DNA of 64,000 bases from Mycetocola sp. (GTDB lineage: Bacteria; Actinomycetota; Actinomycetes; Actinomycetales; Microbacteriaceae), in the NCBI RefSeq assembly GCF_025464835.1, contig NZ_JAODMP010000072.1, positions 1 to 64,000 on the forward strand, given 5' to 3'. Made by a program: the position numbers and the translations under genes. Shown here one piece after another: positions 1 to 64,000 of this stretch (position 1 is the stretch's first letter; every line of letters starts with the position of its first letter). The notes beneath the pieces were generated by a model. That model worked only from the letters and a program-made list of their open reading frames with translations, had not been told where the DNA came from and did not search any database.

Positions 1-166
1 TTGCCGGCGGCCGAAGAAAGAAGACGGCAGGGATCGCCACGAGGAGGAACCGCATCGCGACGAAGACAAGGGGAGGCACGCCGGCAAGTCCTTCGTCGAT
101 GGCGACGAAGTTGACTCCCCAGATCACGGCGACGAGGAGCGCCAGGAGGCTGTGTCTGAGGCTCAC
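1..166 (-). CDS. EamA/DMT-family transporter, N-terminal part (truncated by window edge)
   Basis: Reverse strand reads VSLRHSLLALLVAVIWGVNFVAIDEGLAGVPPLVFVAMRFLLVAIPAVFFLRPPA, a typical EamA first repeat (GTG start at 166). Confidence 0.75.
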   Translation of the reverse strand, partial: MSLRHSLLALLVAVIWGVNFVAIDEGLAGVPPLVFVAMRFLLVAIPAVFFLRPPA

Positions 167-256
167 CGTTCAACTCTCGCACACGGCGACAGGTGCCCAG
201 CAAGGTTCGACCGCTTCGCTGGCATCCCGACTGCCGATTTTGGATAGACTTGCTGC

Positions 257-415
257 ATGGCTTTCGTCCTCTCCTTCGCGCTGTTCCTGGCTGGCATCTT
301 CCTCTTCTATTTCGCGTTCACGGTCGAAAGCTTCCATGCCCTCGTTTTCTTCGCCGGCATCCTCTCGATCAGCCTGTCGTTCGGCATCCCCGCGCACGTT
401 CTCGCCAAGCGCTAG
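257..415 (+). CDS. small membrane protein (52 aa)
   Basis: ATG...TAG encoding MAFVLSFALFLAGIFLFYFAFTVESFHALVFFAGILSISLSFGIPAHVLAKR; two hydrophobic helices. Confidence 0.5.
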   Translation: MAFVLSFALFLAGIFLFYFAFTVESFHALVFFAGILSISLSFGIPAHVLAKR

Positions 416-546
416 AGAATTTTTCCCGCAGTCGGGCCCTCGGTGACCTGCCGATCGTCTTGTCGACGGTGCAGACCGCAGAGCCAGAAGAACTCAGGGG
501 AGACCGGTCGGAACCGGCCTCCCCTGAGTTCTGTACCGGCGAGTGA

Positions 547-818
547 CTACCGGGCGTCCTCGGCCGCCAGCAGCTCGGCGACGGGGCGACGCTCTGCCTT
601 GACCAGGTCTCACGGGTCGGAAGGATGCCGACGAGACCGATCGACGCCGCGAGGAGCACGACCAGTGAGGCGCCTGGCCAGCCCATCGCGCCGACCAGCA
701 GAGCCGCGATGAGCGGCGCGAATCCGCCGACCGACGCTGCGATCGGGTAGCCCGTCGACGCGCCGGAGGTGCGGGGCGTCGCGCCGAACTGTTCGGTCGG
801 CAGTGAACCCTGCACGCC
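547..818 (-). pseudogene. C-terminal remnant of an MFS (metabolite:H+ symporter-type) transporter
   Basis: VQGSLPTEQFGATPRTSGASTGYPIAASVGGFAPLIAALLVGAMGWPGASLVVLLAASIGLVGILPTRETW, then an apparent frame change into VKAERRPVAELLAAEDAR*; no upstream transporter body. Confidence 0.6.
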
Positions 819-827
819 GGTGAGCGT

Positions 828-1008
828 GGCTGATTTCCCGAGCGATGGCAGCTGTGATGACGTCGAGTCCCTCGAGGGTCGCCGGAATTCTCACGATGAC
901 GTTCGGTCGGGAGATCGCGCCGGCGGGCCGCTCAGCCTCGGCGATCGTCGCCTGGGTGTCGTTCGCGGAGCGGGCCGAGACGTCGATGACACCATTCGTC
1001 GAGCCCAC
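828..1008 (-). pseudogene. internal fragment of transaldolase
   Basis: GSTNGVIDVSARSANDTQATIAEAERPAGAISRPNVIVRIPATLEGLDVITAAIAREIS resembles the transaldolase ...RPNVMVKIPATxEGLxAI...AIAxGIS region; neither terminus present. Confidence 0.6.
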
Positions 1009-1119
1009 CTCAGCCGGAACCGGTCAGGGCCAGCTGCTTGTCGCCGTCCGCGAGGAGCGAGCGGGGTGTCTCTGCCTGGTCGACGGTGCGCTGCCGGCCG
1101 TGCGGGCGATCCTGGCCGT

Positions 1120-1228
1120 GGGCGCCCCGATGCAATTCGAGGAGAGTGGCTCGAGAATCCTGCCAGTCGAGAACGATAAGCGCCGTTCCCCTGCTTTCTG
1201 CGGCGAGATCAACACCTGCGGTCAGCAC
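1120..1228 (-). pseudogene. N-terminal fragment of a DUF429-like protein
   Basis: MLTAGVDLAAESRGTALIVLDWQDSRATLLELHRGA, DUF429-type N-terminus, followed by out-of-frame sequence. Confidence 0.45.
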
Positions 1229-1268
1229 CCGTCAAGACGAGCGCTGAGAGTTCGGGAGGAGGTATGGG

Positions 1269-1341
1269 TGGGCCCCGCCGGGCTCGAACCGGCGACCCGC
1301 GGATTAAAAGTCCGATGCTCTACCAACTGAGCTAGAGGCCC
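1269..1341 (-). tRNA. tRNA-Lys (anticodon UUU)
   Basis: Reverse strand GGGCCTCTAGCTCAGTTGGTAGAGCATCGGACTTTTAATCCGCGGGTCGCCGGTTCGAGCCCGGCGGGGCCCA; full cloverleaf. Confidence 0.95.
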
Positions 1342-1442
1342 CAACACTCTTAATCTACCGGTTCCAGCTGAACGCTGTGACCACCCACACGCGGCGAGCG
1401 CGGAGTACCGTTAACCGGTGCCCATTGCGAGAGGGGAAATTC

Positions 1443-2072
1443 ATGGCTGATGACTTCCACAAGCCCACCAAGTTCCCAGGCAAAATCTTCGAATCTTTCG
1501 TCGGCGGAATCGACCCGGCCGAGTCGAGCCGCATCGCGCACGAAACCGCGATGGCGCTTCTCGCACGCGTCCGTGTCGACCCTGACCCGGATGTGGTCGA
1601 GCGGTTGGTCGCATACACCGATGAACACGGCATCGACACCATCGCCGAACTGTGGTCACGGGCGACGCCGCGCAGCCTGCCCGGCGCGCTGTGGCGCATC
1701 TACCTGCTCCGGCTGATGATTCGCGAAGACCCACACGAATCGAGCTTCCTGTTCCAGCGGGGAAGCGAAGTCATTGAAACCATCGACCCCGTCGTGGCCG
1801 GTGCTTCCATGCCGACCGGCCCGGACGAGATCATCACGCTCGCCGACCAGATCCTGCGCGGTATCTTCGACGGCGACTTCGCCGTCGCGCTCGAGAGGGC
1901 GGCAGCGTTCTGCCGGGTGTCAGCCGCGGGCAGCGCAAGCGTCGCCGATGATTCGGATGCCGCCGAACCGGCCAGGTCTGCGACCCTGACGACCCGCGCA
2001 CTGCGGCTGTCGACCCTCGCCGACGAGCTGTCCAGCTGCGCGAAACTCTGGCGGCACGAGTCGCTCGACTGA
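1443..2072 (+). CDS. conserved hypothetical protein (~209 aa)
   Basis: ATG preceded by GAGAGGGG RBS; MADDFHKPTKFPGKIFESFVGG...SLPGALWRIYLLRLMI... Confidence 0.8.
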   Translation: MADDFHKPTKFPGKIFESFVGGIDPAESSRIAHETAMALLARVRVDPDPDVVERLVAYTDEHGIDTIAELWSRATPRSLPGALWRIYLLRLMIREDPHESSFLFQRGSEVIETIDPVVAGASMPTGPDEIITLADQILRGIFDGDFAVALERAAAFCRVSAAGSASVADDSDAAEPARSATLTTRALRLSTLADELSSCAKLWRHESLD

Positions 2073-2111
2073 CCCTTCCCGCCCGGCCGCGTCGCTCACT
2101 ACTGTTGGGGC

Positions 2112-3692
2112 ATGAGCCCGAGCCGTGTGGCACACCCGTTCCTTCTGCTTCGGCGGGTTGCGGTCCTGCCCGCGTGGGTTCGGCGCCTTGACGCTGCGGC
2201 CGGCCGCCGCATCAACTCCCGGAAGGTGCATCCGCTTCTGGACAGGGGTCTCGTCCGGCTGTCGCACTCCGCCGATCGCGGAGCGCTCTGGTTCACCGCT
2301 GCCAGCGTCCTCCTCCTGCTGACCCGATATCGTGCCGCCCTGCGCGGGCTGGCGTCCCTGACCCTCACCAGCGCCCTCGCCAATCTCGTCGGCAAACAGG
2401 TCTTCGGCGGGGACCGGCCACTGCTCAAGGACATCCCCGTCGGGCGCCGGCTCGCGAAGCATCCCGAATCCGGGTCGTTCCCGTCCGGCCACTCGGCCAG
2501 CGCCGCTGCCTTCGCCACCGGCGTGGCGCTCGAGTCCCCACGGGTTGGAGCGGTGACCGCTCCCGTCGCCGGCGCGGTCGCCTACTCCCGCCTGCACACG
2601 GGAGCGCACTGGCTCTCCGATGTCCTCGGCGGCATCGCCATCGGCGCCGGCGTTGCTCTTCTCGGCAAGGTGCTCGTCCCGGCGCCGCGGCGCAAACCCG
2701 AGCGGCACGGCGGAACCCCGATCCCGCTCCCGGCGTCACCGACGGGGAACGGGTTGTTCCTGGTGCGGAATCCGTCGTCCGGTCGGGCTGTCGTCACCCG
2801 GCCGGACCCGGCGCCGATTCTCGCCCGCCTGCTGCCGGACGCCAGGATCCACCTCCTCGCCGTTGGCGAAGAGGTCACCGCGGTCGTGCGGGCGGCGCTC
2901 GAGACGGAACCACGGCCGCGCATCCTCGGTGTCTGCGGCGGTGACGGAACAGCGGCGTCCGTTGCCCACCTGGCCAGGGAGAGCGGACTGCCGCTCCTTG
3001 TCGTGCCCGGCGGGACGTTCAACCATTTCGCACGGACCGCTGGAATCGAGACGATCGAGGACGCCGTCGCCGCGCTCGCCGCCGGGCAAGGACTCCTTGT
3101 CGACGTCGGTGAGTTGCGCCTGGGCACGGGGGAGCCCGAAACGGTGCTCAATGCGGCATCCGTGGGGATCTACCCTGATTTCGTCGCCGAACGGGAGGAA
3201 CGCGAGCTCCTCCTCGGCAAGTGGGTGGCCGGGATCGTGTCAGCGGTCCTTGTGCTGCGGCGGGCGGGTCCCGTCGAGCTCGTCCTCGACGGACGGCCGA
3301 TCCGAGCCTGGTCGTTGTTCGTGGGCATCAACCGCAACCACGCCATCATCCCCGCCCCGCTGCAGCGGCGCAGGCTCGACGACGGAGTGCTCGACATCCG
3401 CATCCTGCATGCCAGGAGCCGGGCGCACGCGGTGGCCGCGCTGTCGTTCGGGCAGCGCACGAGTGCCATCCTCGCCCGCTTGCGGCTGATGCCCGTCGGC
3501 TCGACCGTGGAATCGTTCAGTGTGCAGAACCTCGTCACCGCTGTGCTCCCCCGGGAGGGCCAGGCACCCGGCTTCGCGCACGACGGCGAGGTTCGCCGTG
3601 AGGTGGGCGACGGTGGGATGCCTCAGGGCGGTTACCTCTCGACGGTGCGCATCGTGGAGGGCGGGCTTCGCGTCTACGCGCCGCACGAGTAG
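2112..3692 (+). CDS. bifunctional PAP2-family phosphatase / diacylglycerol kinase-like protein
   Basis: N-terminal GDRPLLKD...SGSFPSGHSASAAAFATG...SRLHTGAHWLSDVLGG (PAP2 signature); C-terminal GGDGTAASVAHLA...VPGGTFNHFARTAG (DAGK catalytic domain). Confidence 0.92.
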   Translation: MSPSRVAHPFLLLRRVAVLPAWVRRLDAAAGRRINSRKVHPLLDRGLVRLSHSADRGALWFTAASVLLLLTRYRAALRGLASLTLTSALANLVGKQVFGGDRPLLKDIPVGRRLAKHPESGSFPSGHSASAAAFATGVALESPRVGAVTAPVAGAVAYSRLHTGAHWLSDVLGGIAIGAGVALLGKVLVPAPRRKPERHGGTPIPLPASPTGNGLFLVRNPSSGRAVVTRPDPAPILARLLPDARIHLLAVGEEVTAVVRAALETEPRPRILGVCGGDGTAASVAHLARESGLPLLVVPGGTFNHFARTAGIETIEDAVAALAAGQGLLVDVGELRLGTGEPETVLNAASVGIYPDFVAEREERELLLGKWVAGIVSAVLVLRRAGPVELVLDGRPIRAWSLFVGINRNHAIIPAPLQRRRLDDGVLDIRILHARSRAHAVAALSFGQRTSAILARLRLMPVGSTVESFSVQNLVTAVLPREGQAPGFAHDGEVRREVGDGGMPQGGYLSTVRIVEGGLRVYAPHE

Positions 3693-3716
3693 GCGGCCGC
3701 CGTTCGGCCGGCCGTA

Positions 3717-3816
3717 TGCGCACAACTCCGCCGATCCGCCGGTGACGGCAACCGGCTCTCGCTCGAAGACGGGGAGCGGGCTTGGTGTCGGGCACGGGGA
3801 GGCGGAGTTGTGCGCA
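3717..3816. repeat. inverted repeat, 16-bp perfect arms (TGCGCACAACTCCGCC / GGCGGAGTTGTGCGCA) flanked by CCGGCCGG blocks
   Basis: Arms at 3717-3732 and 3801-3816 are exact reverse complements; outer GGCCGGCCG motifs on both sides. Confidence 0.85.
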
Positions 3817-3925
3817 AAAAACCGGCCGGCCGGAGTCGCCGGACCGTCGCGTGGGCGTCGAGTCAAGCGTGTTCGCGGCTGGTGAACACCCCACATGCGC
3901 GCTTTGCGCTTGCTACACTTGATCG

Positions 3926-4004
3926 AGCCGGGCCGCATAACCCCGGGCTCCAATTTTTGCCGCCGCGAGCGGCCTTCCGCCGAGAGGCGTTTTGCGGCCC
4001 GGCT
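3926..4004 (+). ncRNA. candidate structured RNA / leader element
   Basis: 12-bp perfect outer stem AGCCGGGCCGCA (3926-3937) / TGCGGCCCGGCT (3993-4004) enclosing hairpins GCCG-CGAG-CGGC and CGCC-GAGA-GGCG; TACACT -10-like box at 3914. Confidence 0.4.
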
Positions 4005-4014
4005 TCTTCTCTTT

Positions 4015-4076
4015 AACGGGCTTTTGACCTGCGGCGGCTCGGGCTCAACGGGCTTTTGACCTGCGGCGGCTCGGGC
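4015..4076. repeat. tandem direct duplication (30 bp identical, 32-bp period)
   Basis: AACGGGCTTTTGACCTGCGGCGGCTCGGGC at 4015-4044 and again at 4047-4076. Confidence 0.95.
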
Positions 4077-4151
4077 GTCGCGAAGTCTGGCAGTTAGCTG
4101 GGATCGGGCATCCGGAGCAAACCGGCACGCCCACCGTGCCGAACCGCCTAC

Positions 4152-4601
4152 ATGACTTCGATGCAACAGCTCAGCACCCGCCTCGCCCTCCCGGCGATGC
4201 TCGTGTTTTCCCTCGGCGCTGTCGGCCTCACCGGCTGCACACCGAGCGACGCTCCCGCACCGGAGTCGAACGCCCGGAGCGGCATGAAAACTGCCCTCGA
4301 CGGCGACGTCACCCTGGTGAGCCTCAACTTCATGCCGGAGACCCTGACGGTCTCGGCCGGAGACACGGTCACCTGGGTCAACGGAGAATCCATCACCCAC
4401 ACGATCACGAGTGGGACGTTCTCCGACGTCGACGAGACCACCGGCCTTCGCGCAAGCGAATCCGCCGACGGCCTCTTCGACGAAAAGCTCGGTGAGGAAG
4501 GCGGCACGTTCTCGTACACCTTCGAAACCGCCGGGACCTACCAGTACTTCTGCGACATCCACAACGGTATGAACGCCACCGTGGTCGTCGAAGAGGGCTG
4601 A
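4152..4601 (+). CDS. cupredoxin (plastocyanin/azurin-like) lipoprotein
   Basis: Signal peptide with lipobox GLTGC; VTLVSLNFMPETLTVSAGDTVTWVNGESITHTI...TFETAGTYQYFCDIHNGM, His...Cys-x2-His...Met copper ligands. Confidence 0.92.
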   Translation: MTSMQQLSTRLALPAMLVFSLGAVGLTGCTPSDAPAPESNARSGMKTALDGDVTLVSLNFMPETLTVSAGDTVTWVNGESITHTITSGTFSDVDETTGLRASESADGLFDEKLGEEGGTFSYTFETAGTYQYFCDIHNGMNATVVVEEG

Positions 4602-4674
4602 TCGCCGACGCTGGCGATCGAATTCGAACACCCTGTCACATCCGCCCACCAGGGCACATTCCAAGGAGAACGTC

Positions 4675-5361
4675 ATGAAAAAGGCAACACCACTCGTCGG
4701 CGCAGCACTTGCCGCAACCCTGCTCCTTTCCGGCTGCAGCATGGGCGCTGCAAGCGACTCCATGTCGAAAAGCGCGGACAAGGCGACATCCAGCAGCGCC
4801 GCGGTCATGGACACCGTCAACAGCGATGGCGCGGGCCTCCGTGCTGGGCTGACCGCGCTGTTCAGCGACCACGTCTACCTGGCCGGCGCCGCCATCCACT
4901 CCGCGCTCGCCGCAGGTGGCGACCTGACCGAAGCCAAGACCGCAGGCGCTGTCGCCGCTCTTGACGCCAACTCGGTGGAGATCGCCGCAGCCGTCGGATC
5001 GGTCTACCCGGACGCCGAGGAACCGTTCCTCGAGTCCTGGCGCGAGCACATCGGGTTCTTCGTCAACTACACGATCGGCAAGGCGACGGGCGACCAGGCC
5101 GGAGCCGACGCGGCCGTTGCCGACCTCACCGAATACGCGGCCAGCTTCGGCGAACTGTTGAACTCGGTCGTCCCGACGCTGCCGGCTGACGCGGTCGAGG
5201 AAGCGCTCGGGATGCACGCCACCACGCTCATCGCGGCCATCGACGCCGACATCGCGGGGAGCCCCGACTACTACACCCTTCTGAAGGACGCGGCCGGCCA
5301 CATGCCGATGACGGCCACCGCCATCGCAGGCGCCATCGCTGAAGACCAGAACATCGAGTAG
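4675..5361 (+). CDS. uncharacterised helical lipoprotein
   Basis: Lipobox LLLSGC; GLTALFSDHVYLAG...ESWREHIGFFVNYT...GHMPMTATAIAGAI; RBS AAGGAG upstream. Confidence 0.8.
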   Translation: MKKATPLVGAALAATLLLSGCSMGAASDSMSKSADKATSSSAAVMDTVNSDGAGLRAGLTALFSDHVYLAGAAIHSALAAGGDLTEAKTAGAVAALDANSVEIAAAVGSVYPDAEEPFLESWREHIGFFVNYTIGKATGDQAGADAAVADLTEYAASFGELLNSVVPTLPADAVEEALGMHATTLIAAIDADIAGSPDYYTLLKDAAGHMPMTATAIAGAIAEDQNIE

Positions 5362-5444
5362 ACACACCGGCACGCGAAGGGCGGGCGACGGTATTGCATC
5401 GTCGCCCGCCCGAGCGGCGCCAGCGCATCGGCGGGGAACCTGAC

Positions 5445-6044
5445 ATGCTAGTTCTTGTGGAGAATGCACCTGGCACCGAGAGCGACGTCGCCGCTGTCTC
5501 GTCGAGGCTGGAGGAACTGCTCGGCCGTGTCGCCACAGGCGACCAGCAGGCCTTCGCCTCGCTGTACGACCTGATCGCACCTCGCGTCCTCGGTTTGATC
5601 CGCAAGGTTCTCATCGACCACGCGCAGTCAGAGGAAGTAGCCCAGGAGGTCTTCCTGGAGATCTGGCAGAACGCCACCCGGTTCGAACCAGGCAGGGGCG
5701 CTGCCGCTTCCTGGATCATGACGATCGCCCACCGCAGGGCGATCGACCGGGTCCGTGCCTCACAAGCAGGCAGGGACCGTGACGTCAGGATCGGCATCCG
5801 CGACTTCCCGACGGCTTTCGACGCGGTTGCGGAATCGGCGGAGATCACCATCGAACACGAGAGAGTCAGCCGGGCGATGGCGAACCTCACCGAGATCCAG
5901 CGGCAGGCTGTGTCGCTGGCCTACTACGGCGGATACAGCCAGAGCGAGGTCGCAGACATTCTGTCCGTGCCCCTCGGTACCGTGAAAACCCGTCTCCGTG
6001 ACGGAATGATGAGACTACGAGACGAGATGGGGGTGGCATCATGA
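5445..6044 (+). CDS. sigK: ECF sigma factor, SigK-like
   Basis: Region 2 (LYDLIAPRVLGLIRKVLIDHAQSEEVAQEVFLEIW) and region 4 (LTEIQRQAVSLAYYGGYSQSEVADILSVPLGTVKTRLRDGMMRLR); overlaps rskA-like gene. Confidence 0.9.
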   Translation: MLVLVENAPGTESDVAAVSSRLEELLGRVATGDQQAFASLYDLIAPRVLGLIRKVLIDHAQSEEVAQEVFLEIWQNATRFEPGRGAAASWIMTIAHRRAIDRVRASQAGRDRDVRIGIRDFPTAFDAVAESAEITIEHERVSRAMANLTEIQRQAVSLAYYGGYSQSEVADILSVPLGTVKTRLRDGMMRLRDEMGVAS

Positions 6045-6937
6045 CCGAGAACCGGGATCCAGCTGAACTCGCAGGAGCGTACGCCCTCGACGCGCTGAAT
6101 GCAGAGGAAAAGGCGGAATACGAACGCCACCTCGCCACATCCGTCGACGCACGCCGGGAGGCGGAGAGTCTCGGTGAGGCTGCCGCGTTGCTCGGATTCG
6201 ACGCGGAACCGGTTGAGCCATCCGCCGCCCTCCGCGCGAGCGTGCTCGCGTCGATCGCCTCAACCCCGCAGCTTCGCCGCTTGGACAGCGCAGGAACGGA
6301 TGCCGCCACCAGCGCGGCAAACCCGGCGCCGATTGCTTCGACCGATGCAGGTGCCCCGGAAGCACAGCCCGTCCGGCCGACCTCTGCCCCGGCAGCAGCA
6401 CCGACCACGAAGGCAGCAACAGCCCGGCCGGCATCCGCCGCCCAACGCAAGGCCAACCGCCGTTGGTACAGCCAGCCGCTGTCAGCGGCGGTTGCCGCGG
6501 CAGCCCTCGTCGCCGTTCTTCTCGGCGTCAACGGTCTCACCAGCGCCCTCAACAACGGCAACGGGCTCCCGGAGGCCCTGCAGCTTGCCCACATCAACGC
6601 TCAGCCGGACGCCCAGCGCGAGACGGTCAAGCTGACGAACATCAATGACGACAAGCGAGTCGTCGCCACCCTCGTCTGGTCGGGGGAACTGGGCCAGTCC
6701 GCGCTCATCGTCGACGGACTCGCTTCGCTCAGCGAGGAAGAGACCTACGAACTCTGGTACATCCGCGAGGAGGGGCCGATTTCGGCAGGAACGTTCAACA
6801 CGACCGGCGGCGGCGACAGTTGGCGGATCCTCGGGGGCACCATGGCAGCCGGTGACGCCGTCGGCGTGACCGTCGAACCGGCGGGTGGCTCGGAGCAGCC
6901 CACCACCGACCCGCTCATCGTCATCCACACGGCCTAG
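6041..6937 (+). CDS. rskA: anti-sigma-K factor RskA family
   Basis: AGAYALDALNAEEKAEYERHL N-terminus, single TM, C-terminal ETYELWYIREEGPISAGTF...GVTVEPAGGSEQPTTDPLIVI RskA domain; translationally coupled to sigK. Confidence 0.93.
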   Translation: MTENRDPAELAGAYALDALNAEEKAEYERHLATSVDARREAESLGEAAALLGFDAEPVEPSAALRASVLASIASTPQLRRLDSAGTDAATSAANPAPIASTDAGAPEAQPVRPTSAPAAAPTTKAATARPASAAQRKANRRWYSQPLSAAVAAAALVAVLLGVNGLTSALNNGNGLPEALQLAHINAQPDAQRETVKLTNINDDKRVVATLVWSGELGQSALIVDGLASLSEEETYELWYIREEGPISAGTFNTTGGGDSWRILGGTMAAGDAVGVTVEPAGGSEQPTTDPLIVIHTA

Positions 6938-6944
6938 GCCACGA

Positions 6945-6978
6945 AAAAGCAGGAGATCCGATCGGATCTCCTGCTTTT
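6945..6978. terminator. bidirectional intrinsic terminator between rskA and pstB
   Basis: AAAAGCAGGAGATCC-GATC-GGATCTCCTGCTTTT, perfect 15-bp arms between convergent genes. Confidence 0.88.
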
Positions 6979-7003
6979 CGATGGGCCCCGCCGAACTCGG
7001 ATG

Positions 7004-7783
7004 TTACCCGAAACGGCCCGAGACGTAGTCCTCAGTCGCCTGCACGCTCGGCTGAGTGAAGATCGTGTTGGTGTCGTCGTATTCGATGAGCTTGCCCGGC
7101 TTACCGGTCCCGGCGATGTTGAAGAACGCGGTGCGGTCGGAGACCCGTGACGCCTGCTGCATGTTGTGGGTGACGATCACGATGGTGTACTCGTTCTTGA
7201 GTTCCTCGATGAGGTCCTCGATGGCGAGGGTCGAGATCGGGTCGAGAGCCGAGCACGGCTCGTCCATCAGCAACACGTCCGGTTCCACGGCAATGGCGCG
7301 GGCGATGCACAATCGCTGCTGCTGGCCACCGGAGAGGCTGGAGCCGGGCTTCTCGAGCCGGTCCTTGACCTCTTTCCACAGGTTCGCTCCCTGGAGGGAT
7401 TTCTCCACCAGGTCGTCTGCGGCCGACTTCGGCATGCGACGGTTGTTGAGTGACACGCCGGCGAGCACGTTCTCCCGGATCGACATCGTCGGGAACGGGT
7501 TCGGCCGCTGGAACACCATGCCGATGTTCCGGCGAACGAGGACAGGGTCGACCCCCGGTCCGTACAGGTTGTCCCCGTCGACGAGGACTTCTCCCTCGAC
7601 ACGGGCACCAGGGATGACCTCGTGCATGCGGTTGAGGGTGCGGATGAAGGTCGACTTGCCGCAGCCTGAAGGGCCGATGAACGCGGTGACGCTTCGCGGT
7701 TCGATCGTGAGGGTGACGTCTTCCACCGCGAGGAACTTGCTGTAGTAGACGTTGAGGTCTTTGACTTCGATGCGCTTGGACAT
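7004..7783 (-). CDS. pstB: phosphate ABC transporter ATP-binding protein
   Basis: [36 protein letters not shown]...[33 protein letters not shown]. Confidence 0.97.
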
Positions 7784-7797
7784 GGTTTCCTTCGGTG

Positions 7798-8937
7798 CTA
7801 ACGGCCGAGCTTGGGGGAGAAGGCTCTGGCGACGAGTCTCGCGATGAGGTTGAGTGCCATCACGATGAGGATGAGGGTGAGGGCCGCAGCCCAGGCACGG
7901 TCGAGGTACGCCTGAGCGTCGGTGCCCTGGCTCACATAGGAGCTGTAGACGAAGACGGGCAGGCTCTGCATGCGGCCTTCTAATGGGCTGTAGTTCATGT
8001 TGGAGGTGAACCCGGCGGCGACGAGGAGCGGAGCCGTCTCACCGATCACGCGGGCGATGGCGAGCATGACACCCGTGGTGATTCCCGCGATGGATGTCGG
8101 CAGGACGACTTTGAGGATGGTGAGCCACTTCGGCACGCCGAGGGCGAAAGCTGCTTCACGGAGTTCGTTCGGGACGAGGCGCAGCATCTCCTCGCTCGAA
8201 CGCACCACCCCGGGAATCATCAGCACGCTGAGCGCGACGGCGCCGGCGACGCCCAGGCGGATGCCAGGACCGAAGAAGATCGCGAAGAGTGCGTAGGCGA
8301 ACAGGCCGGCGACGATCGAGGGGATGCCGGTCATGACGTCGACGAAGAACGTGATCGCCCGAGCGAGGGCACCGCGACCGTACTCGACGAGGTAGATCGA
8401 GGTGAGCAACCCGATCGGTACGGAGATGATCGTGGCGATGCCGGTCATGATGAGCGTTCCCACGATCGCATGGAGCACTCCACCGCCTTCACCGACGATG
8501 TTGCGCATCGAGTAGGTGAACAGTTGGATGTCGAATCTCGCCGTACCGCGTGACAGCACGGTGATGAAGAGGGAGACGAGCGGTGCCAGCGCGACGATGA
8601 ACGCGCTCGTGACGAGGGTGGTGACCAGGCGGTCCTTCGCCTGCCGCGCGCCCTCCACCAGGAGAGCCGTGAGGTAGATCCCGATGCCGTTGAGGAGGCC
8701 GGTGAGGACGATCGTTCCCACGACGTTGAAGTCCCCGCCGGATGCCGCCTGGGCGAGTCCGAAGATGGCGGCGCTGACGAGGAGAGAGACACCGAGCACG
8801 ATCCACGGCACCGATTTGCCGAGGCGGCCGCTCGCGTACACGTTCGGCATGGCGCCAGGGCCGGGCGCGGGGTTGGGGCGGCCAGGGCCTACGCCGGAGC
8901 CGGACCGCTGGAGCGGAGCAGTTGTTGTCTGTGCCAT
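7798..8937 (-). CDS. pstA: phosphate ABC transporter permease PstA
   Basis: Multi-TM permease; [18 protein letters not shown]...[15 protein letters not shown]...[41 protein letters not shown]. Confidence 0.95.
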
Positions 8938-9902
8938 TAGTTCGCTCCCGAGAATTCCTTGCGGCGGTTGATGACGTAGCGCGCTATGGCATTCACCACG
9001 AGTGTGATGGCGAACAACATCAGGCCGGTGGCGATGAGGACGTTGACGTTGAGCCCGTACGCCTCGGGGAAGCTGAGCGCGATGTTCGCGGCGATGGTGC
9101 TCGGGTTCGAGGAGGTGAGAAGAGCGAAGCTGATGACACCGGATGACGACAGCACCATGGCAACGGCCATGGTCTCGCCCAGCGCACGGCCGAGGCCGAG
9201 CATGGAGGCGGACACGATGCCGGCGCGGCCGAATGGCAGAACGGTCATGCGAATCATCTCCCAACGGGTCGCGCCGAGGGCGAGCGCTGCTTCTTCGTGC
9301 AGAACGGGAGTCTGGAGGAAGACTTCCCGGCAGAGTGCGGTGATGATCGGAAGGATCATCACCGCGAGGACGACCGCCGCCGTCAGGATGGTGCGACCCG
9401 TCCCGGAAGCCGGAGGGGCGAAGAGCGGAATCCAGCCGAGGTTCTCGGTGAGCCACAGGTAGAACGGCTGGACGAGGGGGGCGAGAGTGTTGGCACCCCA
9501 GAGACCGAAGACGACGGAGGGGACCGCCGCGAGCAGGTCGATGACGTAACCGAGTCCCTGGGCGAGCTTGCGGGGCGCGTAGTGAGAGATGAACAGGGCA
9601 ATGCCGATGGCAAGGGGCACGGCCATCAGTAGAGCGAGGGCGGCCGACCAAAGGGTGCCGAAGATCAGCGGCCCGACATAGGTCCAGAACGTCTCCCCTG
9701 AGGTGAAGATGGAGATGTCCTCGGGGTTCTCGGTGAGCGCTGGGGTGCTCTGGAGAATCAGGAAGGCGGCGACGGCGGCGAGCGTTGCGAGGATCAGCGC
9801 ACCCGCGGTGAGCGTGCTCGTCGAGAAGATCCGATCGCCGAGACGCTGAACGGGTCTGGGGGGCTGGGCGCTTTCGGTGCGAGCAACCGGTGGCGACGAC
9901 AT
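8937..9902 (-). CDS. pstC: phosphate ABC transporter permease PstC
   Basis: AVPSVVFGLWGANTLAPLV...ALGATRWEMIRMTVLPFGRAGIVSASMLGLGRALGETMAVAMVL; overlaps pstA start. Confidence 0.95.
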   Translation of the reverse strand: MSSPPVARTESAQPPRPVQRLGDRIFSTSTLTAGALILATLAAVAAFLILQSTPALTENPEDISIFTSGETFWTYVGPLIFGTLWSAALALLMAVPLAIGIALFISHYAPRKLAQGLGYVIDLLAAVPSVVFGLWGANTLAPLVQPFYLWLTENLGWIPLFAPPASGTGRTILTAAVVLAVMILPIITALCREVFLQTPVLHEEAALALGATRWEMIRMTVLPFGRAGIVSASMLGLGRALGETMAVAMVLSSSGVISFALLTSSNPSTIAANIALSFPEAYGLNVNVLIATGLMLFAITLVVNAIARYVINRRKEFSGAN

Positions 9903-10015
9903 CTGCTGAGTTCCCCCTGGGGTTCGGGTCGAAGTGGGCGGGACGGCGGCGGGATGCCCGCTACCGGGGCAACCCCGGCTGCCGCGTGAGGCGGCAGCCG
10001 GGGTCTACGGAAGTG

Positions 10016-11137
10016 TTATTTGATGAGTTCGATCGCAGCTGCGGACTTCTCGGCGATTGCCGCCGAGATCGGGGCAGAGCCTGCGGCATCTGCGCTGACC
10101 TTCTGGCCTTCTTCGCTCACAATATAGCTGAAGTACTCCTTGACGAGCTTGGCCGTTTCGGCGTCCTTGTACTCGGTGCAGCCGATCAGGTAGCTGATCA
10201 GGACGATCGGGTAGACGCCCGCTTCGGTCGTCGCGCGGTCGAGTTGGATCGCGAGGTCTCCCTCGCCTCGGCCATCCACCAACGGCGACGCATCGACGAT
10301 CGCGGCCGCGGCTTCGGCGGAGTATGGGACGTACTCGTCTCCGACCTTGACGGCGACGGTGCCGAGTTCGCCGGAGCGCGATGCATCGGCGTAGCCGATG
10401 GTTCCGGTGCCGGAGGTCACAGCGTCGATGACGCCCGAGGTCTGCTGCGCGGCCTCGCCGCCCTTCACCGCATCCGGCCAGACGCCGTCCGCTTCCCAGC
10501 TCCACACATCCGGTGCGGTGACGTTGAGGTACTCGGTGAAGTTCTCGGTGGTGCCGGAGTCATCCGCGCGGTGAACGGGCGTGATCGTCTGGTTCGGCAG
10601 CGTGGCATCCGGATTCTGCGAGGCGATGGCCTTGTCGTTCCAGGTGGTGATGGTGCCGGAGAAGATGCCTGCGAGAGTGGTGGGGTCGAGGTCGAGGGTG
10701 TCGACACCCTCGAGGTTGAAGACGACCGCGATCGGGGAGATGTAGGCGGGAAGTTCGACCAGCCCGGTGTCGGGGACGCAGGCTGTGAACTCTTCGTCTG
10801 CGAGCTCAGCGTCCTTGAACGCACGGTCGGAACCGGCGAACGCGCTGCCGCCAGCGATGAAGGTGTCACGTCCAGCGCCCGAGCCGGCCGGGTCGTATTC
10901 GACGGTGACAGCGGAGTGCATGCCCTGGAACGCGGCGACCCAGGCCTCCTGGGCGGACTGCTGCGATGAGGCGCCGCCGCCGACGAGCGTGCCGGTGAGC
11001 TCGGTGGCCGCGCCGTTTCCGGTTGCAGCACCGGGCATTTCGTTGACAGCACAGGAGGTCAGTGTGAGGGCAGCGAGTGTTGCGACAGCCGCCGCGCGGC
11101 CGAACGGGGTGAACTTCACGGAATTGTGTCCATTCAT
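10016..11137 (-). CDS. pstS: phosphate-binding lipoprotein PstS
   Basis: Lipobox LTLTSC; LVGGGASSQQSAQEAWVAAF...VEYDPAGSGAGRDTFIAGGSAFAGSDRAF...HRADDSGTTENFTEYL. Confidence 0.96.
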   Translation of the reverse strand: MNGHNSVKFTPFGRAAAVATLAALTLTSCAVNEMPGAATGNGAATELTGTLVGGGASSQQSAQEAWVAAFQGMHSAVTVEYDPAGSGAGRDTFIAGGSAFAGSDRAFKDAELADEEFTACVPDTGLVELPAYISPIAVVFNLEGVDTLDLDPTTLAGIFSGTITTWNDKAIASQNPDATLPNQTITPVHRADDSGTTENFTEYLNVTAPDVWSWEADGVWPDAVKGGEAAQQTSGVIDAVTSGTGTIGYADASRSGELGTVAVKVGDEYVPYSAEAAAAIVDASPLVDGRGEGDLAIQLDRATTEAGVYPIVLISYLIGCTEYKDAETAKLVKEYFSYIVSEEGQKVSADAAGSAPISAAIAEKSAAAIELIK

Positions 11138-11207
11138 AGGAATTTGGGGACGGGCCGGTGCAGGCCCACAACGAACGCTAAGCAACCGGCTTAACGAGAG
11201 TCCCTCA

Positions 11208-11229
11208 TGACGGTGAACGGGAGGTAAAC
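11208..11229 (-). promoter_or_regulatory. putative PHO box upstream of pstS
   Basis: Reverse strand GTTTACCTCCC-GTTCACCGTCA, two 11-nt direct repeats resembling the actinobacterial PhoP/RegX3 operator, ~70 bp upstream of pstS start. Confidence 0.65.
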
Positions 11230-11257
11230 GACGTTCGACGGTTGGGGCCCCAGACCC

Positions 11258-12193
11258 TCAAGCGCGGGGTTCGTGGGTTTCGATCGAGATGATGCCCGAG
11301 CTGGGGTTCGTCGCTGAGAGGTGCACGATGCTGAAGGCGCCGGTCGGCAGGTCGGCAGCGCTCGACAGGTACGAACCGGTGATGCTGCCCGTGGCCAGGG
11401 CGATTTCACGGAGAATCTCGGGGAGAACGGGTCCGTGGCTGCAGAGCACGGCGGTCTTGCGGGACTTCACCCGTTTGCCGACGACCTTCCGGACGTCGGC
11501 TTCGCCGCGTTCCCACGCATCCTGGCTGATCAGGTCCGTCCGGCGCTGTTCGAGCCCGGATGCCGCCGCGAGCGGAGCCGCGGTCGTCACGCACCGAACG
11601 GCGGTGCTCGAAACGATCCGCCGCACACCGAATGCCTGCAGGGTGGGCACGATACCCGTCGCCTGTTCAACGCCGCGTGCGGTCAGCGGGCGTAAGGCGT
11701 CCGTTCCTGCCCACGCGGATGCCGCAAGTGCTTTGCCGTGCCGAAGCGCGATGATCGCGAAAGTGGAGCTGACGCCCTCGTCGAGCAGCTTCGTGAAGGT
11801 GTCGAGGATTTCGAGGTCGGGGGCGTGGCTCAGATAGGTGCGGGCGCGGCGCGGGGTGACCCATTCCAGCGCGGCCACTTCGCCGTTGGGTACGAAGGTC
11901 GACGACTGGACCGCCCCGTCGCTGACCTCGGCGGCCCAATAGTGCACGATCTTCTCCCGGCCGGATGGGAGCGGGTACCGGGAGATCCCGAGCGGAACGC
12001 CCAGCACGACGGCCAGCCCGGTCTCCTCGAGAATCTCCCGAACGGCGGTCTGCGGCAGCGATTCTCCCGGGTCGACTTTGCCCTTGGGCAGCGAGACGTC
12101 CGCGTATTTCGTGCGGTGGATGACGAGAACGTGCACTTTACCGTCGATTCGGCGCCAGCACACCGCGCCCGCCGCGTAGATCGCTGTCGTCAC
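11258..12193 (-). CDS. NUDIX hydrolase fused to histidine phosphatase domain (MutT1-like)
   Basis: Nudix box [24 protein letters not shown]-terminal [15 protein letters not shown]... RHG motif of SixA-type phosphatase. Confidence 0.92.
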
Positions 12194-14364
12194 CGTCGAG
12201 CCCTCGGCCTGCGCCGGAGGCTGGTCTTGAGCATCAGCCGATCCTGGATGTCGACGAGAGGCACGCCGAACTCATCGGTTGAGTGTCGTTCCCACTCGCC
12301 GTCCGCATCCAGATGCCAGGTCGACGTGCTGTCGTCCATCGCCACGTCGAAGAGGGACGCGATCTCGGTGAGATGTGCGGGGGAGACCAGCCGTACGAGA
12401 GCTTCGACCCGACGGTCGAGGTTGCGGTGCATCATATCGGCGCTGCCGATGAACACGTGGGGGTCCCCGTCATTGACGAAGGAGAAGATCCGGGAGTGTT
12501 CGAGGAAACGGCCGAGGATGGACCGGACCCTGATCGTCTCGCTCATGCCCTTCTGGCCGGGCTTGAGGCCACAGATCCCACGGACCCAGATGTCGATCGG
12601 CACACCCGCCTGGCTGGCCCGGTACAGGCCGTCGATGATCGCTTCGTCGACCATCGAGTTGACCTTGATCCGGATGCCGCTTGGTTTGCCTGCCTCCGCG
12701 TTCCTGCGTTCCTGGTCGATGTGCTTGAGCAGGCCCTTGCGCAAGTGGAGAGGAGCGACGAGAAGCCTCTTGAACTTCTTCTCGATCGCGTAGCCCGATA
12801 GCTCGTTGAACAGCCGGGTGAGGTCCTTGCCGACCTGGGCGTCCGCAGTGAATAAACCGAGGTCTTCGTAGATCCGGCTGGTCTTCGGGTTGTAGTTGCC
12901 CGTTCCGATGTGGCTGTAGTGCGTGAGGGTGCCTTTTTCCTCACGGATGACGAGGGCGAGTTTGCAGTGCGTCTTCAACCCGACGAGCCCGTACACGACG
13001 TGCACGCCCGCCTTCTCCAGCTTGCGAGCCCAGGTGATGTTCGCCTGCTCGTCGAACCTGGCCTTGATCTCGACGAGGGCGAGGACCTGTTTGCCGGCTT
13101 CGGCTGCGTCGATGAGCGCTTCGACGATGGGGGAATCACCTGAGGTGCGGTACAGGGTCTGCTTGATGGCGAGGACCTGCGGGTCAGCGGCTGCCTGTTC
13201 GAGGAACGCCTGCACGCTTGTGGCGAAGGACTCGTACGGGTGGTGGACAAGGACATCCTGCTGGCTGATCGCACGGAAGATGTCGGCCTTGGCGCTGGAT
13301 TCGACCGGCTGGAACTGCATGACCGTGGTCGGCACCCGCGGCGGGTAGCGCAGGTCAGGGCGGTCGATTCCTGACAGGCTGAACAGGCCGCCGAGGTCGA
13401 GCGGCGCCGGAAGCCGGTACACCTCCTGGTCGGTGACGTCGAGTTCCCGCACCAGCAGGTCGAGGGTCACATCGTCCATGTCCTCGGTGATCTCCAGCCG
13501 GATCGGCGGGCCGAACCGGCGTCGGAGAAGTTCCTTCTCCAGTGCCTGGATGAGGTTCTCGGTTTCGTCCTCCTCGATCTCGACGTCCTCGTTCCGCGTG
13601 ACGCGGAAGACGTGGTGTTCGATGATCTCCATGCCGGGGAACAGGTCGCCGAGGTGGTTGGCGATGAGGTCTTCCAAAGGGATGTATCGCACATCGTCAA
13701 GGGACGCCGACGGGTCGACCGGTACGAAGCGTGGCAGCATTTGCGGCACCTTGAGCCGGGCGAACTCCTGCCGGCCGGTCTTCGAGTTACGCACCCGGAC
13801 CGCGAGGTTGAGTGAGAGCCCGGAGATGTATGGGAACGGATGCGCGGGGTCGACAGCCAACGGCATCAGGACCGGGAAGATCTGCTGCCCGAAGTAGTCA
13901 CGGAGGCTTTCACGGTCGTCGTCGGTGAGCGAGGCCCAGGTGACGACACTCACGCCGGCGGCGGTGAGGTCCGGTTTGACGAGCTCGGACCATGCGCGGG
14001 CGTGACGGGACTGGAGCTCATGGGCCTTGTCCGAGATGTCACTGAGCACGTCTGCTGGCGCACGGCCGACGTTCGTCGGCACGGCGAGCCCGGTCAGGAC
14101 CCGTCGTTTGAGCCCGGCGACGCGAACCATGAAGAACTCGTCCAGGTTCGACGCGAAGATGGCGAGGAAGTTGGCCCGTTCGAGTGTCGGTACCGTTGGG
14201 TCTTCCGCCAGTTCGAGGACACGCTGGTTGAACGCCAGCCAGCTCACTTCACGGTCGAGGTACCGGCCCTCGGGAAGTGCGGGGTCGTCCCGCTCGAACA
14301 CCGGGTCGAAATCGTCGTCGTCGCCGAGGAGTCCCGAGTCATGCGCGATGCTCTGTGTTGCCAT
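12190..14364 (-). CDS. ppk1: polyphosphate kinase 1
   Basis: [19 protein letters not shown]...[17 protein letters not shown]...[44 protein letters not shown]...[13 protein letters not shown]. Confidence 0.97.
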
Positions 14365-14456
14365 CCCAACATCTTGTCACGGTGCGCAGGCATGCGCGGT
14401 GATCCTGAACAATCGGGGACGTCGGTTCGGCGGCACCGGCCGGGAAACCGGCGAAA

Positions 14457-15341
14457 TCAGTCCGTGGCGCGCCTGCGGTACTGGACGTCGACCGCGTGGT
14501 CCGTGAATCCGAGCGAGCGATATAGGTGCACGGCACGCTCGTTGTCGCCCTCCACATAGAGGGATGCCGTGCGCACCCCTCGCTCCCTCATCCGGTCGAG
14601 ACCGGCAAGCATGAGGGAACGGCCAAGGCCACGCCCGGGTTCCCCGACGCCGAGAACGTAGATCTCGCCATGGTCGGCGTCGATCTTGAGCCAGTTGTAG
14701 CCGAGCATCCGTCCGGACTGGTCCCGGGCGAGCAGGAAATCTCCGGCGTCGAACCACGGTTCCGCCTGGCGTGCCCTGAGGTCGTCGACGGTGATCCGGC
14801 CCTGCTCTGGGTGGCTGGCGAACACCCGCGCGTTGAGTTCCACCCACTCGGCGTCATCGATCCCCGGGGCGAACGTGGTGATGCTGTCCGAGCGAGGCGA
14901 CGGGTCTGCGGAGGGCGAAAGCGGCATCCGCAGCTGAAGGAGCGTGCGCACCCGGTCGAAGTTGAACCGCACGGCGAGCGCACGCGACGCCGGGTGGTCG
15001 CCGTGGGCCCAGGCGAGCAGACCGGGGGAAGCGTCGGCAATGATGCCGCTGAGCATCGATGCGCCGACTCCGGCGCCGCGCCACTCAGGGTCGACGACGA
15101 ATTCGAGTTCACCGTGGCCGATCAGGGCAGCGCCGACGACAGGTTCTGCTTCGCTCGTCGACTCCGGCGCAGTCGCGAGAAGCAGTGACCGGGAACCGGC
15201 CTCGACGTCGATGAGCGCCTGGTCGTTGAACGGCGATGCCCCGTCGACGGCGACGGCGCGCTGAACGAGTCGATCGAATGCGGCGCGGGGCGCGGCATCC
15301 GTTATGTCACGAACGTGCAATATCGGTCTGGGCACTGTCAT
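14457..15341 (-). CDS. mshD: mycothiol synthase (tandem GNAT)
   Basis: Two GNAT halves; [65 protein letters not shown]. Confidence 0.9.
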
Positions 15342-15996
15342 CCTCGTAGACGTTGAAGCGGTAACCGACGTTACGGACGGTACCGATGAGCTGCTCCAGT
15401 TCGCCGAGTTTGGCGCGCAGCCTCCGGACATGGACGTCCACCGTTCGGGTGCCGCCGAAGTAGTCGTAGCCCCACACTTCGCTGAGCAGTTGTTCGCGGG
15501 TGAAGACGCGTGACGGGTGGGCGGCGAGGAAACGGAGCAGTTCGAATTCCTTGTAGGTGAGGTCGAGCGGCTTGCCCTGAACCTTGGCCGAGTAGCTCGC
15601 TTCGTCGATCACGACGCCTGAGGTCTGAATTTTGGTGTTCGTCTGTTCGAGCGCCTGCCGTCCGATGGCAAGGCGGATCCTCGCGTCGATCTCCGCAGGC
15701 CCCGCCATGTCGACGAGGACATCGTCGACGCCCCAGTCGGCGCTGACAGCGCTCAGTCCGCCTTCGGTGAGGATGACGAGGAGCGGAACGGTGAGGCCGG
15801 TGGTCCGAAGGATCTTGCACAGCGCCTTGGCGCCGGCGAGGTCCGTCCTGGCGTCGATCATGATCAGATCGCTCGAAGGCGCGTTCACGAGCTGGGCAGG
15901 CTGAGCAGGGATCTGACGCACACGGTGACTGAGCAGGCCGAGTGACGGCAGCACGTCATTGTCGACCTGTGAGGTCAGAATCAACAGTTGTGCCAC
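15307..15996 (-). CDS. glnR: OmpR-family regulator, GlnR-like atypical response regulator
   Basis: [11 protein letters not shown]-terminus without paired acidic residues; C-terminal w[60 protein letters not shown]; adjacent to mshD. Confidence 0.75.
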
Positions 15997-16104
15997 GTGT
16001 GACCTCCAGTGATTACGTGGACTCATACTAGCTTTCGCTCGACGACTGCTCAGACCGGGGAGGATTGGACCACGAAGTCGGCAGTCTTCAGGCAAGATAG
16101 AGCA

Positions 16105-16395
16105 ATGACAGACATTCCGATGACCCCGTCGCGCACCTGGCGCGGCATCTTCGGTGTGTGGGGCGTCGCCGTCGTCGGTGCGATCCTCGTTGCGGTGTTC
16201 GTACCCGTCGGACTGCGGTTCACCTGGTTGTCGCTCACCCTGGCGGCCTGCACCATGCTGGCCTTCATCGTGCAGCTGCTCACGCACCAGAAGATCGGCT
16301 TCATCGACCGGCTGTCGATCAGCGTCGTCGGCCTTGTGGGCATTCTCTCCGTCGCGGCGGCCCCGCTCGGCCTCGGCGCGCTCTTCCAGGGATAG
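16105..16395 (+). CDS. small multi-TM membrane protein
   Basis: [37 protein letters not shown]...; three predicted TM helices. Confidence 0.75.
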
Positions 16396-16404
16396 ACTGC
16401 TGCC

Positions 16405-16518
16405 ATGGACCTCGTCGCTCTCGAACTCTTCTTTGTCGGTCTTCTCGGGCTTGCCAGCCTCGCGATCGCCGGCATCTCCGTCGTCGTGCTCCTTAACCTC
16501 TTCCGCGGACAGCGCTGA
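16405..16518 (+). CDS. 37-aa single-TM small protein
   Basis: [37 protein letters not shown] between two co-directional genes. Confidence 0.5.
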
Positions 16519-16532
16519 CCGCTGGGGCGTCG

Positions 16533-17129
16533 ATGATCGAGATCCCGACCGGCCTGCCCGCAGAGCTCGTGCCGCTGTCCTGGCTCCTCGGTGTCTGGGA
16601 GGGCACAGGGGTCATCGACTACGCCGCAGCGCAGGGCGACGTCAGTTCCGAGTTCGGGCAGCGCGTGAGCTTCAGTCACGACGGGATGCCGTACCTCAAC
16701 TACACCTCCCACACCTGGCTTCTCGACGAGGAGCACACCGGCCTCACCGCCGAGACCGGCTATTGGCGGTTGCACCGTTCCCAGCGAGACGGCGACCCGG
16801 GTCCGGCACTGTTGCCGGCGGTCGGGAAGCGCCCGTTCCAGACCGCTGAGGACGTCGAGTCCCTCCGTAATCGTGACGGCGGCTTCGACCTCGAGGTCTC
16901 CCTTGTGCACCCGGGCGGGGTGAGCGAACTGTACCTGGGCCAGGTTCGCGGGCCGCGCATCGACTTGGCCACCGACGCCGTCATGCGCACGGCCGGGGCG
17001 AAGGAATACGCCGCAGCCACCCGACTGTACGGACTCGTCGAGAGCCACCTGCTCTGGGCGTGGGACATCGCCGCGCTCGGCCAGGACCTCCGCACCCATG
17101 CCTCCGGGCGACTCGCAAAGGTTGACTGA
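16533..17129 (+). CDS. FABP-family (nitrobindin-like, DUF1794) protein
   Basis: [19 protein letters not shown]...[23 protein letters not shown]...ETGYWR; GxWxGxG motif. Confidence 0.9.
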
Positions 17130-18262
17130 TGACTGTTCCTGGCTCCTCTCCGTTCGTGAACCGCCCGGGCGCCGTCGTGCTCCCGGACGCGGTCGACGCA
17201 GGGGTGCCCTCCCACTACGGCAGCCCCAATATCGAGCAGCGGATGCTCGCCGCCGGTGAGGCGATCGTTGACCTGTCCAATCGGGGCATCGTCTCGGTCG
17301 CCGGCCCTGACCGGCTCAGCTGGCTCAACTCGATGACGTCCGCCGAACTCACGAACCTTCCGGTCGGGGCCTCGAGCGAAACCCTGTTCCTGGACCCGAA
17401 CGGGCGGCTGGAACATGTTGCGGGGATCGTCGATGACGGTGAAACGACCTGGCTGCTCGTCGAGGCGGACGAGGTCGAACCGCTTGTCACCTGGCTCAAC
17501 CGGATGAAGTTCATGCTTCGGGTTGAGATCGCCGACCGGTCGGCGGAGTTCGCGCGCATCGGTCTGATGCCGTCAGATTCCGCCCTCGACCTCGCCGTCG
17601 CATCCCCGAACGGCGTCCCCCTTCTCTGGACAGACCCGTGGCGTGAGGTCGTCGCCGGCGGGCACCAGTACGCGCGCGGCGAGCATCCGTCAGCTGGTTG
17701 GCGTTGGACCGAGGTCCTCGTTGCCCGTGAGGAACTTCACCTGCTCGCCGCTGGGCTTCTGCCCGTGGCCGGGTCGCTCGCGGCCGAAGCGCTTCGCGTT
17801 GCCGCGTGGCGGCCGAGGAAAGCGACAGAGGCCGACGAGAAAACCATCCCGCACGAACTCGACTGGTTGCGCAGCGCCGTCCACCTCACCAAGGGGTGCT
17901 ACCGGGGCCAGGAAACCGTCGCGAAGGTCCACAACCTCGGGCATCCGCCGCGCCGCCTCGTCCTGCTGCATCTGGATGGTTCCGATTCGGTGCTCCCGAA
18001 GCGCACGGCAACGGTGCTCGCAGACCGAAACGGCGAGTCCGTCGCCGTCGGGGTGGTGACGACGGCCGTGATGCACCATGAACTCGGGCCGATCGCCCTG
18101 GCCGTCATCCGCAGGAACATCGATCCGGAAGCCCGGCTCACCGTCGACGAGGACGGGATCTCGATCGCAGCGGCGCAGCAGGTCATCGTGCCAGCGGATG
18201 CGGGAGCCGTCGCCGACGTGCCCCGGTTGCCGCGCCTGGGGGCTGTGCGCCGCAACCCGTAG
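17129..18262 (+). CDS. ygfZ: YgfZ/GcvT-domain folate-binding protein
   Basis: KGCYRGQETVAKVHNLGHPPRRLVLLHLDG matches the YgfZ motif K-G-C-Y-x-G-Q-E. Confidence 0.92.
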   Translation: MTVPGSSPFVNRPGAVVLPDAVDAGVPSHYGSPNIEQRMLAAGEAIVDLSNRGIVSVAGPDRLSWLNSMTSAELTNLPVGASSETLFLDPNGRLEHVAGIVDDGETTWLLVEADEVEPLVTWLNRMKFMLRVEIADRSAEFARIGLMPSDSALDLAVASPNGVPLLWTDPWREVVAGGHQYARGEHPSAGWRWTEVLVAREELHLLAAGLLPVAGSLAAEALRVAAWRPRKATEADEKTIPHELDWLRSAVHLTKGCYRGQETVAKVHNLGHPPRRLVLLHLDGSDSVLPKRTATVLADRNGESVAVGVVTTAVMHHELGPIALAVIRRNIDPEARLTVDEDGISIAAAQQVIVPADAGAVADVPRLPRLGAVRRNP

Positions 18263-18380
18263 GTCTGCGTTTCGGCTTGCCGTGGAATCACCCGTCCCGG
18301 ACGAGGTCATGCGACGCGCCGCGTGTATCCGTCCGGAGCGGGGTGAATCCAGCGGCGGGGTCGGTCGATAGAGTGGAGGC

Positions 18381-19139
18381 ATGTCTTCGCCATACACACT
18401 CATCCTGCTGCGCCACGGCAACAGCGACTGGAACCAGAAAAACCTTTTCACCGGCTGGGTCGACGTCCGCCTGAGCGACCAGGGCGTCACCGAAGCGAAC
18501 CGCGCTGGTGAACTGCTCAACGAGTCGGGTCTCACCCCCGACATCCAGTACACCTCGGTGCTCACCCGCGCGATCCAGACCGCGAACATCGCCCTCGACG
18601 TCGCCGACCGGGCGTGGATTCCGGTGAAACGCACCTGGCGGCTCAACGAGCGCCACTATGGCGACCTCCAGGGCAAGGACAAAGCCCAGACGCTCGCCGA
18701 ATACGGCGCCGAGCAGTTCCAGACCTGGCGTCGCTCGTTCGACGTTCCGCCTCCGCCCATCGCCGACGACAACGAATACTCCCAGGCCCACGACCCGCGT
18801 TACGTCGGCATCGACGGGGAGGTTCCCAGGACCGAGTGCCTCAAGGACGTCATCGACCGGATGCTTCCCTACTGGCATTCCGACATCACGGTCGACCTTG
18901 CTGCGGGCAAGACGGTCCTCGTCACAGCACACGGGAACTCGCTCCGGGCCCTGGTGAAGCACCTCGACGGTATCTCGGACGACGAGATCGCGTCGCTCAA
19001 CATTCCGACGGGCATCCCGCTCGTCTACAAGCTCGACGAGAACTTCGTTCCGACCGAGCCGGCCGCGTACCTCGACCCGGCCGCGGCCGCGGCCGGTGCG
19101 GCCGCCGTTGCCGCCCAAGGCAAGAAGTCCGAAGGTTAA
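18381..19139 (+). CDS. gpmA: 2,3-bisphosphoglycerate-dependent phosphoglycerate mutase
   Basis: [40 protein letters not shown]...[18 protein letters not shown]. Confidence 0.97.
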
Positions 19140-19167
19140 ACGCGACGCAGTCGAAATCTGAGCAAAC

Positions 19168-19205
19168 CACAAAGGGCGCGAACCGAACGGTTCGCGCCCT
19201 TTGTG
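19168..19205. terminator. intrinsic terminator between convergent gpmA and phoU
   Basis: CACAAAGGGCGCGAACC-GAAC-GGTTCGCGCCCTTTGTG, 17-bp stem. Confidence 0.88.
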
Positions 19206-19217
19206 TGTTACCCGCGG

Positions 19218-19874
19218 TCAGTCGTCGCTCTCCGCGATCCAGTCACCCGTTGACAGGTACTGGACCTTCTTCGAGATCGACACGGCGTGGTCGGCGAAGC
19301 GCTCGTGGTAGCGCGAGGCGAGCGTGGCGTCGACCGTCGCGACGGGCTTGCCCTTCCACGTCTCGCCGAGGACCTTGTCGAAGACACTGACGTGCAGCTC
19401 GTCAACCTTGTCGTCCTGATTCCTGATCTCCTCCGCCAGGCGCACGTCCTGGGTGCGGAGCAGCTGGGTCAGCTTGTGCGCGATTTCGACGTCAAGACGA
19501 CCCATCTCGACGAAGGTCGAACGCAGCCCCTTGGGGACGGCGCGCTCCGGGAAGCGATACCGCGCGAGCTGCGCGATGTGCTCGGCCATGTCGCCCATCC
19601 GTTCGAGGGAGGAGCTGATCCTCAGCGCGCTGACGACGATGCGCAGGTCACGGGCGACCGGCTGCTGTCGAGCGAGTATGTTGATGGCCAGCTCGTCGAG
19701 GGCGAGGGTGAGCTCGTCGATTCGGACGTCGTTCTCGATGACCTCGTCGGCGATGGTGACGTCGGACTGGGTGAACGCCTGGACGGCGTTGGTGATGGAG
19801 ATCGCCACTAGCTCCGAAATAGCGACGAGCCGCTCCTGCACCTCGGCCAGCTCTTGCTGGAATACTTCACGCAT
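19218..19874 (-). CDS. phoU: phosphate signalling complex protein PhoU
   Basis: MREVFQQELAEVQERLVAISELVAISITNAVQAF...ARDLRIVVSALRISSSLERMGDMAEHIAQLARYR. Confidence 0.96.
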   Translation of the reverse strand: MREVFQQELAEVQERLVAISELVAISITNAVQAFTQSDVTIADEVIENDVRIDELTLALDELAINILARQQPVARDLRIVVSALRISSSLERMGDMAEHIAQLARYRFPERAVPKGLRSTFVEMGRLDVEIAHKLTQLLRTQDVRLAEEIRNQDDKVDELHVSVFDKVLGETWKGKPVATVDATLASRYHERFADHAVSISKKVQYLSTGDWIAESDD

Positions 19875-20056
19875 CTGATCTCCATTCGGATGTCGGGACC
19901 TGGCGCACCGCTTTTGGGCGCCCGGGAACAAGCCCGCTTCCACTCTGCTGTGCGCAGGTTAACGTTTGGTGGCGTGAGTCTGAACAACAACTCAGATCCC
20001 CTGATGAGAGCCGCCGTCCGGCTGGCATGCCACTGCTATGCCTCTAACCTAGTCGT

Positions 20057-21250
20057 ATGGACTCTCCCTGGCTGCTGGTTGCGGCCGCGCTGCTCGGACT
20101 CGTCATGGGCGGCGGATTCGCCGCCGCCGTGTTCTCTGCGGCACGTCGGGGGGAACGTGTCGCCGGGGTGGTGACCCCGTCGGTGCCCGACGGCGTGAGC
20201 CAGGTGCTCGATGCCCTTGAGACCGCCGGCATCGTCGTCGACCCGTCTAGGAACGTTGTGAAGGCCTCCCCTGGAGCCCTCGCCCTCGGCCTCGTCCGTG
20301 ACGGCAGGATCGCGCACGCGGAGATCGGCCGGCTCGCCGACCGGGTTCGGGACAGTGGTGAGGCCAGCAGCGCAGACATCGACATCACCCGCGGCCGGTT
20401 CAGCGACGCGACGGTGCACCTGGGCGTCCGCGCTGCACGCCTCGGCACGCGGTACGTGCTCGTCCTCGCCCAGGACCACACCGAGTCCCGCAGGCTCGAC
20501 GAGGTGCGTCGTGACTTCATCGCCAACATCAGCCACGAACTGAAGACACCCATCGGGGCCGTCGGCCTCCTCGCTGAAGCGCTCGAACCTGCCGCAGACG
20601 ACCCGGTGCAGGTGCGAAAGTTCGCCGCCAGGCTTCGCACCGAGGCGTCGAGGCTCGCTCGGTTGACCGGCGAGATCATCGACCTGTCCCGGCTGCAGGC
20701 CGCAGATGCGCTGCACCAGCCGGAGCTCGTCGCGATCGACCAGGTGGTGGCTGCGGCGCTCGACCAGAACCGGGTCGCAGCGGAAGCCAACGATGTCTCC
20801 CTCGTCTTCGCCGGCGACCGCGCCGCGAAGGTGTACGGCGACGAGGCCCTGCTCGTCGTGGCCGTGCACAACCTCATCGCCAATGCGATCGCCTATTCGC
20901 CGCCGCGCGGGCGGGTGGGTGTCGGGGTTTCCCGCAAGGACGGCATCGTCGAGATCGCCGTCACCGATCAGGGAGTCGGCATCCCCGAGGACGACCGTGA
21001 CCGGGTCTTCGAACGGTTTTTCCGTGTCGACCAGGCCAGGTCCAGGAACACCGGCGGCACCGGGCTCGGTCTGTCGATCGTCAAGCACACCGTGCAGAAC
21101 CACGGCGGAGAGGTCAAGGTCTGGTCGCTCGTCGGCCGGGGGTCGACGTTCACCGTCCGGATCCCTGAGGCGTCGGAGAAGCCGCAGACCGCCCAGATTC
21201 CGATCAGCGAAATATCCGCCGACATCCCGGCACACGACGACGCCCGTTAG
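20057..21250 (+). CDS. senX3: sensor histidine kinase, SenX3/PhoR-like
   Basis: RRDFIANISHELKTPIGAVGLLAEAL H-box; ATPase GTGLGLSIVKHTVQNHGG; divergent from phoU and followed by response regulator. Confidence 0.92.
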   Translation: MDSPWLLVAAALLGLVMGGGFAAAVFSAARRGERVAGVVTPSVPDGVSQVLDALETAGIVVDPSRNVVKASPGALALGLVRDGRIAHAEIGRLADRVRDSGEASSADIDITRGRFSDATVHLGVRAARLGTRYVLVLAQDHTESRRLDEVRRDFIANISHELKTPIGAVGLLAEALEPAADDPVQVRKFAARLRTEASRLARLTGEIIDLSRLQAADALHQPELVAIDQVVAAALDQNRVAAEANDVSLVFAGDRAAKVYGDEALLVVAVHNLIANAIAYSPPRGRVGVGVSRKDGIVEIAVTDQGVGIPEDDRDRVFERFFRVDQARSRNTGGTGLGLSIVKHTVQNHGGEVKVWSLVGRGSTFTVRIPEASEKPQTAQIPISEISADIPAHDDAR

Positions 21251-21261
21251 GACCACGACAG

Positions 21262-21942
21262 ATGACCCGCATCCTCCTCGTCGAAGACGAAGCAGCCCTC
21301 AGCGAGCCGCTCGCCTATCTGCTCGGGCGGGAAGGTTACGAGATCGACGTCGTCCAGGACGGCCCGAGCGCCATAGCGGCGTTCCACGTCGCCGAGCCGG
21401 ACCTCGTCCTTCTCGACCTCATGCTGCCAGGCATCCCGGGCACCGAAGTGTGCCGGCAGATGCGTGCCGTGTCGAGCGTTCCGATCATCATGCTCACCGC
21501 CAAGGACTCGGAGGTCGACATCGTGGTCGGACTGGAGCTCGGCGCAGACGACTACGTGACGAAGCCATATTCCAGCCGGGAGCTGCTGGCACGCATACGC
21601 GCCGTGCTGCGGCGTCGCGGCACCGACGAGACCGTCGATGACGCGGTGCTCGAGGCAGGGACCGTGCGGATGGACCTTGAACGTCACACCGTCGAGGTAA
21701 GCGGGACGGAAACACCCATGCCGCTGAAGGAATTCGAGCTTCTCGAACTGCTCCTGCGCAATGCCGGGAGGGTGCTGACGCGCGGCCAGCTGATCGACAG
21801 GGTCTGGGGGAGTGACTACTTCGGCGACACCAAAACACTCGACGTGCACATCAAACGTATCCGCTCACGGATCGAAGCGAACCCGTCAGAGCCACGGATG
21901 CTCGTCACCGTCCGGGGGCTCGGCTACCGTTTCGAGGCGTGA
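21262..21942 (+). CDS. regX3: response regulator, RegX3/PhoP-like
   Basis: MTRILLVEDEAALSEPLAYLLGREGYEIDVV...LVLLDLMLPGIPG...; OmpR wHTH. Confidence 0.93.
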   Translation: MTRILLVEDEAALSEPLAYLLGREGYEIDVVQDGPSAIAAFHVAEPDLVLLDLMLPGIPGTEVCRQMRAVSSVPIIMLTAKDSEVDIVVGLELGADDYVTKPYSSRELLARIRAVLRRRGTDETVDDAVLEAGTVRMDLERHTVEVSGTETPMPLKEFELLELLLRNAGRVLTRGQLIDRVWGSDYFGDTKTLDVHIKRIRSRIEANPSEPRMLVTVRGLGYRFEA

Positions 21943-21994
21943 CAGAGACGACGAAGCGCGACGTCCCCTCCGGGGCGTCGCGCTTCATTCTGGT

Positions 21995-22474
21995 CTATCG
22001 GCTTGCGCTCTCGGGGACGAGGTCGCTGTACTCCTCGAGTTCGCCGTTGAGGACGGGAACGAGAATCTTGACACCGGTCTCGTTGCCGTACTGGAAGAAC
22101 ACCTCGACAAGCGAGCCCGGATCAGCGTCGATTCCCTCGAGGAGGATCGGGTCCTCCTCCAGGGTGCCGAACGACACGGTGGATCGCGCGGGAATGCTGG
22201 CGGTGACGGTTCCGTCCTCGCCCTCACCGAACTGGATGGACAATGACTGGGCGTCGTCGCCGTTGGTCACGGCCGCAACGAGGTTCCCGTCTGTGCCGGT
22301 CTCGTCCACGATGATCATCGCGTTCCGGATCTTCAGGTCGCCGGTGCGCCCGCTGACGCCGTCACTCGGGTCGTAGATGTTCGTCGTGGCCTGCGGGGCG
22401 ACCAGGTTGCACGCGCTGGTGCCCAACACGACGGATGCCGCCAGCACGACGGATGCGATCAAACGCGCCTTCAC
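21995..22474 (-). CDS. secreted lipoprotein, unknown function
   Basis: GTG start; VLGTSAC lipobox; LKIRNAMIIVDETGTDGNLVAAVTNGDDAQSLSIQ. Confidence 0.8.
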   Translation of the reverse strand: MKARLIASVVLAASVVLGTSACNLVAPQATTNIYDPSDGVSGRTGDLKIRNAMIIVDETGTDGNLVAAVTNGDDAQSLSIQFGEGEDGTVTASIPARSTVSFGTLEEDPILLEGIDADPGSLVEVFFQYGNETGVKILVPVLNGELEEYSDLVPESASR

Positions 22475-22628
22475 AGGTCCTCCAAAAACACAGGGGTGCA
22501 CGCGCGGAAACGGCGTGCGGAACGAGTCCGAGTTTAGCCTAGCCATGTCCAGCCACCGCCCGCTGCAGAGCGAACTCTAGCGCATGCCCGCTGTGGTATT
22601 CTGGTAGATGCTGAAGGGATACACATCC

Positions 22629-23111
22629 ATGCTTTTTGAGGTTGGCGAAACCGTCGTATACCCCCACCACGGAGCCGCAACTATTGCGGAAGTGAAAACT
22701 CGGGTCATCAAGGGAGAAGAGAAGCTCTATCTGAAGCTTCGCGTCACCCAGGGTGACCTCGTTATCGAGGTGCCCGCTGAGAACGTCGACCTGGTCGGCG
22801 TTCGTGATGTCATTGGTAAAGAAGGTCTTGAACGCGTCTTCGACGTGCTTCGTGCGCCGTTCACCGAAGAGCCCACGAACTGGTCACGCCGCTACAAGGC
22901 AAACCTTGAGAAGCTCGCCTCCGGCGACGTCATCAAGGTGAGCGAGGTCGTTCGCGACCTCTGGCGCCGCGACCAGGATCGCGGCCTCTCGGCAGGTGAG
23001 AAGCGCATGCTGGCCAAGGCGCGCCAGATCCTCATCTCGGAACTCGCCCTCGCGGAGAAGACCGACGAAGAGAAGGCCTCGAACGTCCTGGACGAGGTAC
23101 TGGCGTCCTGA
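22629..23111 (+). CDS. carD: CarD-family transcriptional regulator
   Basis: [39 protein letters not shown]...[43 protein letters not shown]. Confidence 0.97.
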
Positions 23112-23118
23112 GATCTCG

Positions 23119-23157
23119 ACAAGCTCGATCACCGCGCAGCGGTGACCGAGCTTTTGT
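23119..23157 (+). terminator. intrinsic terminator-like hairpin after carD
   Basis: ACAAGCTCGATCACCGC-GCA-GCGGTGACCGAGCTTTTGT inverted repeat. Confidence 0.6.
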
Positions 23158-23185
23158 CGTGCGCGGTGACCGTTAGGCTCCATCC

Positions 23186-24367
23186 ATGAATAATCGCGTT
23201 CCCATCGTCGGCGTCATCGTCGTCGCAGCAGGCAGTGGGACCCGCCTGGGTGCCGACCGTCCGAAGGCGTTCGTGGATCTCGCAGGCCGTTCTGTCCTGG
23301 AACGGTCACTGTCGTCCGTGTTCGGCATGCAGCGCGAGGCGCAGGTCGTCGTCGTCGCACCCGCCGACCTCGTAACGGAAGCCGAAACCATCGCGCACCA
23401 CGCCGCCGGTGCGGCCGCCTCGTCGGTCTCCGTCGTCGCCGGGGGAGCGTCCAGGCAGCAGTCGGTCGCGCTCGGCCTCGCCGCTCTTCGCGAGGCGGTT
23501 CGCATCGTCCTGGTCCATGACGCCGCTCGCGCGCTCACCCCGGCCACCGTGTTCGACGCCGTGGTCACCGGGGTCGCCCAGACGGCGTCCGGGATCGTTC
23601 CTGGCGTCCCGGTGCAGGACACCGTGAAGCGCGTCGACGAGGAGGACACCGTCGTGGAGACCGTCGACCGCTCGGAGCTTCGATCCATCCAGACGCCGCA
23701 GGGTTTCCCCCGGGCGGCACTCGACGCCGCGTATGCGGACGCGGCCCTCGAGTACACCGACGACGCCGCTCTCTTCGCTGCGAACGGCCACACGGTGTCC
23801 GTGATCGACGGGCATCAAGCCTCGTTCAAGATCACAACACCGTGGGACCTCCGGCGCGCTGAAGGGATGCTCTCCGCTGTATCGGGGCAGGCCGGCATCC
23901 GGACCGGTATCGGGACCGACGTGCACGCGTACGACGACGATTCCGAACTCTGGCTCGCCGGGCTGCGCTGGCCGGGGGAGCGCGGACTCTCCGGTCACAG
24001 CGACGGAGACCCGGTCAGCCACGCCATCACCGATGCTTTGCTGTCTGCGGCGGGGCTCGGTGACATCGGCAGTGTGTTCGGCACGAGCGACCCACGATTC
24101 GCTGGCGCCCACGGGGAAGTGTTCCTCGCCGCCACCAGGTCCAGGCTCGAAGCGGAGGGCTTCGTCGTCGGCAACGTCGCCGTGCAGATCATCGGCAACA
24201 GCCCCCGGTTCTCGCCTCGCCGGCAAGAGGCCGAGGCCCTTCTGACCGGGCTGCTCGGCGCACCGGTCAGCATCTCGGCCACGACAACGGACGGCCTCGG
24301 CTTCACCGGGAGGGGCGAAGGCGTTTGCGCCATCGCGACGGCGACGGTTTCGCGCCAGTACTCTTGA
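23186..24367 (+). CDS. ispDF: bifunctional IspD/IspF (MEP pathway)
   Basis: IspD half VVAAGSGTRLGADRPKAFVDLAGRSVLERSL; IspF half GIGTDVHAYDDDSELWLAGLRWPGERGLSGHSDGDPVSHAITDALLSAAGLGDIG. Confidence 0.96.
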   Translation: MNNRVPIVGVIVVAAGSGTRLGADRPKAFVDLAGRSVLERSLSSVFGMQREAQVVVVAPADLVTEAETIAHHAAGAAASSVSVVAGGASRQQSVALGLAALREAVRIVLVHDAARALTPATVFDAVVTGVAQTASGIVPGVPVQDTVKRVDEEDTVVETVDRSELRSIQTPQGFPRAALDAAYADAALEYTDDAALFAANGHTVSVIDGHQASFKITTPWDLRRAEGMLSAVSGQAGIRTGIGTDVHAYDDDSELWLAGLRWPGERGLSGHSDGDPVSHAITDALLSAAGLGDIGSVFGTSDPRFAGAHGEVFLAATRSRLEAEGFVVGNVAVQIIGNSPRFSPRRQEAEALLTGLLGAPVSISATTTDGLGFTGRGEGVCAIATATVSRQYS

Positions 24368-24370
24368 CGG

Positions 24371-25789
24371 GTGGCAATGCAACTCTATGATTCCCGGGCA
24401 CAGGCCCTCCGCGACTTCACTCCTCTCGTCCCAGGCCAGGTCGGGATGTACGTCTGCGGACCGACGGTGCAGTCATCGCCTCACATCGGGCACCTGCGTT
24501 CTGCCCTGGTCTACGACCAGATGCGCCGGTGGCTCAACTACCGGGGATTCGACGTCACCCTGGTTCGGAACGTCACAGACATCGACGACAAAGTCCTCGT
24601 CAACGCGACCGAGAACGAGGAATGGTGGGCGCTCGCGTACCGCACCGAACTGGAGTTCTCAGAGGGATACCGCGCGCTCGGCATCCTCCCTCCCACGTAT
24701 GAGCCGCGAGCGACGGCAAGCATCCAGCAAATGCACTCCATCATCGATCGGCTCATCGCCGAGTCGCACGCGTACGTCGCAGAAGACGGATCGGGCGACG
24801 TGTATTTCGACGTTCGAAGCTGGCCCCAGTACGGCGCCCTGACCCGCCAGAACATCGACAGCATGGACGCTGCGACGGATGCCGATCCGCGCGGCAAACG
24901 GGACCCACGCGACTTCGCGCTGTGGAAGGGGCACAAGAGCGACGAACCCGCTTCGGCTTCGTGGCCGAGCCCGTGGGGCGACGGCCGGCCTGGCTGGCAC
25001 ATCGAATGCTCGGCCATGGCGAGACGCTATCTCGGGGCCGCCTTCGACATCCACGGTGGAGGCCTCGATCTGCGCTTCCCCCACCACGAGAATGAGCTCG
25101 CCCAGTCCACCGCCGCCGGGGACGGGTTCGCCGGGTACTGGGTGCACAACGGCCTGGTCAACGTGAACGGCCAGAAGATGTCGAAGTCGCTCGGCAACTC
25201 CGTGTACGCCGCGGACCTGCTGGGCGCGGCGCGCCCCATCGTGGTGCGCTACTACCTCGGCCAGGCCCATTACCGCTCCACCATCGACTATCACGACGGC
25301 GCCCTCGCAGAGGCCGAAGCGGCCCTCGACCGGATCGAAAGCTTCCTCGAGCGAGTCGGCCGCAGACTCACCGGCACCCGTTTCGCCGGAACCGGAACCG
25401 AGCAGATCCCGGATGCCTTCGCTGCGGCGATGGACGACGATCTGTCGGTTCCGCAGGCGCTTGCCGTATTGCATGACACAATAAGGCAAGGCAACGCGAG
25501 CATCGACGGTGAAGACCTCGCCCTGGCCGCCGCCGCGCAAGGGCAGGTGATGGCCATGACAGAGATCCTTGGCATCAACCCGTTCTCGGTCGAATGGTCC
25601 CGCGGTCAGGACAAGGCAGTTTCCGGGGTTCTCAACACCCTCGTCGACCAGCTTCTCGACGAACGCCAGAAATCCAGGGCGGCACGCGACTTCGCAGCCG
25701 CCGACAAGATCCGTGACGTTCTCACAACGGCGGGTATCACGATTGAAGACACCTCGACAGGTGCACATTGGAGTATTGATGGCCAGTAA
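24371..25789 (+). CDS. cysS: cysteinyl-tRNA synthetase
   Basis: GMYVCGPTVQSSPHIGHLRSALVYDQMRRWL...GWHIECSAMARRYLGAAFDIHGGGLDLRFPHHENELAQS...KMSKSLGN. Confidence 0.98.
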   Translation: MAMQLYDSRAQALRDFTPLVPGQVGMYVCGPTVQSSPHIGHLRSALVYDQMRRWLNYRGFDVTLVRNVTDIDDKVLVNATENEEWWALAYRTELEFSEGYRALGILPPTYEPRATASIQQMHSIIDRLIAESHAYVAEDGSGDVYFDVRSWPQYGALTRQNIDSMDAATDADPRGKRDPRDFALWKGHKSDEPASASWPSPWGDGRPGWHIECSAMARRYLGAAFDIHGGGLDLRFPHHENELAQSTAAGDGFAGYWVHNGLVNVNGQKMSKSLGNSVYAADLLGAARPIVVRYYLGQAHYRSTIDYHDGALAEAEAALDRIESFLERVGRRLTGTRFAGTGTEQIPDAFAAAMDDDLSVPQALAVLHDTIRQGNASIDGEDLALAAAAQGQVMAMTEILGINPFSVEWSRGQDKAVSGVLNTLVDQLLDERQKSRAARDFAAADKIRDVLTTAGITIEDTSTGAHWSIDGQ

Positions 25790-26795
25790 GGCAGGCCGCC
25801 CCGGGGCGGTTCGAAAGACGAAGAAGGGCCCGGCGAAGGGCACAGGCGGTCTCGGCCGTCGCTCACTCGAGGGCAAGGGCCCGACCCCCAAGGCGGAGGA
25901 CCGGACCTACCACGCCGCCGGCAAGCGCAAGCTCGCCAAGGACCGCCTGAACCAGGCCCAGGCGAAGGCGGGCGGCGCGCGTCCGAGCTCCGCTCCGGTC
26001 GCCGGCCGCAAGCCCAAGCAGAAGCAGGCAGACGACAGTGAAATCGTCACCGGCCGCAACTCGGTGCTCGAGGCGCTCCGCGCCAAGATTCCTGCGTCGG
26101 CGCTGTACATGGCCACGCGTATCGAATTCGATGACCGGGTGAAGGAAGTCCTCGCCCTCGCGACCGCACGCGGGCTCCCCATTCTCGAGGTCATGCGTCC
26201 CGAACTCGACCGCCTGGCGGGGTTCGACTCGGTGCATCAGGGACTCGCGCTCAAGGTGCCTCCGTACAACTACGCCCACCCCACCGAACTGCTCGAGCAG
26301 GTTGTGTCTCGGGGCCAGACCCCGCTGTTCGTCGCCCTTGACGGCGTCACCGACCCGCGTAACCTCGGGGCGATCATCCGTTCGACCGCGGCTTTCGGCG
26401 GCCACGGCGTCATCGTTCCGCAGCGTCGCTCCGTCGGTCTGACCGCGTCGGCATGGAAGACGTCAGCGGGAGCGGCAGCACGTACGCCGGTCGCGATGGC
26501 CACCAACCTCACCCAGGCACTCAAGGCGTTCAAGGAGGCCGGTGTGTTCGTGATCGGCCTCGACGGCGGCGGTACCACCGACCTCCCGGGCCTCGAGCTT
26601 GCCGACCGGCCCGTCGTCATCGTTGTCGGCAGCGAGGGCAAGGGACTGTCCCGCCTCGTGACCGAGACCTGCGACGCCATCGTCTCGATCCCGATCTCGT
26701 CGGCGACCGAATCGCTCAACGCCGGCATCGCGGCATCCGTCACTCTCTATGAGATCTCGAAGCTGCGTTCGGCCAGGAAGATGAAGAAGAAGTAA
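25779..26795 (+). CDS. rlmB: 23S rRNA (guanosine-2'-O)-methyltransferase RlmB (SpoU/TrmH family)
   Basis: GRNSVLEALRAKIP...FVALDGVTDPRNLGAIIRSTAAFGGHGVIVP...VGSEGKGLSRLV; basic N-terminal extension; ATG overlaps cysS stop. Confidence 0.95.
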   Translation: MASKAGRPGAVRKTKKGPAKGTGGLGRRSLEGKGPTPKAEDRTYHAAGKRKLAKDRLNQAQAKAGGARPSSAPVAGRKPKQKQADDSEIVTGRNSVLEALRAKIPASALYMATRIEFDDRVKEVLALATARGLPILEVMRPELDRLAGFDSVHQGLALKVPPYNYAHPTELLEQVVSRGQTPLFVALDGVTDPRNLGAIIRSTAAFGGHGVIVPQRRSVGLTASAWKTSAGAAARTPVAMATNLTQALKAFKEAGVFVIGLDGGGTTDLPGLELADRPVVIVVGSEGKGLSRLVTETCDAIVSIPISSATESLNAGIAASVTLYEISKLRSARKMKKK

Positions 26796-26828
26796 CGACA
26801 ATCGTCGTTTCGCTGGCGCGGTCGGGTC

Positions 26829-28115
26829 TCAGACCCGATCGCGCCAATTCACGTCAGGCGCGTCGACGACGTCGACCGGCAGGGTGACGGAACCCGTTGG
26901 GGGAGCGATCACGGTCGCTTCGTCACGGCGGTGGCGCAAGATGTCGTTGATGTACGAGGTCAGCGCTTCGGAAAGCGGGACGTCCCTGCCCTGGTTCTGC
27001 GACAGGAACCAGCGGTGCTCGAGCAACTGGTGGAACACTTCCGCCGGTTCCAGCTTCCCCTTCAGATCACGCGGGATCGACTTCACGACAGCCTCGAAGA
27101 CGCGGATGAGCCATTCGTGGGCCATCATTTCCTCGTCCATATGAGCCTTGGCGAACGTCGCACCGTAGGAGTCCAGGTCGTTGAGCAGACGTCTGGCCTG
27201 GTTCTCGCCGGTGTCGAGCCCGGTGAGGCGCAACAGGCGGCGCTGATGGTGCCCCGCATCGACGACCTTCGGCTGGATCTTGACCCGGGAGCCCGTCTCG
27301 TCGGTCTTGATCGCGAGTTCCTCGATGTCGAAACCCAGGGCGTTCAGGCGATCGACCCGTTCGTTGATCCTCCAGCGCTCACTGGAGGAGAAGATCTCCG
27401 TCCCGGTGAGTTCCTTCCACAGCGACCGGTACGCGGCAACAATGCGGTCAGACAGCTTGATCGGATCGAGTTCGTCGTCGACCCGGCCGCCGGCCTCGAG
27501 GTCCATGAGTTCGCCGGCGATGTTGACACGGGCGATCTCGAGGTCGTTCTCACGCTGGCCGTTCGAGAGACCGCCCGCGTAAAGCTTGCCGGTCTCCGCG
27601 TCGACCAGGTACGCGGCGAAAGCGCCGGCATCCCGGCGGAAGAGCGTATTGGAGAGCGACACGTCGCCCCAGAAGAAACCGGCGATGTGAAGGCGGACGA
27701 GCAGCACGGCGAGGGCATCGACGAGACGGCCGGCGGTGTCAGGGCGCAACTGCTGCGAAAACAGCGCCCGGTACGGCAGCGAAAACTTCAGGTGCCGGGT
27801 GACGAGCACGCTCGGCAGGGGATCGTTGGATTCGTCCGACCGTCCGGTGATGACAGCGACGGGCTCGACGCAGGGGATGTCCATGCGCTGCAGCGTCCGC
27901 AGCATGTCGTACTCGCCGCGTGCCATCTCAGCGGTCGTCTCCTTGACGGCGATGACGTAGCCTGACAGATTCGCGAACCGCACCAGGTGTCGTGAGATGC
28001 CCTTCGGCAGGGACGCGATCGTCTCGCTTGGCCAGTTCTCAAGGGGTAGATCCCAGGGAAGGTCGAGAAGCGCGGGATCGACGGTGGCCGCGGTGATGTT
28101 GAGTGATGCGCTCAT
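26829..28115 (-). CDS. DUF4032 / LPS-kinase-like domain protein
   Basis: VRFANLSGYVIAVKETTAEMARGEYDMLRTLQ...LLVRLHIAGFFWGDVSLSNTLFRRDAGAFAAYLVDAETG kinase-like fold. Confidence 0.88.
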   Translation of the reverse strand: MSASLNITAATVDPALLDLPWDLPLENWPSETIASLPKGISRHLVRFANLSGYVIAVKETTAEMARGEYDMLRTLQRMDIPCVEPVAVITGRSDESNDPLPSVLVTRHLKFSLPYRALFSQQLRPDTAGRLVDALAVLLVRLHIAGFFWGDVSLSNTLFRRDAGAFAAYLVDAETGKLYAGGLSNGQRENDLEIARVNIAGELMDLEAGGRVDDELDPIKLSDRIVAAYRSLWKELTGTEIFSSSERWRINERVDRLNALGFDIEELAIKTDETGSRVKIQPKVVDAGHHQRRLLRLTGLDTGENQARRLLNDLDSYGATFAKAHMDEEMMAHEWLIRVFEAVVKSIPRDLKGKLEPAEVFHQLLEHRWFLSQNQGRDVPLSEALTSYINDILRHRRDEATVIAPPTGSVTLPVDVVDAPDVNWRDRV

Positions 28116-28176
28116 GGTGGTTAAACAGTAGCGCCGGCTGACCGGACGGGGTCCGATCAGCCGGCGCGATAACTGT

Positions 28177-29280
28177 TTACTCCGGGACGACAGCCTTGTT
28201 GCCGAGACGGAGACCCGACTCGACATCGAACAAGTGCACGTGGCGCGGCGCCGGGATCAGGAATACCTTCTCGCCGGCATGTGCGTGGATGCGGCCGTCA
28301 ACGCGGGCAACGAGGTCGGTGCGCTTTCCGTCGACGTCTGCGTGACCGTAGAGGTAACCGTCAGCACCGAGCTCCTCGACGAGGTCGACCTGCACCTCGA
28401 GCCCGTTGCCCGGCTCCGTCGACACCTGGATGTCTTCGGGACGGACACCGACGGTGACCTGCCTGGCGGTGGCCTCGCCGATGACGTCGCGGTCGACCGG
28501 GACGACGCGGGCACCGAACTGGATACCTCCGTCTGCCACGTCGGCCGTGAGCAGGTTCATGGCTGGGGAGCCGATGAAACCGGCGACGAAGACGTTCTGC
28601 GGCTTCTCGTACAGGTCGCGAGGGGTCCCCACCTGCTGCAGGATCCCGTCCTTGAGCACGGCGATCCGGTCACCCATGGTGAGGGCTTCCGTCTGGTCGT
28701 GCGTGACGTAGACGGTTGTGACCCCGAGGCGACGCTGGAGCGACGCGATCTGGGTGCGCGTCTGCACACGGAGCTTCGCGTCGAGGTTCGACAACGGTTC
28801 GTCCATGAGGAAGACCTGCGGCTGGCGGACGATCGCACGACCCATGGCGACACGCTGACGCTGACCACCGGAGAGCGCCTTGGGCTTGCGGGTGAGGTAC
28901 TCCTCCAAGTCGAGGAGCTTCGCGGCCTCGAGAACGCGCGCGGCGCGCTCGTCCTTGTTGACGCCGGCGATCTTCAGGGCGAAGCCCATGTTCTCGGCGA
29001 CCGTCATGTGCGGGTACAGCGCATAGTTCTGGAACACCATCGCGATGTCGCGGTCCTTCGGCGGCACGTCGGTGACGTCACGGTCACCGATGAGGATACG
29101 GCCGTCGTTGACCTCTTCGAGGCCGGCCAGCATGCGCAGGGAGGTGGACTTTCCACAGCCGGACGGGCCAACCAATACGAGGAACTCGCCATCGGCGACC
29201 TCGAGGCTCAGCTTGTCAACGGCGGCGCGGGTACCGCCTGGGTACAGGCGTGTCGCGTTGTCGAACGTTACGGATGACAT
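28177..29280 (-). CDS. ugpC: sugar ABC transporter ATP-binding protein, UgpC/MsmK family
   Basis: [66 protein letters not shown]. Confidence 0.94.
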   Translation of the reverse strand: MSSVTFDNATRLYPGGTRAAVDKLSLEVADGEFLVLVGPSGCGKSTSLRMLAGLEEVNDGRILIGDRDVTDVPPKDRDIAMVFQNYALYPHMTVAENMGFALKIAGVNKDERAARVLEAAKLLDLEEYLTRKPKALSGGQRQRVAMGRAIVRQPQVFLMDEPLSNLDAKLRVQTRTQIASLQRRLGVTTVYVTHDQTEALTMGDRIAVLKDGILQQVGTPRDLYEKPQNVFVAGFIGSPAMNLLTADVADGGIQFGARVVPVDRDVIGEATARQVTVGVRPEDIQVSTEPGNGLEVQVDLVEELGADGYLYGHADVDGKRTDLVARVDGRIHAHAGEKVFLIPAPRHVHLFDVESGLRLGNKAVVPE

Positions 29281-29585
29281 ATTTTTCTCCTTCACCGGCA
29301 GGTACGTGCCGGACGATCCGAGTGAATGGAACCATGCGTTGCGTGCTGCGCTGCATGCACGCGACCGGGCTTGCGCTCGATCGCGGAATCCCAGTATGGC
29401 AGAAAGCCCCCCAAAAGGTATGCCAGCAATTCGGGTGCATGAGCGCAATCCCGGGGATCCCCCCGATGCTGCTTCCAGCATCCGTTTGGGCATTTCCCAG
29501 AGAGCGCAACTACGATCGGTGGGTGTTGAGTTCGGCAGAGAACAGCTGAAGCCGACGGCCTACTGACCTACCGAAGCGAGGATAA

Positions 29586-30542
29586 ATGGACAACGACGCA
29601 CCGGAAGTTCTTCCGACGAAGAACCAGCGTCGTCAGGCGACCCGTGAGAAGGCCAAGGAACTTCGGGATGCGCACCGCAAGCAGGAGAAGCGCAAACGCA
29701 TCTTCCTGCAAGGGGGCATCGTGGTCGTCGTCCTGGCGGTCGTTGCCGGCGTCGCTTTCATCCTCACGAGTGCCATCCGCCCTCCGGCACCTGGTCCGAT
29801 GAACATGGCCAGCGACGGCATCGTCATTGGATCGGAGCTCGAAGCCGTCCAGACACCGGCCCTCGCCGCGGGTGCCGCGCCGGTGGCAACAACCGTCGAC
29901 CCGAAGGTGCCCAACATCCGGATCTACGTCGACTACCTGTGCCCGGTGTGCGGCCAGTTCGAGGACACCAACTCTGAGCAGCTCGCCACGTGGGCTGAGA
30001 ACGGCACGGCCACTGTCGAGTACCACCCGATCGCAATCCTCACCGGCCGATCCGCCGGGTCGCAATACTCTCTCCGTGCCGCCAACGCTGCTGCGTGCGT
30101 GGCCAACTTCTCGCCGAACGACTTCTTCGCATTCAACTCCCTGATGTTCGAGAACCAGCCGGAGGAGGGAACCGAAGGCCACTCAGACGAGGATCTCAAG
30201 AAGATCGTCTCGAAGGCCATCGCAACCGACGCTGGATCCGCCCCCGCCGCTCCCGTCCAGGGCAAGATCGAATCCTGCATCGACGACGCCAGCCACAAGG
30301 CGTGGGTGCAGTCGGCCACCGACCGGGCGACGACGCAGCCGGTGCCGCATTCGTCGCTCGACAAGGTCAAGGCCACGCCGACCGTGCTGGTCAACGACAA
30401 GCAGTACACCGGTTCGATCACCGACGAAAAGGAATTCCAGGCCTTCGTGCTCTCCGTGGCGAGTGAGACATACGCGAAATCGAGCTCCAACCCGAGCTCC
30501 AGCCCGAGCCCGTCGGCGCCTGCTCCTGCGCCCGCGCAGTAG
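29586..30542 (+). CDS. membrane-anchored DsbA-family thioredoxin-like protein
   Basis: N-terminal TM; VPNIRIYVDYLCPVCGQFEDTNSEQLATW (CPVC active site); TPTVLVNDKQYTG. Confidence 0.93.
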   Translation: MDNDAPEVLPTKNQRRQATREKAKELRDAHRKQEKRKRIFLQGGIVVVVLAVVAGVAFILTSAIRPPAPGPMNMASDGIVIGSELEAVQTPALAAGAAPVATTVDPKVPNIRIYVDYLCPVCGQFEDTNSEQLATWAENGTATVEYHPIAILTGRSAGSQYSLRAANAAACVANFSPNDFFAFNSLMFENQPEEGTEGHSDEDLKKIVSKAIATDAGSAPAAPVQGKIESCIDDASHKAWVQSATDRATTQPVPHSSLDKVKATPTVLVNDKQYTGSITDEKEFQAFVLSVASETYAKSSSNPSSSPSPSAPAPAPAQ

Positions 30543-30547
30543 ACCGG

Positions 30548-31888
30548 CTAGATCTTCTCGTCCCGTTTGCGGCCCAGCCGCACCTGGACGCCCATCAGCG
30601 GTCCCACGAAACGGCGCTGGATGCGCCGGGCAGGGCCGAGGGCATTCTGGACGAGGTACTGGCCGAGCAGCGCGCCAGCGGCCAGAGCGACGGCGACCGA
30701 TGCCGCTTCCAGCATGCTGAGCAGCCCGTCGATCGACCCGACACTGAGTTCCAGGAGGCCACGGAACAGGATCAGCCCAGGCACCAGCGGAATCAGCGCC
30801 GAGACGACGAGCGGCAGCGGCGGAGTGCGCACGATGAGCGAAGCCACGGCGGACAGGACGCCGACAACGAAGGCGGCTGAGCCAGCGGCCCAGCTGACGC
30901 CGATGTTCGTCGCCACACCCGCGGTGTAGACCAGGTAGCCCAGGATGCCCAGGACGCTGACCGCCCAGATCGCTCGTGGCGGAACTTCGACGGCGAGCGC
31001 GAAACCGAGGATGATGACGACGGTCGCGACCAGAAGCAGCGGAAGGTCGGAGAACGACGGGGCCATGTACGGTGCGATATCGAGTACAAGGCCGAAACGG
31101 GCCAGCAGCATGGTCGTGCCGGCCACACCGGCGACGAGGCCACCGGTGATCAGCAGAGCTTCGAGTACCCGCGCCGTTCCGGTCACATAGAACCCGGACA
31201 GCACGTCCTGCACGGCGCCGAAGGACGTCACCCCGGCCAGCAGCATGATGATCGTCGCAACGACGACCAGGGATGAGCTCGCCGCAGGATCGAGGAAGTG
31301 AACCACCGCGGCAACCAGGGGGCCGACGGCGCCACCCGCGAGGTTCTGGTAGAAGACGGACATCCGCGTCTTTGCGAGCATCCGCGTGAGAAGGTCGACG
31401 AAGAAGGTGGCCACGAAGGCGGCCGCGACGACCAGTGGCCCGCCGCCGAGCAGGAACGCTGCGCCAGCACCGACGAGGCTCCAGCCGACCCGGCGCACCG
31501 GCCACGGGTAGATGGGTTTGGCGGTGATGATCGTGTTCACCCGGATCCTGGCCTCGGCCAGGGGCAGCGGTTCGTGCAGGAGCTCGCCGATGAGGGTCGA
31601 GGTGTTCGTCAGCCGGGTGTAGTCGATGGTTCGGTACTTCACGTTCCGGGAGCGGACGATGGTGTCACTCGAGGCGGGATCGTCCCAGGTGAGCGTGATC
31701 ACGGTGTGCGTGACGTCCGCTTCGCAGCCCTTCAGGCCGTACGCCCGCGTCACCGCGAGCATTGTGGCCGTCGCATCCTCGGCGCTCGCGCCGGAGGCGA
31801 AGATGACCTCGCCGCAGCGGATGGCGAGGTCGAGTGCACCGCGCCCAGTGCTCTCGGCGATGGACGGTGCGGTGGACTCCTCGGGCAT
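30548..31888 (-). CDS. threonine/serine exporter family protein (ThrE-like)
   Basis: LDLAIRCGEVIFASGASAEDATATMLAVTRAYGLKGCEADVTHTVITLTW; ten or so TM helices. Confidence 0.92.
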   Translation of the reverse strand: MPEESTAPSIAESTGRGALDLAIRCGEVIFASGASAEDATATMLAVTRAYGLKGCEADVTHTVITLTWDDPASSDTIVRSRNVKYRTIDYTRLTNTSTLIGELLHEPLPLAEARIRVNTIITAKPIYPWPVRRVGWSLVGAGAAFLLGGGPLVVAAAFVATFFVDLLTRMLAKTRMSVFYQNLAGGAVGPLVAAVVHFLDPAASSSLVVVATIIMLLAGVTSFGAVQDVLSGFYVTGTARVLEALLITGGLVAGVAGTTMLLARFGLVLDIAPYMAPSFSDLPLLLVATVVIILGFALAVEVPPRAIWAVSVLGILGYLVYTAGVATNIGVSWAAGSAAFVVGVLSAVASLIVRTPPLPLVVSALIPLVPGLILFRGLLELSVGSIDGLLSMLEAASVAVALAAGALLGQYLVQNALGPARRIQRRFVGPLMGVQVRLGRKRDEKI

Positions 31889-31971
31889 GCGTGTTCCTTG
31901 TTGTGGTGGTGTCCTTCAAGGATGTCATGGCCAGATGAACGGCGAGGGTTCGTTATGATTGACGAGCACAC

Positions 31972-32048
31972 GCCGCCTTAGCTCAGTTGGCCAGAGCAGC
32001 GCACTTGTAATGCGCAGGTCGTCGGTTCGAATCCGACAGGCGGCTCCA
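31972..32048 (+). tRNA. tRNA-Thr (anticodon UGU), CCA encoded
   Basis: GCCGCCTTAGCTCAGTTGGCCAGAGCAGCGCACTTGTAATGCGCAGGTCGTCGGTTCGAATCCGACAGGCGGCTCCA. Confidence 0.96.
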
Positions 32049-32073
32049 TGTCCGGACCTCGAATCCCCCCGCT

Positions 32074-33030
32074 GTGAGCGCGGCGCCGTCACATCCGGCC
32101 GTCCCCGCGTGGCTCGCCGTGAGCCTCGCGGCTCTCTGTGGGGCGCTTGCGGCCGCGCAGACCCGTCTCAATGGCGCGCTCGGGCTGGCCCTCGGTGACG
32201 GCTTCGTCGCCGCCGCGATCTCGTTCGGTTCCGGGCTGTGCATCCTTCTCGTGTGCCTGCTCTTCGCCCGGAAGGCGCGGAGCGGCGTGGCAGTCGTCAC
32301 CGCGGCGCTCCTGGACCGGAGCGTGCCGTGGTGGACGGTTCTCGGCGGGCTCTCCGGCGCGTTCCTTGTGCTCTCCCAGGGCCTCACCGGTGCTGTGGTG
32401 GGTGTCGCCCTCTTCAGCGTCGCGCTTGTCGCGGGTCAGACGGTCTCTGGCCTGATCCTGGACAGGATCGGCTTCGGGCCGCATGGGAAGGTGAGAACGA
32501 CGTGGCCGCGTCTCGTCGGTGCGGCGCTCGCCGTGCTCGCGGTGCTGTGGTCGGTTTCCGGCCAGATCGGCGGGAACCTACCGCTCTGGATGCTCGCCAT
32601 GCCCCTTGTGGCGGGGTTCGGTACCGGCTGGCAGTCAGCGGTCAACGGCCGTGTCCGCGCGCTCGCGCAGAGTGCGATCGCGGCCACATTCACCAACTTC
32701 GTCATCGGGACGCTCGCCCTGGTCGTTATCATGCTCGGCCGGGCCGTGTTCGTCGGCTGGCCGGACCGGCTGCCTGCGGAGCCGATGCTCTACCTCGGCG
32801 GCGCGATCGGTTGCATCTTCATCGGCGTCAACGCCTTCCTGGTCTCCCACACCGGCGTGCTCATTCTCGGTCTCGGCACCGTCGCCGGCCAGCTGATCGG
32901 CTCGGTGGTCATCGACGCAATCGTGCCGGGCGGAGCGGGGCTCGCATTCACCACCCTCAGCGGTGCCGCGCTCGCGCTCGTCGCCGTGAGCATCGCGACG
33001 CTGGGAATGCGCCCTACAGTTCGGAGATGA
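32074..33030 (+). CDS. DMT family transporter (DUF606/YdcZ type)
   Basis: LAALCGALAAAQTRLNGALGLALGDGFVAAAISFGSG...; tandem five-TM halves. Confidence 0.88.
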   Translation: MSAAPSHPAVPAWLAVSLAALCGALAAAQTRLNGALGLALGDGFVAAAISFGSGLCILLVCLLFARKARSGVAVVTAALLDRSVPWWTVLGGLSGAFLVLSQGLTGAVVGVALFSVALVAGQTVSGLILDRIGFGPHGKVRTTWPRLVGAALAVLAVLWSVSGQIGGNLPLWMLAMPLVAGFGTGWQSAVNGRVRALAQSAIAATFTNFVIGTLALVVIMLGRAVFVGWPDRLPAEPMLYLGGAIGCIFIGVNAFLVSHTGVLILGLGTVAGQLIGSVVIDAIVPGGAGLAFTTLSGAALALVAVSIATLGMRPTVRR

Positions 33031-33547
33031 GCGACTCGGCGTCTACCGGCTTCCGTGACCCGGGCTTGGCGTCAGCAGGGATACCGCCGACGTAGAGCCA
33101 GCCGAGCAGTTGCTCGTTCTTCGCAAGCTTGTGCATTTTGCGAACAGGCTTGGAGCGGGTGTACGAGCCGGATCGCCAGAAGACGCCCCACCCCGCGTCG
33201 TGAAGCAACAGGCTCAGCATGTGCGCCGCGCCCGAGGCGACAGCCTCCTGCTCCCACGCCGGTACTTTCGAGCTCTTCTTCACCGTCACGACGATGGCGA
33301 TCAGAAGCGCAGCACGCAGCGGTTTGGTGGACGGATGCGTGTCGCCCTCCGCTTTCGCGATCGCCGCCCCCAGCTTTTCGCGCGCCCGCCCACGCAACTC
33401 GATCAGCCGCCACGGCCGCAGTGCGCTGTGGTCGGCCACACGGGCCGCTGCTGCCACGAGGGGCAGCAGCTCTTCATGGGTCGGGGCATCGTCTGTCACA
33501 CGCGACCAGGACCTCCGGCCCGCGACGATATCGATCAGTTCGGTCAC
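33014..33547 (-). CDS. nitroreductase-family protein
   Basis: VTELIDIVAGRRSWSRVTDDAPTHEELLPLVAAAARVADHSALRPWRLIELRG. Confidence 0.85.
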   Translation of the reverse strand: MTELIDIVAGRRSWSRVTDDAPTHEELLPLVAAAARVADHSALRPWRLIELRGRAREKLGAAIAKAEGDTHPSTKPLRAALLIAIVVTVKKSSKVPAWEQEAVASGAAHMLSLLLHDAGWGVFWRSGSYTRSKPVRKMHKLAKNEQLLGWLYVGGIPADAKPGSRKPVDAESLISEL

Positions 33548-33548
33548 G

Positions 33549-33950
33549 CTATTCGACGGGGGCGAAATTGAGCGCAAGCGAGTTCATGCAGTAGCGGTCG
33601 CCTGTCGGGGTGCCGAAGCCGTCGTCGAAGACGTGGCCCAGGTGCGAGTCACACGTAGCGCAGCGCACCTCGGTGCGCACCATGCCGAGCGAGTTGTCTT
33701 CGATGAGCTTCACTGCCTCTGGGCGGACGGACTCGTAGAAGCTCGGCCATCCGCAACCGGAATCGAACTTCGTGCCGCTCTTGAACAGTTCGGCGCCGCA
33801 CGCTGCACACGTGTAAAGCCCCGACCGGCTCTCGTCGAGCAGCTCTCCGGTCCACGGGCGCTCGGTCGCTGCTTCCCGCAGTACCGCGTACTGTTCACTG
33901 GTCAGTTCCTGGCGCCATTCTTCGTTGCTTTTGTTCACGGGCTGCGTCAT
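33549..33950 (-). CDS. msrB: peptide-methionine (R)-S-oxide reductase
   Basis: YTCAACGAELFKSGTKFDSGCGWPSFYE...RCATCDSHLGHVFDDGFGTPTGDRYCMNSLALNF. Confidence 0.97.
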   Translation of the reverse strand: MTQPVNKSNEEWRQELTSEQYAVLREAATERPWTGELLDESRSGLYTCAACGAELFKSGTKFDSGCGWPSFYESVRPEAVKLIEDNSLGMVRTEVRCATCDSHLGHVFDDGFGTPTGDRYCMNSLALNFAPVE

Positions 33951-34157
33951 TGTGCTCCTCACGGGATTGTCCTTGCTACTTATCTAACCGCCTCCGAGCC
34001 CGACGTGTTCCCGGTTGGCGTTCAGGCTGAGGGACAGCTGGGCATCGCGGGGCCGGATCCTGAGTCTCCCGCGGTGTGTCGGTCGTTGCAATCGCAGCAC
34101 CGTTTAGGATTGCGGCACGGGGAAGGTCCAGGAATCCGGCGATCCGAGTGGTGGTGA

Positions 34158-34448
34158 ATGTTGAACGACGACCAGGGAAAATCGACACACCCTCACGCGG
34201 AACCACTCGGGGAGCGTGACCTCGCGATCCTCGAATTCGAGAATCGGTGGTGGCAGCATGCCGGGCAGAAGGAGGAGGCCGTGCGTGCTGCGTTCGGCTT
34301 CTCGCCCACCCGGTACTATCAACTGTTGGGTGTGCTCATCGACTCGCCAGCCGCTCTCGGGCACGATCCTCTCCTGGTGAAGCGCCTGCAAAGGCTTCGC
34401 GACACCCGGCAAGCCGCACGCCGGGCGCGAGCCCGGAACGCAGAGTAG
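34158..34448 (+). CDS. DUF3263 domain-containing protein
   Basis: LGERDLAILEFENRWWQHAGQKEEAVRAAFGFSPTRYYQLLGVLIDSPAAL. Confidence 0.93.
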   Translation: MLNDDQGKSTHPHAEPLGERDLAILEFENRWWQHAGQKEEAVRAAFGFSPTRYYQLLGVLIDSPAALGHDPLLVKRLQRLRDTRQAARRARARNAE

Positions 34449-34522
34449 ATCAGCGGCTTGGGACCGGGGCCGGATGGCCGCACGTAAACCGCCGAACTGC
34501 GACACAGAGGACCTGACACCGA

Positions 34523-35092
34523 ATGGCACACACCTTCGCCAAGGACAGGTTCGACGAAGTCCCCGCCGATCTGAAGCGCGTCGGCGCGCATCGCGCCCCA
34601 ATCCCGCCCGGCCGGGGCGGGCTCCTGTTGCTCTGGGCAGCCTTGGCAACTGTCGTTCTCGTCGCGGCTGGCATCATCGGCTTGACCCTGCTCGGCGACC
34701 GGGTCAATTTCGTCGATGACTCCACACCCGTCGCCACGGCTCCGCAGCTGACCGACACGCCAACCCCTGTGGCGACGATCGACCCTGACTCCATGGTCAC
34801 CGTGCTGAACGGGACAACGACACGGGGGCTCGCCACCGAAGCGATCGAGAAGCTCAATGCGGCAGGCTGGCCGCAGAGCATCACGCCGGGAAACGCATCG
34901 GTATCGGATGTCGGTACGACGACCGTCTATTACGAGGACCCATCCCAGGAAGGCGCAGCGCGCGGCCTGGCAGAAGGTCTCGGTGTGGGCAGGATCCAGC
35001 TGTCGACCCAGTTCCAGATTCCGGTCGAGGAAGGTGAAGAGCCCGTTCTCCAGCTCACCGTCGTTCTCGGTGCTGACTACGCCGCCCAGTAG
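34523..35092 (+). CDS. LytR C-terminal domain-containing membrane protein
   Basis: One TM; MVTVLNGTTTRGLATEAIEKLNAAGWPQSITPGNASVSDVGTTTVYYEDPSQEGAARGLAEGL. Confidence 0.88.
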   Translation: MAHTFAKDRFDEVPADLKRVGAHRAPIPPGRGGLLLLWAALATVVLVAAGIIGLTLLGDRVNFVDDSTPVATAPQLTDTPTPVATIDPDSMVTVLNGTTTRGLATEAIEKLNAAGWPQSITPGNASVSDVGTTTVYYEDPSQEGAARGLAEGLGVGRIQLSTQFQIPVEEGEEPVLQLTVVLGADYAAQ

Positions 35093-35100
35093 CATCCGCG

Positions 35101-35122
35101 GACCGGAACCTTTGTTCCGGTC
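35101..35122 (+). terminator. terminator-like hairpin
   Basis: GACCGGAAC-CTTTG-TTCCGGTC after the LytR_C gene. Confidence 0.5.
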
Positions 35123-35175
35123 GCTTTCCCGTGCGCCGGGCAGCGATCAATCGGACTTCCCGAGCCGAACCACTG

Positions 35176-35203
35176 TTGGCGTGTGAGCTCTCCTCGCTAG
35201 TAT
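35176..35203 (+). promoter_or_regulatory. putative cspA promoter
   Basis: TTGGCG (35176) - 16 nt - TAGTAT (35198), ~135 nt upstream of cspA ATG. Confidence 0.45.
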
Positions 35204-35337
35204 CTGGAACTGGTCATCATTGTGCCCCGCCGGAATCGCCCCAGGCAGCCGAGGTCAGCATGATCGCCGGGCCTCGGTGCGGCAGACCCGGGCTGGCGCC
35301 TGCCTGCACGGAGACAACACAGCAATGGGAGTAACAC

Positions 35338-35541
35338 ATGGCGAACGGAACCGTGAAGTGGTTCAACGCTGAAAAGGGCTACGGCTTCATCACCGTCGAC
35401 GGAGAAGGCCAAGATGTCTTCGTCCACTACTCGGCCATCGACAGCGCGGGGTACAAGTCGCTCGAAGAAGGCCAGCAGGTGAGCTTCGAGATCGGCACCG
35501 GGGCGAAGGGTCCGCAGGCGGAAGCCGTGCGTCTGGCCTGA
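35338..35541 (+). CDS. cspA: cold-shock protein
   Basis: [67 protein letters not shown]. Confidence 0.98.
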
Positions 35542-35639
35542 GCGCAGCGTATCCCTCCGCGACGCCGCCCACACCCGTGGGCGGCGTCGTTTGCGTCCCA
35601 GGCGCGCCAGGCGATCCGGAGGGCAGGGACACCGACGAG

Positions 35640-35666
35640 CTTGCACTCACCGGTGGAGAGTGCCAG
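35640..35666 (+). promoter_or_regulatory. degenerate second CIRCE-like element
   Basis: CTTGCACTC-ACCGGTGGA-GAGTGCCAG: same 9-nt spacer and GCACTC/GAGTGC core as CIRCE. Confidence 0.55.
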
Positions 35667-35673
35667 AATCGTG

Positions 35674-35700
35674 TTAGCACTCGCATTCGTAGAGTGCTAA
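35674..35700 (+). promoter_or_regulatory. CIRCE element (HrcA operator)
   Basis: TTAGCACTC-GCATTCGTA-GAGTGCTAA, perfect consensus, 37 bp before groEL. Confidence 0.97.
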
Positions 35701-37356
<1,656 letters not shown>

Positions 37357-37377
37357 TCCGAGCAACCACGCATCACC

Positions 37378-37409
37378 AGCGGGGCGTCTCCTTCGGGAGG
37401 CGCCCCGCT
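37378..37409 (+). terminator. hairpin terminator after groEL
   Basis: AGCGGGGCGTCTCC-TTCG-GGAGGCGCCCCGCT. Confidence 0.75.
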
Positions 37410-37440
37410 GTCGTCGTGCAGGCAGTCGCGCTGTGCCGCG

Positions 37441-37731
37441 TCACATCCTGAACAGGCCGGCGTTCGACCGCTCGATTTCGGAATACTGCGCCCCTGCCCT
37501 CGCGAGCGCTGTGTTGATATGGATCGCGCTCTCCTCGACCCTGCGCTGTGTGCCGCGCCAGTCAGCGACGACGCTCTGGAAGGCGTTCGAGGCTTCTCCC
37601 GTCCACGTCGACTGAAGCTCTGTCAGCTGTTGCATCATCGCCTGAACCTCTCCCTGGATCGTTTCGATCCGCGCACGGACGGAACCCGTCGTTCCCATAA
37701 CGATGTCGCTGTCGACCTGGTACCTGGTCAT
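37441..37731 (-). CDS. WXG100-family protein (orphan)
   Basis: ~96 aa helical protein, central W-T-G (LQSTWTGEASNAFQSVVADW) and C-terminal YSEIE (YxxxE). Confidence 0.88.
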   Translation of the reverse strand: MTRYQVDSDIVMGTTGSVRARIETIQGEVQAMMQQLTELQSTWTGEASNAFQSVVADWRGTQRRVEESAIHINTALARAGAQYSEIERSNAGLFRM

Positions 37732-37896
37732 GTCGTCCTCCTTCAGTATTTCGGAGGGCGCGTGGCGCGTCATCCGTCTCGTCGACGGTAGGCGTGGTGC
37801 GGGCGGAGATTCCTGCGATCAGCCCGGCGGTGCACTCCGTGAACAGCCCTGGCTGTTGGGGAGGAACCCCGAGGCTGTGGAGCCAGAGGCGACCGG

Positions 37897-39603
37897 TCAG
37901 CCGGCCGTCGCCGCTCCCACGGATTCGGCGAGTGGCAGTTCGATGCGGAAGGTGGCGCCACCTCCCGGCGTCTCAGAGACGGAAACCCGGCCGTGATGCG
38001 CGGCGACGATCGACGAGACGATCGCGAGTCCGAGACCCGAGCCTCCTGTCTCGCGGGTACGAGACGTGTCTGCGCGCCAGAAGCGCTGGAAGATCTTCTC
38101 CCGAATCTGTGGAGGCACGCCAGAGCCGTGGTCGATGACCGCGATCGTGGCGGTGCCGGTATGCGGATTCGCTGACACCCCGATCTCCAGGGGGCTGTCG
38201 TCCGGCGTGAACCGCAGCGCGTTGCCGACCAGGTTGGTCACCACCTGACGCAGTTTGTTCTCCTCGCCGAGCACGATTGCCGGTGTTTCAGGGATCGGCT
38301 GGGATGCCACGCTGGGATCCGGATCGAGCAGAACGCCGCCGACCGGTTTCCGGGGCCGGCGCTGCCGCAACCGGGCGAGCGTCGCGCCGGCGAACGCGAT
38401 CGGGCGAGTGGGAGTCGACTCCTCGTCGGCGCGAGGCGAGCGGGTGACCGTCGACGCCGTAGCCACCGATTCCGACGGCTGCGGCGCTGGCGCGGTCTCG
38501 GATGCCGGGGGGTTGTCGACCACGACGGACACCGTGCGGCGGGGGGACGACGCGTTCGCGTCGAGGGCAGCGTCCCTGGCGATGGGAGAGAGATCGACGG
38601 GAGTCAGCACCATCGGTTTGGTTTCATCAAGCCGGGCCAGTTCGAGCAGGTCCTCGACGAGACCGCCCATCCTGATCGCCTCTTTCTCGATCCGCTCCAT
38701 CGCCTGAGCGAGGTCCTCGGTGTTCTGCAATGCGCCCATCCGGTACAACTCGGCGTAGCCACGCACAGTGACCAGCGGGGTGCGAAGTTCATGGCTGGCG
38801 TCGCCGACGAAGCGGCGCATCTGCTCGATCGTCCTGGCCCGATCGGCGAAGGCCTGGTCGATGCGCGCAAGCATCGTGTTGAGTGAGCGGTTGAGGCGGC
38901 CGACCTCGGTGTTCGGCGTCGCGACAGCGAGGCGCTGGCTGAAGTCACCGTCGGCGATCGCGGCCGCCGTGTGCTCGACCTCGCGCAGCGGGTGGAACGT
39001 GCTTGTGACCAGAAGCCGGGTCAGCAGCGCGCCGAGAATGATCACGCCGAGGCCGAGGCCGAAGAAGATCGTCAGGTAGGTGGCGATGATCGTCTCGGTT
39101 TCGCGCATCGAGATGGCGACGAGGACGACACCGATGTTGCCCTGGTGGTCCCACTGGTACGGCACCACGACGGCGTGGTACGTCGCCTTGCGGTCGAGGC
39201 TTTCGAGCTCGAACACCCCGTCGCTTTTGACGGCGTCAGACAACTCGAACGTCGTGCTGATCTTCGGCAGCGACTCTTCGGGGCGGTCTTGCCAGGTTGC
39301 TGCGCGCAACTGTCCGTCTGCGTCGTAGATCGCGGTGAAGTAATCCGACGACATGGCGTCCTTGACCATGTCACCCGCGTTGTCGGCCTCCGTGTTCTCC
39401 AGGTTGAGGAACCCGGGCGGCACGGGGGACTGCGCGGCAGAGATGAGGTCGGTGTCGACTTTGTCCACGAGCGCCGGTCGCAGCATCACGACCGTGCCCA
39501 CCCCGGCTATGAGCAGTCCGAAGGTCAGGACGAGCACGGTCACGCCGGTGATCTTCGTGCGCAGTGAAATCGCGTTCCACCACTCGGCTACTTGATCGTG
39601 CAT
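37897..39603 (-). CDS. HAMP sensor histidine kinase
   Basis: Two TM, HAMP, FVGDASHELRTPLVTVRGYAEL H-box, GGSGLGLAIVSSIVAAHHG ATPase. Confidence 0.94.
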   Translation of the reverse strand: MHDQVAEWWNAISLRTKITGVTVLVLTFGLLIAGVGTVVMLRPALVDKVDTDLISAAQSPVPPGFLNLENTEADNAGDMVKDAMSSDYFTAIYDADGQLRAATWQDRPEESLPKISTTFELSDAVKSDGVFELESLDRKATYHAVVVPYQWDHQGNIGVVLVAISMRETETIIATYLTIFFGLGLGVIILGALLTRLLVTSTFHPLREVEHTAAAIADGDFSQRLAVATPNTEVGRLNRSLNTMLARIDQAFADRARTIEQMRRFVGDASHELRTPLVTVRGYAELYRMGALQNTEDLAQAMERIEKEAIRMGGLVEDLLELARLDETKPMVLTPVDLSPIARDAALDANASSPRRTVSVVVDNPPASETAPAPQPSESVATASTVTRSPRADEESTPTRPIAFAGATLARLRQRRPRKPVGGVLLDPDPSVASQPIPETPAIVLGEENKLRQVVTNLVGNALRFTPDDSPLEIGVSANPHTGTATIAVIDHGSGVPPQIREKIFQRFWRADTSRTRETGGSGLGLAIVSSIVAAHHGRVSVSETPGGGATFRIELPLAESVGAATAG

Positions 39604-39618
39604 GTACCTGTATTCGGT

Positions 39619-40308
39619 CTACGCCTTCGCTGTCTTCAGCATGTAGCCGAATCCGCGCTTGGTCTGGATGAGCGGTTCCGTCGAGAACTGGTCCAGCTTG
39701 CGGCGCAGGTAGGAAATATAGCTCTCGACGATGCCGGCATCACCATTGAAGTCGTACTCCCAGACGTGATCGAGAATCTGCGCCTTGCTCAACACCCGGT
39801 TGGGGTTCAGCATGAGGTAGCGCAGAAGCTTGAACTCGGTCGGGCTCAACTCGATGGGCGTTTCGCCGACGACAACCTCATGGGTGTCCTGATCCATGGT
39901 GAGTTCGCCTGCGCGGATGACGGCATCCTCATCAGCATGCATCGTTCGTCTGAGGATTGCCTTGATGCGGGCGACGATTTCGTCGAGGCTGAAGGGCTTC
40001 GTGACGTAGTCGTCGCCGCCGACGGTGAGGCCCATGATCTTGTCCTCGGTGTCGTCCTTCGCCGTGAGGAAGAGGATCGGCGCTGTGTACCCGGCGGAGC
40101 GCAGGCGCTTGGTGACGCCGAATCCGTTCATGTCGGGCAGCATGACATCCAGGATGATCAGGTCAGGCTCTTCTTCCAGGACCGCCGAGATGGCCTGGGC
40201 ACCGTTTCCCACCGCGCGCACGGCGAAGCCGGCGAAGCGGAGACTCGTGGTGAGCAGGTCGCGGATGTTCGGTTCGTCATCGACGATGAGAATGCGTGGT
40301 CCAGTCAT
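39619..40308 (-). CDS. OmpR-family response regulator
   Basis: RILIVDDEPNIRDLLTTSLRFAGF...LIILDVMLPDMNGF...VGGDDYVTKPFSLDEIVARIKAILRR; wHTH. Confidence 0.95.
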   Translation of the reverse strand: MTGPRILIVDDEPNIRDLLTTSLRFAGFAVRAVGNGAQAISAVLEEEPDLIILDVMLPDMNGFGVTKRLRSAGYTAPILFLTAKDDTEDKIMGLTVGGDDYVTKPFSLDEIVARIKAILRRTMHADEDAVIRAGELTMDQDTHEVVVGETPIELSPTEFKLLRYLMLNPNRVLSKAQILDHVWEYDFNGDAGIVESYISYLRRKLDQFSTEPLIQTKRGFGYMLKTAKA

Positions 40309-40385
40309 GACACCAGTCTCTGCGTGTTAGCTGAGACCTTCCTGTACACCCCCGGTGTGCGCTGCTCGTGCGGCACGATGGACGC

Positions 40386-41309
40386 ATGTCCAACCATCAA
40401 CCGGCGAACCCAGCGCGGGCGCCGGAACTCATCGCGCCGGTGCGCACGATCGGGTTCCGCACGTTCGACTTCTCCCGGCAGGTCGTGGTGATGGCGATCA
40501 TCAACAGGACGCCGGATTCGTTCTACGACCGTGGGAGCACGTTCAGTCTCGATCGCGCCGTCGCAGCGGCGCTCGCGGCCGTGGCCGACGGCGCCGAAAT
40601 GGTCGATATCGGGGGAGCGCCGTTTGCGCCAGGGCCTGAGATCTCCGTCCCGGCCGAGATCGACCGCGTCGTGCCCGTCATCGAAGCCGTGCGGGCGGCA
40701 TCCGACGTGGTGATCTCCGTCGACACTTTCCAGCCGGAGGTGGCGCTCGCGAGCATCCGTGCGGGCGCGGATCTCATCAACGACACCACCGGCCTTCGGA
40801 ACCCGGACATGGTCGGCGTCATCGCGGACAGCACAGCAGGGGTCGTCATCACCCACAGCCTCGCGGAGCCGCGCACGCCATTCGCCCGGCCGCAATACTC
40901 CGACGTGGTCGCCGAGGTTGCTGCCTTTCTGGCCGAGCGCGTCGATGCCGCCCTGGCCGCCGGAGTCCCTGCCGAGAGGATTCTCATCGATCCAGGGCAT
41001 GACCTCAACAAGAACACGCTTCACTCCCTGGAACTGACCCGGCGCTTCGCCGAGATCGCGGATCTGGGCTATCCAGCGCTCGCCGCAGTGTCGAACAAGG
41101 ACTTCATCGGTGAGACGCTCGACCGGGATCGCGGGGAGCGCGTGACCGGTTCGCTCGCTGCCGCTGTCGTCGCCATCGTCAACGGTGCGAGGATTCTTCG
41201 CATGCACAACGTCGCCCCTGCCCTCCAGACTGCCCGCATGACCGAGGCGATCCTCGGGTTCCGGCAACCGGCGCGCCTGCGCCACAACATGGGGGAGACG
41301 AATGACTGA
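40386..41309 (+). CDS. folP: dihydropteroate synthase family protein (FolP2-like)
   Basis: VMAIINRTPDSFYDRGSTFSLDRAVAAALAAVADGAEMVDIGGAPFAPG...ILIDPGHDLNKNT...RMHNVAPALQTARM. Confidence 0.9.
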   Translation: MSNHQPANPARAPELIAPVRTIGFRTFDFSRQVVVMAIINRTPDSFYDRGSTFSLDRAVAAALAAVADGAEMVDIGGAPFAPGPEISVPAEIDRVVPVIEAVRAASDVVISVDTFQPEVALASIRAGADLINDTTGLRNPDMVGVIADSTAGVVITHSLAEPRTPFARPQYSDVVAEVAAFLAERVDAALAAGVPAERILIDPGHDLNKNTLHSLELTRRFAEIADLGYPALAAVSNKDFIGETLDRDRGERVTGSLAAAVVAIVNGARILRMHNVAPALQTARMTEAILGFRQPARLRHNMGETND

Positions 41310-42054
41310 GTCCGGCATCTCGCTGCTCGAGGGCGGCGCGGCACTCAGCGACGACGAGATCGCAGACCTGTACGCGGTCGCCGACCGTGCCGTGCCGTGG
41401 CTGCGGGTGAATTTCGTCTCCAGCATCGACGGTGCCGGGACCCACAACGGCCTGACGGCGGGCCTCGGCACTCCCGCCGACAAGCGGGTCTTCGACGTCC
41501 TGAGGCGACTGTGCGACGTCGTTCTCGTCGGCGCCGGCACCGTGCGCGCCGAGGGCTACGGACCGATGAGACTCGACGAGCCGGCGGTGCGGTGGCGGCG
41601 TGAGCACGGCCTTGCAGACCAGCCGGTTTTCGGGATCGTATCGGCCGGGCTGGAGCTCGACCCCGCCGACCGGATCTTCACCGACGCCCCCGTGCGGCCG
41701 ATCGTGGTCACCGTCGAACGAGCACCGGCGGAGCGACGGATGGCGCTCGCCGAAGTCGCGGATGTGCTCCTCGCCGGCGAAGAGCACGTCGACACGGCCA
41801 GGATCCGCTCGCTGCTCGCGAAGCGCGGGCTCGTGCAGGTGCACTCCGAGGGTGGGCCGCATTTCTTCGGCGACCTCCTCAGCGGCGACGCCGTCGACGA
41901 GATCTGCCTCACCATCAGCCCGTTCGCGGAAGGCCCAGGGGCCGGGCGGATCACCGAGGGAACCCGGACGGGCATCCAGCGCCGGATGGCACTCGCGCAC
42001 GTGCTGAGCTCACAGGGGACGCTGCTGCTGCGCTATGTGCGCCAGCCGGCCTGA
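41302..42054 (+). CDS. RibD C-terminal / dihydrofolate reductase-like pyrimidine reductase
   Basis: LRVNFVSSIDGAGTHNGLTAGLGTPADKRVFDVLRRLCDVVLVGAGTVRAEGYGPM...VQVHSEGGPHFFGDLLSGDAVDEICLTISP. Confidence 0.93.
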   Translation: MTESGISLLEGGAALSDDEIADLYAVADRAVPWLRVNFVSSIDGAGTHNGLTAGLGTPADKRVFDVLRRLCDVVLVGAGTVRAEGYGPMRLDEPAVRWRREHGLADQPVFGIVSAGLELDPADRIFTDAPVRPIVVTVERAPAERRMALAEVADVLLAGEEHVDTARIRSLLAKRGLVQVHSEGGPHFFGDLLSGDAVDEICLTISPFAEGPGAGRITEGTRTGIQRRMALAHVLSSQGTLLLRYVRQPA

Positions 42055-42056
42055 AC

Positions 42057-43940
42057 CTACTTCAGGGCGATGATGCTCGACAGCGGCAGGGTGCGTTCGA
42101 TGTCCGCCTTCTTGTCCCGCCCCCGAAGCCTGCCCCCGGACACGCCGGTAGGTTCAAGCACGAAATCCATGGGGCCCGAGCGCGGCACCTCGACGGTGAT
42201 CGTCACCGTCTGCTTCGCGCGGATCGCCGCGTCGAGCTGACGTGCGATCCAGGCCACATCCGTGCCGCCGGACGTGTCACCCTCGACCTCGCGCAGCCGG
42301 CTGATCAGGATGCCGTGATCGGGAAGTGGAGGAGGAGCGTCCATCGGCGGCGCCACATGACGACGGCGCAGGCTGATCAACTCACCCGATGCGGTCTCTG
42401 CCGCGACGGGATACCGCGCATCGCTGATCGCCCAGAACACGACCTCCAGGTCGAACCGGCTGAGCATCCGGTTGGTGCCCGTCCGCCGCAGTCCGAGCGA
42501 CGCGACCGACTGGTCGACGTCGAGCTGGCCGAGCATGGAGCTGTCATCGGAGCGCACGTAGGTCCTCGCATCGCGGGAGACGGCATCCGGGTGGTCGTCC
42601 GGGATGGCACCCACCCGGATCGCGCCGAACCGGGACGCCGCCTGTGAGATGAGCTGATCGACGGGCTGCGGGATGCCGGTCAGCGAGAGAGAGGAAAGGA
42701 ATTGGAGTATTCCGGGTGCCGACTCGCCCGCGGACAGCGCCCGGTTGACGCTTTCAGCCGACAGGCGGTAGCTGAAGGCCTGGGCCCGTCCCTCGAGGTC
42801 GGCGACCGTCCGAAGCCGACGGTCGAGTTCAGGCTGGAGCGGACCGGGCGCGATGACGGTCAAGTCGTGCTGGAGGTACACGTTGCGCACGTGGGCGGGG
42901 AAGTGGGAGGCCATGGCGGTCGCGGCGGCCGCGGCATCCGTTTCAAGAAGGATCCGCCCAGCGGTGCTCGGCACCTGCATCTCGGGAGAGGGGCCGCTGG
43001 TTATCCCGAGCATGGTGGCCTGGTCGGTGACACGGGAGACCTGGCCGCGGATCCAGTCGCCCCCCGCGGGATACAACCACTGGGCGTAGTCATGCAGTGC
43101 AGTGCCCCAAGTGGAGCGGGTGCGTCCGCTGAGCACGGCACGCACCTGTGAGGGGAGCGCGTTGAGCCAGGCAGCGGCGAGAATCCGCCAGCGTTCCCTC
43201 GCGGTGAGGGTGAGCCACTCCTCGCCGGCCGGTGCTGTGAGCCAGAGGCCGGGAACGTGGTTGACGAGGCCGGCGCGGACGGTCAGGTCGAGATAGGCGT
43301 CGATTGTGTGGCCGTGGACCTGCATGATCGCTGCCAGCCGTTTGCGCTCGGGCAGAGCCGGACCGCCCTTGCCCAGTTCACGGGCCGGATTGGAAAGGAG
43401 CTCCAGGAGCAGCTCACCGCTGGCCGAGGTGGTCTGGAAGGCGTGTTCCGCGGCGCTCAGGTCGGTCAGGGCGTGTGATGCCTCGGTCGGTGCAGGGGGA
43501 AGGGCAGGAGCAGGCGTTGTCACCAGTTGCACAGCGATCGGGACACCGGACGTCGACCATGTCGCCAGCACCGCTGCGACTGCTTCGATCGCTGCGTAGC
43601 CGCCGTCGACGCGCGAGAGGAGCGCGCGGTCCGCGGCGAACGCAGCGCGTTCCTCCACCTCGTCGCTCTTCACGTCTGTCGCCCCGAGTGCGGTGAGCCG
43701 GTCGGCGATCGCCTGGGCCGGGAGCGGCGTCGTCGTGGCGGCGGCGAGGACGCTGAGGGTCAGCCGATCGAGTCGTCGAAGAACGCCCCGGATGCTCGAC
43801 GGGTCGAGCAGGAGTTCAGCCAGGTCGAAGAAATCCTGCGCCCGAACGGCGGACGCCACACGGCGTTCGGTGAGCAGCTCCTCCAGCGCTGCATCCGGCA
43901 GAGCCCGAAGGTTGCTGGCGAGGGTCAGGATGTCGGTCAT
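42057..43940 (-). CDS. helicase-associated domain protein (XPB/Ssl2-like N-terminal, Helicase_C_3 type)
   Basis: 627 aa; LRALPDAALEELLTERRVA...NVYLQHDLTVIAPGPLQPELDRRLRTVADLEGRAQAFSYRLSAESVNRAL; C-terminal WYL-like basic strand region. Confidence 0.85.
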   Translation of the reverse strand: MTDILTLASNLRALPDAALEELLTERRVASAVRAQDFFDLAELLLDPSSIRGVLRRLDRLTLSVLAAATTTPLPAQAIADRLTALGATDVKSDEVEERAAFAADRALLSRVDGGYAAIEAVAAVLATWSTSGVPIAVQLVTTPAPALPPAPTEASHALTDLSAAEHAFQTTSASGELLLELLSNPARELGKGGPALPERKRLAAIMQVHGHTIDAYLDLTVRAGLVNHVPGLWLTAPAGEEWLTLTARERWRILAAAWLNALPSQVRAVLSGRTRSTWGTALHDYAQWLYPAGGDWIRGQVSRVTDQATMLGITSGPSPEMQVPSTAGRILLETDAAAAATAMASHFPAHVRNVYLQHDLTVIAPGPLQPELDRRLRTVADLEGRAQAFSYRLSAESVNRALSAGESAPGILQFLSSLSLTGIPQPVDQLISQAASRFGAIRVGAIPDDHPDAVSRDARTYVRSDDSSMLGQLDVDQSVASLGLRRTGTNRMLSRFDLEVVFWAISDARYPVAAETASGELISLRRRHVAPPMDAPPPLPDHGILISRLREVEGDTSGGTDVAWIARQLDAAIRAKQTVTITVEVPRSGPMDFVLEPTGVSGGRLRGRDKKADIERTLPLSSIIALK

Positions 43941-43959
43941 CTGGTAGCCGGTTCCCCGG

Positions 43960-44238
43960 TCAGTGCTCCGGCTGGTCTCGGCGGGATTCCCGCGCGCGCC
44001 GCACAGCGCTGGAAACCATGAGGGTGATCAGGAGCACGATCGCCAGCGGAAGGCCGATGTACGGAACCATGACGACGACGGGCCACAGCCCGCTCGCGAA
44101 GTCGTCGGACCCCATTCCCTGCATCGTGCCGACCATGATCGCGACGAAAGTGCCAACGGAGAGCAGGACGAGCGCGAGCAGCATGAATGCCAGGACCCGT
44201 TCGGAGCGGCTGACGTTGTGCTTTTGAGGATCGGTCAC
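43960..44238 (-). CDS. small membrane protein
   Basis: GTG start; two TM helices, FMLLALVLLSVGTFVAIMVG / WPVVVMVPYIGLPLAIVLLITLMV. Confidence 0.75.
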   Translation of the reverse strand: MTDPQKHNVSRSERVLAFMLLALVLLSVGTFVAIMVGTMQGMGSDDFASGLWPVVVMVPYIGLPLAIVLLITLMVSSAVRRARESRRDQPEH

Positions 44239-44417
44239 AGTTCTCAGGCTATCGGCATAGGGCTCCCTTCCCCAATGGACGGGAAGGTGCCGCGGATTCC
44301 ACTGACGCTCTAAGCTGGAGGGGCGGGAACGTCCCGTTCGTCTGCGGCTCCTGCCGGGACGACAGCACCGCACGCCGGCTCCAGGTCGGCGTGTCCAGTT
44401 CACAGCGAGGTTCGTCC

Positions 44418-44801
44418 ATGCCCACCGGCAAGGTTAAGTTCTACGACGACGAGAAAGGCTTCGGCTTTATCTCGAGCGACGACGGCCAGGAAGTCTTCCT
44501 GCATGCCTCCGCTCTGCCTGCAGGCGTTACCTCCGTCAAAGCAGGCACCCGCCTCGAGTTCGGTATCGCCGATGGCAAGCGCGGAGTGCAGGCGCTCTCC
44601 GTCCGGGTGCTCGATGCGCCGCCGAGCCTCGTGAAGATGAAGCGCAAGCCGGCTGACGACATGGCCATCATCGTCGAGGACCTCGTGAAGCTGCTCGACG
44701 GACTCGGAGGAGACCTCCGCAGGGGCCGTTATCCTGACAACGCCCATAGCCGCAAGGTCGCGCTGTTGCTGCGACGCGTGGCCGACGAACTGGACGCGTG
44801 A
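44418..44801 (+). CDS. cold-shock domain protein with ~60-aa C-terminal extension
   Basis: MPTGKVKFYDDEKGFGFISSDDGQEVFLHASALPAGVTSVKAGTRLEFGIADGKRGVQALSV then helical tail. Confidence 0.93.
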   Translation: MPTGKVKFYDDEKGFGFISSDDGQEVFLHASALPAGVTSVKAGTRLEFGIADGKRGVQALSVRVLDAPPSLVKMKRKPADDMAIIVEDLVKLLDGLGGDLRRGRYPDNAHSRKVALLLRRVADELDA

Positions 44802-44848
44802 TCGCTGCGCCAGGCTGGGCCCGCCGTCTTTTCCAGAGGAGCACTCCG

Positions 44849-45781
44849 ATGACCACCACTGAGAACTCCACCATAGAGCCGACGCACGAACCAGCCCTCT
44901 CAGAAGAGACATCGCCGCAGACCGCGGTGGAACCGGCGGCGGATGTTGCAGGCGCAGTATCGGACGACGGCGACCAGCAGGCGGATGTTGCGCCGCACGA
45001 ACCTGCGGCGATCGGCGAAGAGGTGCCTGACGGCGCCCAGACCGATGAGCCTGCGGCGGACGGCTCGGTCCACGAGGCGGGCGACGCGTCGAGCGCCGCC
45101 GGGGATTCCGCGGTGGCCCGCCCGGCACCGGTTGCCGACGAGGTCCTGCTCGCCTCGGTCGACCTGGCGCGCGCAGCGTTGCTCGAGGTGACCCCCGCTG
45201 ACACCGTCGGCGACCCCGTCGGGCACGTTGCTGAAGATGATCACGTGCTCTCGCTTTTCTTCGACAGCAAACTCCGTGGTTACCCGGGTTGGCATTGGAC
45301 CGTCACACTTTCCCGTGTCGGTGATGCGGAAACCGTCACCGTGCTCGAGACGGAGCTGATGCCGGGCGAGGACGCGCTTCTTGCCCCTGAGTGGGTGCCG
45401 TGGTCTGAGCGTCTCGCCGATTACCAGGCGGGTCAGGAAGTCGCGGAGAACGAGGCACGTGCGCTTGCCGAGGCCGCCGCCGTTCTCGACGACAGCGACG
45501 ATGAAGACGACGAAGACGTCTTCAGCATTCTCCACGCCGGCGATGTCGACGGCGTGGATGTCGACGAGATCGACCAGGACCCGGGTGAGACCGACGACGA
45601 TGACGACGATGACGAGTCCGACGATGACGATGACGCCGACGAGTCCGACGATGACGAGTCCGACGATGATGACGACGACGAGGACGACGACGAGTCCGAC
45701 GATGACGATGACGAGTCCGACGATGACGACGACGAGGACGACGACGAGTCCGGCAGCGAGGGTCTTGACCGCAGCTACTGA
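44849..45781 (+). CDS. DUF3027-like protein with Asp/Ser-repeat acidic tail
   Basis: DLARAALLEVTPADTVGDPVGHVAEDDHVLSLFFDSKLRGYPGWHWTVTLSRV...; tail (DDDDDES)n. Confidence 0.85.
   Translation: MTTTENSTIEPTHEPALSEETSPQTAVEPAADVAGAVSDDGDQQADVAPHEPAAIGEEVPDGAQTDEPAADGSVHEAGDASSAAGDSAVARPAPVADEVLLASVDLARAALLEVTPADTVGDPVGHVAEDDHVLSLFFDSKLRGYPGWHWTVTLSRVGDAETVTVLETELMPGEDALLAPEWVPWSERLADYQAGQEVAENEARALAEAAAVLDDSDDEDDEDVFSILHAGDVDGVDVDEIDQDPGETDDDDDDDESDDDDDADESDDDESDDDDDDEDDDESDDDDDESDDDDDEDDDESGSEGLDRSY
45591..45750 (+). repeat. in-frame low-complexity GAC/GAT(+GAGTCC) repeat encoding poly-Asp/Glu/Ser
   Basis: Repeated GACGATGACGATGACGAGTCC-type units. Confidence 0.9.
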
Positions 45782-45807
45782 GTGCGGCGACTGAGCATCA
45801 CCCGTTC

Positions 45808-45857
45808 GTTCGACAGTGAAGGCCCCCTCCGCGGAGGGGGCCTTCACACTGTCGAAC
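45808..45857. terminator. long inverted repeat, bidirectional terminator between convergent genes
   Basis: GTTCGACAGTG-AAGGCCCCCTCC-GC-GGAGGGGGCCTT-CACACTGTCGAAC; ~23-bp stem with a 2-nt bulge. Confidence 0.85.
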
Positions 45858-45863
45858 TGTCGT

Positions 45864-47045
<1,182 letters not shown>

Positions 47046-47099
47046 TCAGGGTGGACCGGTAGGCTGGTCGCAACTGCGCTGAACCCAGGGGAGACGTCA

Positions 47100-47795
47100 A
47101 TGACAGATCTGATTGACACCACCGAGATGTACCTCCGTACCATTCTTGAGCTTGAAGAAGAGAACATCGTGCCGCTTCGTGCACGGATCTCTGAGCGGCT
47201 TGGTCACTCGGGCCCGACGGTGTCACAGACGGTCGGCCGGATGGAACGCGACGGCCTCGTCGTGGTCTCCGGTGATCGCCACCTCGAGTTGACTGTCCCC
47301 GGCCGCCGGAAAGCCATCCACGTGATGCGCAAACACCGCCTTGCGGAGCGTCTGCTCAGCGACGTCATCGGCCTGGAGTGGGAATTCGTCCACGAGGAAG
47401 CCTGCCGCTGGGAACACGTGATGAGCGAGCAGGTCGAGCGCAAGCTCCTGGCAATGCTCGATCACCCCACCGAGTCGCCGTACGGTAACCCGATTCCGGG
47501 GCTCGACGAGTTGGGCGACACCCCGGCGGGTACCTTCTCCCATGGCGTCACGAACCTCGTGGAACTGGTCCGCGGATCCCCGAGCGCCATCACAGCGACA
47601 ATCCGCCGCCTCGGCGAACCGGCGCAGGTCGACCCAGAGCTGTTGCTCCAGCTCAAGCAGGCCGGTGTGATGCCCGGCAACATCGGCAGCTTCTCAGCGA
47701 TCGGATCGTACGTTCTCGTGCGGGTTGATGGTTTCGGTGACGGCCTCGAGCTGCCCAATGAAGTGGCCGGACACATCTTCGTGCAGGACGCGTAA
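47100..47795 (+). CDS. DtxR/IdeR-family metal-dependent regulator
   Basis: MTDLIDTTEMYLRTILELEEENIVPLRARISERLGHSGPTVSQTVGRMERDGLVVVSGDRHLELTVPGRRKAIHVMRKHRLAERLL; FeoA-like C-terminus. Confidence 0.95.
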   Translation: MTDLIDTTEMYLRTILELEEENIVPLRARISERLGHSGPTVSQTVGRMERDGLVVVSGDRHLELTVPGRRKAIHVMRKHRLAERLLSDVIGLEWEFVHEEACRWEHVMSEQVERKLLAMLDHPTESPYGNPIPGLDELGDTPAGTFSHGVTNLVELVRGSPSAITATIRRLGEPAQVDPELLLQLKQAGVMPGNIGSFSAIGSYVLVRVDGFGDGLELPNEVAGHIFVQDA

Positions 47796-47905
47796 CCCGG
47801 GTCCTAGCGCGGTTCCGAAGTCCGTGTCCAACGAAGGCGTCCGCACCATCCGATCTCCGGTCGTTATGAATTCGTTAGAAATATTCCGACTTTGGTGACA
47901 AATCG

Positions 47906-47921
47906 GTAACGATCCCGTACC
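47906..47921 (+). promoter_or_regulatory. MtrA-box-like direct repeat upstream of NlpC/P60 gene
   Basis: GTAAC-GATCCC-GTACC resembles the MtrA motif GTAAC-N6-GTAAC. Confidence 0.45.
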
Positions 47922-48067
47922 CTCGGATAAGTCCGAAGGTCGCAAGCCGATCACAGGACCCAGCGCCGGGCGCCTTTCTTGCTCGTCTCCCTGCGCCGGA
48001 AAACCCGATCTTTTCGCGGACGAGGCAGCCTCCCTAAAGGTTGTGCAGGGCGCCGGAGGTTTCCACC

Positions 48068-48988
48068 TTGCCCATTTCTACTGATCCTCAGTCGCTCGGG
48101 GAAACGTTGCAGCCTTCGGGCTCCGGAACCGTCGCGAGGCAGGCAGCGGTCTCTTCACGCCTCGCGGCCCCCCGCGGCACCACACCACCCGCCGCGCCAA
48201 CCAGGCCAGCGCCCCGGCCGATGAGTTCGACCACGTCCGGCTGGAGGGCCTGGCGTTCCACCGCCATCATGGCGCTCGTTGTGCCCGGCCTGTTCGCCAC
48301 CATGGCGTTGCCGGCGTACGCCTTCACACCTGAGACGGATGCGGCGGGCACCGCCTCACTCCAGTCGTTGAAGGAATCCGGGGCGCAGTCCCTCTCCGTC
48401 GGTACCAGCATCACCGCGAACGCTGTCGCCCGCGACGGTTACTCGGCCACGACCGAGGAGGAACTCGCCGCCGCGAACGCCGCTGCTGCTGCGGCGGCCG
48501 CGAAGGCCGCAGCAGACGCCGCCTCAGCAGAAGCGGCTGCGAAAGCTGCGGCCGACGCCGCCTCCCAGCGCGCCGCATTCACCAACACGCAGAATAAGTT
48601 CTCCGGCCCGTCGGCCGAGGACCTCGCGAAGGCGCCGCCGTACCCGAACTTCAGCCTCGCCCAGGTCTACTCGGTCGCGCTGCAGTACCAGGGTGTGCCG
48701 TATGTGTACGGCGGAGCAACTCCTGCCGGCTTCGACTGCTCCGGTTTCGTGAAATACGTGTACGCCCAGTTCGGCGTCAGCATGCCGCACTCGTCGACCG
48801 CCCAGGGCAACATGGGAAAGCGGATTTCGATTCAGGATGCCGTCCCCGGTGACCTCATCGTCAGCGACGGGCACATCGGCTTCTACGCCGGCGACAACAA
48901 GATCCTGCACGCTTCACGGCCAGGAACGCCCCTGCGAATCGGCCCGATCTATGCCGACAACTGGTGGGTCGTCCGCATCGGGATCTGA
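48068..48988 (+). CDS. C40-family (NlpC/P60) cell-wall peptidase
   Basis: Signal peptide; VYSVALQYQGVPYVYGGATPAGFDCSGFVKYVYAQFGVSMPHSSTAQGNMGKRI...GDLIVSDGHIGFYAGDNKILHA; TTG start after GGAGG RBS (start uncertain). Confidence 0.93.
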   Translation: MPISTDPQSLGETLQPSGSGTVARQAAVSSRLAAPRGTTPPAAPTRPAPRPMSSTTSGWRAWRSTAIMALVVPGLFATMALPAYAFTPETDAAGTASLQSLKESGAQSLSVGTSITANAVARDGYSATTEEELAAANAAAAAAAAKAAADAASAEAAAKAAADAASQRAAFTNTQNKFSGPSAEDLAKAPPYPNFSLAQVYSVALQYQGVPYVYGGATPAGFDCSGFVKYVYAQFGVSMPHSSTAQGNMGKRISIQDAVPGDLIVSDGHIGFYAGDNKILHASRPGTPLRIGPIYADNWWVVRIGI

Positions 48989-49082
48989 TCGAATCCGAGG
49001 TTGTCTTCGCGACAGCCTCGGTACTCGCACAGAATTGGTGTGCCTTCTGGAGGGGGCACGCCATTTGTGCGTTACATTAAAG

Positions 49083-49243
49083 CCCTGACCTTTGGAAAGT
49101 GCGGGAAGCTCATGGATCGAATACCCGGTATCCACACCACGGATGCTTGCGGTTGCTTCGAAACCGGGCCCGCCGGCTACATCTGTTCCTGCCGCTCGTC
49201 GGTTGGAGAAAGGCGCTGTCTGTAAGACGGCGCCTTTTTTGTT
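49083..49243 (+). ncRNA. candidate independent small RNA or attenuator ending in an intrinsic terminator
   Basis: TACATT -10-like box at 49073; CCCGGT...ACCGGG stem enclosing ATCC/GGAT hairpin; AAAGGCGCTGTC-TGTAA-GACGGCGCCTTTTTT terminator at 49209-49240; no convincing ORF. Confidence 0.45.
49209..49240 (+). terminator. intrinsic terminator
   Basis: AAAGGCGCTGTCTGTAAGACGGCGCCTTTTTT with U-tract. Confidence 0.85.
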
Positions 49244-49320
49244 GCCCGGATCCCGTTCTTCCTCGGTCGGAGAGAACCGAATGACCGTGAAGCCGTCACG
49301 GCGATTTGAGAGGAACCGAC

Positions 49321-49821
49321 ATGCGCACACTGGTGTTGAACGCCGGGTACGAACCCCTTGCCATCGTTTCATTCCGGCGGGCACTCGTGCTCGTGATGAA
49401 TCACAAGGCGTCCATCGTCGAAATCGACACCGGCCACCCGGTGTGGGCGACCGACGGTGCGCATGACCGGCCATCCGTCATCGTTCTCACCCGGTACGTG
49501 AAAATCCCCAACGCACGGCGAGTACCCGTCACCCGTCGCGGTGTGCTTCGCCGGGACGCCAACCGGTGCGGCTACTGCGGCACCACTGCGTCGACGATCG
49601 ACCACATCCTGCCCCGCTCCCGCGGGGGAGCGGACTCGTGGGAGAACCTCGTCGCATGCTGCCTGCGATGCAACAACGCAAAGAGTGACAGGACCCCTGG
49701 TGAGATGGGCTGGTCCCTCCGCACCAAGCCCCGGATGCCGTACGGGCCGACCTGGGCTGTGCGCGGCGCTGAGCGTGCGACACCGTCCTGGGACCAGTAC
49801 CTGACGCCGGCGGCCGCGTGA
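49321..49821 (+). CDS. HNH endonuclease
   Basis: RDANRCGYCGTTASTIDHILPRSRGGADSWENLVACCLRCNNAKSDRTPGEMGW, HNH plus zinc cysteines. Confidence 0.95.
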   Translation: MRTLVLNAGYEPLAIVSFRRALVLVMNHKASIVEIDTGHPVWATDGAHDRPSVIVLTRYVKIPNARRVPVTRRGVLRRDANRCGYCGTTASTIDHILPRSRGGADSWENLVACCLRCNNAKSDRTPGEMGWSLRTKPRMPYGPTWAVRGAERATPSWDQYLTPAAA

Positions 49822-49822
49822 G

Positions 49823-50203
49823 CTAGCTGCGGAACTGCGACAAGCAAAGGAAGTTGCCCTCGCTGTCCCTGAACCAGGCGCTGTATTCGCCCTCATACTC
49901 CGCGATTCCGTTTACGGTCTTCAGGTCGTCCGAGTCGTATTCTTCGAATGTCACGCCGCTGGAGCGAAGCTCGTCCATCGCGGAGCGGATGTCCGTGACG
50001 CCCCAGCACATCTGAGTGTTCTGGGCGGTCCCTGCGTTGGGAGTCTGGTAGATCATGAAGTCAGGGGCGGTCGCGCTGCCGTACATGAGCATTTCGCCCT
50101 GGTCGAGGGTGGGCTCCAAGCCGAGCTTGTCGCGGTAGAACTCGCGGGCGCGGTTGATATCAGTAGCGGGCAGGACAGTGAAAGAAGCGCTTGTCATCAG
50201 CAT
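49823..50203 (-). CDS. VOC/glyoxalase-family protein
   Basis: SFTVLPATDINRAREFYRDKLGLEPTLDQGEMLMYGS...YEGEYSAWFRDSEGNFLCLSQF. Confidence 0.9.
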   Translation of the reverse strand: MLMTSASFTVLPATDINRAREFYRDKLGLEPTLDQGEMLMYGSATAPDFMIYQTPNAGTAQNTQMCWGVTDIRSAMDELRSSGVTFEEYDSDDLKTVNGIAEYEGEYSAWFRDSEGNFLCLSQFRS

Positions 50204-50418
50204 GATGCCGACTCCGTCTGTGTGTGACCGCTGCGCCCGAGATTCCGCCACGGTCGGTTGGCCTGATCTTCGTCAGGCTGAAGAGAATGGTGCCCGCTCG
50301 GTGACGGTTGATCCGTCGAGGGGCAGGCGCCGCGGAGGACGATGTTGCAACTGGCATGGTACGCCCGAGCGCAGGTGTGGCACAGGGGGTATCCGCCTCC
50401 GCTAAACTTGGCGAGTCA

Positions 50419-50490
50419 GCCTCTGTAGCTCAACGGAAGAGCACCTCCGTCCTAAGGAGTTGGTTGGGGGTTCGAATCCCTCCAGGGGCA
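50419..50490 (+). tRNA. tRNA-Arg (anticodon CCU)
   Basis: GCCTCTGTAGCTCAACGGAAGAGCACCTCCGTCCTAAGGAGTTGGTTGGGGGTTCGAATCCCTCCAGGGGCA. Confidence 0.94.
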
Positions 50491-50968
50491 CGTCGCTGGG
50501 GTCAGGCGGAACGAGGCCGGTACCTGACGCTGAACTTCGGTACCGAGCCCGTCTCGACCATCTGAGGGGAGCGTTCGGCGTCGCCGGGGAAGGACGCCGC
50601 GAGGCGCGGGGAGAAGACCGGCGCACGCACGCGCGTCGGGCGCGACACTTATTTCCGCGGGTCCGACTCCATCGACGTTGCGGCGTGACTCGGATGGTGA
50701 GGGCCCCTGTTGCTGTTGCGGTGGATTCGCGGATGGTGAGGGGTCCGGTGATGCTGCTGCTGCGGTGGCATCCGAACGACAACCGGGGCCCTCTCGGCGT
50801 GAGCCGTGTGCGCGGGAAGCGGTGCGGGTCCCTTCGGCGGGCGGGATCGCTGCCCAACGCGTCACAGCGGCAGAGGAATGTTCACAGAGAGGGTGGATCG
50901 TCCAAGAACGCTGGCAACTCGGCGAAAACCGGTGATGCTACCGGCATTTCGCCCGGCTAGCGCTTAGG

Positions 50969-53900
50969 GTGTGGGTTGTGTGGCGGCTAGACAAGAAACC
51001 AGATGCGCGCGATTTCGATATCGACGACGCAAATACCTCGCTTGCGCTCTCGGTCACCAGTCCGACCGGCCTGAGCGTCGGCGACCCGAACTTCGTGGTG
51101 GGCAACGTGGCAGACACGGAACGGCAGCGGTGGCGCAGCCAACTGGCAGCGGCGGGCGGGCGCTCCCCCCTGCTTCACTTCATCGACGAGCCGCGCACGC
51201 GGATCGAGCTGAGTTCAACGCACCCCGGCGGCCTTCCGCAGTTCATCACCGGCCACTCCACACTGCTGTCCAACCTCATCCGTGACGAACTCGCCCTGCG
51301 TAGCGCCAAGGCGGCTGCCGATCAGATCACCGTCAAGGGCATCGAACTGCGCACCGTGCGCGGCATCGAGTCTGTCCACCTGGCGATCGGCCTGGCCCAG
51401 TGGCGTAACAACGGTGAAGAATTCTCGGCGCCTGTCCTTCTCCGGCCGGTCGCAATCCGCCGCTACGGGCGCGACTTCGAACTCAAGCTCAAGGGCGCGC
51501 CGTTTCTGAACCCTGAGCTCGCGCGAGCTTTGCACGAGCAGTACCGGATCACCCTCGACGCTGAGGCGTTCGAAGCGCTCGCCGTCACCAACGGAGTGTT
51601 CCAGCCGCAGCCGGTGATCGACCGGCTCCGCGGCCTGACCCAGCACCTCGAATGGTTCAGCGTGCAGCCGCGGCTGGTCGTGTCGTCCTTCGCGGATGTC
51701 GGACACGCCCTCGCCCGCGACGCGAGCGACCTCGAGCACCCTGTCCTGGACGCCCTCGCAGGCAACCCTGGCGCGCGGCGGCTCGTCGAAGGTCTGTTCA
51801 GCCCGGTGGATGCCATCGGGCAGGACGAACGCCCGCCGGCAACCGACACCCTCCTCCTCGACGCTGACACCGAGCAGGAAAACGTGATCGCGCAGATCTC
51901 CGCCGGGCACTCCATCGTCGTCACCACACTCCCTGGCACCGGCGGAACGCAGACCGTCGTCAACGCCATCGGCGCCCTCGTCGAGCAGCACAAGCGTGTC
52001 CTCGTCGTCAGCGCACGGCGCTCAAGTCTCGACGGCATCCGTCACCGCTTCAGCAAGGTGGGTCTTCCCGGCTTCACCGTCAGTCCGGCGACGATCAAGC
52101 GCGACCTGATCCAGGCGATCTCCCGCAACGAGAAAGCCGTCGCCCCGAAGGTGGCCGACGTCGACGACGCCCTTGTGCGTCTGCGCAAGGTGCTCCTCGA
52201 CTACCGCGGTTCGCTCCGCCGCATCGACAGCGGCCTCGGCGTCAGCGTCATCGATGCCCTCGAAGCTCTGACGAGGCTCGGCAACCTCCCGGTCCCGCCG
52301 ACCACGTCTGCCAGGCTCGATCTCGTCTCGCTCGAAAAACTCGCAGGCAACCGCGGGATCGTCGCCCGCAAGCTGGCGACGGCGGCAGCGCTCGGTGAAT
52401 TCCAGTACGGCCCGGACGACTCTCCCTGGTACGGCGCTCAGTTCGCCAGCACCCGGCAGGCCAAGGCTACTCATGACCTGGCCAAGAAGCTGCACCGCAC
52501 CGAGCTTCCCCGGCTGCTCGAGCGTGGTTTCGAACTCATCGGCCAGACCCGCATGCGCGCATTCGAATCGGTCGAGGAACTCGGCGTGTACCTGCGGCTG
52601 CTCCTCGATGTGCGAGAGACCCTCGACAAGTTCCAGCCGAGCGTCTTCGACCGGTCGCTCGGCGAATTGATCGCCGCGACGAGCAACAGGCGGGATGCCC
52701 CGGCCATGTCCGGCGCGAACCGTCGCCGCCTCAAGAAACTCGCCCGCGAATACGTGCGCCCAGGGGTGCACATCGCGGACATGAACGCCGCGCTCCACCG
52801 CATCCAGCAGCAGAGGACCCTGTGGCAGCGGTACGTCGCTGCCGGCGTCACCCCTGAGGTTCCGCTCGGCATCGCCGACGTCCAGGTCGCCTACCAGCGT
52901 GTCGTCGAGGATCTCGCCAAGCTCGACGTTCCCCTCGGGCGCAACAAATCCGAGCCCCTGGTCTCCCTGCCGGTCAAGGAATTGATCAGGCTGCTCTCCG
53001 GGCTCGCCGCTGATTCGCAGGTGATGGAGAACCTTCAGGAGCGCACCACCCTTCTCGGGGAACTCCGCGAGAAGGGTCTCGCCCCGCTGATCACCGACCT
53101 GTCCGTCCGGCACGTTCCAGAGGACCAGGTCGCCGCCGAGCTCGAACTCGCCTGGTGGCAGTCGGTCCTCGAGCACATGCTCGCGACCGACCGTGCCCTG
53201 CTCGGGGCCAACACGAGCGTCATCGACCGCCTCGAGGCAGACTTCCGGCTGGTCGACGAAGCACACGCGTCGGCATCCGGTGCGCTTCTCGGCTCGCTGC
53301 TCGCAGAAACCTGGAAGATCGGGCTGGTCGACTTCCCGGAGGAAGCCAACGCCCTCAAGAAGCTGCTCCGTGCCGAAACCGCCAGCCCGGCGAAGCTCGA
53401 GGCTTCGGCGCCGCACCTGTCACGGGTGCTCTCGCCGGTGTGGCTGGCCTCGCCGTACGAGGTGCACGTGATCCCCGAGAGCGTCCGGTTCGACGCTGTG
53501 TTCCTCGTCGACGCCGGCGCGACCACTCTCGCCGAGAACGCCGTCGCGATCCGCCGGGCACGGCAGATCGTCGCGGTCGGCGACCCGGTGACCCAGAGCC
53601 CGACGCCGTTCCAGATCGCAATCGGAGACCTCCGGGAACCGGATGCCGCCGAGAACGTCGACGCACGCCACGCCGATTCCGCCCTCGCGCACCTGTCTGG
53701 CCTGCTGCCGACCCTCACCCTCACTCGCAGTTACCGCGCTGGGGGCGAGGACCTCGCCGAACTCGTGAACCACCGTTTCTACGGCGGCGAGATCGAGTCG
53801 CTGCCGTGGGCCGGATCCTTCCTCGGGCACGGCAGCCTCACCCTCGACTACGTGCCGAACGGGCATGGTATGCCGGACCCGGAGACCGGGGGAGTGGAGA

Positions 53901-54721
53901 GTGTCGACGCCGAGGTCGCCCGCGTCGTCAACCTCGTTCTCGAGCACGCCGTTTCCCGGCCGCGCGAGTCGCTCATGGTCATCACCGCGAGCGAGAAGCA
54001 CGCCACTCGCGTGCATCAGGCGGTCATCTCCGCTTTCGCAACGCGCGCGGACCTTTCGGACTTCATCCTCAGGGAACGCGCTGAACCGTTCACCGTGCTG
54101 ACACTCGAGCAGTCGGTGGCTGAGAGCCGTGACCGGGTCATCTTCTCGCTCGGCTACGGCGTCACCCCGCACGGTCGCGTCCTGTCGAACTTCGGCGCGC
54201 TCGGTGCCCCTGGCGGCGATCGCCTGCTGGCCGTCGGCATGACTCGAGCCCGCCGCTCGATGGTCATCGTCTCGTGCATCCGCCCCGAGGACATCGATGT
54301 GGACAGGATGCAGCACGGGATCGCCGCCCTGACCGGGATTCTGCGCCAGCCCGTGCAACACGAGCCGACGCCGCCGGCAACCGACGGCGCAGAGCCGATG
54401 CTGCTCGACCTCGCCGAGCGCCTCTACCGCCACGGGCTTTCGGTCGAAGTAGGATATCGCGGCAAGCTTGCCCTCGTCGCCTCGTACGGGAACAAAGCCA
54501 TCGCGGTGGAATCCGACCCCGAGGTCGGTTCCGATTCCCTGCGCGAGTCGCTGCGGCTCCGCCCCGATGTTCTGCGACGGCTGGGCTGGCACTACCTTCG
54601 AGTGCACAGCTTCGACCTGTTCAGCGATCCGGACGGTGTCGCGTCGAAGATCGTGTCGATGCTCGGCGCCCCGGCTGCCGACTCGAAAACGTCGGAGGCG
54701 TCGGAGGGCCCAGCCGAGTAA
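50969..54721 (+). CDS. DUF4011 / SF1 (DNA2-like) helicase-related protein with degenerate motifs and MTES_1575-type nuclease-like C-terminus
   Basis: DUF4011-like GIESVHLAIGLAQWRNNGEEFSAPVLLRPVAI; Walker A region TTLPGTGGTQT (no Lys); motif II VFLVDAGATT; RSYRAGGEDLAELVNHRFYGGEIESLP; IFSLGYGVTPHGRVLSNFGALGAPGGDRLLAVGMTRARRSM; C-term LLDLAERLYRHGLSVEVGYRGKLALVASYGNKAIAVESD...LGWHYLRVHSFDLFSDPDG. Confidence 0.85.
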   Translation: MWVVWRLDKKPDARDFDIDDANTSLALSVTSPTGLSVGDPNFVVGNVADTERQRWRSQLAAAGGRSPLLHFIDEPRTRIELSSTHPGGLPQFITGHSTLLSNLIRDELALRSAKAAADQITVKGIELRTVRGIESVHLAIGLAQWRNNGEEFSAPVLLRPVAIRRYGRDFELKLKGAPFLNPELARALHEQYRITLDAEAFEALAVTNGVFQPQPVIDRLRGLTQHLEWFSVQPRLVVSSFADVGHALARDASDLEHPVLDALAGNPGARRLVEGLFSPVDAIGQDERPPATDTLLLDADTEQENVIAQISAGHSIVVTTLPGTGGTQTVVNAIGALVEQHKRVLVVSARRSSLDGIRHRFSKVGLPGFTVSPATIKRDLIQAISRNEKAVAPKVADVDDALVRLRKVLLDYRGSLRRIDSGLGVSVIDALEALTRLGNLPVPPTTSARLDLVSLEKLAGNRGIVARKLATAAALGEFQYGPDDSPWYGAQFASTRQAKATHDLAKKLHRTELPRLLERGFELIGQTRMRAFESVEELGVYLRLLLDVRETLDKFQPSVFDRSLGELIAATSNRRDAPAMSGANRRRLKKLAREYVRPGVHIADMNAALHRIQQQRTLWQRYVAAGVTPEVPLGIADVQVAYQRVVEDLAKLDVPLGRNKSEPLVSLPVKELIRLLSGLAADSQVMENLQERTTLLGELREKGLAPLITDLSVRHVPEDQVAAELELAWWQSVLEHMLATDRALLGANTSVIDRLEADFRLVDEAHASASGALLGSLLAETWKIGLVDFPEEANALKKLLRAETASPAKLEASAPHLSRVLSPVWLASPYEVHVIPESVRFDAVFLVDAGATTLAENAVAIRRARQIVAVGDPVTQSPTPFQIAIGDLREPDAAENVDARHADSALAHLSGLLPTLTLTRSYRAGGEDLAELVNHRFYGGEIESLPWAGSFLGHGSLTLDYVPNGHGMPDPETGGVESVDAEVARVVNLVLEHAVSRPRESLMVITASEKHATRVHQAVISAFATRADLSDFILRERAEPFTVLTLEQSVAESRDRVIFSLGYGVTPHGRVLSNFGALGAPGGDRLLAVGMTRARRSMVIVSCIRPEDIDVDRMQHGIAALTGILRQPVQHEPTPPATDGAEPMLLDLAERLYRHGLSVEVGYRGKLALVASYGNKAIAVESDPEVGSDSLRESLRLRPDVLRRLGWHYLRVHSFDLFSDPDGVASKIVSMLGAPAADSKTSEASEGPAE

Positions 54722-54750
54722 GTCAGGCTTTCCCGTTTAGGCTTGGAGGT

Positions 54751-54978
54751 ATGCCCGCTCTTCCTCCCTCGAACGAGAACCAGGACGCACCCGTCGTGCG
54801 ACGCATCCGTGGTTCTCGCCGGGTGATTCGACCTGGCGTTCCTGGCGCCGACCCGACACCCCAGCTGACGGCCGAAGCCGTGCGCGCCGTCGAGGACACC
54901 GATGCTCCGTGGGGCGCGGCCGGCACGGACACCAATGACGCCCAGCTGAAGCAGGACGTCCCGCCGCACTGGGGTTGA
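54751..54978 (+). CDS. 75-aa small protein, likely co-transcribed with the helicase-like gene
   Basis: TTGGAGGT RBS then ATG; MPALPPSNENQDAPVVRRIRGSRRVIRPGVPGADPTPQLTAEAVRAVEDTDAPWGAAGTDTNDAQLKQDVPPHWG. Confidence 0.75.
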   Translation: MPALPPSNENQDAPVVRRIRGSRRVIRPGVPGADPTPQLTAEAVRAVEDTDAPWGAAGTDTNDAQLKQDVPPHWG

Positions 54979-55042
54979 ACGGGATCGTCAACGACGAACC
55001 GCGAGCAGCCGGGCTGCTCGCGGTCGGTCTTTCGCTGGTGGG

Positions 55043-55447
55043 CTAGGGGCGCAGGGTGTTCCTGGCGAGCAGGTCTCGGATCTCGGTGAGGACGTCGATC
55101 TCGGTGACCGGTGCGTCCTCGCGAACGACTCCGGCCTTGCGGCGGGCGTCAGCGTGCCCCTTCATGGTGTTGATGGGAAGGACAAAGACAAAGTAGACAA
55201 CGGCGGCGACGATGAGGAACGTCAGAATCGTGCCGATCACCGCCCCGAACTTCAGCTGGGCAGTTCCCAGAGTGAGAATCAGGGACTCATCCAGGCTGTC
55301 CGCCTGAAACAGAGCACCGATCAGCGGGTTGAAGATGTTCTCGACGATCGAGTTGACGACCGCAGTGAATGCCGCACCGATGACCACAGCGACCGCGAGG
55401 TCGATGACGTTGCCGCGCATGATGAAGTCTTTGAAACCGGTGAACAT
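55043..55447 (-). CDS. mscL: large-conductance mechanosensitive channel
   Basis: MFTGFKDFIMRGNVIDLAVAVVIGAAFTAVVNSIVENIFNPLIGAL. Confidence 0.97.
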   Translation of the reverse strand: MFTGFKDFIMRGNVIDLAVAVVIGAAFTAVVNSIVENIFNPLIGALFQADSLDESLILTLGTAQLKFGAVIGTILTFLIVAAVVYFVFVLPINTMKGHADARRKAGVVREDAPVTEIDVLTEIRDLLARNTLRP

Positions 55448-55472
55448 GTGGGTCTCCAGGTCGAAGAAGGGA

Positions 55473-55820
55473 TCAGGAGGCGGCGGGAGCGCTGCTGCTG
55501 CTGCTGCTGCTGCCGCTGCTGCTGCTGGAGTTACTGCTGCTGCCGCTGCTGCCGCTGCTGGAGTTGCTGCTGCTGCTGCCGCTCGTCGCTGCCGCCGAGG
55601 AGGTTGCCTTCTCCGTCTTCTTTCTGCTTGCCGGGTTCTCACTCTTCCGCGAATCGTTGCGGTAGAAACCTGATCCGTTGAAGGTCACCCCGACGGCGCT
55701 GAAGAGCTTACGAAGCTTGCCTTCGCAGGTGGGGCATTCGGTGAGGGAAGCGTCGGTGAATGACTGCTGGATGTCGAATGCGGTGTCGCAGACGGTGCAT
55801 TTGTACGAATACGTGGGCAT
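55473..55820 (-). CDS. FmdB-type zinc-ribbon protein with poly-Ser tail
   Basis: MPTYSYKCTVCDTAFDIQQSFTDASLTECPTCEGKLRKLFSAVGVTFNGSGFYRNDSR; four-Cys ribbon. Confidence 0.95.
   Translation of the reverse strand: MPTYSYKCTVCDTAFDIQQSFTDASLTECPTCEGKLRKLFSAVGVTFNGSGFYRNDSRKSENPASRKKTEKATSSAAATSGSSSSNSSSGSSGSSSNSSSSSGSSSSSSSAPAAS
55492..55580. repeat. CTG/CAG-type trinucleotide microsatellite within fmdB-like gene
   Basis: (CTG)n interrupted by CCG and GAG units; codes for Ser-rich tail on minus strand. Confidence 0.9.
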
Positions 55821-55879
55821 GATGATTTCCTGGCTGGTTGCGGCAATGTGCCGGGTCGGTCGTGCGAAGAGTGTGGGCG

Positions 55880-56461
55880 CTAGAAGTCGAAGATGCGCGA
55901 TGGGGTGACCACGCCGTTCACCGGCTGGTCGTGCAGTTCGCGCGGAATGTCGGACACGATCTCGGAATCGTAGACGACCGCGTACACGGGAGGGCATTTC
56001 TCCATCGAACCGAGGGTCTTGTCGTAGTACCCGCGTCCCCAGCCCAGCCGGGTTCCGTCAGGGCTGATGGCGGCGGCGGGAACGACGATGAGGTCGACGT
56101 CGTTGATGGCGATCGGTCCGAGCGGCTCGCCGACGGGTTCGGGCATTCCGTACAGCCCCTGCTGCTCCTGCTCGCCCTCGCTACCGACGGTCCAATCCAG
56201 CAAGCCGTCTTCACGGCTGACGGGGAACAGGACGCGGACGTCATGCGCGAGGGCCCAGTTGACGAACGGCCTGGTGTCTGGCTCGGTGGGCGACGACAGG
56301 TAGCAGGAAACACTCCGTGCGTCGAGACCGCTCACGAGGGAGATGAGATTGTTCGTCACCCCGATCGTGGCGTTCTCCCGCTCGACCACGGTGAGGTTCT
56401 GCCGTCGTTCACGCAGTTCGGCACGCAGTGCGCGCTTCTGATGATCCGCGGGGGTGGGCAT
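55880..56461 (-). CDS. 5-formyltetrahydrofolate cyclo-ligase
   Basis: KRALRAELRERR...; VDLIVVPAAAISPDGTRLGWGRGYYDKTL. Confidence 0.94.
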   Translation of the reverse strand: MPTPADHQKRALRAELRERRQNLTVVERENATIGVTNNLISLVSGLDARSVSCYLSSPTEPDTRPFVNWALAHDVRVLFPVSREDGLLDWTVGSEGEQEQQGLYGMPEPVGEPLGPIAINDVDLIVVPAAAISPDGTRLGWGRGYYDKTLGSMEKCPPVYAVVYDSEIVSDIPRELHDQPVNGVVTPSRIFDF

Positions 56462-56551
56462 GGGCCCATTCTAGGCGGCGGATGTTACTGCACCGGAATC
56501 CGTCCGCTCTCGGGTTGTCCCCACAAAATGGGTGCCCACTACGATTGACGC

Positions 56552-57445
56552 ATGTCTTCATCAGTCAGGAAAGTCGTCATTCCCGCCGCAGGCCTCGGAA
56601 CGCGGTTCCTTCCTGCCACTAAAGCGATGCCGAAGGAGATGCTCCCGGTCGTCGACAAGCCCGCGATCCAGTATGTGGTGGAGGAAGCGGTCAGCGCGGG
56701 ACTTCGGGACGTTCTGATGATCATCGGGCGCAACAAGAACGCGCTTGCCAACCACTTCGACAGCGTCATCGAGCTTGAGCTGGCCCTCGAGGCGAAGGGG
56801 GACAAGAACCGCCTTGAGCGGGTCGTCGAGTCGAGTGAGCTCGCCGACATCCATTTCCTGCGCCAGGGAGACCCGCGCGGTCTGGGGCACGCCGTCTCGC
56901 GTGCGCGACGCCACATCGGCAACGAGCCGTTCGCCGTGCTTCTCGGTGACGACCTCATCGACGCCCGTGACCCTCTGCTGACCACGATGATCTCGGAGCA
57001 GGAGGAGCGACAGGCAACCATCATCGCGCTCATGGAGGTGGACCCGTCCACGATCCACATGTACGGCTGTGCAGCCGTCGAGGCGACCGATAACCCGGAT
57101 GTCGTCCGGGTGACCGGGCTGGTCGAGAAGCCGGCTCCGGAAGATGCCCCATCCAACCTGGCGATCATCGGGCGGTACGTGCTGACCCCGGAGGTGTTCG
57201 ACATCCTGGACAGGACCGCGCCAGGCAAGGGCGGCGAAATCCAGCTCACCGACGCGCTCCAGGAACTGGCCGCTGACGAGTCGATCGCCGGTGGGGTGTA
57301 CGGCGTGATCTTCCGCGGCCGCCGTTACGACACAGGCGACCGTCTCGACTACATCAAAGCCATCGTCCAGCTCGCTTCCGACCGTGCAGACCTCGGTGTC
57401 GACCTGAAGCCGTGGCTCAAGGAATTCGCCGGGAAACTCGACTAG
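56552..57445 (+). CDS. galU: UTP--glucose-1-phosphate uridylyltransferase
   Basis: VRKVVIPAAGLGTRFLPATKAMPKEMLPVVDKPAIQYVVEEAVSAGLRDVLMI. Confidence 0.98.
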   Translation: MSSSVRKVVIPAAGLGTRFLPATKAMPKEMLPVVDKPAIQYVVEEAVSAGLRDVLMIIGRNKNALANHFDSVIELELALEAKGDKNRLERVVESSELADIHFLRQGDPRGLGHAVSRARRHIGNEPFAVLLGDDLIDARDPLLTTMISEQEERQATIIALMEVDPSTIHMYGCAAVEATDNPDVVRVTGLVEKPAPEDAPSNLAIIGRYVLTPEVFDILDRTAPGKGGEIQLTDALQELAADESIAGGVYGVIFRGRRYDTGDRLDYIKAIVQLASDRADLGVDLKPWLKEFAGKLD

Positions 57446-57474
57446 ATCGCCTCATTGTGTGAAGGAGAACCGCG

Positions 57475-58140
57475 GTGGCCCAATCCGTGCCTGTGCTGAG
57501 CGACGGTCCGATCACCGTTCGGCCGGTTCGCGTACGCGACGCCAAGGTGATCGAGCACGAGTTGCTCAGCAACCGTTCATGGTTGCGGCCGTGGGAGGCG
57601 ACCAGCCCATACGCGCCTCGTTCATTCGACATGCGCTCGAGCATCCGTTCACTGCTGCAGAATGCCCGTTCTGGAGGCGGACTGCCACTCGTGATGGAGT
57701 ACGAAGGGGAAGTCGCCGGACAGCTGAACGTGTCAGGCATCACCTACGGCTCGCTGTCCTCGGCGACGCTCGGCTACTGGGTGTCCGAACGATTCGCCGG
57801 CCGCTCGGTAACTCCGACCTCGGTGGCCCTTGCCACCGACTATTGCTTCACCGAGATGGGGTTGCACCGGATGGAGATCTGCATCCGTCCGGAGAACGCG
57901 CCGAGCCTTCGTGTGGTTGAGAAGCTGGGGTTCCGCTACGAGGGGTTCCGGCGGCGTTACATCCACATCAACGGCGACTGGCGTGACCACTTCTGCTTCG
58001 CCCTCGTTCGCGAGGAAGTTCCGCTGGGTGTGCTTCGGCGCTGGCACGACGGAGAAGTCCCGGAGGGTGCAGCGAGTGTCCCCGCCGTTGACCGGCTGGC
58101 CTCGCAGACCCCTCTGCTGCCGCCGCCGGCACTTTTCTGA
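57475..58140 (+). CDS. rimJ: GNAT acetyltransferase, RimJ/RimL type
   Basis: ATLGYWVSERFAGRSVTPTSVALATDYCFTEMGLHRMEICIRPENAPSLRVVEKLGFRYEGFRRRYIHINGDWRDHFCFALV. Confidence 0.92.
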   Translation: MAQSVPVLSDGPITVRPVRVRDAKVIEHELLSNRSWLRPWEATSPYAPRSFDMRSSIRSLLQNARSGGGLPLVMEYEGEVAGQLNVSGITYGSLSSATLGYWVSERFAGRSVTPTSVALATDYCFTEMGLHRMEICIRPENAPSLRVVEKLGFRYEGFRRRYIHINGDWRDHFCFALVREEVPLGVLRRWHDGEVPEGAASVPAVDRLASQTPLLPPPALF

Positions 58141-58217
58141 ACCCTCAACCTCAACTTTCAGGTGACACACCCCCGCCAATGAGGATGAAAGCCCGCAAGC
58201 GCTCGTAGTTTAGAGCC

Positions 58218-59147
58218 ATGACTGGTGGCGGGCTTCTGAGTGGCGGGATCGTCTTCGCTGTCGCCGCCGTGCTCTGGATCGTCTACCTGTTGCCAACCTG
58301 GCTGCGCCAGAGCGAATATCTCGCCACGGAACGCAACGCCATCCGGCTGCAGCAGACCCTGCGCATCCTCGCCGAAACGGCCGAGGTTCCCGCCGAGATC
58401 CGCGTGGAAGCCACCGCCCGCAACGTCGCCGAGCAGCAGAGAATCCTCAAGCGTGTCGAGGCCGACGTGCGCGAACGAGCCAGACTCGAAGCGACAGCAT
58501 CCGCAGAAGCCGCTCGAGCCGCCGCTGCTGCGGCCATAACGGCCCTGCGAGCCGAGCCGCGTGTGCGCATCGCCCGGGCACGCCGACGCGCCCGCCTCAC
58601 CGCCACCACCGTGCTCTTTCTGTCTCTCGTCGCCGCGGGTGTCGGCGGCTGGGTTCTCGCGACGGCTGGATCTGCCCTGCTCCTCAGCACAGCAAGCGGA
58701 ACCGCCCTCGTCGCGCTCGCCATGATCGTTCGCATGGCGAGGGTGGGCCAGCGCACCCTGCGGGTTCTGGCGCCGACACAGTCCGTGCAGCGGCCGGCGG
58801 TCTTCGAACCCGTCGAGATGGAAGCCAGCGCACCGGCTGCAGCCACCTGGACGCCCATGCCTCTGCCGAAACCGCTTCACCTCTCGCAGGGCTCCTCCGC
58901 TGCGGAGGCGATCGCGCAGGCAGACGCGCACGCCGCCCTCCGTCGCGCCGCGATCGCGCAGGTCATGGCTGCCCGTGCCGCCGAGCAGGCGCCTGCGGTC
59001 CCGTCCATCGTCGCGCCGGCCGTTGTAGAGCCCGCCATGCCGGTCGTCGCCACGAACCCCTTCGCGGGGATGGGAATCGTGAACGAATCCGAACTGGCCC
59101 CGACAGACATCAACGCAATCCTCCAGCGCCGCCGTATCGCCAGTTAG
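58218..59147 (+). CDS. membrane/coiled-coil protein resembling GlpR/SepX divisome proteins
   Basis: N-terminal TM IVFAVAAVLWIVYLLPTWLRQSEYLATERNAIRLQQTLRILAE, Ala-rich coiled coil, RRRARLTATTVLFLSLVAAGVGGWVL; follows galU-rimJ. Confidence 0.7.
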   Translation: MTGGGLLSGGIVFAVAAVLWIVYLLPTWLRQSEYLATERNAIRLQQTLRILAETAEVPAEIRVEATARNVAEQQRILKRVEADVRERARLEATASAEAARAAAAAAITALRAEPRVRIARARRRARLTATTVLFLSLVAAGVGGWVLATAGSALLLSTASGTALVALAMIVRMARVGQRTLRVLAPTQSVQRPAVFEPVEMEASAPAAATWTPMPLPKPLHLSQGSSAAEAIAQADAHAALRRAAIAQVMAARAAEQAPAVPSIVAPAVVEPAMPVVATNPFAGMGIVNESELAPTDINAILQRRRIAS

Positions 59148-59190
59148 TGAATCGCACGCGGTCGATCGCGTGATAATCTTGACGACACCA

Positions 59191-59263
59191 GGGCCTATGG
59201 CGCAGTTGGTAGCGCGCCTCGTTCGCATCGAGGAGGTCAGGAGTTCGAATCTCCTTAGGTCCA
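59191..59263 (+). tRNA. tRNA-Ala (anticodon CGC)
   Basis: GGGCCTATGGCGCAGTTGGTAGCGCGCCTCGTTCGCATCGAGGAGGTCAGGAGTTCGAATCTCCTTAGGTCCA. Confidence 0.95.
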
Positions 59264-59345
59264 CCCTGTAGCTTCTCGCCGTTTTCTGTTTGCCCGTCAC
59301 CGCCGGACGCTGGAGTCCAGCCATCCGAGTTGGGAAGGGCACACG

Positions 59346-60179
59346 ATGTCCGGATCGAAGAAGTCCACGAAGAAGAAGAACAAGCGCCTCGACAAGGCGC
59401 TGTACGAGGCTGAGCTGACCCGATTGCAGGTCGAGCTCGTCACCATGCAGCGGTGGGTCGCTTCAACAGGTGCCCGGGTCCTCGTGCTGTTCGAAGGGCG
59501 CGACGCGGCGGGGAAGGGCGGGGCGATCAAACGCATCGTCCAGTACCTCAATCCCCGTTCGGTGCGAGTTGTCGCGCTGCCAACGCCGAGCGAACGCGAA
59601 GCCGGGCAGTGGTATTACCAGCGCTACATCGAACGGTTGCCGACTGCGGGTGAGATCGTGCTGATGGACCGCTCCTGGTACAACCGGGCGGGCGTCGAGA
59701 AGGTCATGGAATATTGCACGGCCGAGCAGTACGACCGGTTCCTCGAGCAGACGCCGACCCTGGAACGGATGCTCGTCGACGACGGCATCATCCTCGTCAA
59801 GTACTGGTTCTCGGTCTCAGACACCGAGCAGGAGAAGCGCTTCAAATCGCGCCTCAAGGATCCGGTGCGCCGCTGGAAGCTGTCCGAGACCGATCTGGCC
59901 TCGATCACCAGGTGGGAGGACTACTCCCGGGCGAAGGATGCCATGTTCGCCGCAACGGACACGCCGCAGGCGCCATGGTGGACGGTGGAGAGCGACGACA
60001 AGCGGTCCTCCAGGTTGAACACCATCGCCCACCTGCTCTCACAGGTGCCGTATGAGCAGAGCGAACCAGCGGCCGTCACGATCCCCGACCGCCCGGACGC
60101 CAGCGACGCCGACAGGCCGGACTTCGACGAGCAGAATTTCGTGCCCGATCACGCCAGGACACTCGCCGCAGCATCCTGA
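59346..60179 (+). CDS. ppk2: polyphosphate kinase 2
   Basis: VLFEGRDAAGKGGAIKRIVQYLNPRSVRVVALPTPSEREAGQWYYQRYIERLPTAGEIVLMDRSWYNRAGVEKVMEYC. Confidence 0.97.
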   Translation: MSGSKKSTKKKNKRLDKALYEAELTRLQVELVTMQRWVASTGARVLVLFEGRDAAGKGGAIKRIVQYLNPRSVRVVALPTPSEREAGQWYYQRYIERLPTAGEIVLMDRSWYNRAGVEKVMEYCTAEQYDRFLEQTPTLERMLVDDGIILVKYWFSVSDTEQEKRFKSRLKDPVRRWKLSETDLASITRWEDYSRAKDAMFAATDTPQAPWWTVESDDKRSSRLNTIAHLLSQVPYEQSEPAAVTIPDRPDASDADRPDFDEQNFVPDHARTLAAAS

Positions 60180-60188
60180 GTGGACAGG

Positions 60189-61049
60189 TCACTTGAGCAG
60201 GCGGGAGAGCACCCGGTCAGCGAGCGGCTTGCCGCCCGTCTGGCAGGTGGGGCAGTACTGGAACGTCGAATCGGTGTAGATCACCTGGCGCACCATGTCA
60301 CCGCACACCGGGCACGGTTCTCCGGTGCGCCCGTGGACCTGAAGCCCCGATTTTTTCTCCTTCTTGAGCTCTGACGCGGCGAGGCCGTCGGCGCGGGCGA
60401 TCGCGTCGGCAAGGGTGAACTGCAGCGCTTCGAATAGCCGCGATGCGTCCTCGTCGCTCATCGCGGCGGGTTTGAACGGCGACATCCGTGCGGTGTGCAG
60501 GATCTCGTCCGAGTAGGCGTTGCCGATTCCGGCGATGAGCGACTGATTACGCAACACACCCTTGATCTGGGAACGTCCTGCCGACTTCAGGATGTCGAGG
60601 AACACTGTTTCGGTGAAATCGGGCGCGAGAGGATCGGGGCCGAGCCGGGCGATGCCTGGCACCTCGGCGGGGTCACGGACGAGGTAGACGGCGAGGCTCT
60701 TCTTGGTGCCCGCTTCGGTGATGTCGAAACCGGAGCCGTCGTCGAGTACCAGCCGGGCGGCGAGGGCAGTGCGACCCGGTTTGCCTGCCGGTGTCGGCGC
60801 CTCGTTCCGCCAGCGGATCCAGCCGGCTCTCGCGAGATGGAGGATGACATGCAGGTCCTCCACGACGAGGTCGAGGAACTTGCCGTGCCGTGTCACCCCG
60901 CGGATGATCCCTCCGTTCACGGCGCTCACCGGCGGATCGAAGGTCTTGAGCGCGGCGAACGAGACCATGTCCAGCCGATCGACCCTCCGCCCGGTCAGGC
61001 GCGCGCCCAGATCGGTCACAAGCGCGTGGACCTCGGGAAGCTCTGGCAC
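60189..61049 (-). CDS. Fpg/Nei-family DNA glycosylase
   Basis: PELPEVHALVTDLGARLTGR; QSLIAGIGNAYSDEIL; C-terminal zinc finger CPVCGDMVRQVIYTDSTFQYCPTCQ. Confidence 0.95.
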   Translation of the reverse strand: MPELPEVHALVTDLGARLTGRRVDRLDMVSFAALKTFDPPVSAVNGGIIRGVTRHGKFLDLVVEDLHVILHLARAGWIRWRNEAPTPAGKPGRTALAARLVLDDGSGFDITEAGTKKSLAVYLVRDPAEVPGIARLGPDPLAPDFTETVFLDILKSAGRSQIKGVLRNQSLIAGIGNAYSDEILHTARMSPFKPAAMSDEDASRLFEALQFTLADAIARADGLAASELKKEKKSGLQVHGRTGEPCPVCGDMVRQVIYTDSTFQYCPTCQTGGKPLADRVLSRLLK

Positions 61050-61130
61050 GATCCCAGTCTCCGTCAGTCCACCGACATTCGTCCAGTGGTGCTCTCGCTA
61101 GGCTGGGAGAACGAAATCAGAAGGAGCTCG

Positions 61131-61553
61131 ATGTTCGAATGGATCTGGGGCATCGCCATCGTCGCGATGCTCGTCGTCGTGATTGCCCTGTTCGGTCGTC
61201 GGATCAAAGGCGCCTTCTCGCCGGCGGCCTCCGCGCGGTTCGACACGACAGAGATTCCGCCTGACGACCCGGAGACCCGGGAGTTCATCGTGCGCGATGA
61301 CCAGACCGGGTCACGGCTCCAATTCTTGACCCTGCACGAGCAGGGGCGGGTGGTGAACATCGTGGTGCCGCCCAAACACCTCCGAACCGGGGTCGAGGTC
61401 GACCTGTTCGAAGCGGCATTGCCATCGGCGCCGCAGGTGGTGCGGTGGACCTGGCCGCAGACGACGCCGGACGGTTACGCCGCCCTGCAGATCATCGCCA
61501 GGCGGATGCCGCACCTCGAGTTCGTGGACGCCAGCGGCAACCGCGTGCCCTGA
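61131..61553 (+). CDS. hypothetical membrane-anchored protein
   Basis: MFEWIWGIAIVAMLVVVIALFGRRIKGAFSP... one TM; AAGGAG RBS. Confidence 0.75.
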   Translation: MFEWIWGIAIVAMLVVVIALFGRRIKGAFSPAASARFDTTEIPPDDPETREFIVRDDQTGSRLQFLTLHEQGRVVNIVVPPKHLRTGVEVDLFEAALPSAPQVVRWTWPQTTPDGYAALQIIARRMPHLEFVDASGNRVP

Positions 61554-61608
61554 GCAGCAACGTCAGCGGCAGCGTACGGGCGCCCGCCCTTGTCGCCGCT
61601 GCCGGCGC

Positions 61609-61776
61609 TCAGCCGCACCAGTACGCCGAGATCTCATCGACGGCAAGCGGTGTGTCACAGCGCCAGCACGACTCCAGCGACGTGTCCACAAGCGCCCCGC
61701 AAACCTCGCACACCCGGTTGAGCCAGCAGACCGGCTCGCCCGGGAACTCCTGTTCCTCCCTGTCGGCGTCGGCCAT
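61609..61776 (-). CDS. 55-aa CxxC zinc-ribbon-like small protein
   Basis: MADADREEQEFPGEPVCWLNRVCEVCGALVDTSLESCWRCDTPLAVDEISAYWCG. Confidence 0.65.
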   Translation of the reverse strand: MADADREEQEFPGEPVCWLNRVCEVCGALVDTSLESCWRCDTPLAVDEISAYWCG

Positions 61777-61777
61777 G

Positions 61778-62203
61778 TCAGGAGGGGGAGTCGAGTGAAC
61801 CCTCGGCCTCGGCACGGGGGTGCCTCACGAGGTTCCGCAGCACTTCGATGTCGACGTCGTCGAGTCGTTCGATGTAGGCACATCCTTTGCCAAGGGTGTG
61901 TTTGCCGAGAACGGAGAGGAGCTCCTCGCTGCGGGCGTCGCCCTGCAGACCGTAGAGGGTCAGCGCGGTCTTCCTCGGCGCGAACCCGACCTTCATCGAG
62001 TCTCCCTCACGCCCGCTGGCGTAGCGGTAATGGAAACTGCCGAAGCCGATCATCGTCGGCCCCCACCGTCTCGGGGGCTCGCCGGTCGCATCGCCCATCA
62101 GGCAGAGCAGGCGGGCAGCGTCCTCGCGTTCGCGTGCGTCCTCGATCGCGTCGATGAGCGCATGCGGATCCTCGTCGTTCTGCTGTGTCTTCGGAGCTGC
62201 CAT
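61778..62203 (-). CDS. DUF1801-like protein
   Basis: ARLLCLMGDATGEPPRRWGPTMIGFGSFHYRYASGREGDSMKVGFAPRKTALTLYG. Confidence 0.85.
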   Translation of the reverse strand: MAAPKTQQNDEDPHALIDAIEDAREREDAARLLCLMGDATGEPPRRWGPTMIGFGSFHYRYASGREGDSMKVGFAPRKTALTLYGLQGDARSEELLSVLGKHTLGKGCAYIERLDDVDIEVLRNLVRHPRAEAEGSLDSPS

Positions 62204-62270
62204 GCCTCATCGTGGCACCGGCGGGTGCCGGTGGTCAACGGCGCCTCCCGCGCTGTTGAGCAAAAACGGC

Positions 62271-63536
62271 TCAGCCGCCGAACAGGGCGGATGCCACCGT
62301 GAAGATGCCGAGCCCGGCCAGCGCGCCGACGACCGTGCCGTTGATGCGGATGAACTGGAGGTCCTTGCCGACCTGCAGCTCGATCTTGTCGCTCGTTTCC
62401 TCAGGGTCCCAGTTTTCGATCGTTTCGGTGATGACGCTCGCGATCTCGTGCCGGTGGTTGCCGACCAGCGACACCGCTGCATCCGTCACCCAGTCGTCGA
62501 CCTTGCCGGCAAGACGGACGTCGCGTCCGAGGCGCTCACCGACGTCGACGAGGGTCGCAGCGAGCTGCTGACGGAGACCGCTCGAAGGGTTCTCCAGCGA
62601 AACGATGAGCGCCTCTCGTGTCGTGTGCCAGGCGCGACCCGCGAGATCACGCACGCGAGGACTGTCGAAGACCTCGGACTTGGCGCGCTCGAGCGCCTCG
62701 ATGGTCTCTGGGTCTTCCTGAAGCTTGCGGGCAAGCTCCGAGAGGTAGGTGTCCATGGCGACGCGGGCCGGATGCCGGGGGTTCGACCGCGCGCGACGCA
62801 CGAAGTCGACGGTCTCGCGGTAGATCCGCTCGTCGACGAGCCTGTCGACGAAGGACGGCACCCAGGTGGGCAGGCGGGCGGAGACCAGCTTGAAGAACAT
62901 CTCCGGATTCGCCGTCATCCATTCATCCAGTCCGTCGAGCAGCAGGTTCACAGCACTGTGGTGTCCGCCGTCGGCGATGAGGCGTTCGCCCCAGGCGCCG
63001 ACGTGTTCACTCCAGCCGGGCTCGATGAGGTGGGTCCTGGTGATCTGTTCGACCACATCCTGGACGTTCTCGTCGTCGAGCAGTTCGAGCATGCCCCTCC
63101 CGGCTGCTGCGGCGTCGTCAGCGACCCTGGCGGCGTTCTCAGGCCGTGCCAGCCAGGCACCGACGGTGCGGCCGAGGCCAATCGACTCGAGCTTCTGCCG
63201 CACGACAGCGGCAGAGAGGAAGTTCTGTTCGACGAACTCTCCGAGCGTCGCGCCGATCTCGTCTTTCCGTCTGGGGATGATCGCCGTGTGCGGAATCTTG
63301 AGGCCAAGCGGATGCCGGAACAGAGCGGTAACGGCGAACCAGTCGGCGATCGCCCCGACCATGCCGCCCTCGCTCGCGGCCCTCACCCAGGCAAGCCACG
63401 GGATCTCGTCCTGGAGAGCGAACGAGACGCAAAAGATGACGGCCATCAATCCGAGCAGCGCGGTCGCGGTCCGCTTCATCCGGGTCAGGGCGACGCGTCG
63501 TTCGGCATCCGCCGGGCTGTCGATCAGAATCGTCAT
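62271..63536 (-). CDS. DUF445-family membrane protein
   Basis: RAASEGGMVGAIADWFAVTALFRHPLGLKIPHTAIIPRRKDEIGATLGEFVEQNFL. Confidence 0.95.
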   Translation of the reverse strand: MTILIDSPADAERRVALTRMKRTATALLGLMAVIFCVSFALQDEIPWLAWVRAASEGGMVGAIADWFAVTALFRHPLGLKIPHTAIIPRRKDEIGATLGEFVEQNFLSAAVVRQKLESIGLGRTVGAWLARPENAARVADDAAAAGRGMLELLDDENVQDVVEQITRTHLIEPGWSEHVGAWGERLIADGGHHSAVNLLLDGLDEWMTANPEMFFKLVSARLPTWVPSFVDRLVDERIYRETVDFVRRARSNPRHPARVAMDTYLSELARKLQEDPETIEALERAKSEVFDSPRVRDLAGRAWHTTREALIVSLENPSSGLRQQLAATLVDVGERLGRDVRLAGKVDDWVTDAAVSLVGNHRHEIASVITETIENWDPEETSDKIELQVGKDLQFIRINGTVVGALAGLGIFTVASALFGG

Positions 63537-63566
63537 CCGCCCATCGTATGTCGGCGCCCGGGGAGG

Positions 63567-63888
63567 TCAGACGGGGGTTGCGGTCAGTCGGGGTTCCCTC
63601 GTGCGTCGTCGTGCGATCCGCTGTCGGCATCGCGTCCTGGGGGAGTGGCGGGCGCGGCGGCACGCCCTGCTGGGGAGCCCGGTCGGCCCGAGAGGTGCGC
63701 CGGGAGAGCGCTTTCGCCGCACCAGCCAGACGACCAGGATCGCGAGCAGGCCGAGCGGAAGAAGCCACGGCAGCAGAACACCGAAGACGACCAGCAAACC
63801 GCCGAAGAAGGCGGTCATGGACTGGAATCCGACCACCACACCGCCCCAGAAGTCACCGGGAGCGGCACCCGCCACCTCGCCGGGTGTG
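63567..63888 (-). pseudogene. C-terminal part of a DUF4349-like membrane protein, reading frame possibly interrupted
   Basis: EVAGAAPGDFWGGVVVGFQSMTAFFGGLLVVFGVLLPWLLPLGLLAILVVWLVRRKR; upstream sequence to the window edge is in another frame (SVEGSRNGSAHLVLLVPSEVLDDTTPD). Confidence 0.35.
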
Positions 63889-64000
63889 GTGCTTGAGGTC
63901 AGGGGTCGTATCGTCGAGGACTTCGGAGGGAACCAGGAGCACGAGGTGGGCGGATCCGTTGCGCGAACCCTCGACCGAGAAATCGTGGCTGTTCTGACAA

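Follow-up and report, generated by a model that had tools for sequence, protein, structure and literature searches.

The DNA analyzed here (the window) comprises 64,000 nt of a Mycetocola sp. contig (NZ_JAODMP010000072.1) and carries an ORF of 1250 codons on its forward strand (50969-54721). The frame is open throughout and the ORF is real, as originally predicted, but the start listed with it, 50969, is probably not the true one. Residues V4-W5-R6 of the listed ORF are common to its orthologs, and in several of these a stop codon stands just three codons before them, so that the GTG at 50978 (residue 4) is the conserved and probable true start, giving a gene at 50978-54721 (+) for a protein of 1247 aa. 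A tRNA-Arg(CCT) gene lies about 480 bp upstream (50419-50491, +), the tRNA that had been placed just before the ORF, and the convergent neighbor is mscL (55043-55642, −), a syntenic anchor that adjoins the gene in this orientation in many families of the GTDB order and in family f35 of another order. Among the genes that flank the locus are those for 5-FTHF cyclo-ligase, GalU and an acetyltransferase. An HNH endonuclease gene (PF01844; 49291-49818, +), preceded by an NlpC/P60 gene, is found upstream and occurs near the gene in 6 of the 20 loci compared for synteny, f7 among them. Downstream, a probable membrane protein is encoded at 58218-59147 (+); it is conserved there in 12 of the 20 loci and its product has no match in Pfam or NCBIfam.

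A −10 element, TAGGGT (50965-50970, +), is located 7 nt before the GTG and is predicted to mark a leaderless promoter. A conserved box farther upstream, GCGAAAacC (50922-50930, +), is a possible regulatory site. In all 58 orthologs with a GTG-TGG start, TANNNT precedes the GTG by exactly 6 or 7 nt, a placement seen in 1.5% of shuffles, although the neighbors are related and the shuffle is only a guide. Further conserved upstream blocks read GCGAAAcyCG and T-CC-GG-(A/T)TT. Box, −10 element and GTG are arranged as in leaderless promoters of actinobacteria, and the gene is thus predicted to have a conserved promoter of its own of this type. Four of the five genomes scanned contain the combined pattern once each, at this gene and nowhere else in them; therefore, a regulator acting on 50922-50980 may be dedicated to it.

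Domain layout and predicted fold

Pfam profiles match the window protein in the order DUF4011, AAA_11, AAA_12 and MTES_1575, which agrees with the original block order and with membership in the DUF4011-RecA1-RecA2-MTES_1575 superfamily. All four scores are below gathering (MTES_1575, 28.5 vs 38.2 bits; DUF4011, 21.8 vs 22.2; AAA_12, 16.4 vs 27; AAA_11, 13.8 vs 27), while orthologs with intact motifs pass all four cut-offs. The N-terminal domain including DUF4011 covers residues 53-300 (51125-51868, +; AlphaFold2 pLDDT 79.2). The Walker A segment, LPGTGGTQT (residues 321-329; 51929-51955, +), has Gly326 at the position of the Lys in the ortholog alignment. Between it and motif II there is an all-helical insertion (residues 441-800; 52289-53368, +) that includes W487, R585, W619 and R714. 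Motif II itself reads VDAGATT (residues 847-853; 53507-53527, +), in which DE(A) aligns with DAG. Motif III Gly-Asp (871-872; 53579-53584, +) is retained almost everywhere in the alignment and the S-Y-R block (921-923; 53729-53737, +) is retained in Microbacteriaceae. In the motif V region, LTLEQSVAESRDRVIFS (54098-54148, +), Q-G-(D/E) is lost and RD is retained; TLEQSVAESRDRVIFS begins there at residue 1045 of the listed ORF. Motif VI, GGDRLLAVGMTRARRS (residues 1082-1097; 54212-54259, +), is retained. The MTES_1575 domain of REase fold (54386-54679, +) contains LALVAS and AVESD; its first catalytic Asp is lost, ExD is mostly retained across orthologs and W1207 is retained. Each motif quoted in the original prediction was found in its expected place.

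The window protein is thereby confirmed as a DUF4011/Upf1-like SF1B helicase/MTES_1575 protein without the Walker A Lys, the motif II Asp-Glu and the first nuclease Asp. From these substitutions we infer that the Lys-less protein would neither hydrolyze ATP nor cleave nucleic acid.

An AlphaFold2 model of residues 45-1237, built from 60 sequences, reached a pLDDT of 78.5 and a pTM of 0.65. Its top Foldseek matches in the PDB were Senataxin (E = 2.7e-13), Aquarius, Upf1 (2.1e-9), Sen1, Ighmbp2 and Dna2, in line with the SF1 fold that had been expected. The core match is to Upf1/Senataxin, that is, an SF1B Upf1-like fold, and global TM-scores are low because the added domains are large. The N-terminal domain alone had no match at E ≤ 0.001 among solved structures. 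Judging from the model, both the SF1B Upf1-like fold and the REase-like domain remain in the degenerate protein.

Catalytic residues across the order

Orthologs were found in all 59 relatives, in 148 of 149 genomes of the order (the sole exception is a 580-contig assembly) and in 41 of 118 genomes sampled from the class, a figure in which members of the order and weak domain-level matches are counted. Far from mostly keeping GKS and DEA, the aligned orthologs lack the Walker A Lys in 119 of 129 cases. The remaining 10 have it together with the motif II Asp-Glu, a perfect co-occurrence, and all 10 also have an intact nuclease D..ExD triad; these three features are intact together only in two other families of the order, f5 and most of f18, and in one ortholog from another order. 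The Lys is absent from all 43 aligned Microbacteriaceae, where the first Asp of the triad is also replaced throughout (43/43), and from 80 of 80 independently fetched named loci (Mycetocola, Clavibacter, Leifsonia, Rathayibacter, Agromyces, Cryobacterium and others), which answers in the affirmative the originally suggested check of whether a Lys-less Walker A is conserved in this family. At the DNA level, 266 of 300 Microbacteriaceae genomes contain the pattern PGTG-x-TQT, and no Lys codon occupies x among the matches listed.

The substitutions recur across the family and chance does not account for them. The alignments support the pseudo-enzyme reading and indicate that the trait is broader than first proposed, covering nearly the whole GTDB order rather than one strain or Microbacteriaceae. 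Several other families of the order have a wholly destroyed P-loop (e.g., EASGRNGVSS, APVGADVAGT) with the gene still at the locus. The gene is also kept in genomes of 0.8-0.9 Mb, one of which (927,303 bp) has a still more eroded P-loop. Considering its length of about 1250 residues and its almost universal retention through the order, these small genomes included, the protein is probably important. The window genome has a single match to the family and long paralogs of about 2000 aa are sporadic; an active paralog as partner was rejected on these grounds.

Two gene trees were built with the motif columns masked and with the root placed by choice on f39, where support is moderate. Families are clades or nearly so, and the intact rows are those of f5, seven of the nine f18 rows and the f39 row. 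The Lys state requires at least three changes, a minimum on the two masked trees. We take their direction to be loss, since a joint regain of Lys, DE and nuclease triad is improbable. The ancestor was probably a catalytic helicase-nuclease like the intact orthologs of f5, f18 and f39, given that these fall within the same family tree and, in f18, also occupy the mscL locus (six intact-motif orthologs: L108, L111, L112, L122, L124 and L125). Besides all Lys-positive rows, the triad is intact in some Lys-less rows of f6, f7, f15, f16, f18, f25 and f35, which suggests that the helicase died before the nuclease. Trees and locus together point to a core gene that is vertically inherited and anciently inactivated.

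Constraint and candidate functions

Nei-Gojobori dN/dS against five congeners is 0.049, 0.065, 0.069, 0.087 and 0.081, with similar values in the DUF4011 region, RecA-1, insertion, RecA-2 and nuclease and relaxation only in the N-terminal 52 residues; more distant pairs gave 0.133 and 0.236, with dS near saturation. At close range amino-acid identity declines much as it does for GalU, MscL and SerC encoded on the same contigs, and at long range it is lower than that of GalU. These estimates indicate strong purifying selection over all domains of the Lys-less protein. Lost catalytic residues, dN/dS far below 1 and a conserved locus thus come together, the combination expected of a pseudoenzyme under selection, and the protein is very probably both catalytically dead and selected. 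The loss of catalytic residues could by itself mark a decaying gene on its way out, a reading to which we give next to no weight in view of frames open in nearly all genomes examined, dN/dS of about 0.05-0.09 against congeners, the conserved promoter and the same state across the family. The original preference for selection over decay therefore stands, and decay specific to this strain is ruled out by the family-wide Lys loss, the open frames and dN/dS.

The pattern of retained columns shows where the constraint lies. Of the columns invariant in intact orthologs, Lys-less families retain 85% within the helical insertion and 79% within the nuclease domain, 66% in each of the N-terminal and RecA-2 domains and 50% in RecA-1, percentages that are rough because the Lys-positive set is small (seven groups). 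The columns lost are largely those of the catalytic pocket (G320, K326, D847/E848, Y922, Q1050, D1168), and the insertion is the best-kept part of the family.

Our overall best reading, with a probability of roughly 55%, is a domesticated, non-catalytic nucleic-acid scaffold that resembles RecC in its logic; a nucleic-acid scaffold as the role, taken separately, we put at about even odds. An ancestral catalytic helicase-nuclease would have been inherited vertically at one conserved locus across the order, losing ATP hydrolysis first and DNA cleavage later. Selection would then have acted on the protein body, namely the DUF4011 domain, the helical insertion and the REase-like fold, and this body would serve housekeeping by binding nucleic acid without catalysis, as a scaffold or a platform for recruitment. 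Nucleic-acid binding by the window protein is an assumption, the net charge of its domains being near neutral or negative except in RecA-1, and the analysis turned up no partner for it.

The same charges, which show no bias favoring nucleic acid, fit a rather unlikely alternative in which the link to nucleic acid is gone and the protein is a protein-protein assembly factor or regulator with a merely inherited fold. Such a role would agree with a best-conserved part that is a helical insertion with invariant Trp/Arg and not the canonical helicase motifs, and with a DUF4011 domain without a significant solved relative, but it leaves the persistence of motif III GD, motif V RD, the motif VI Arg and the REase-like fold to be explained.

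A pure scaffold has a difficulty of its own in Microbacteriaceae. There, the rest of the P-loop (PGTGxTQT) and the motif VI Arg are almost invariant, and a scaffold would not need them. The pocket is constrained outside the catalytic residues (T327 in 42/43 sequences, Q328 43/43, G325 42/43, Y922 42/43, R923 43/43 and R1093 40/43), as would be expected if the Lys-less P-loop still bound ATP/ADP or another nucleotide and signaled by conformation without hydrolysis. Because the rest of the pocket is so constant, a nucleotide-gated switch is a serious rival to the scaffold within Microbacteriaceae; overall we consider it unlikely, since several other families have destroyed the P-loop and keep the gene at the locus, and it cannot be the order-wide function.

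Relation to known helicase-nucleases

The DUF4011/SF1/MTES_1575 (Vsr-like REase) proteins, PDC-S37, ProA and Hhe share the same domain order, with homology over the insertion, RecA-2 and the nuclease, the parts over which the ProA and PDC-S37 profiles match the window protein. A defense protein of this type, with its sensor kept and its effector lost, would be consistent with a PADLOC PDC-S37 score of 312 bits on part of the profile (which has no curated cut-off), with 293.5 bits for NCBIfam ProA (NF058533), and with the 823-916 bits that intact orthologs, including those of f18 at the same locus, score against PDC-S37. The ProA score and that for Hhe (NF042953; 149.1 bits) are far under the curated 1500 and 2000. 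Unlike the PDC-S37/ProA/Hhe group, the window protein lacks Lys, DE and nuclease Asp, is below all Pfam/NCBIfam cut-offs and is a single-copy core gene across the order, not a patchy defense gene; it occupies a core locus in nearly all genomes of the order, has housekeeping neighbors, is kept in genomes of about 0.9 Mb and has no relative confirmed on viral contigs by pattern search. Present-day defense is for these reasons improbable, and the proposed defense link was not sustained for this gene. More tentatively, the core genome could have taken in a defense-type helicase-nuclease at the base of the order, which became a perhaps essential non-catalytic nucleic-acid platform, with at least three independent losses of the ATPase followed by loss of the nuclease. 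Microbacteriaceae, Micrococcaceae-like and related families would then share an unrecognized universal component that maintains chromosome or RNA.

A mobile or defense island was also rejected on the viral-contig search; plasmid matches are distant DUF3320/DUF4011 proteins and one ortholog, carried along with the whole core locus by a 415-kb replicon of Actinomyces oris. The latter ortholog (NZ_CP116225.1, 377016-388738), annotated 'DNA helicase', adjoins mscL on a replicon called a plasmid, and the core genes on it suggest a chromid or an assembly question.

The nuclease-like domain of RecC lost its activity and came to serve as a hoop for single-stranded DNA (PMC1185551). RecC of RecBCD and the helicase-like domain of AddB (PMC4824097) are likewise helicase-nuclease homologs that turned non-catalytic and were kept as DNA-handling scaffolds, whereas the window protein comes from a different, Upf1-like SF1 branch and has no known motor partner. 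Its genome has no match to the recC profile (TIGR01450) and, with recC not co-distributed, an association with RecBCD was discarded. Deinococcus radiodurans PriA is similarly a bacterial core helicase with lost motifs, a pseudohelicase that has lost its ATPase and by experiment still binds DNA and its partner DnaB (PMC4504706); PriA is an SF2 protein and biochemically tested, while the window protein is known from sequence and model alone. The scaffold reading would liken its working mode to that of the dead nuclease-like domain of RecC and of Deinococcus PriA, inside larger machines. The SF1B proteins Upf1, Senataxin, Ighmbp2 and Dna2, its top structural matches, are active motors, and Dna2 is also a nuclease-helicase; the window protein differs from them in its nuclease fold, DUF4011 domain and insertion.

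A literature search on DUF4011, MTES_1575 and pseudohelicases, with subscription journals and preprints outside its scope, returned nothing on the window protein, and the ortholog goes unmentioned in the main text of a paper on essential genes of B. breve (PMC5514069). Orthologs are currently annotated as ordinary helicases or hypothetical proteins; annotation pipelines and defense finders should not call such proteins active helicases or defense genes. What use a cell makes of a helicase-nuclease unable to hydrolyze ATP or cut is a testable question. Since one sister family has intact orthologs at the same locus, a natural series from enzyme to pseudoenzyme is available, probably motor first and nuclease second. 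Three orthologs of f7 (L037, L107 and L115) combine a dead helicase with an intact nuclease triad, a possible intermediate stage that would be useful for biochemistry.
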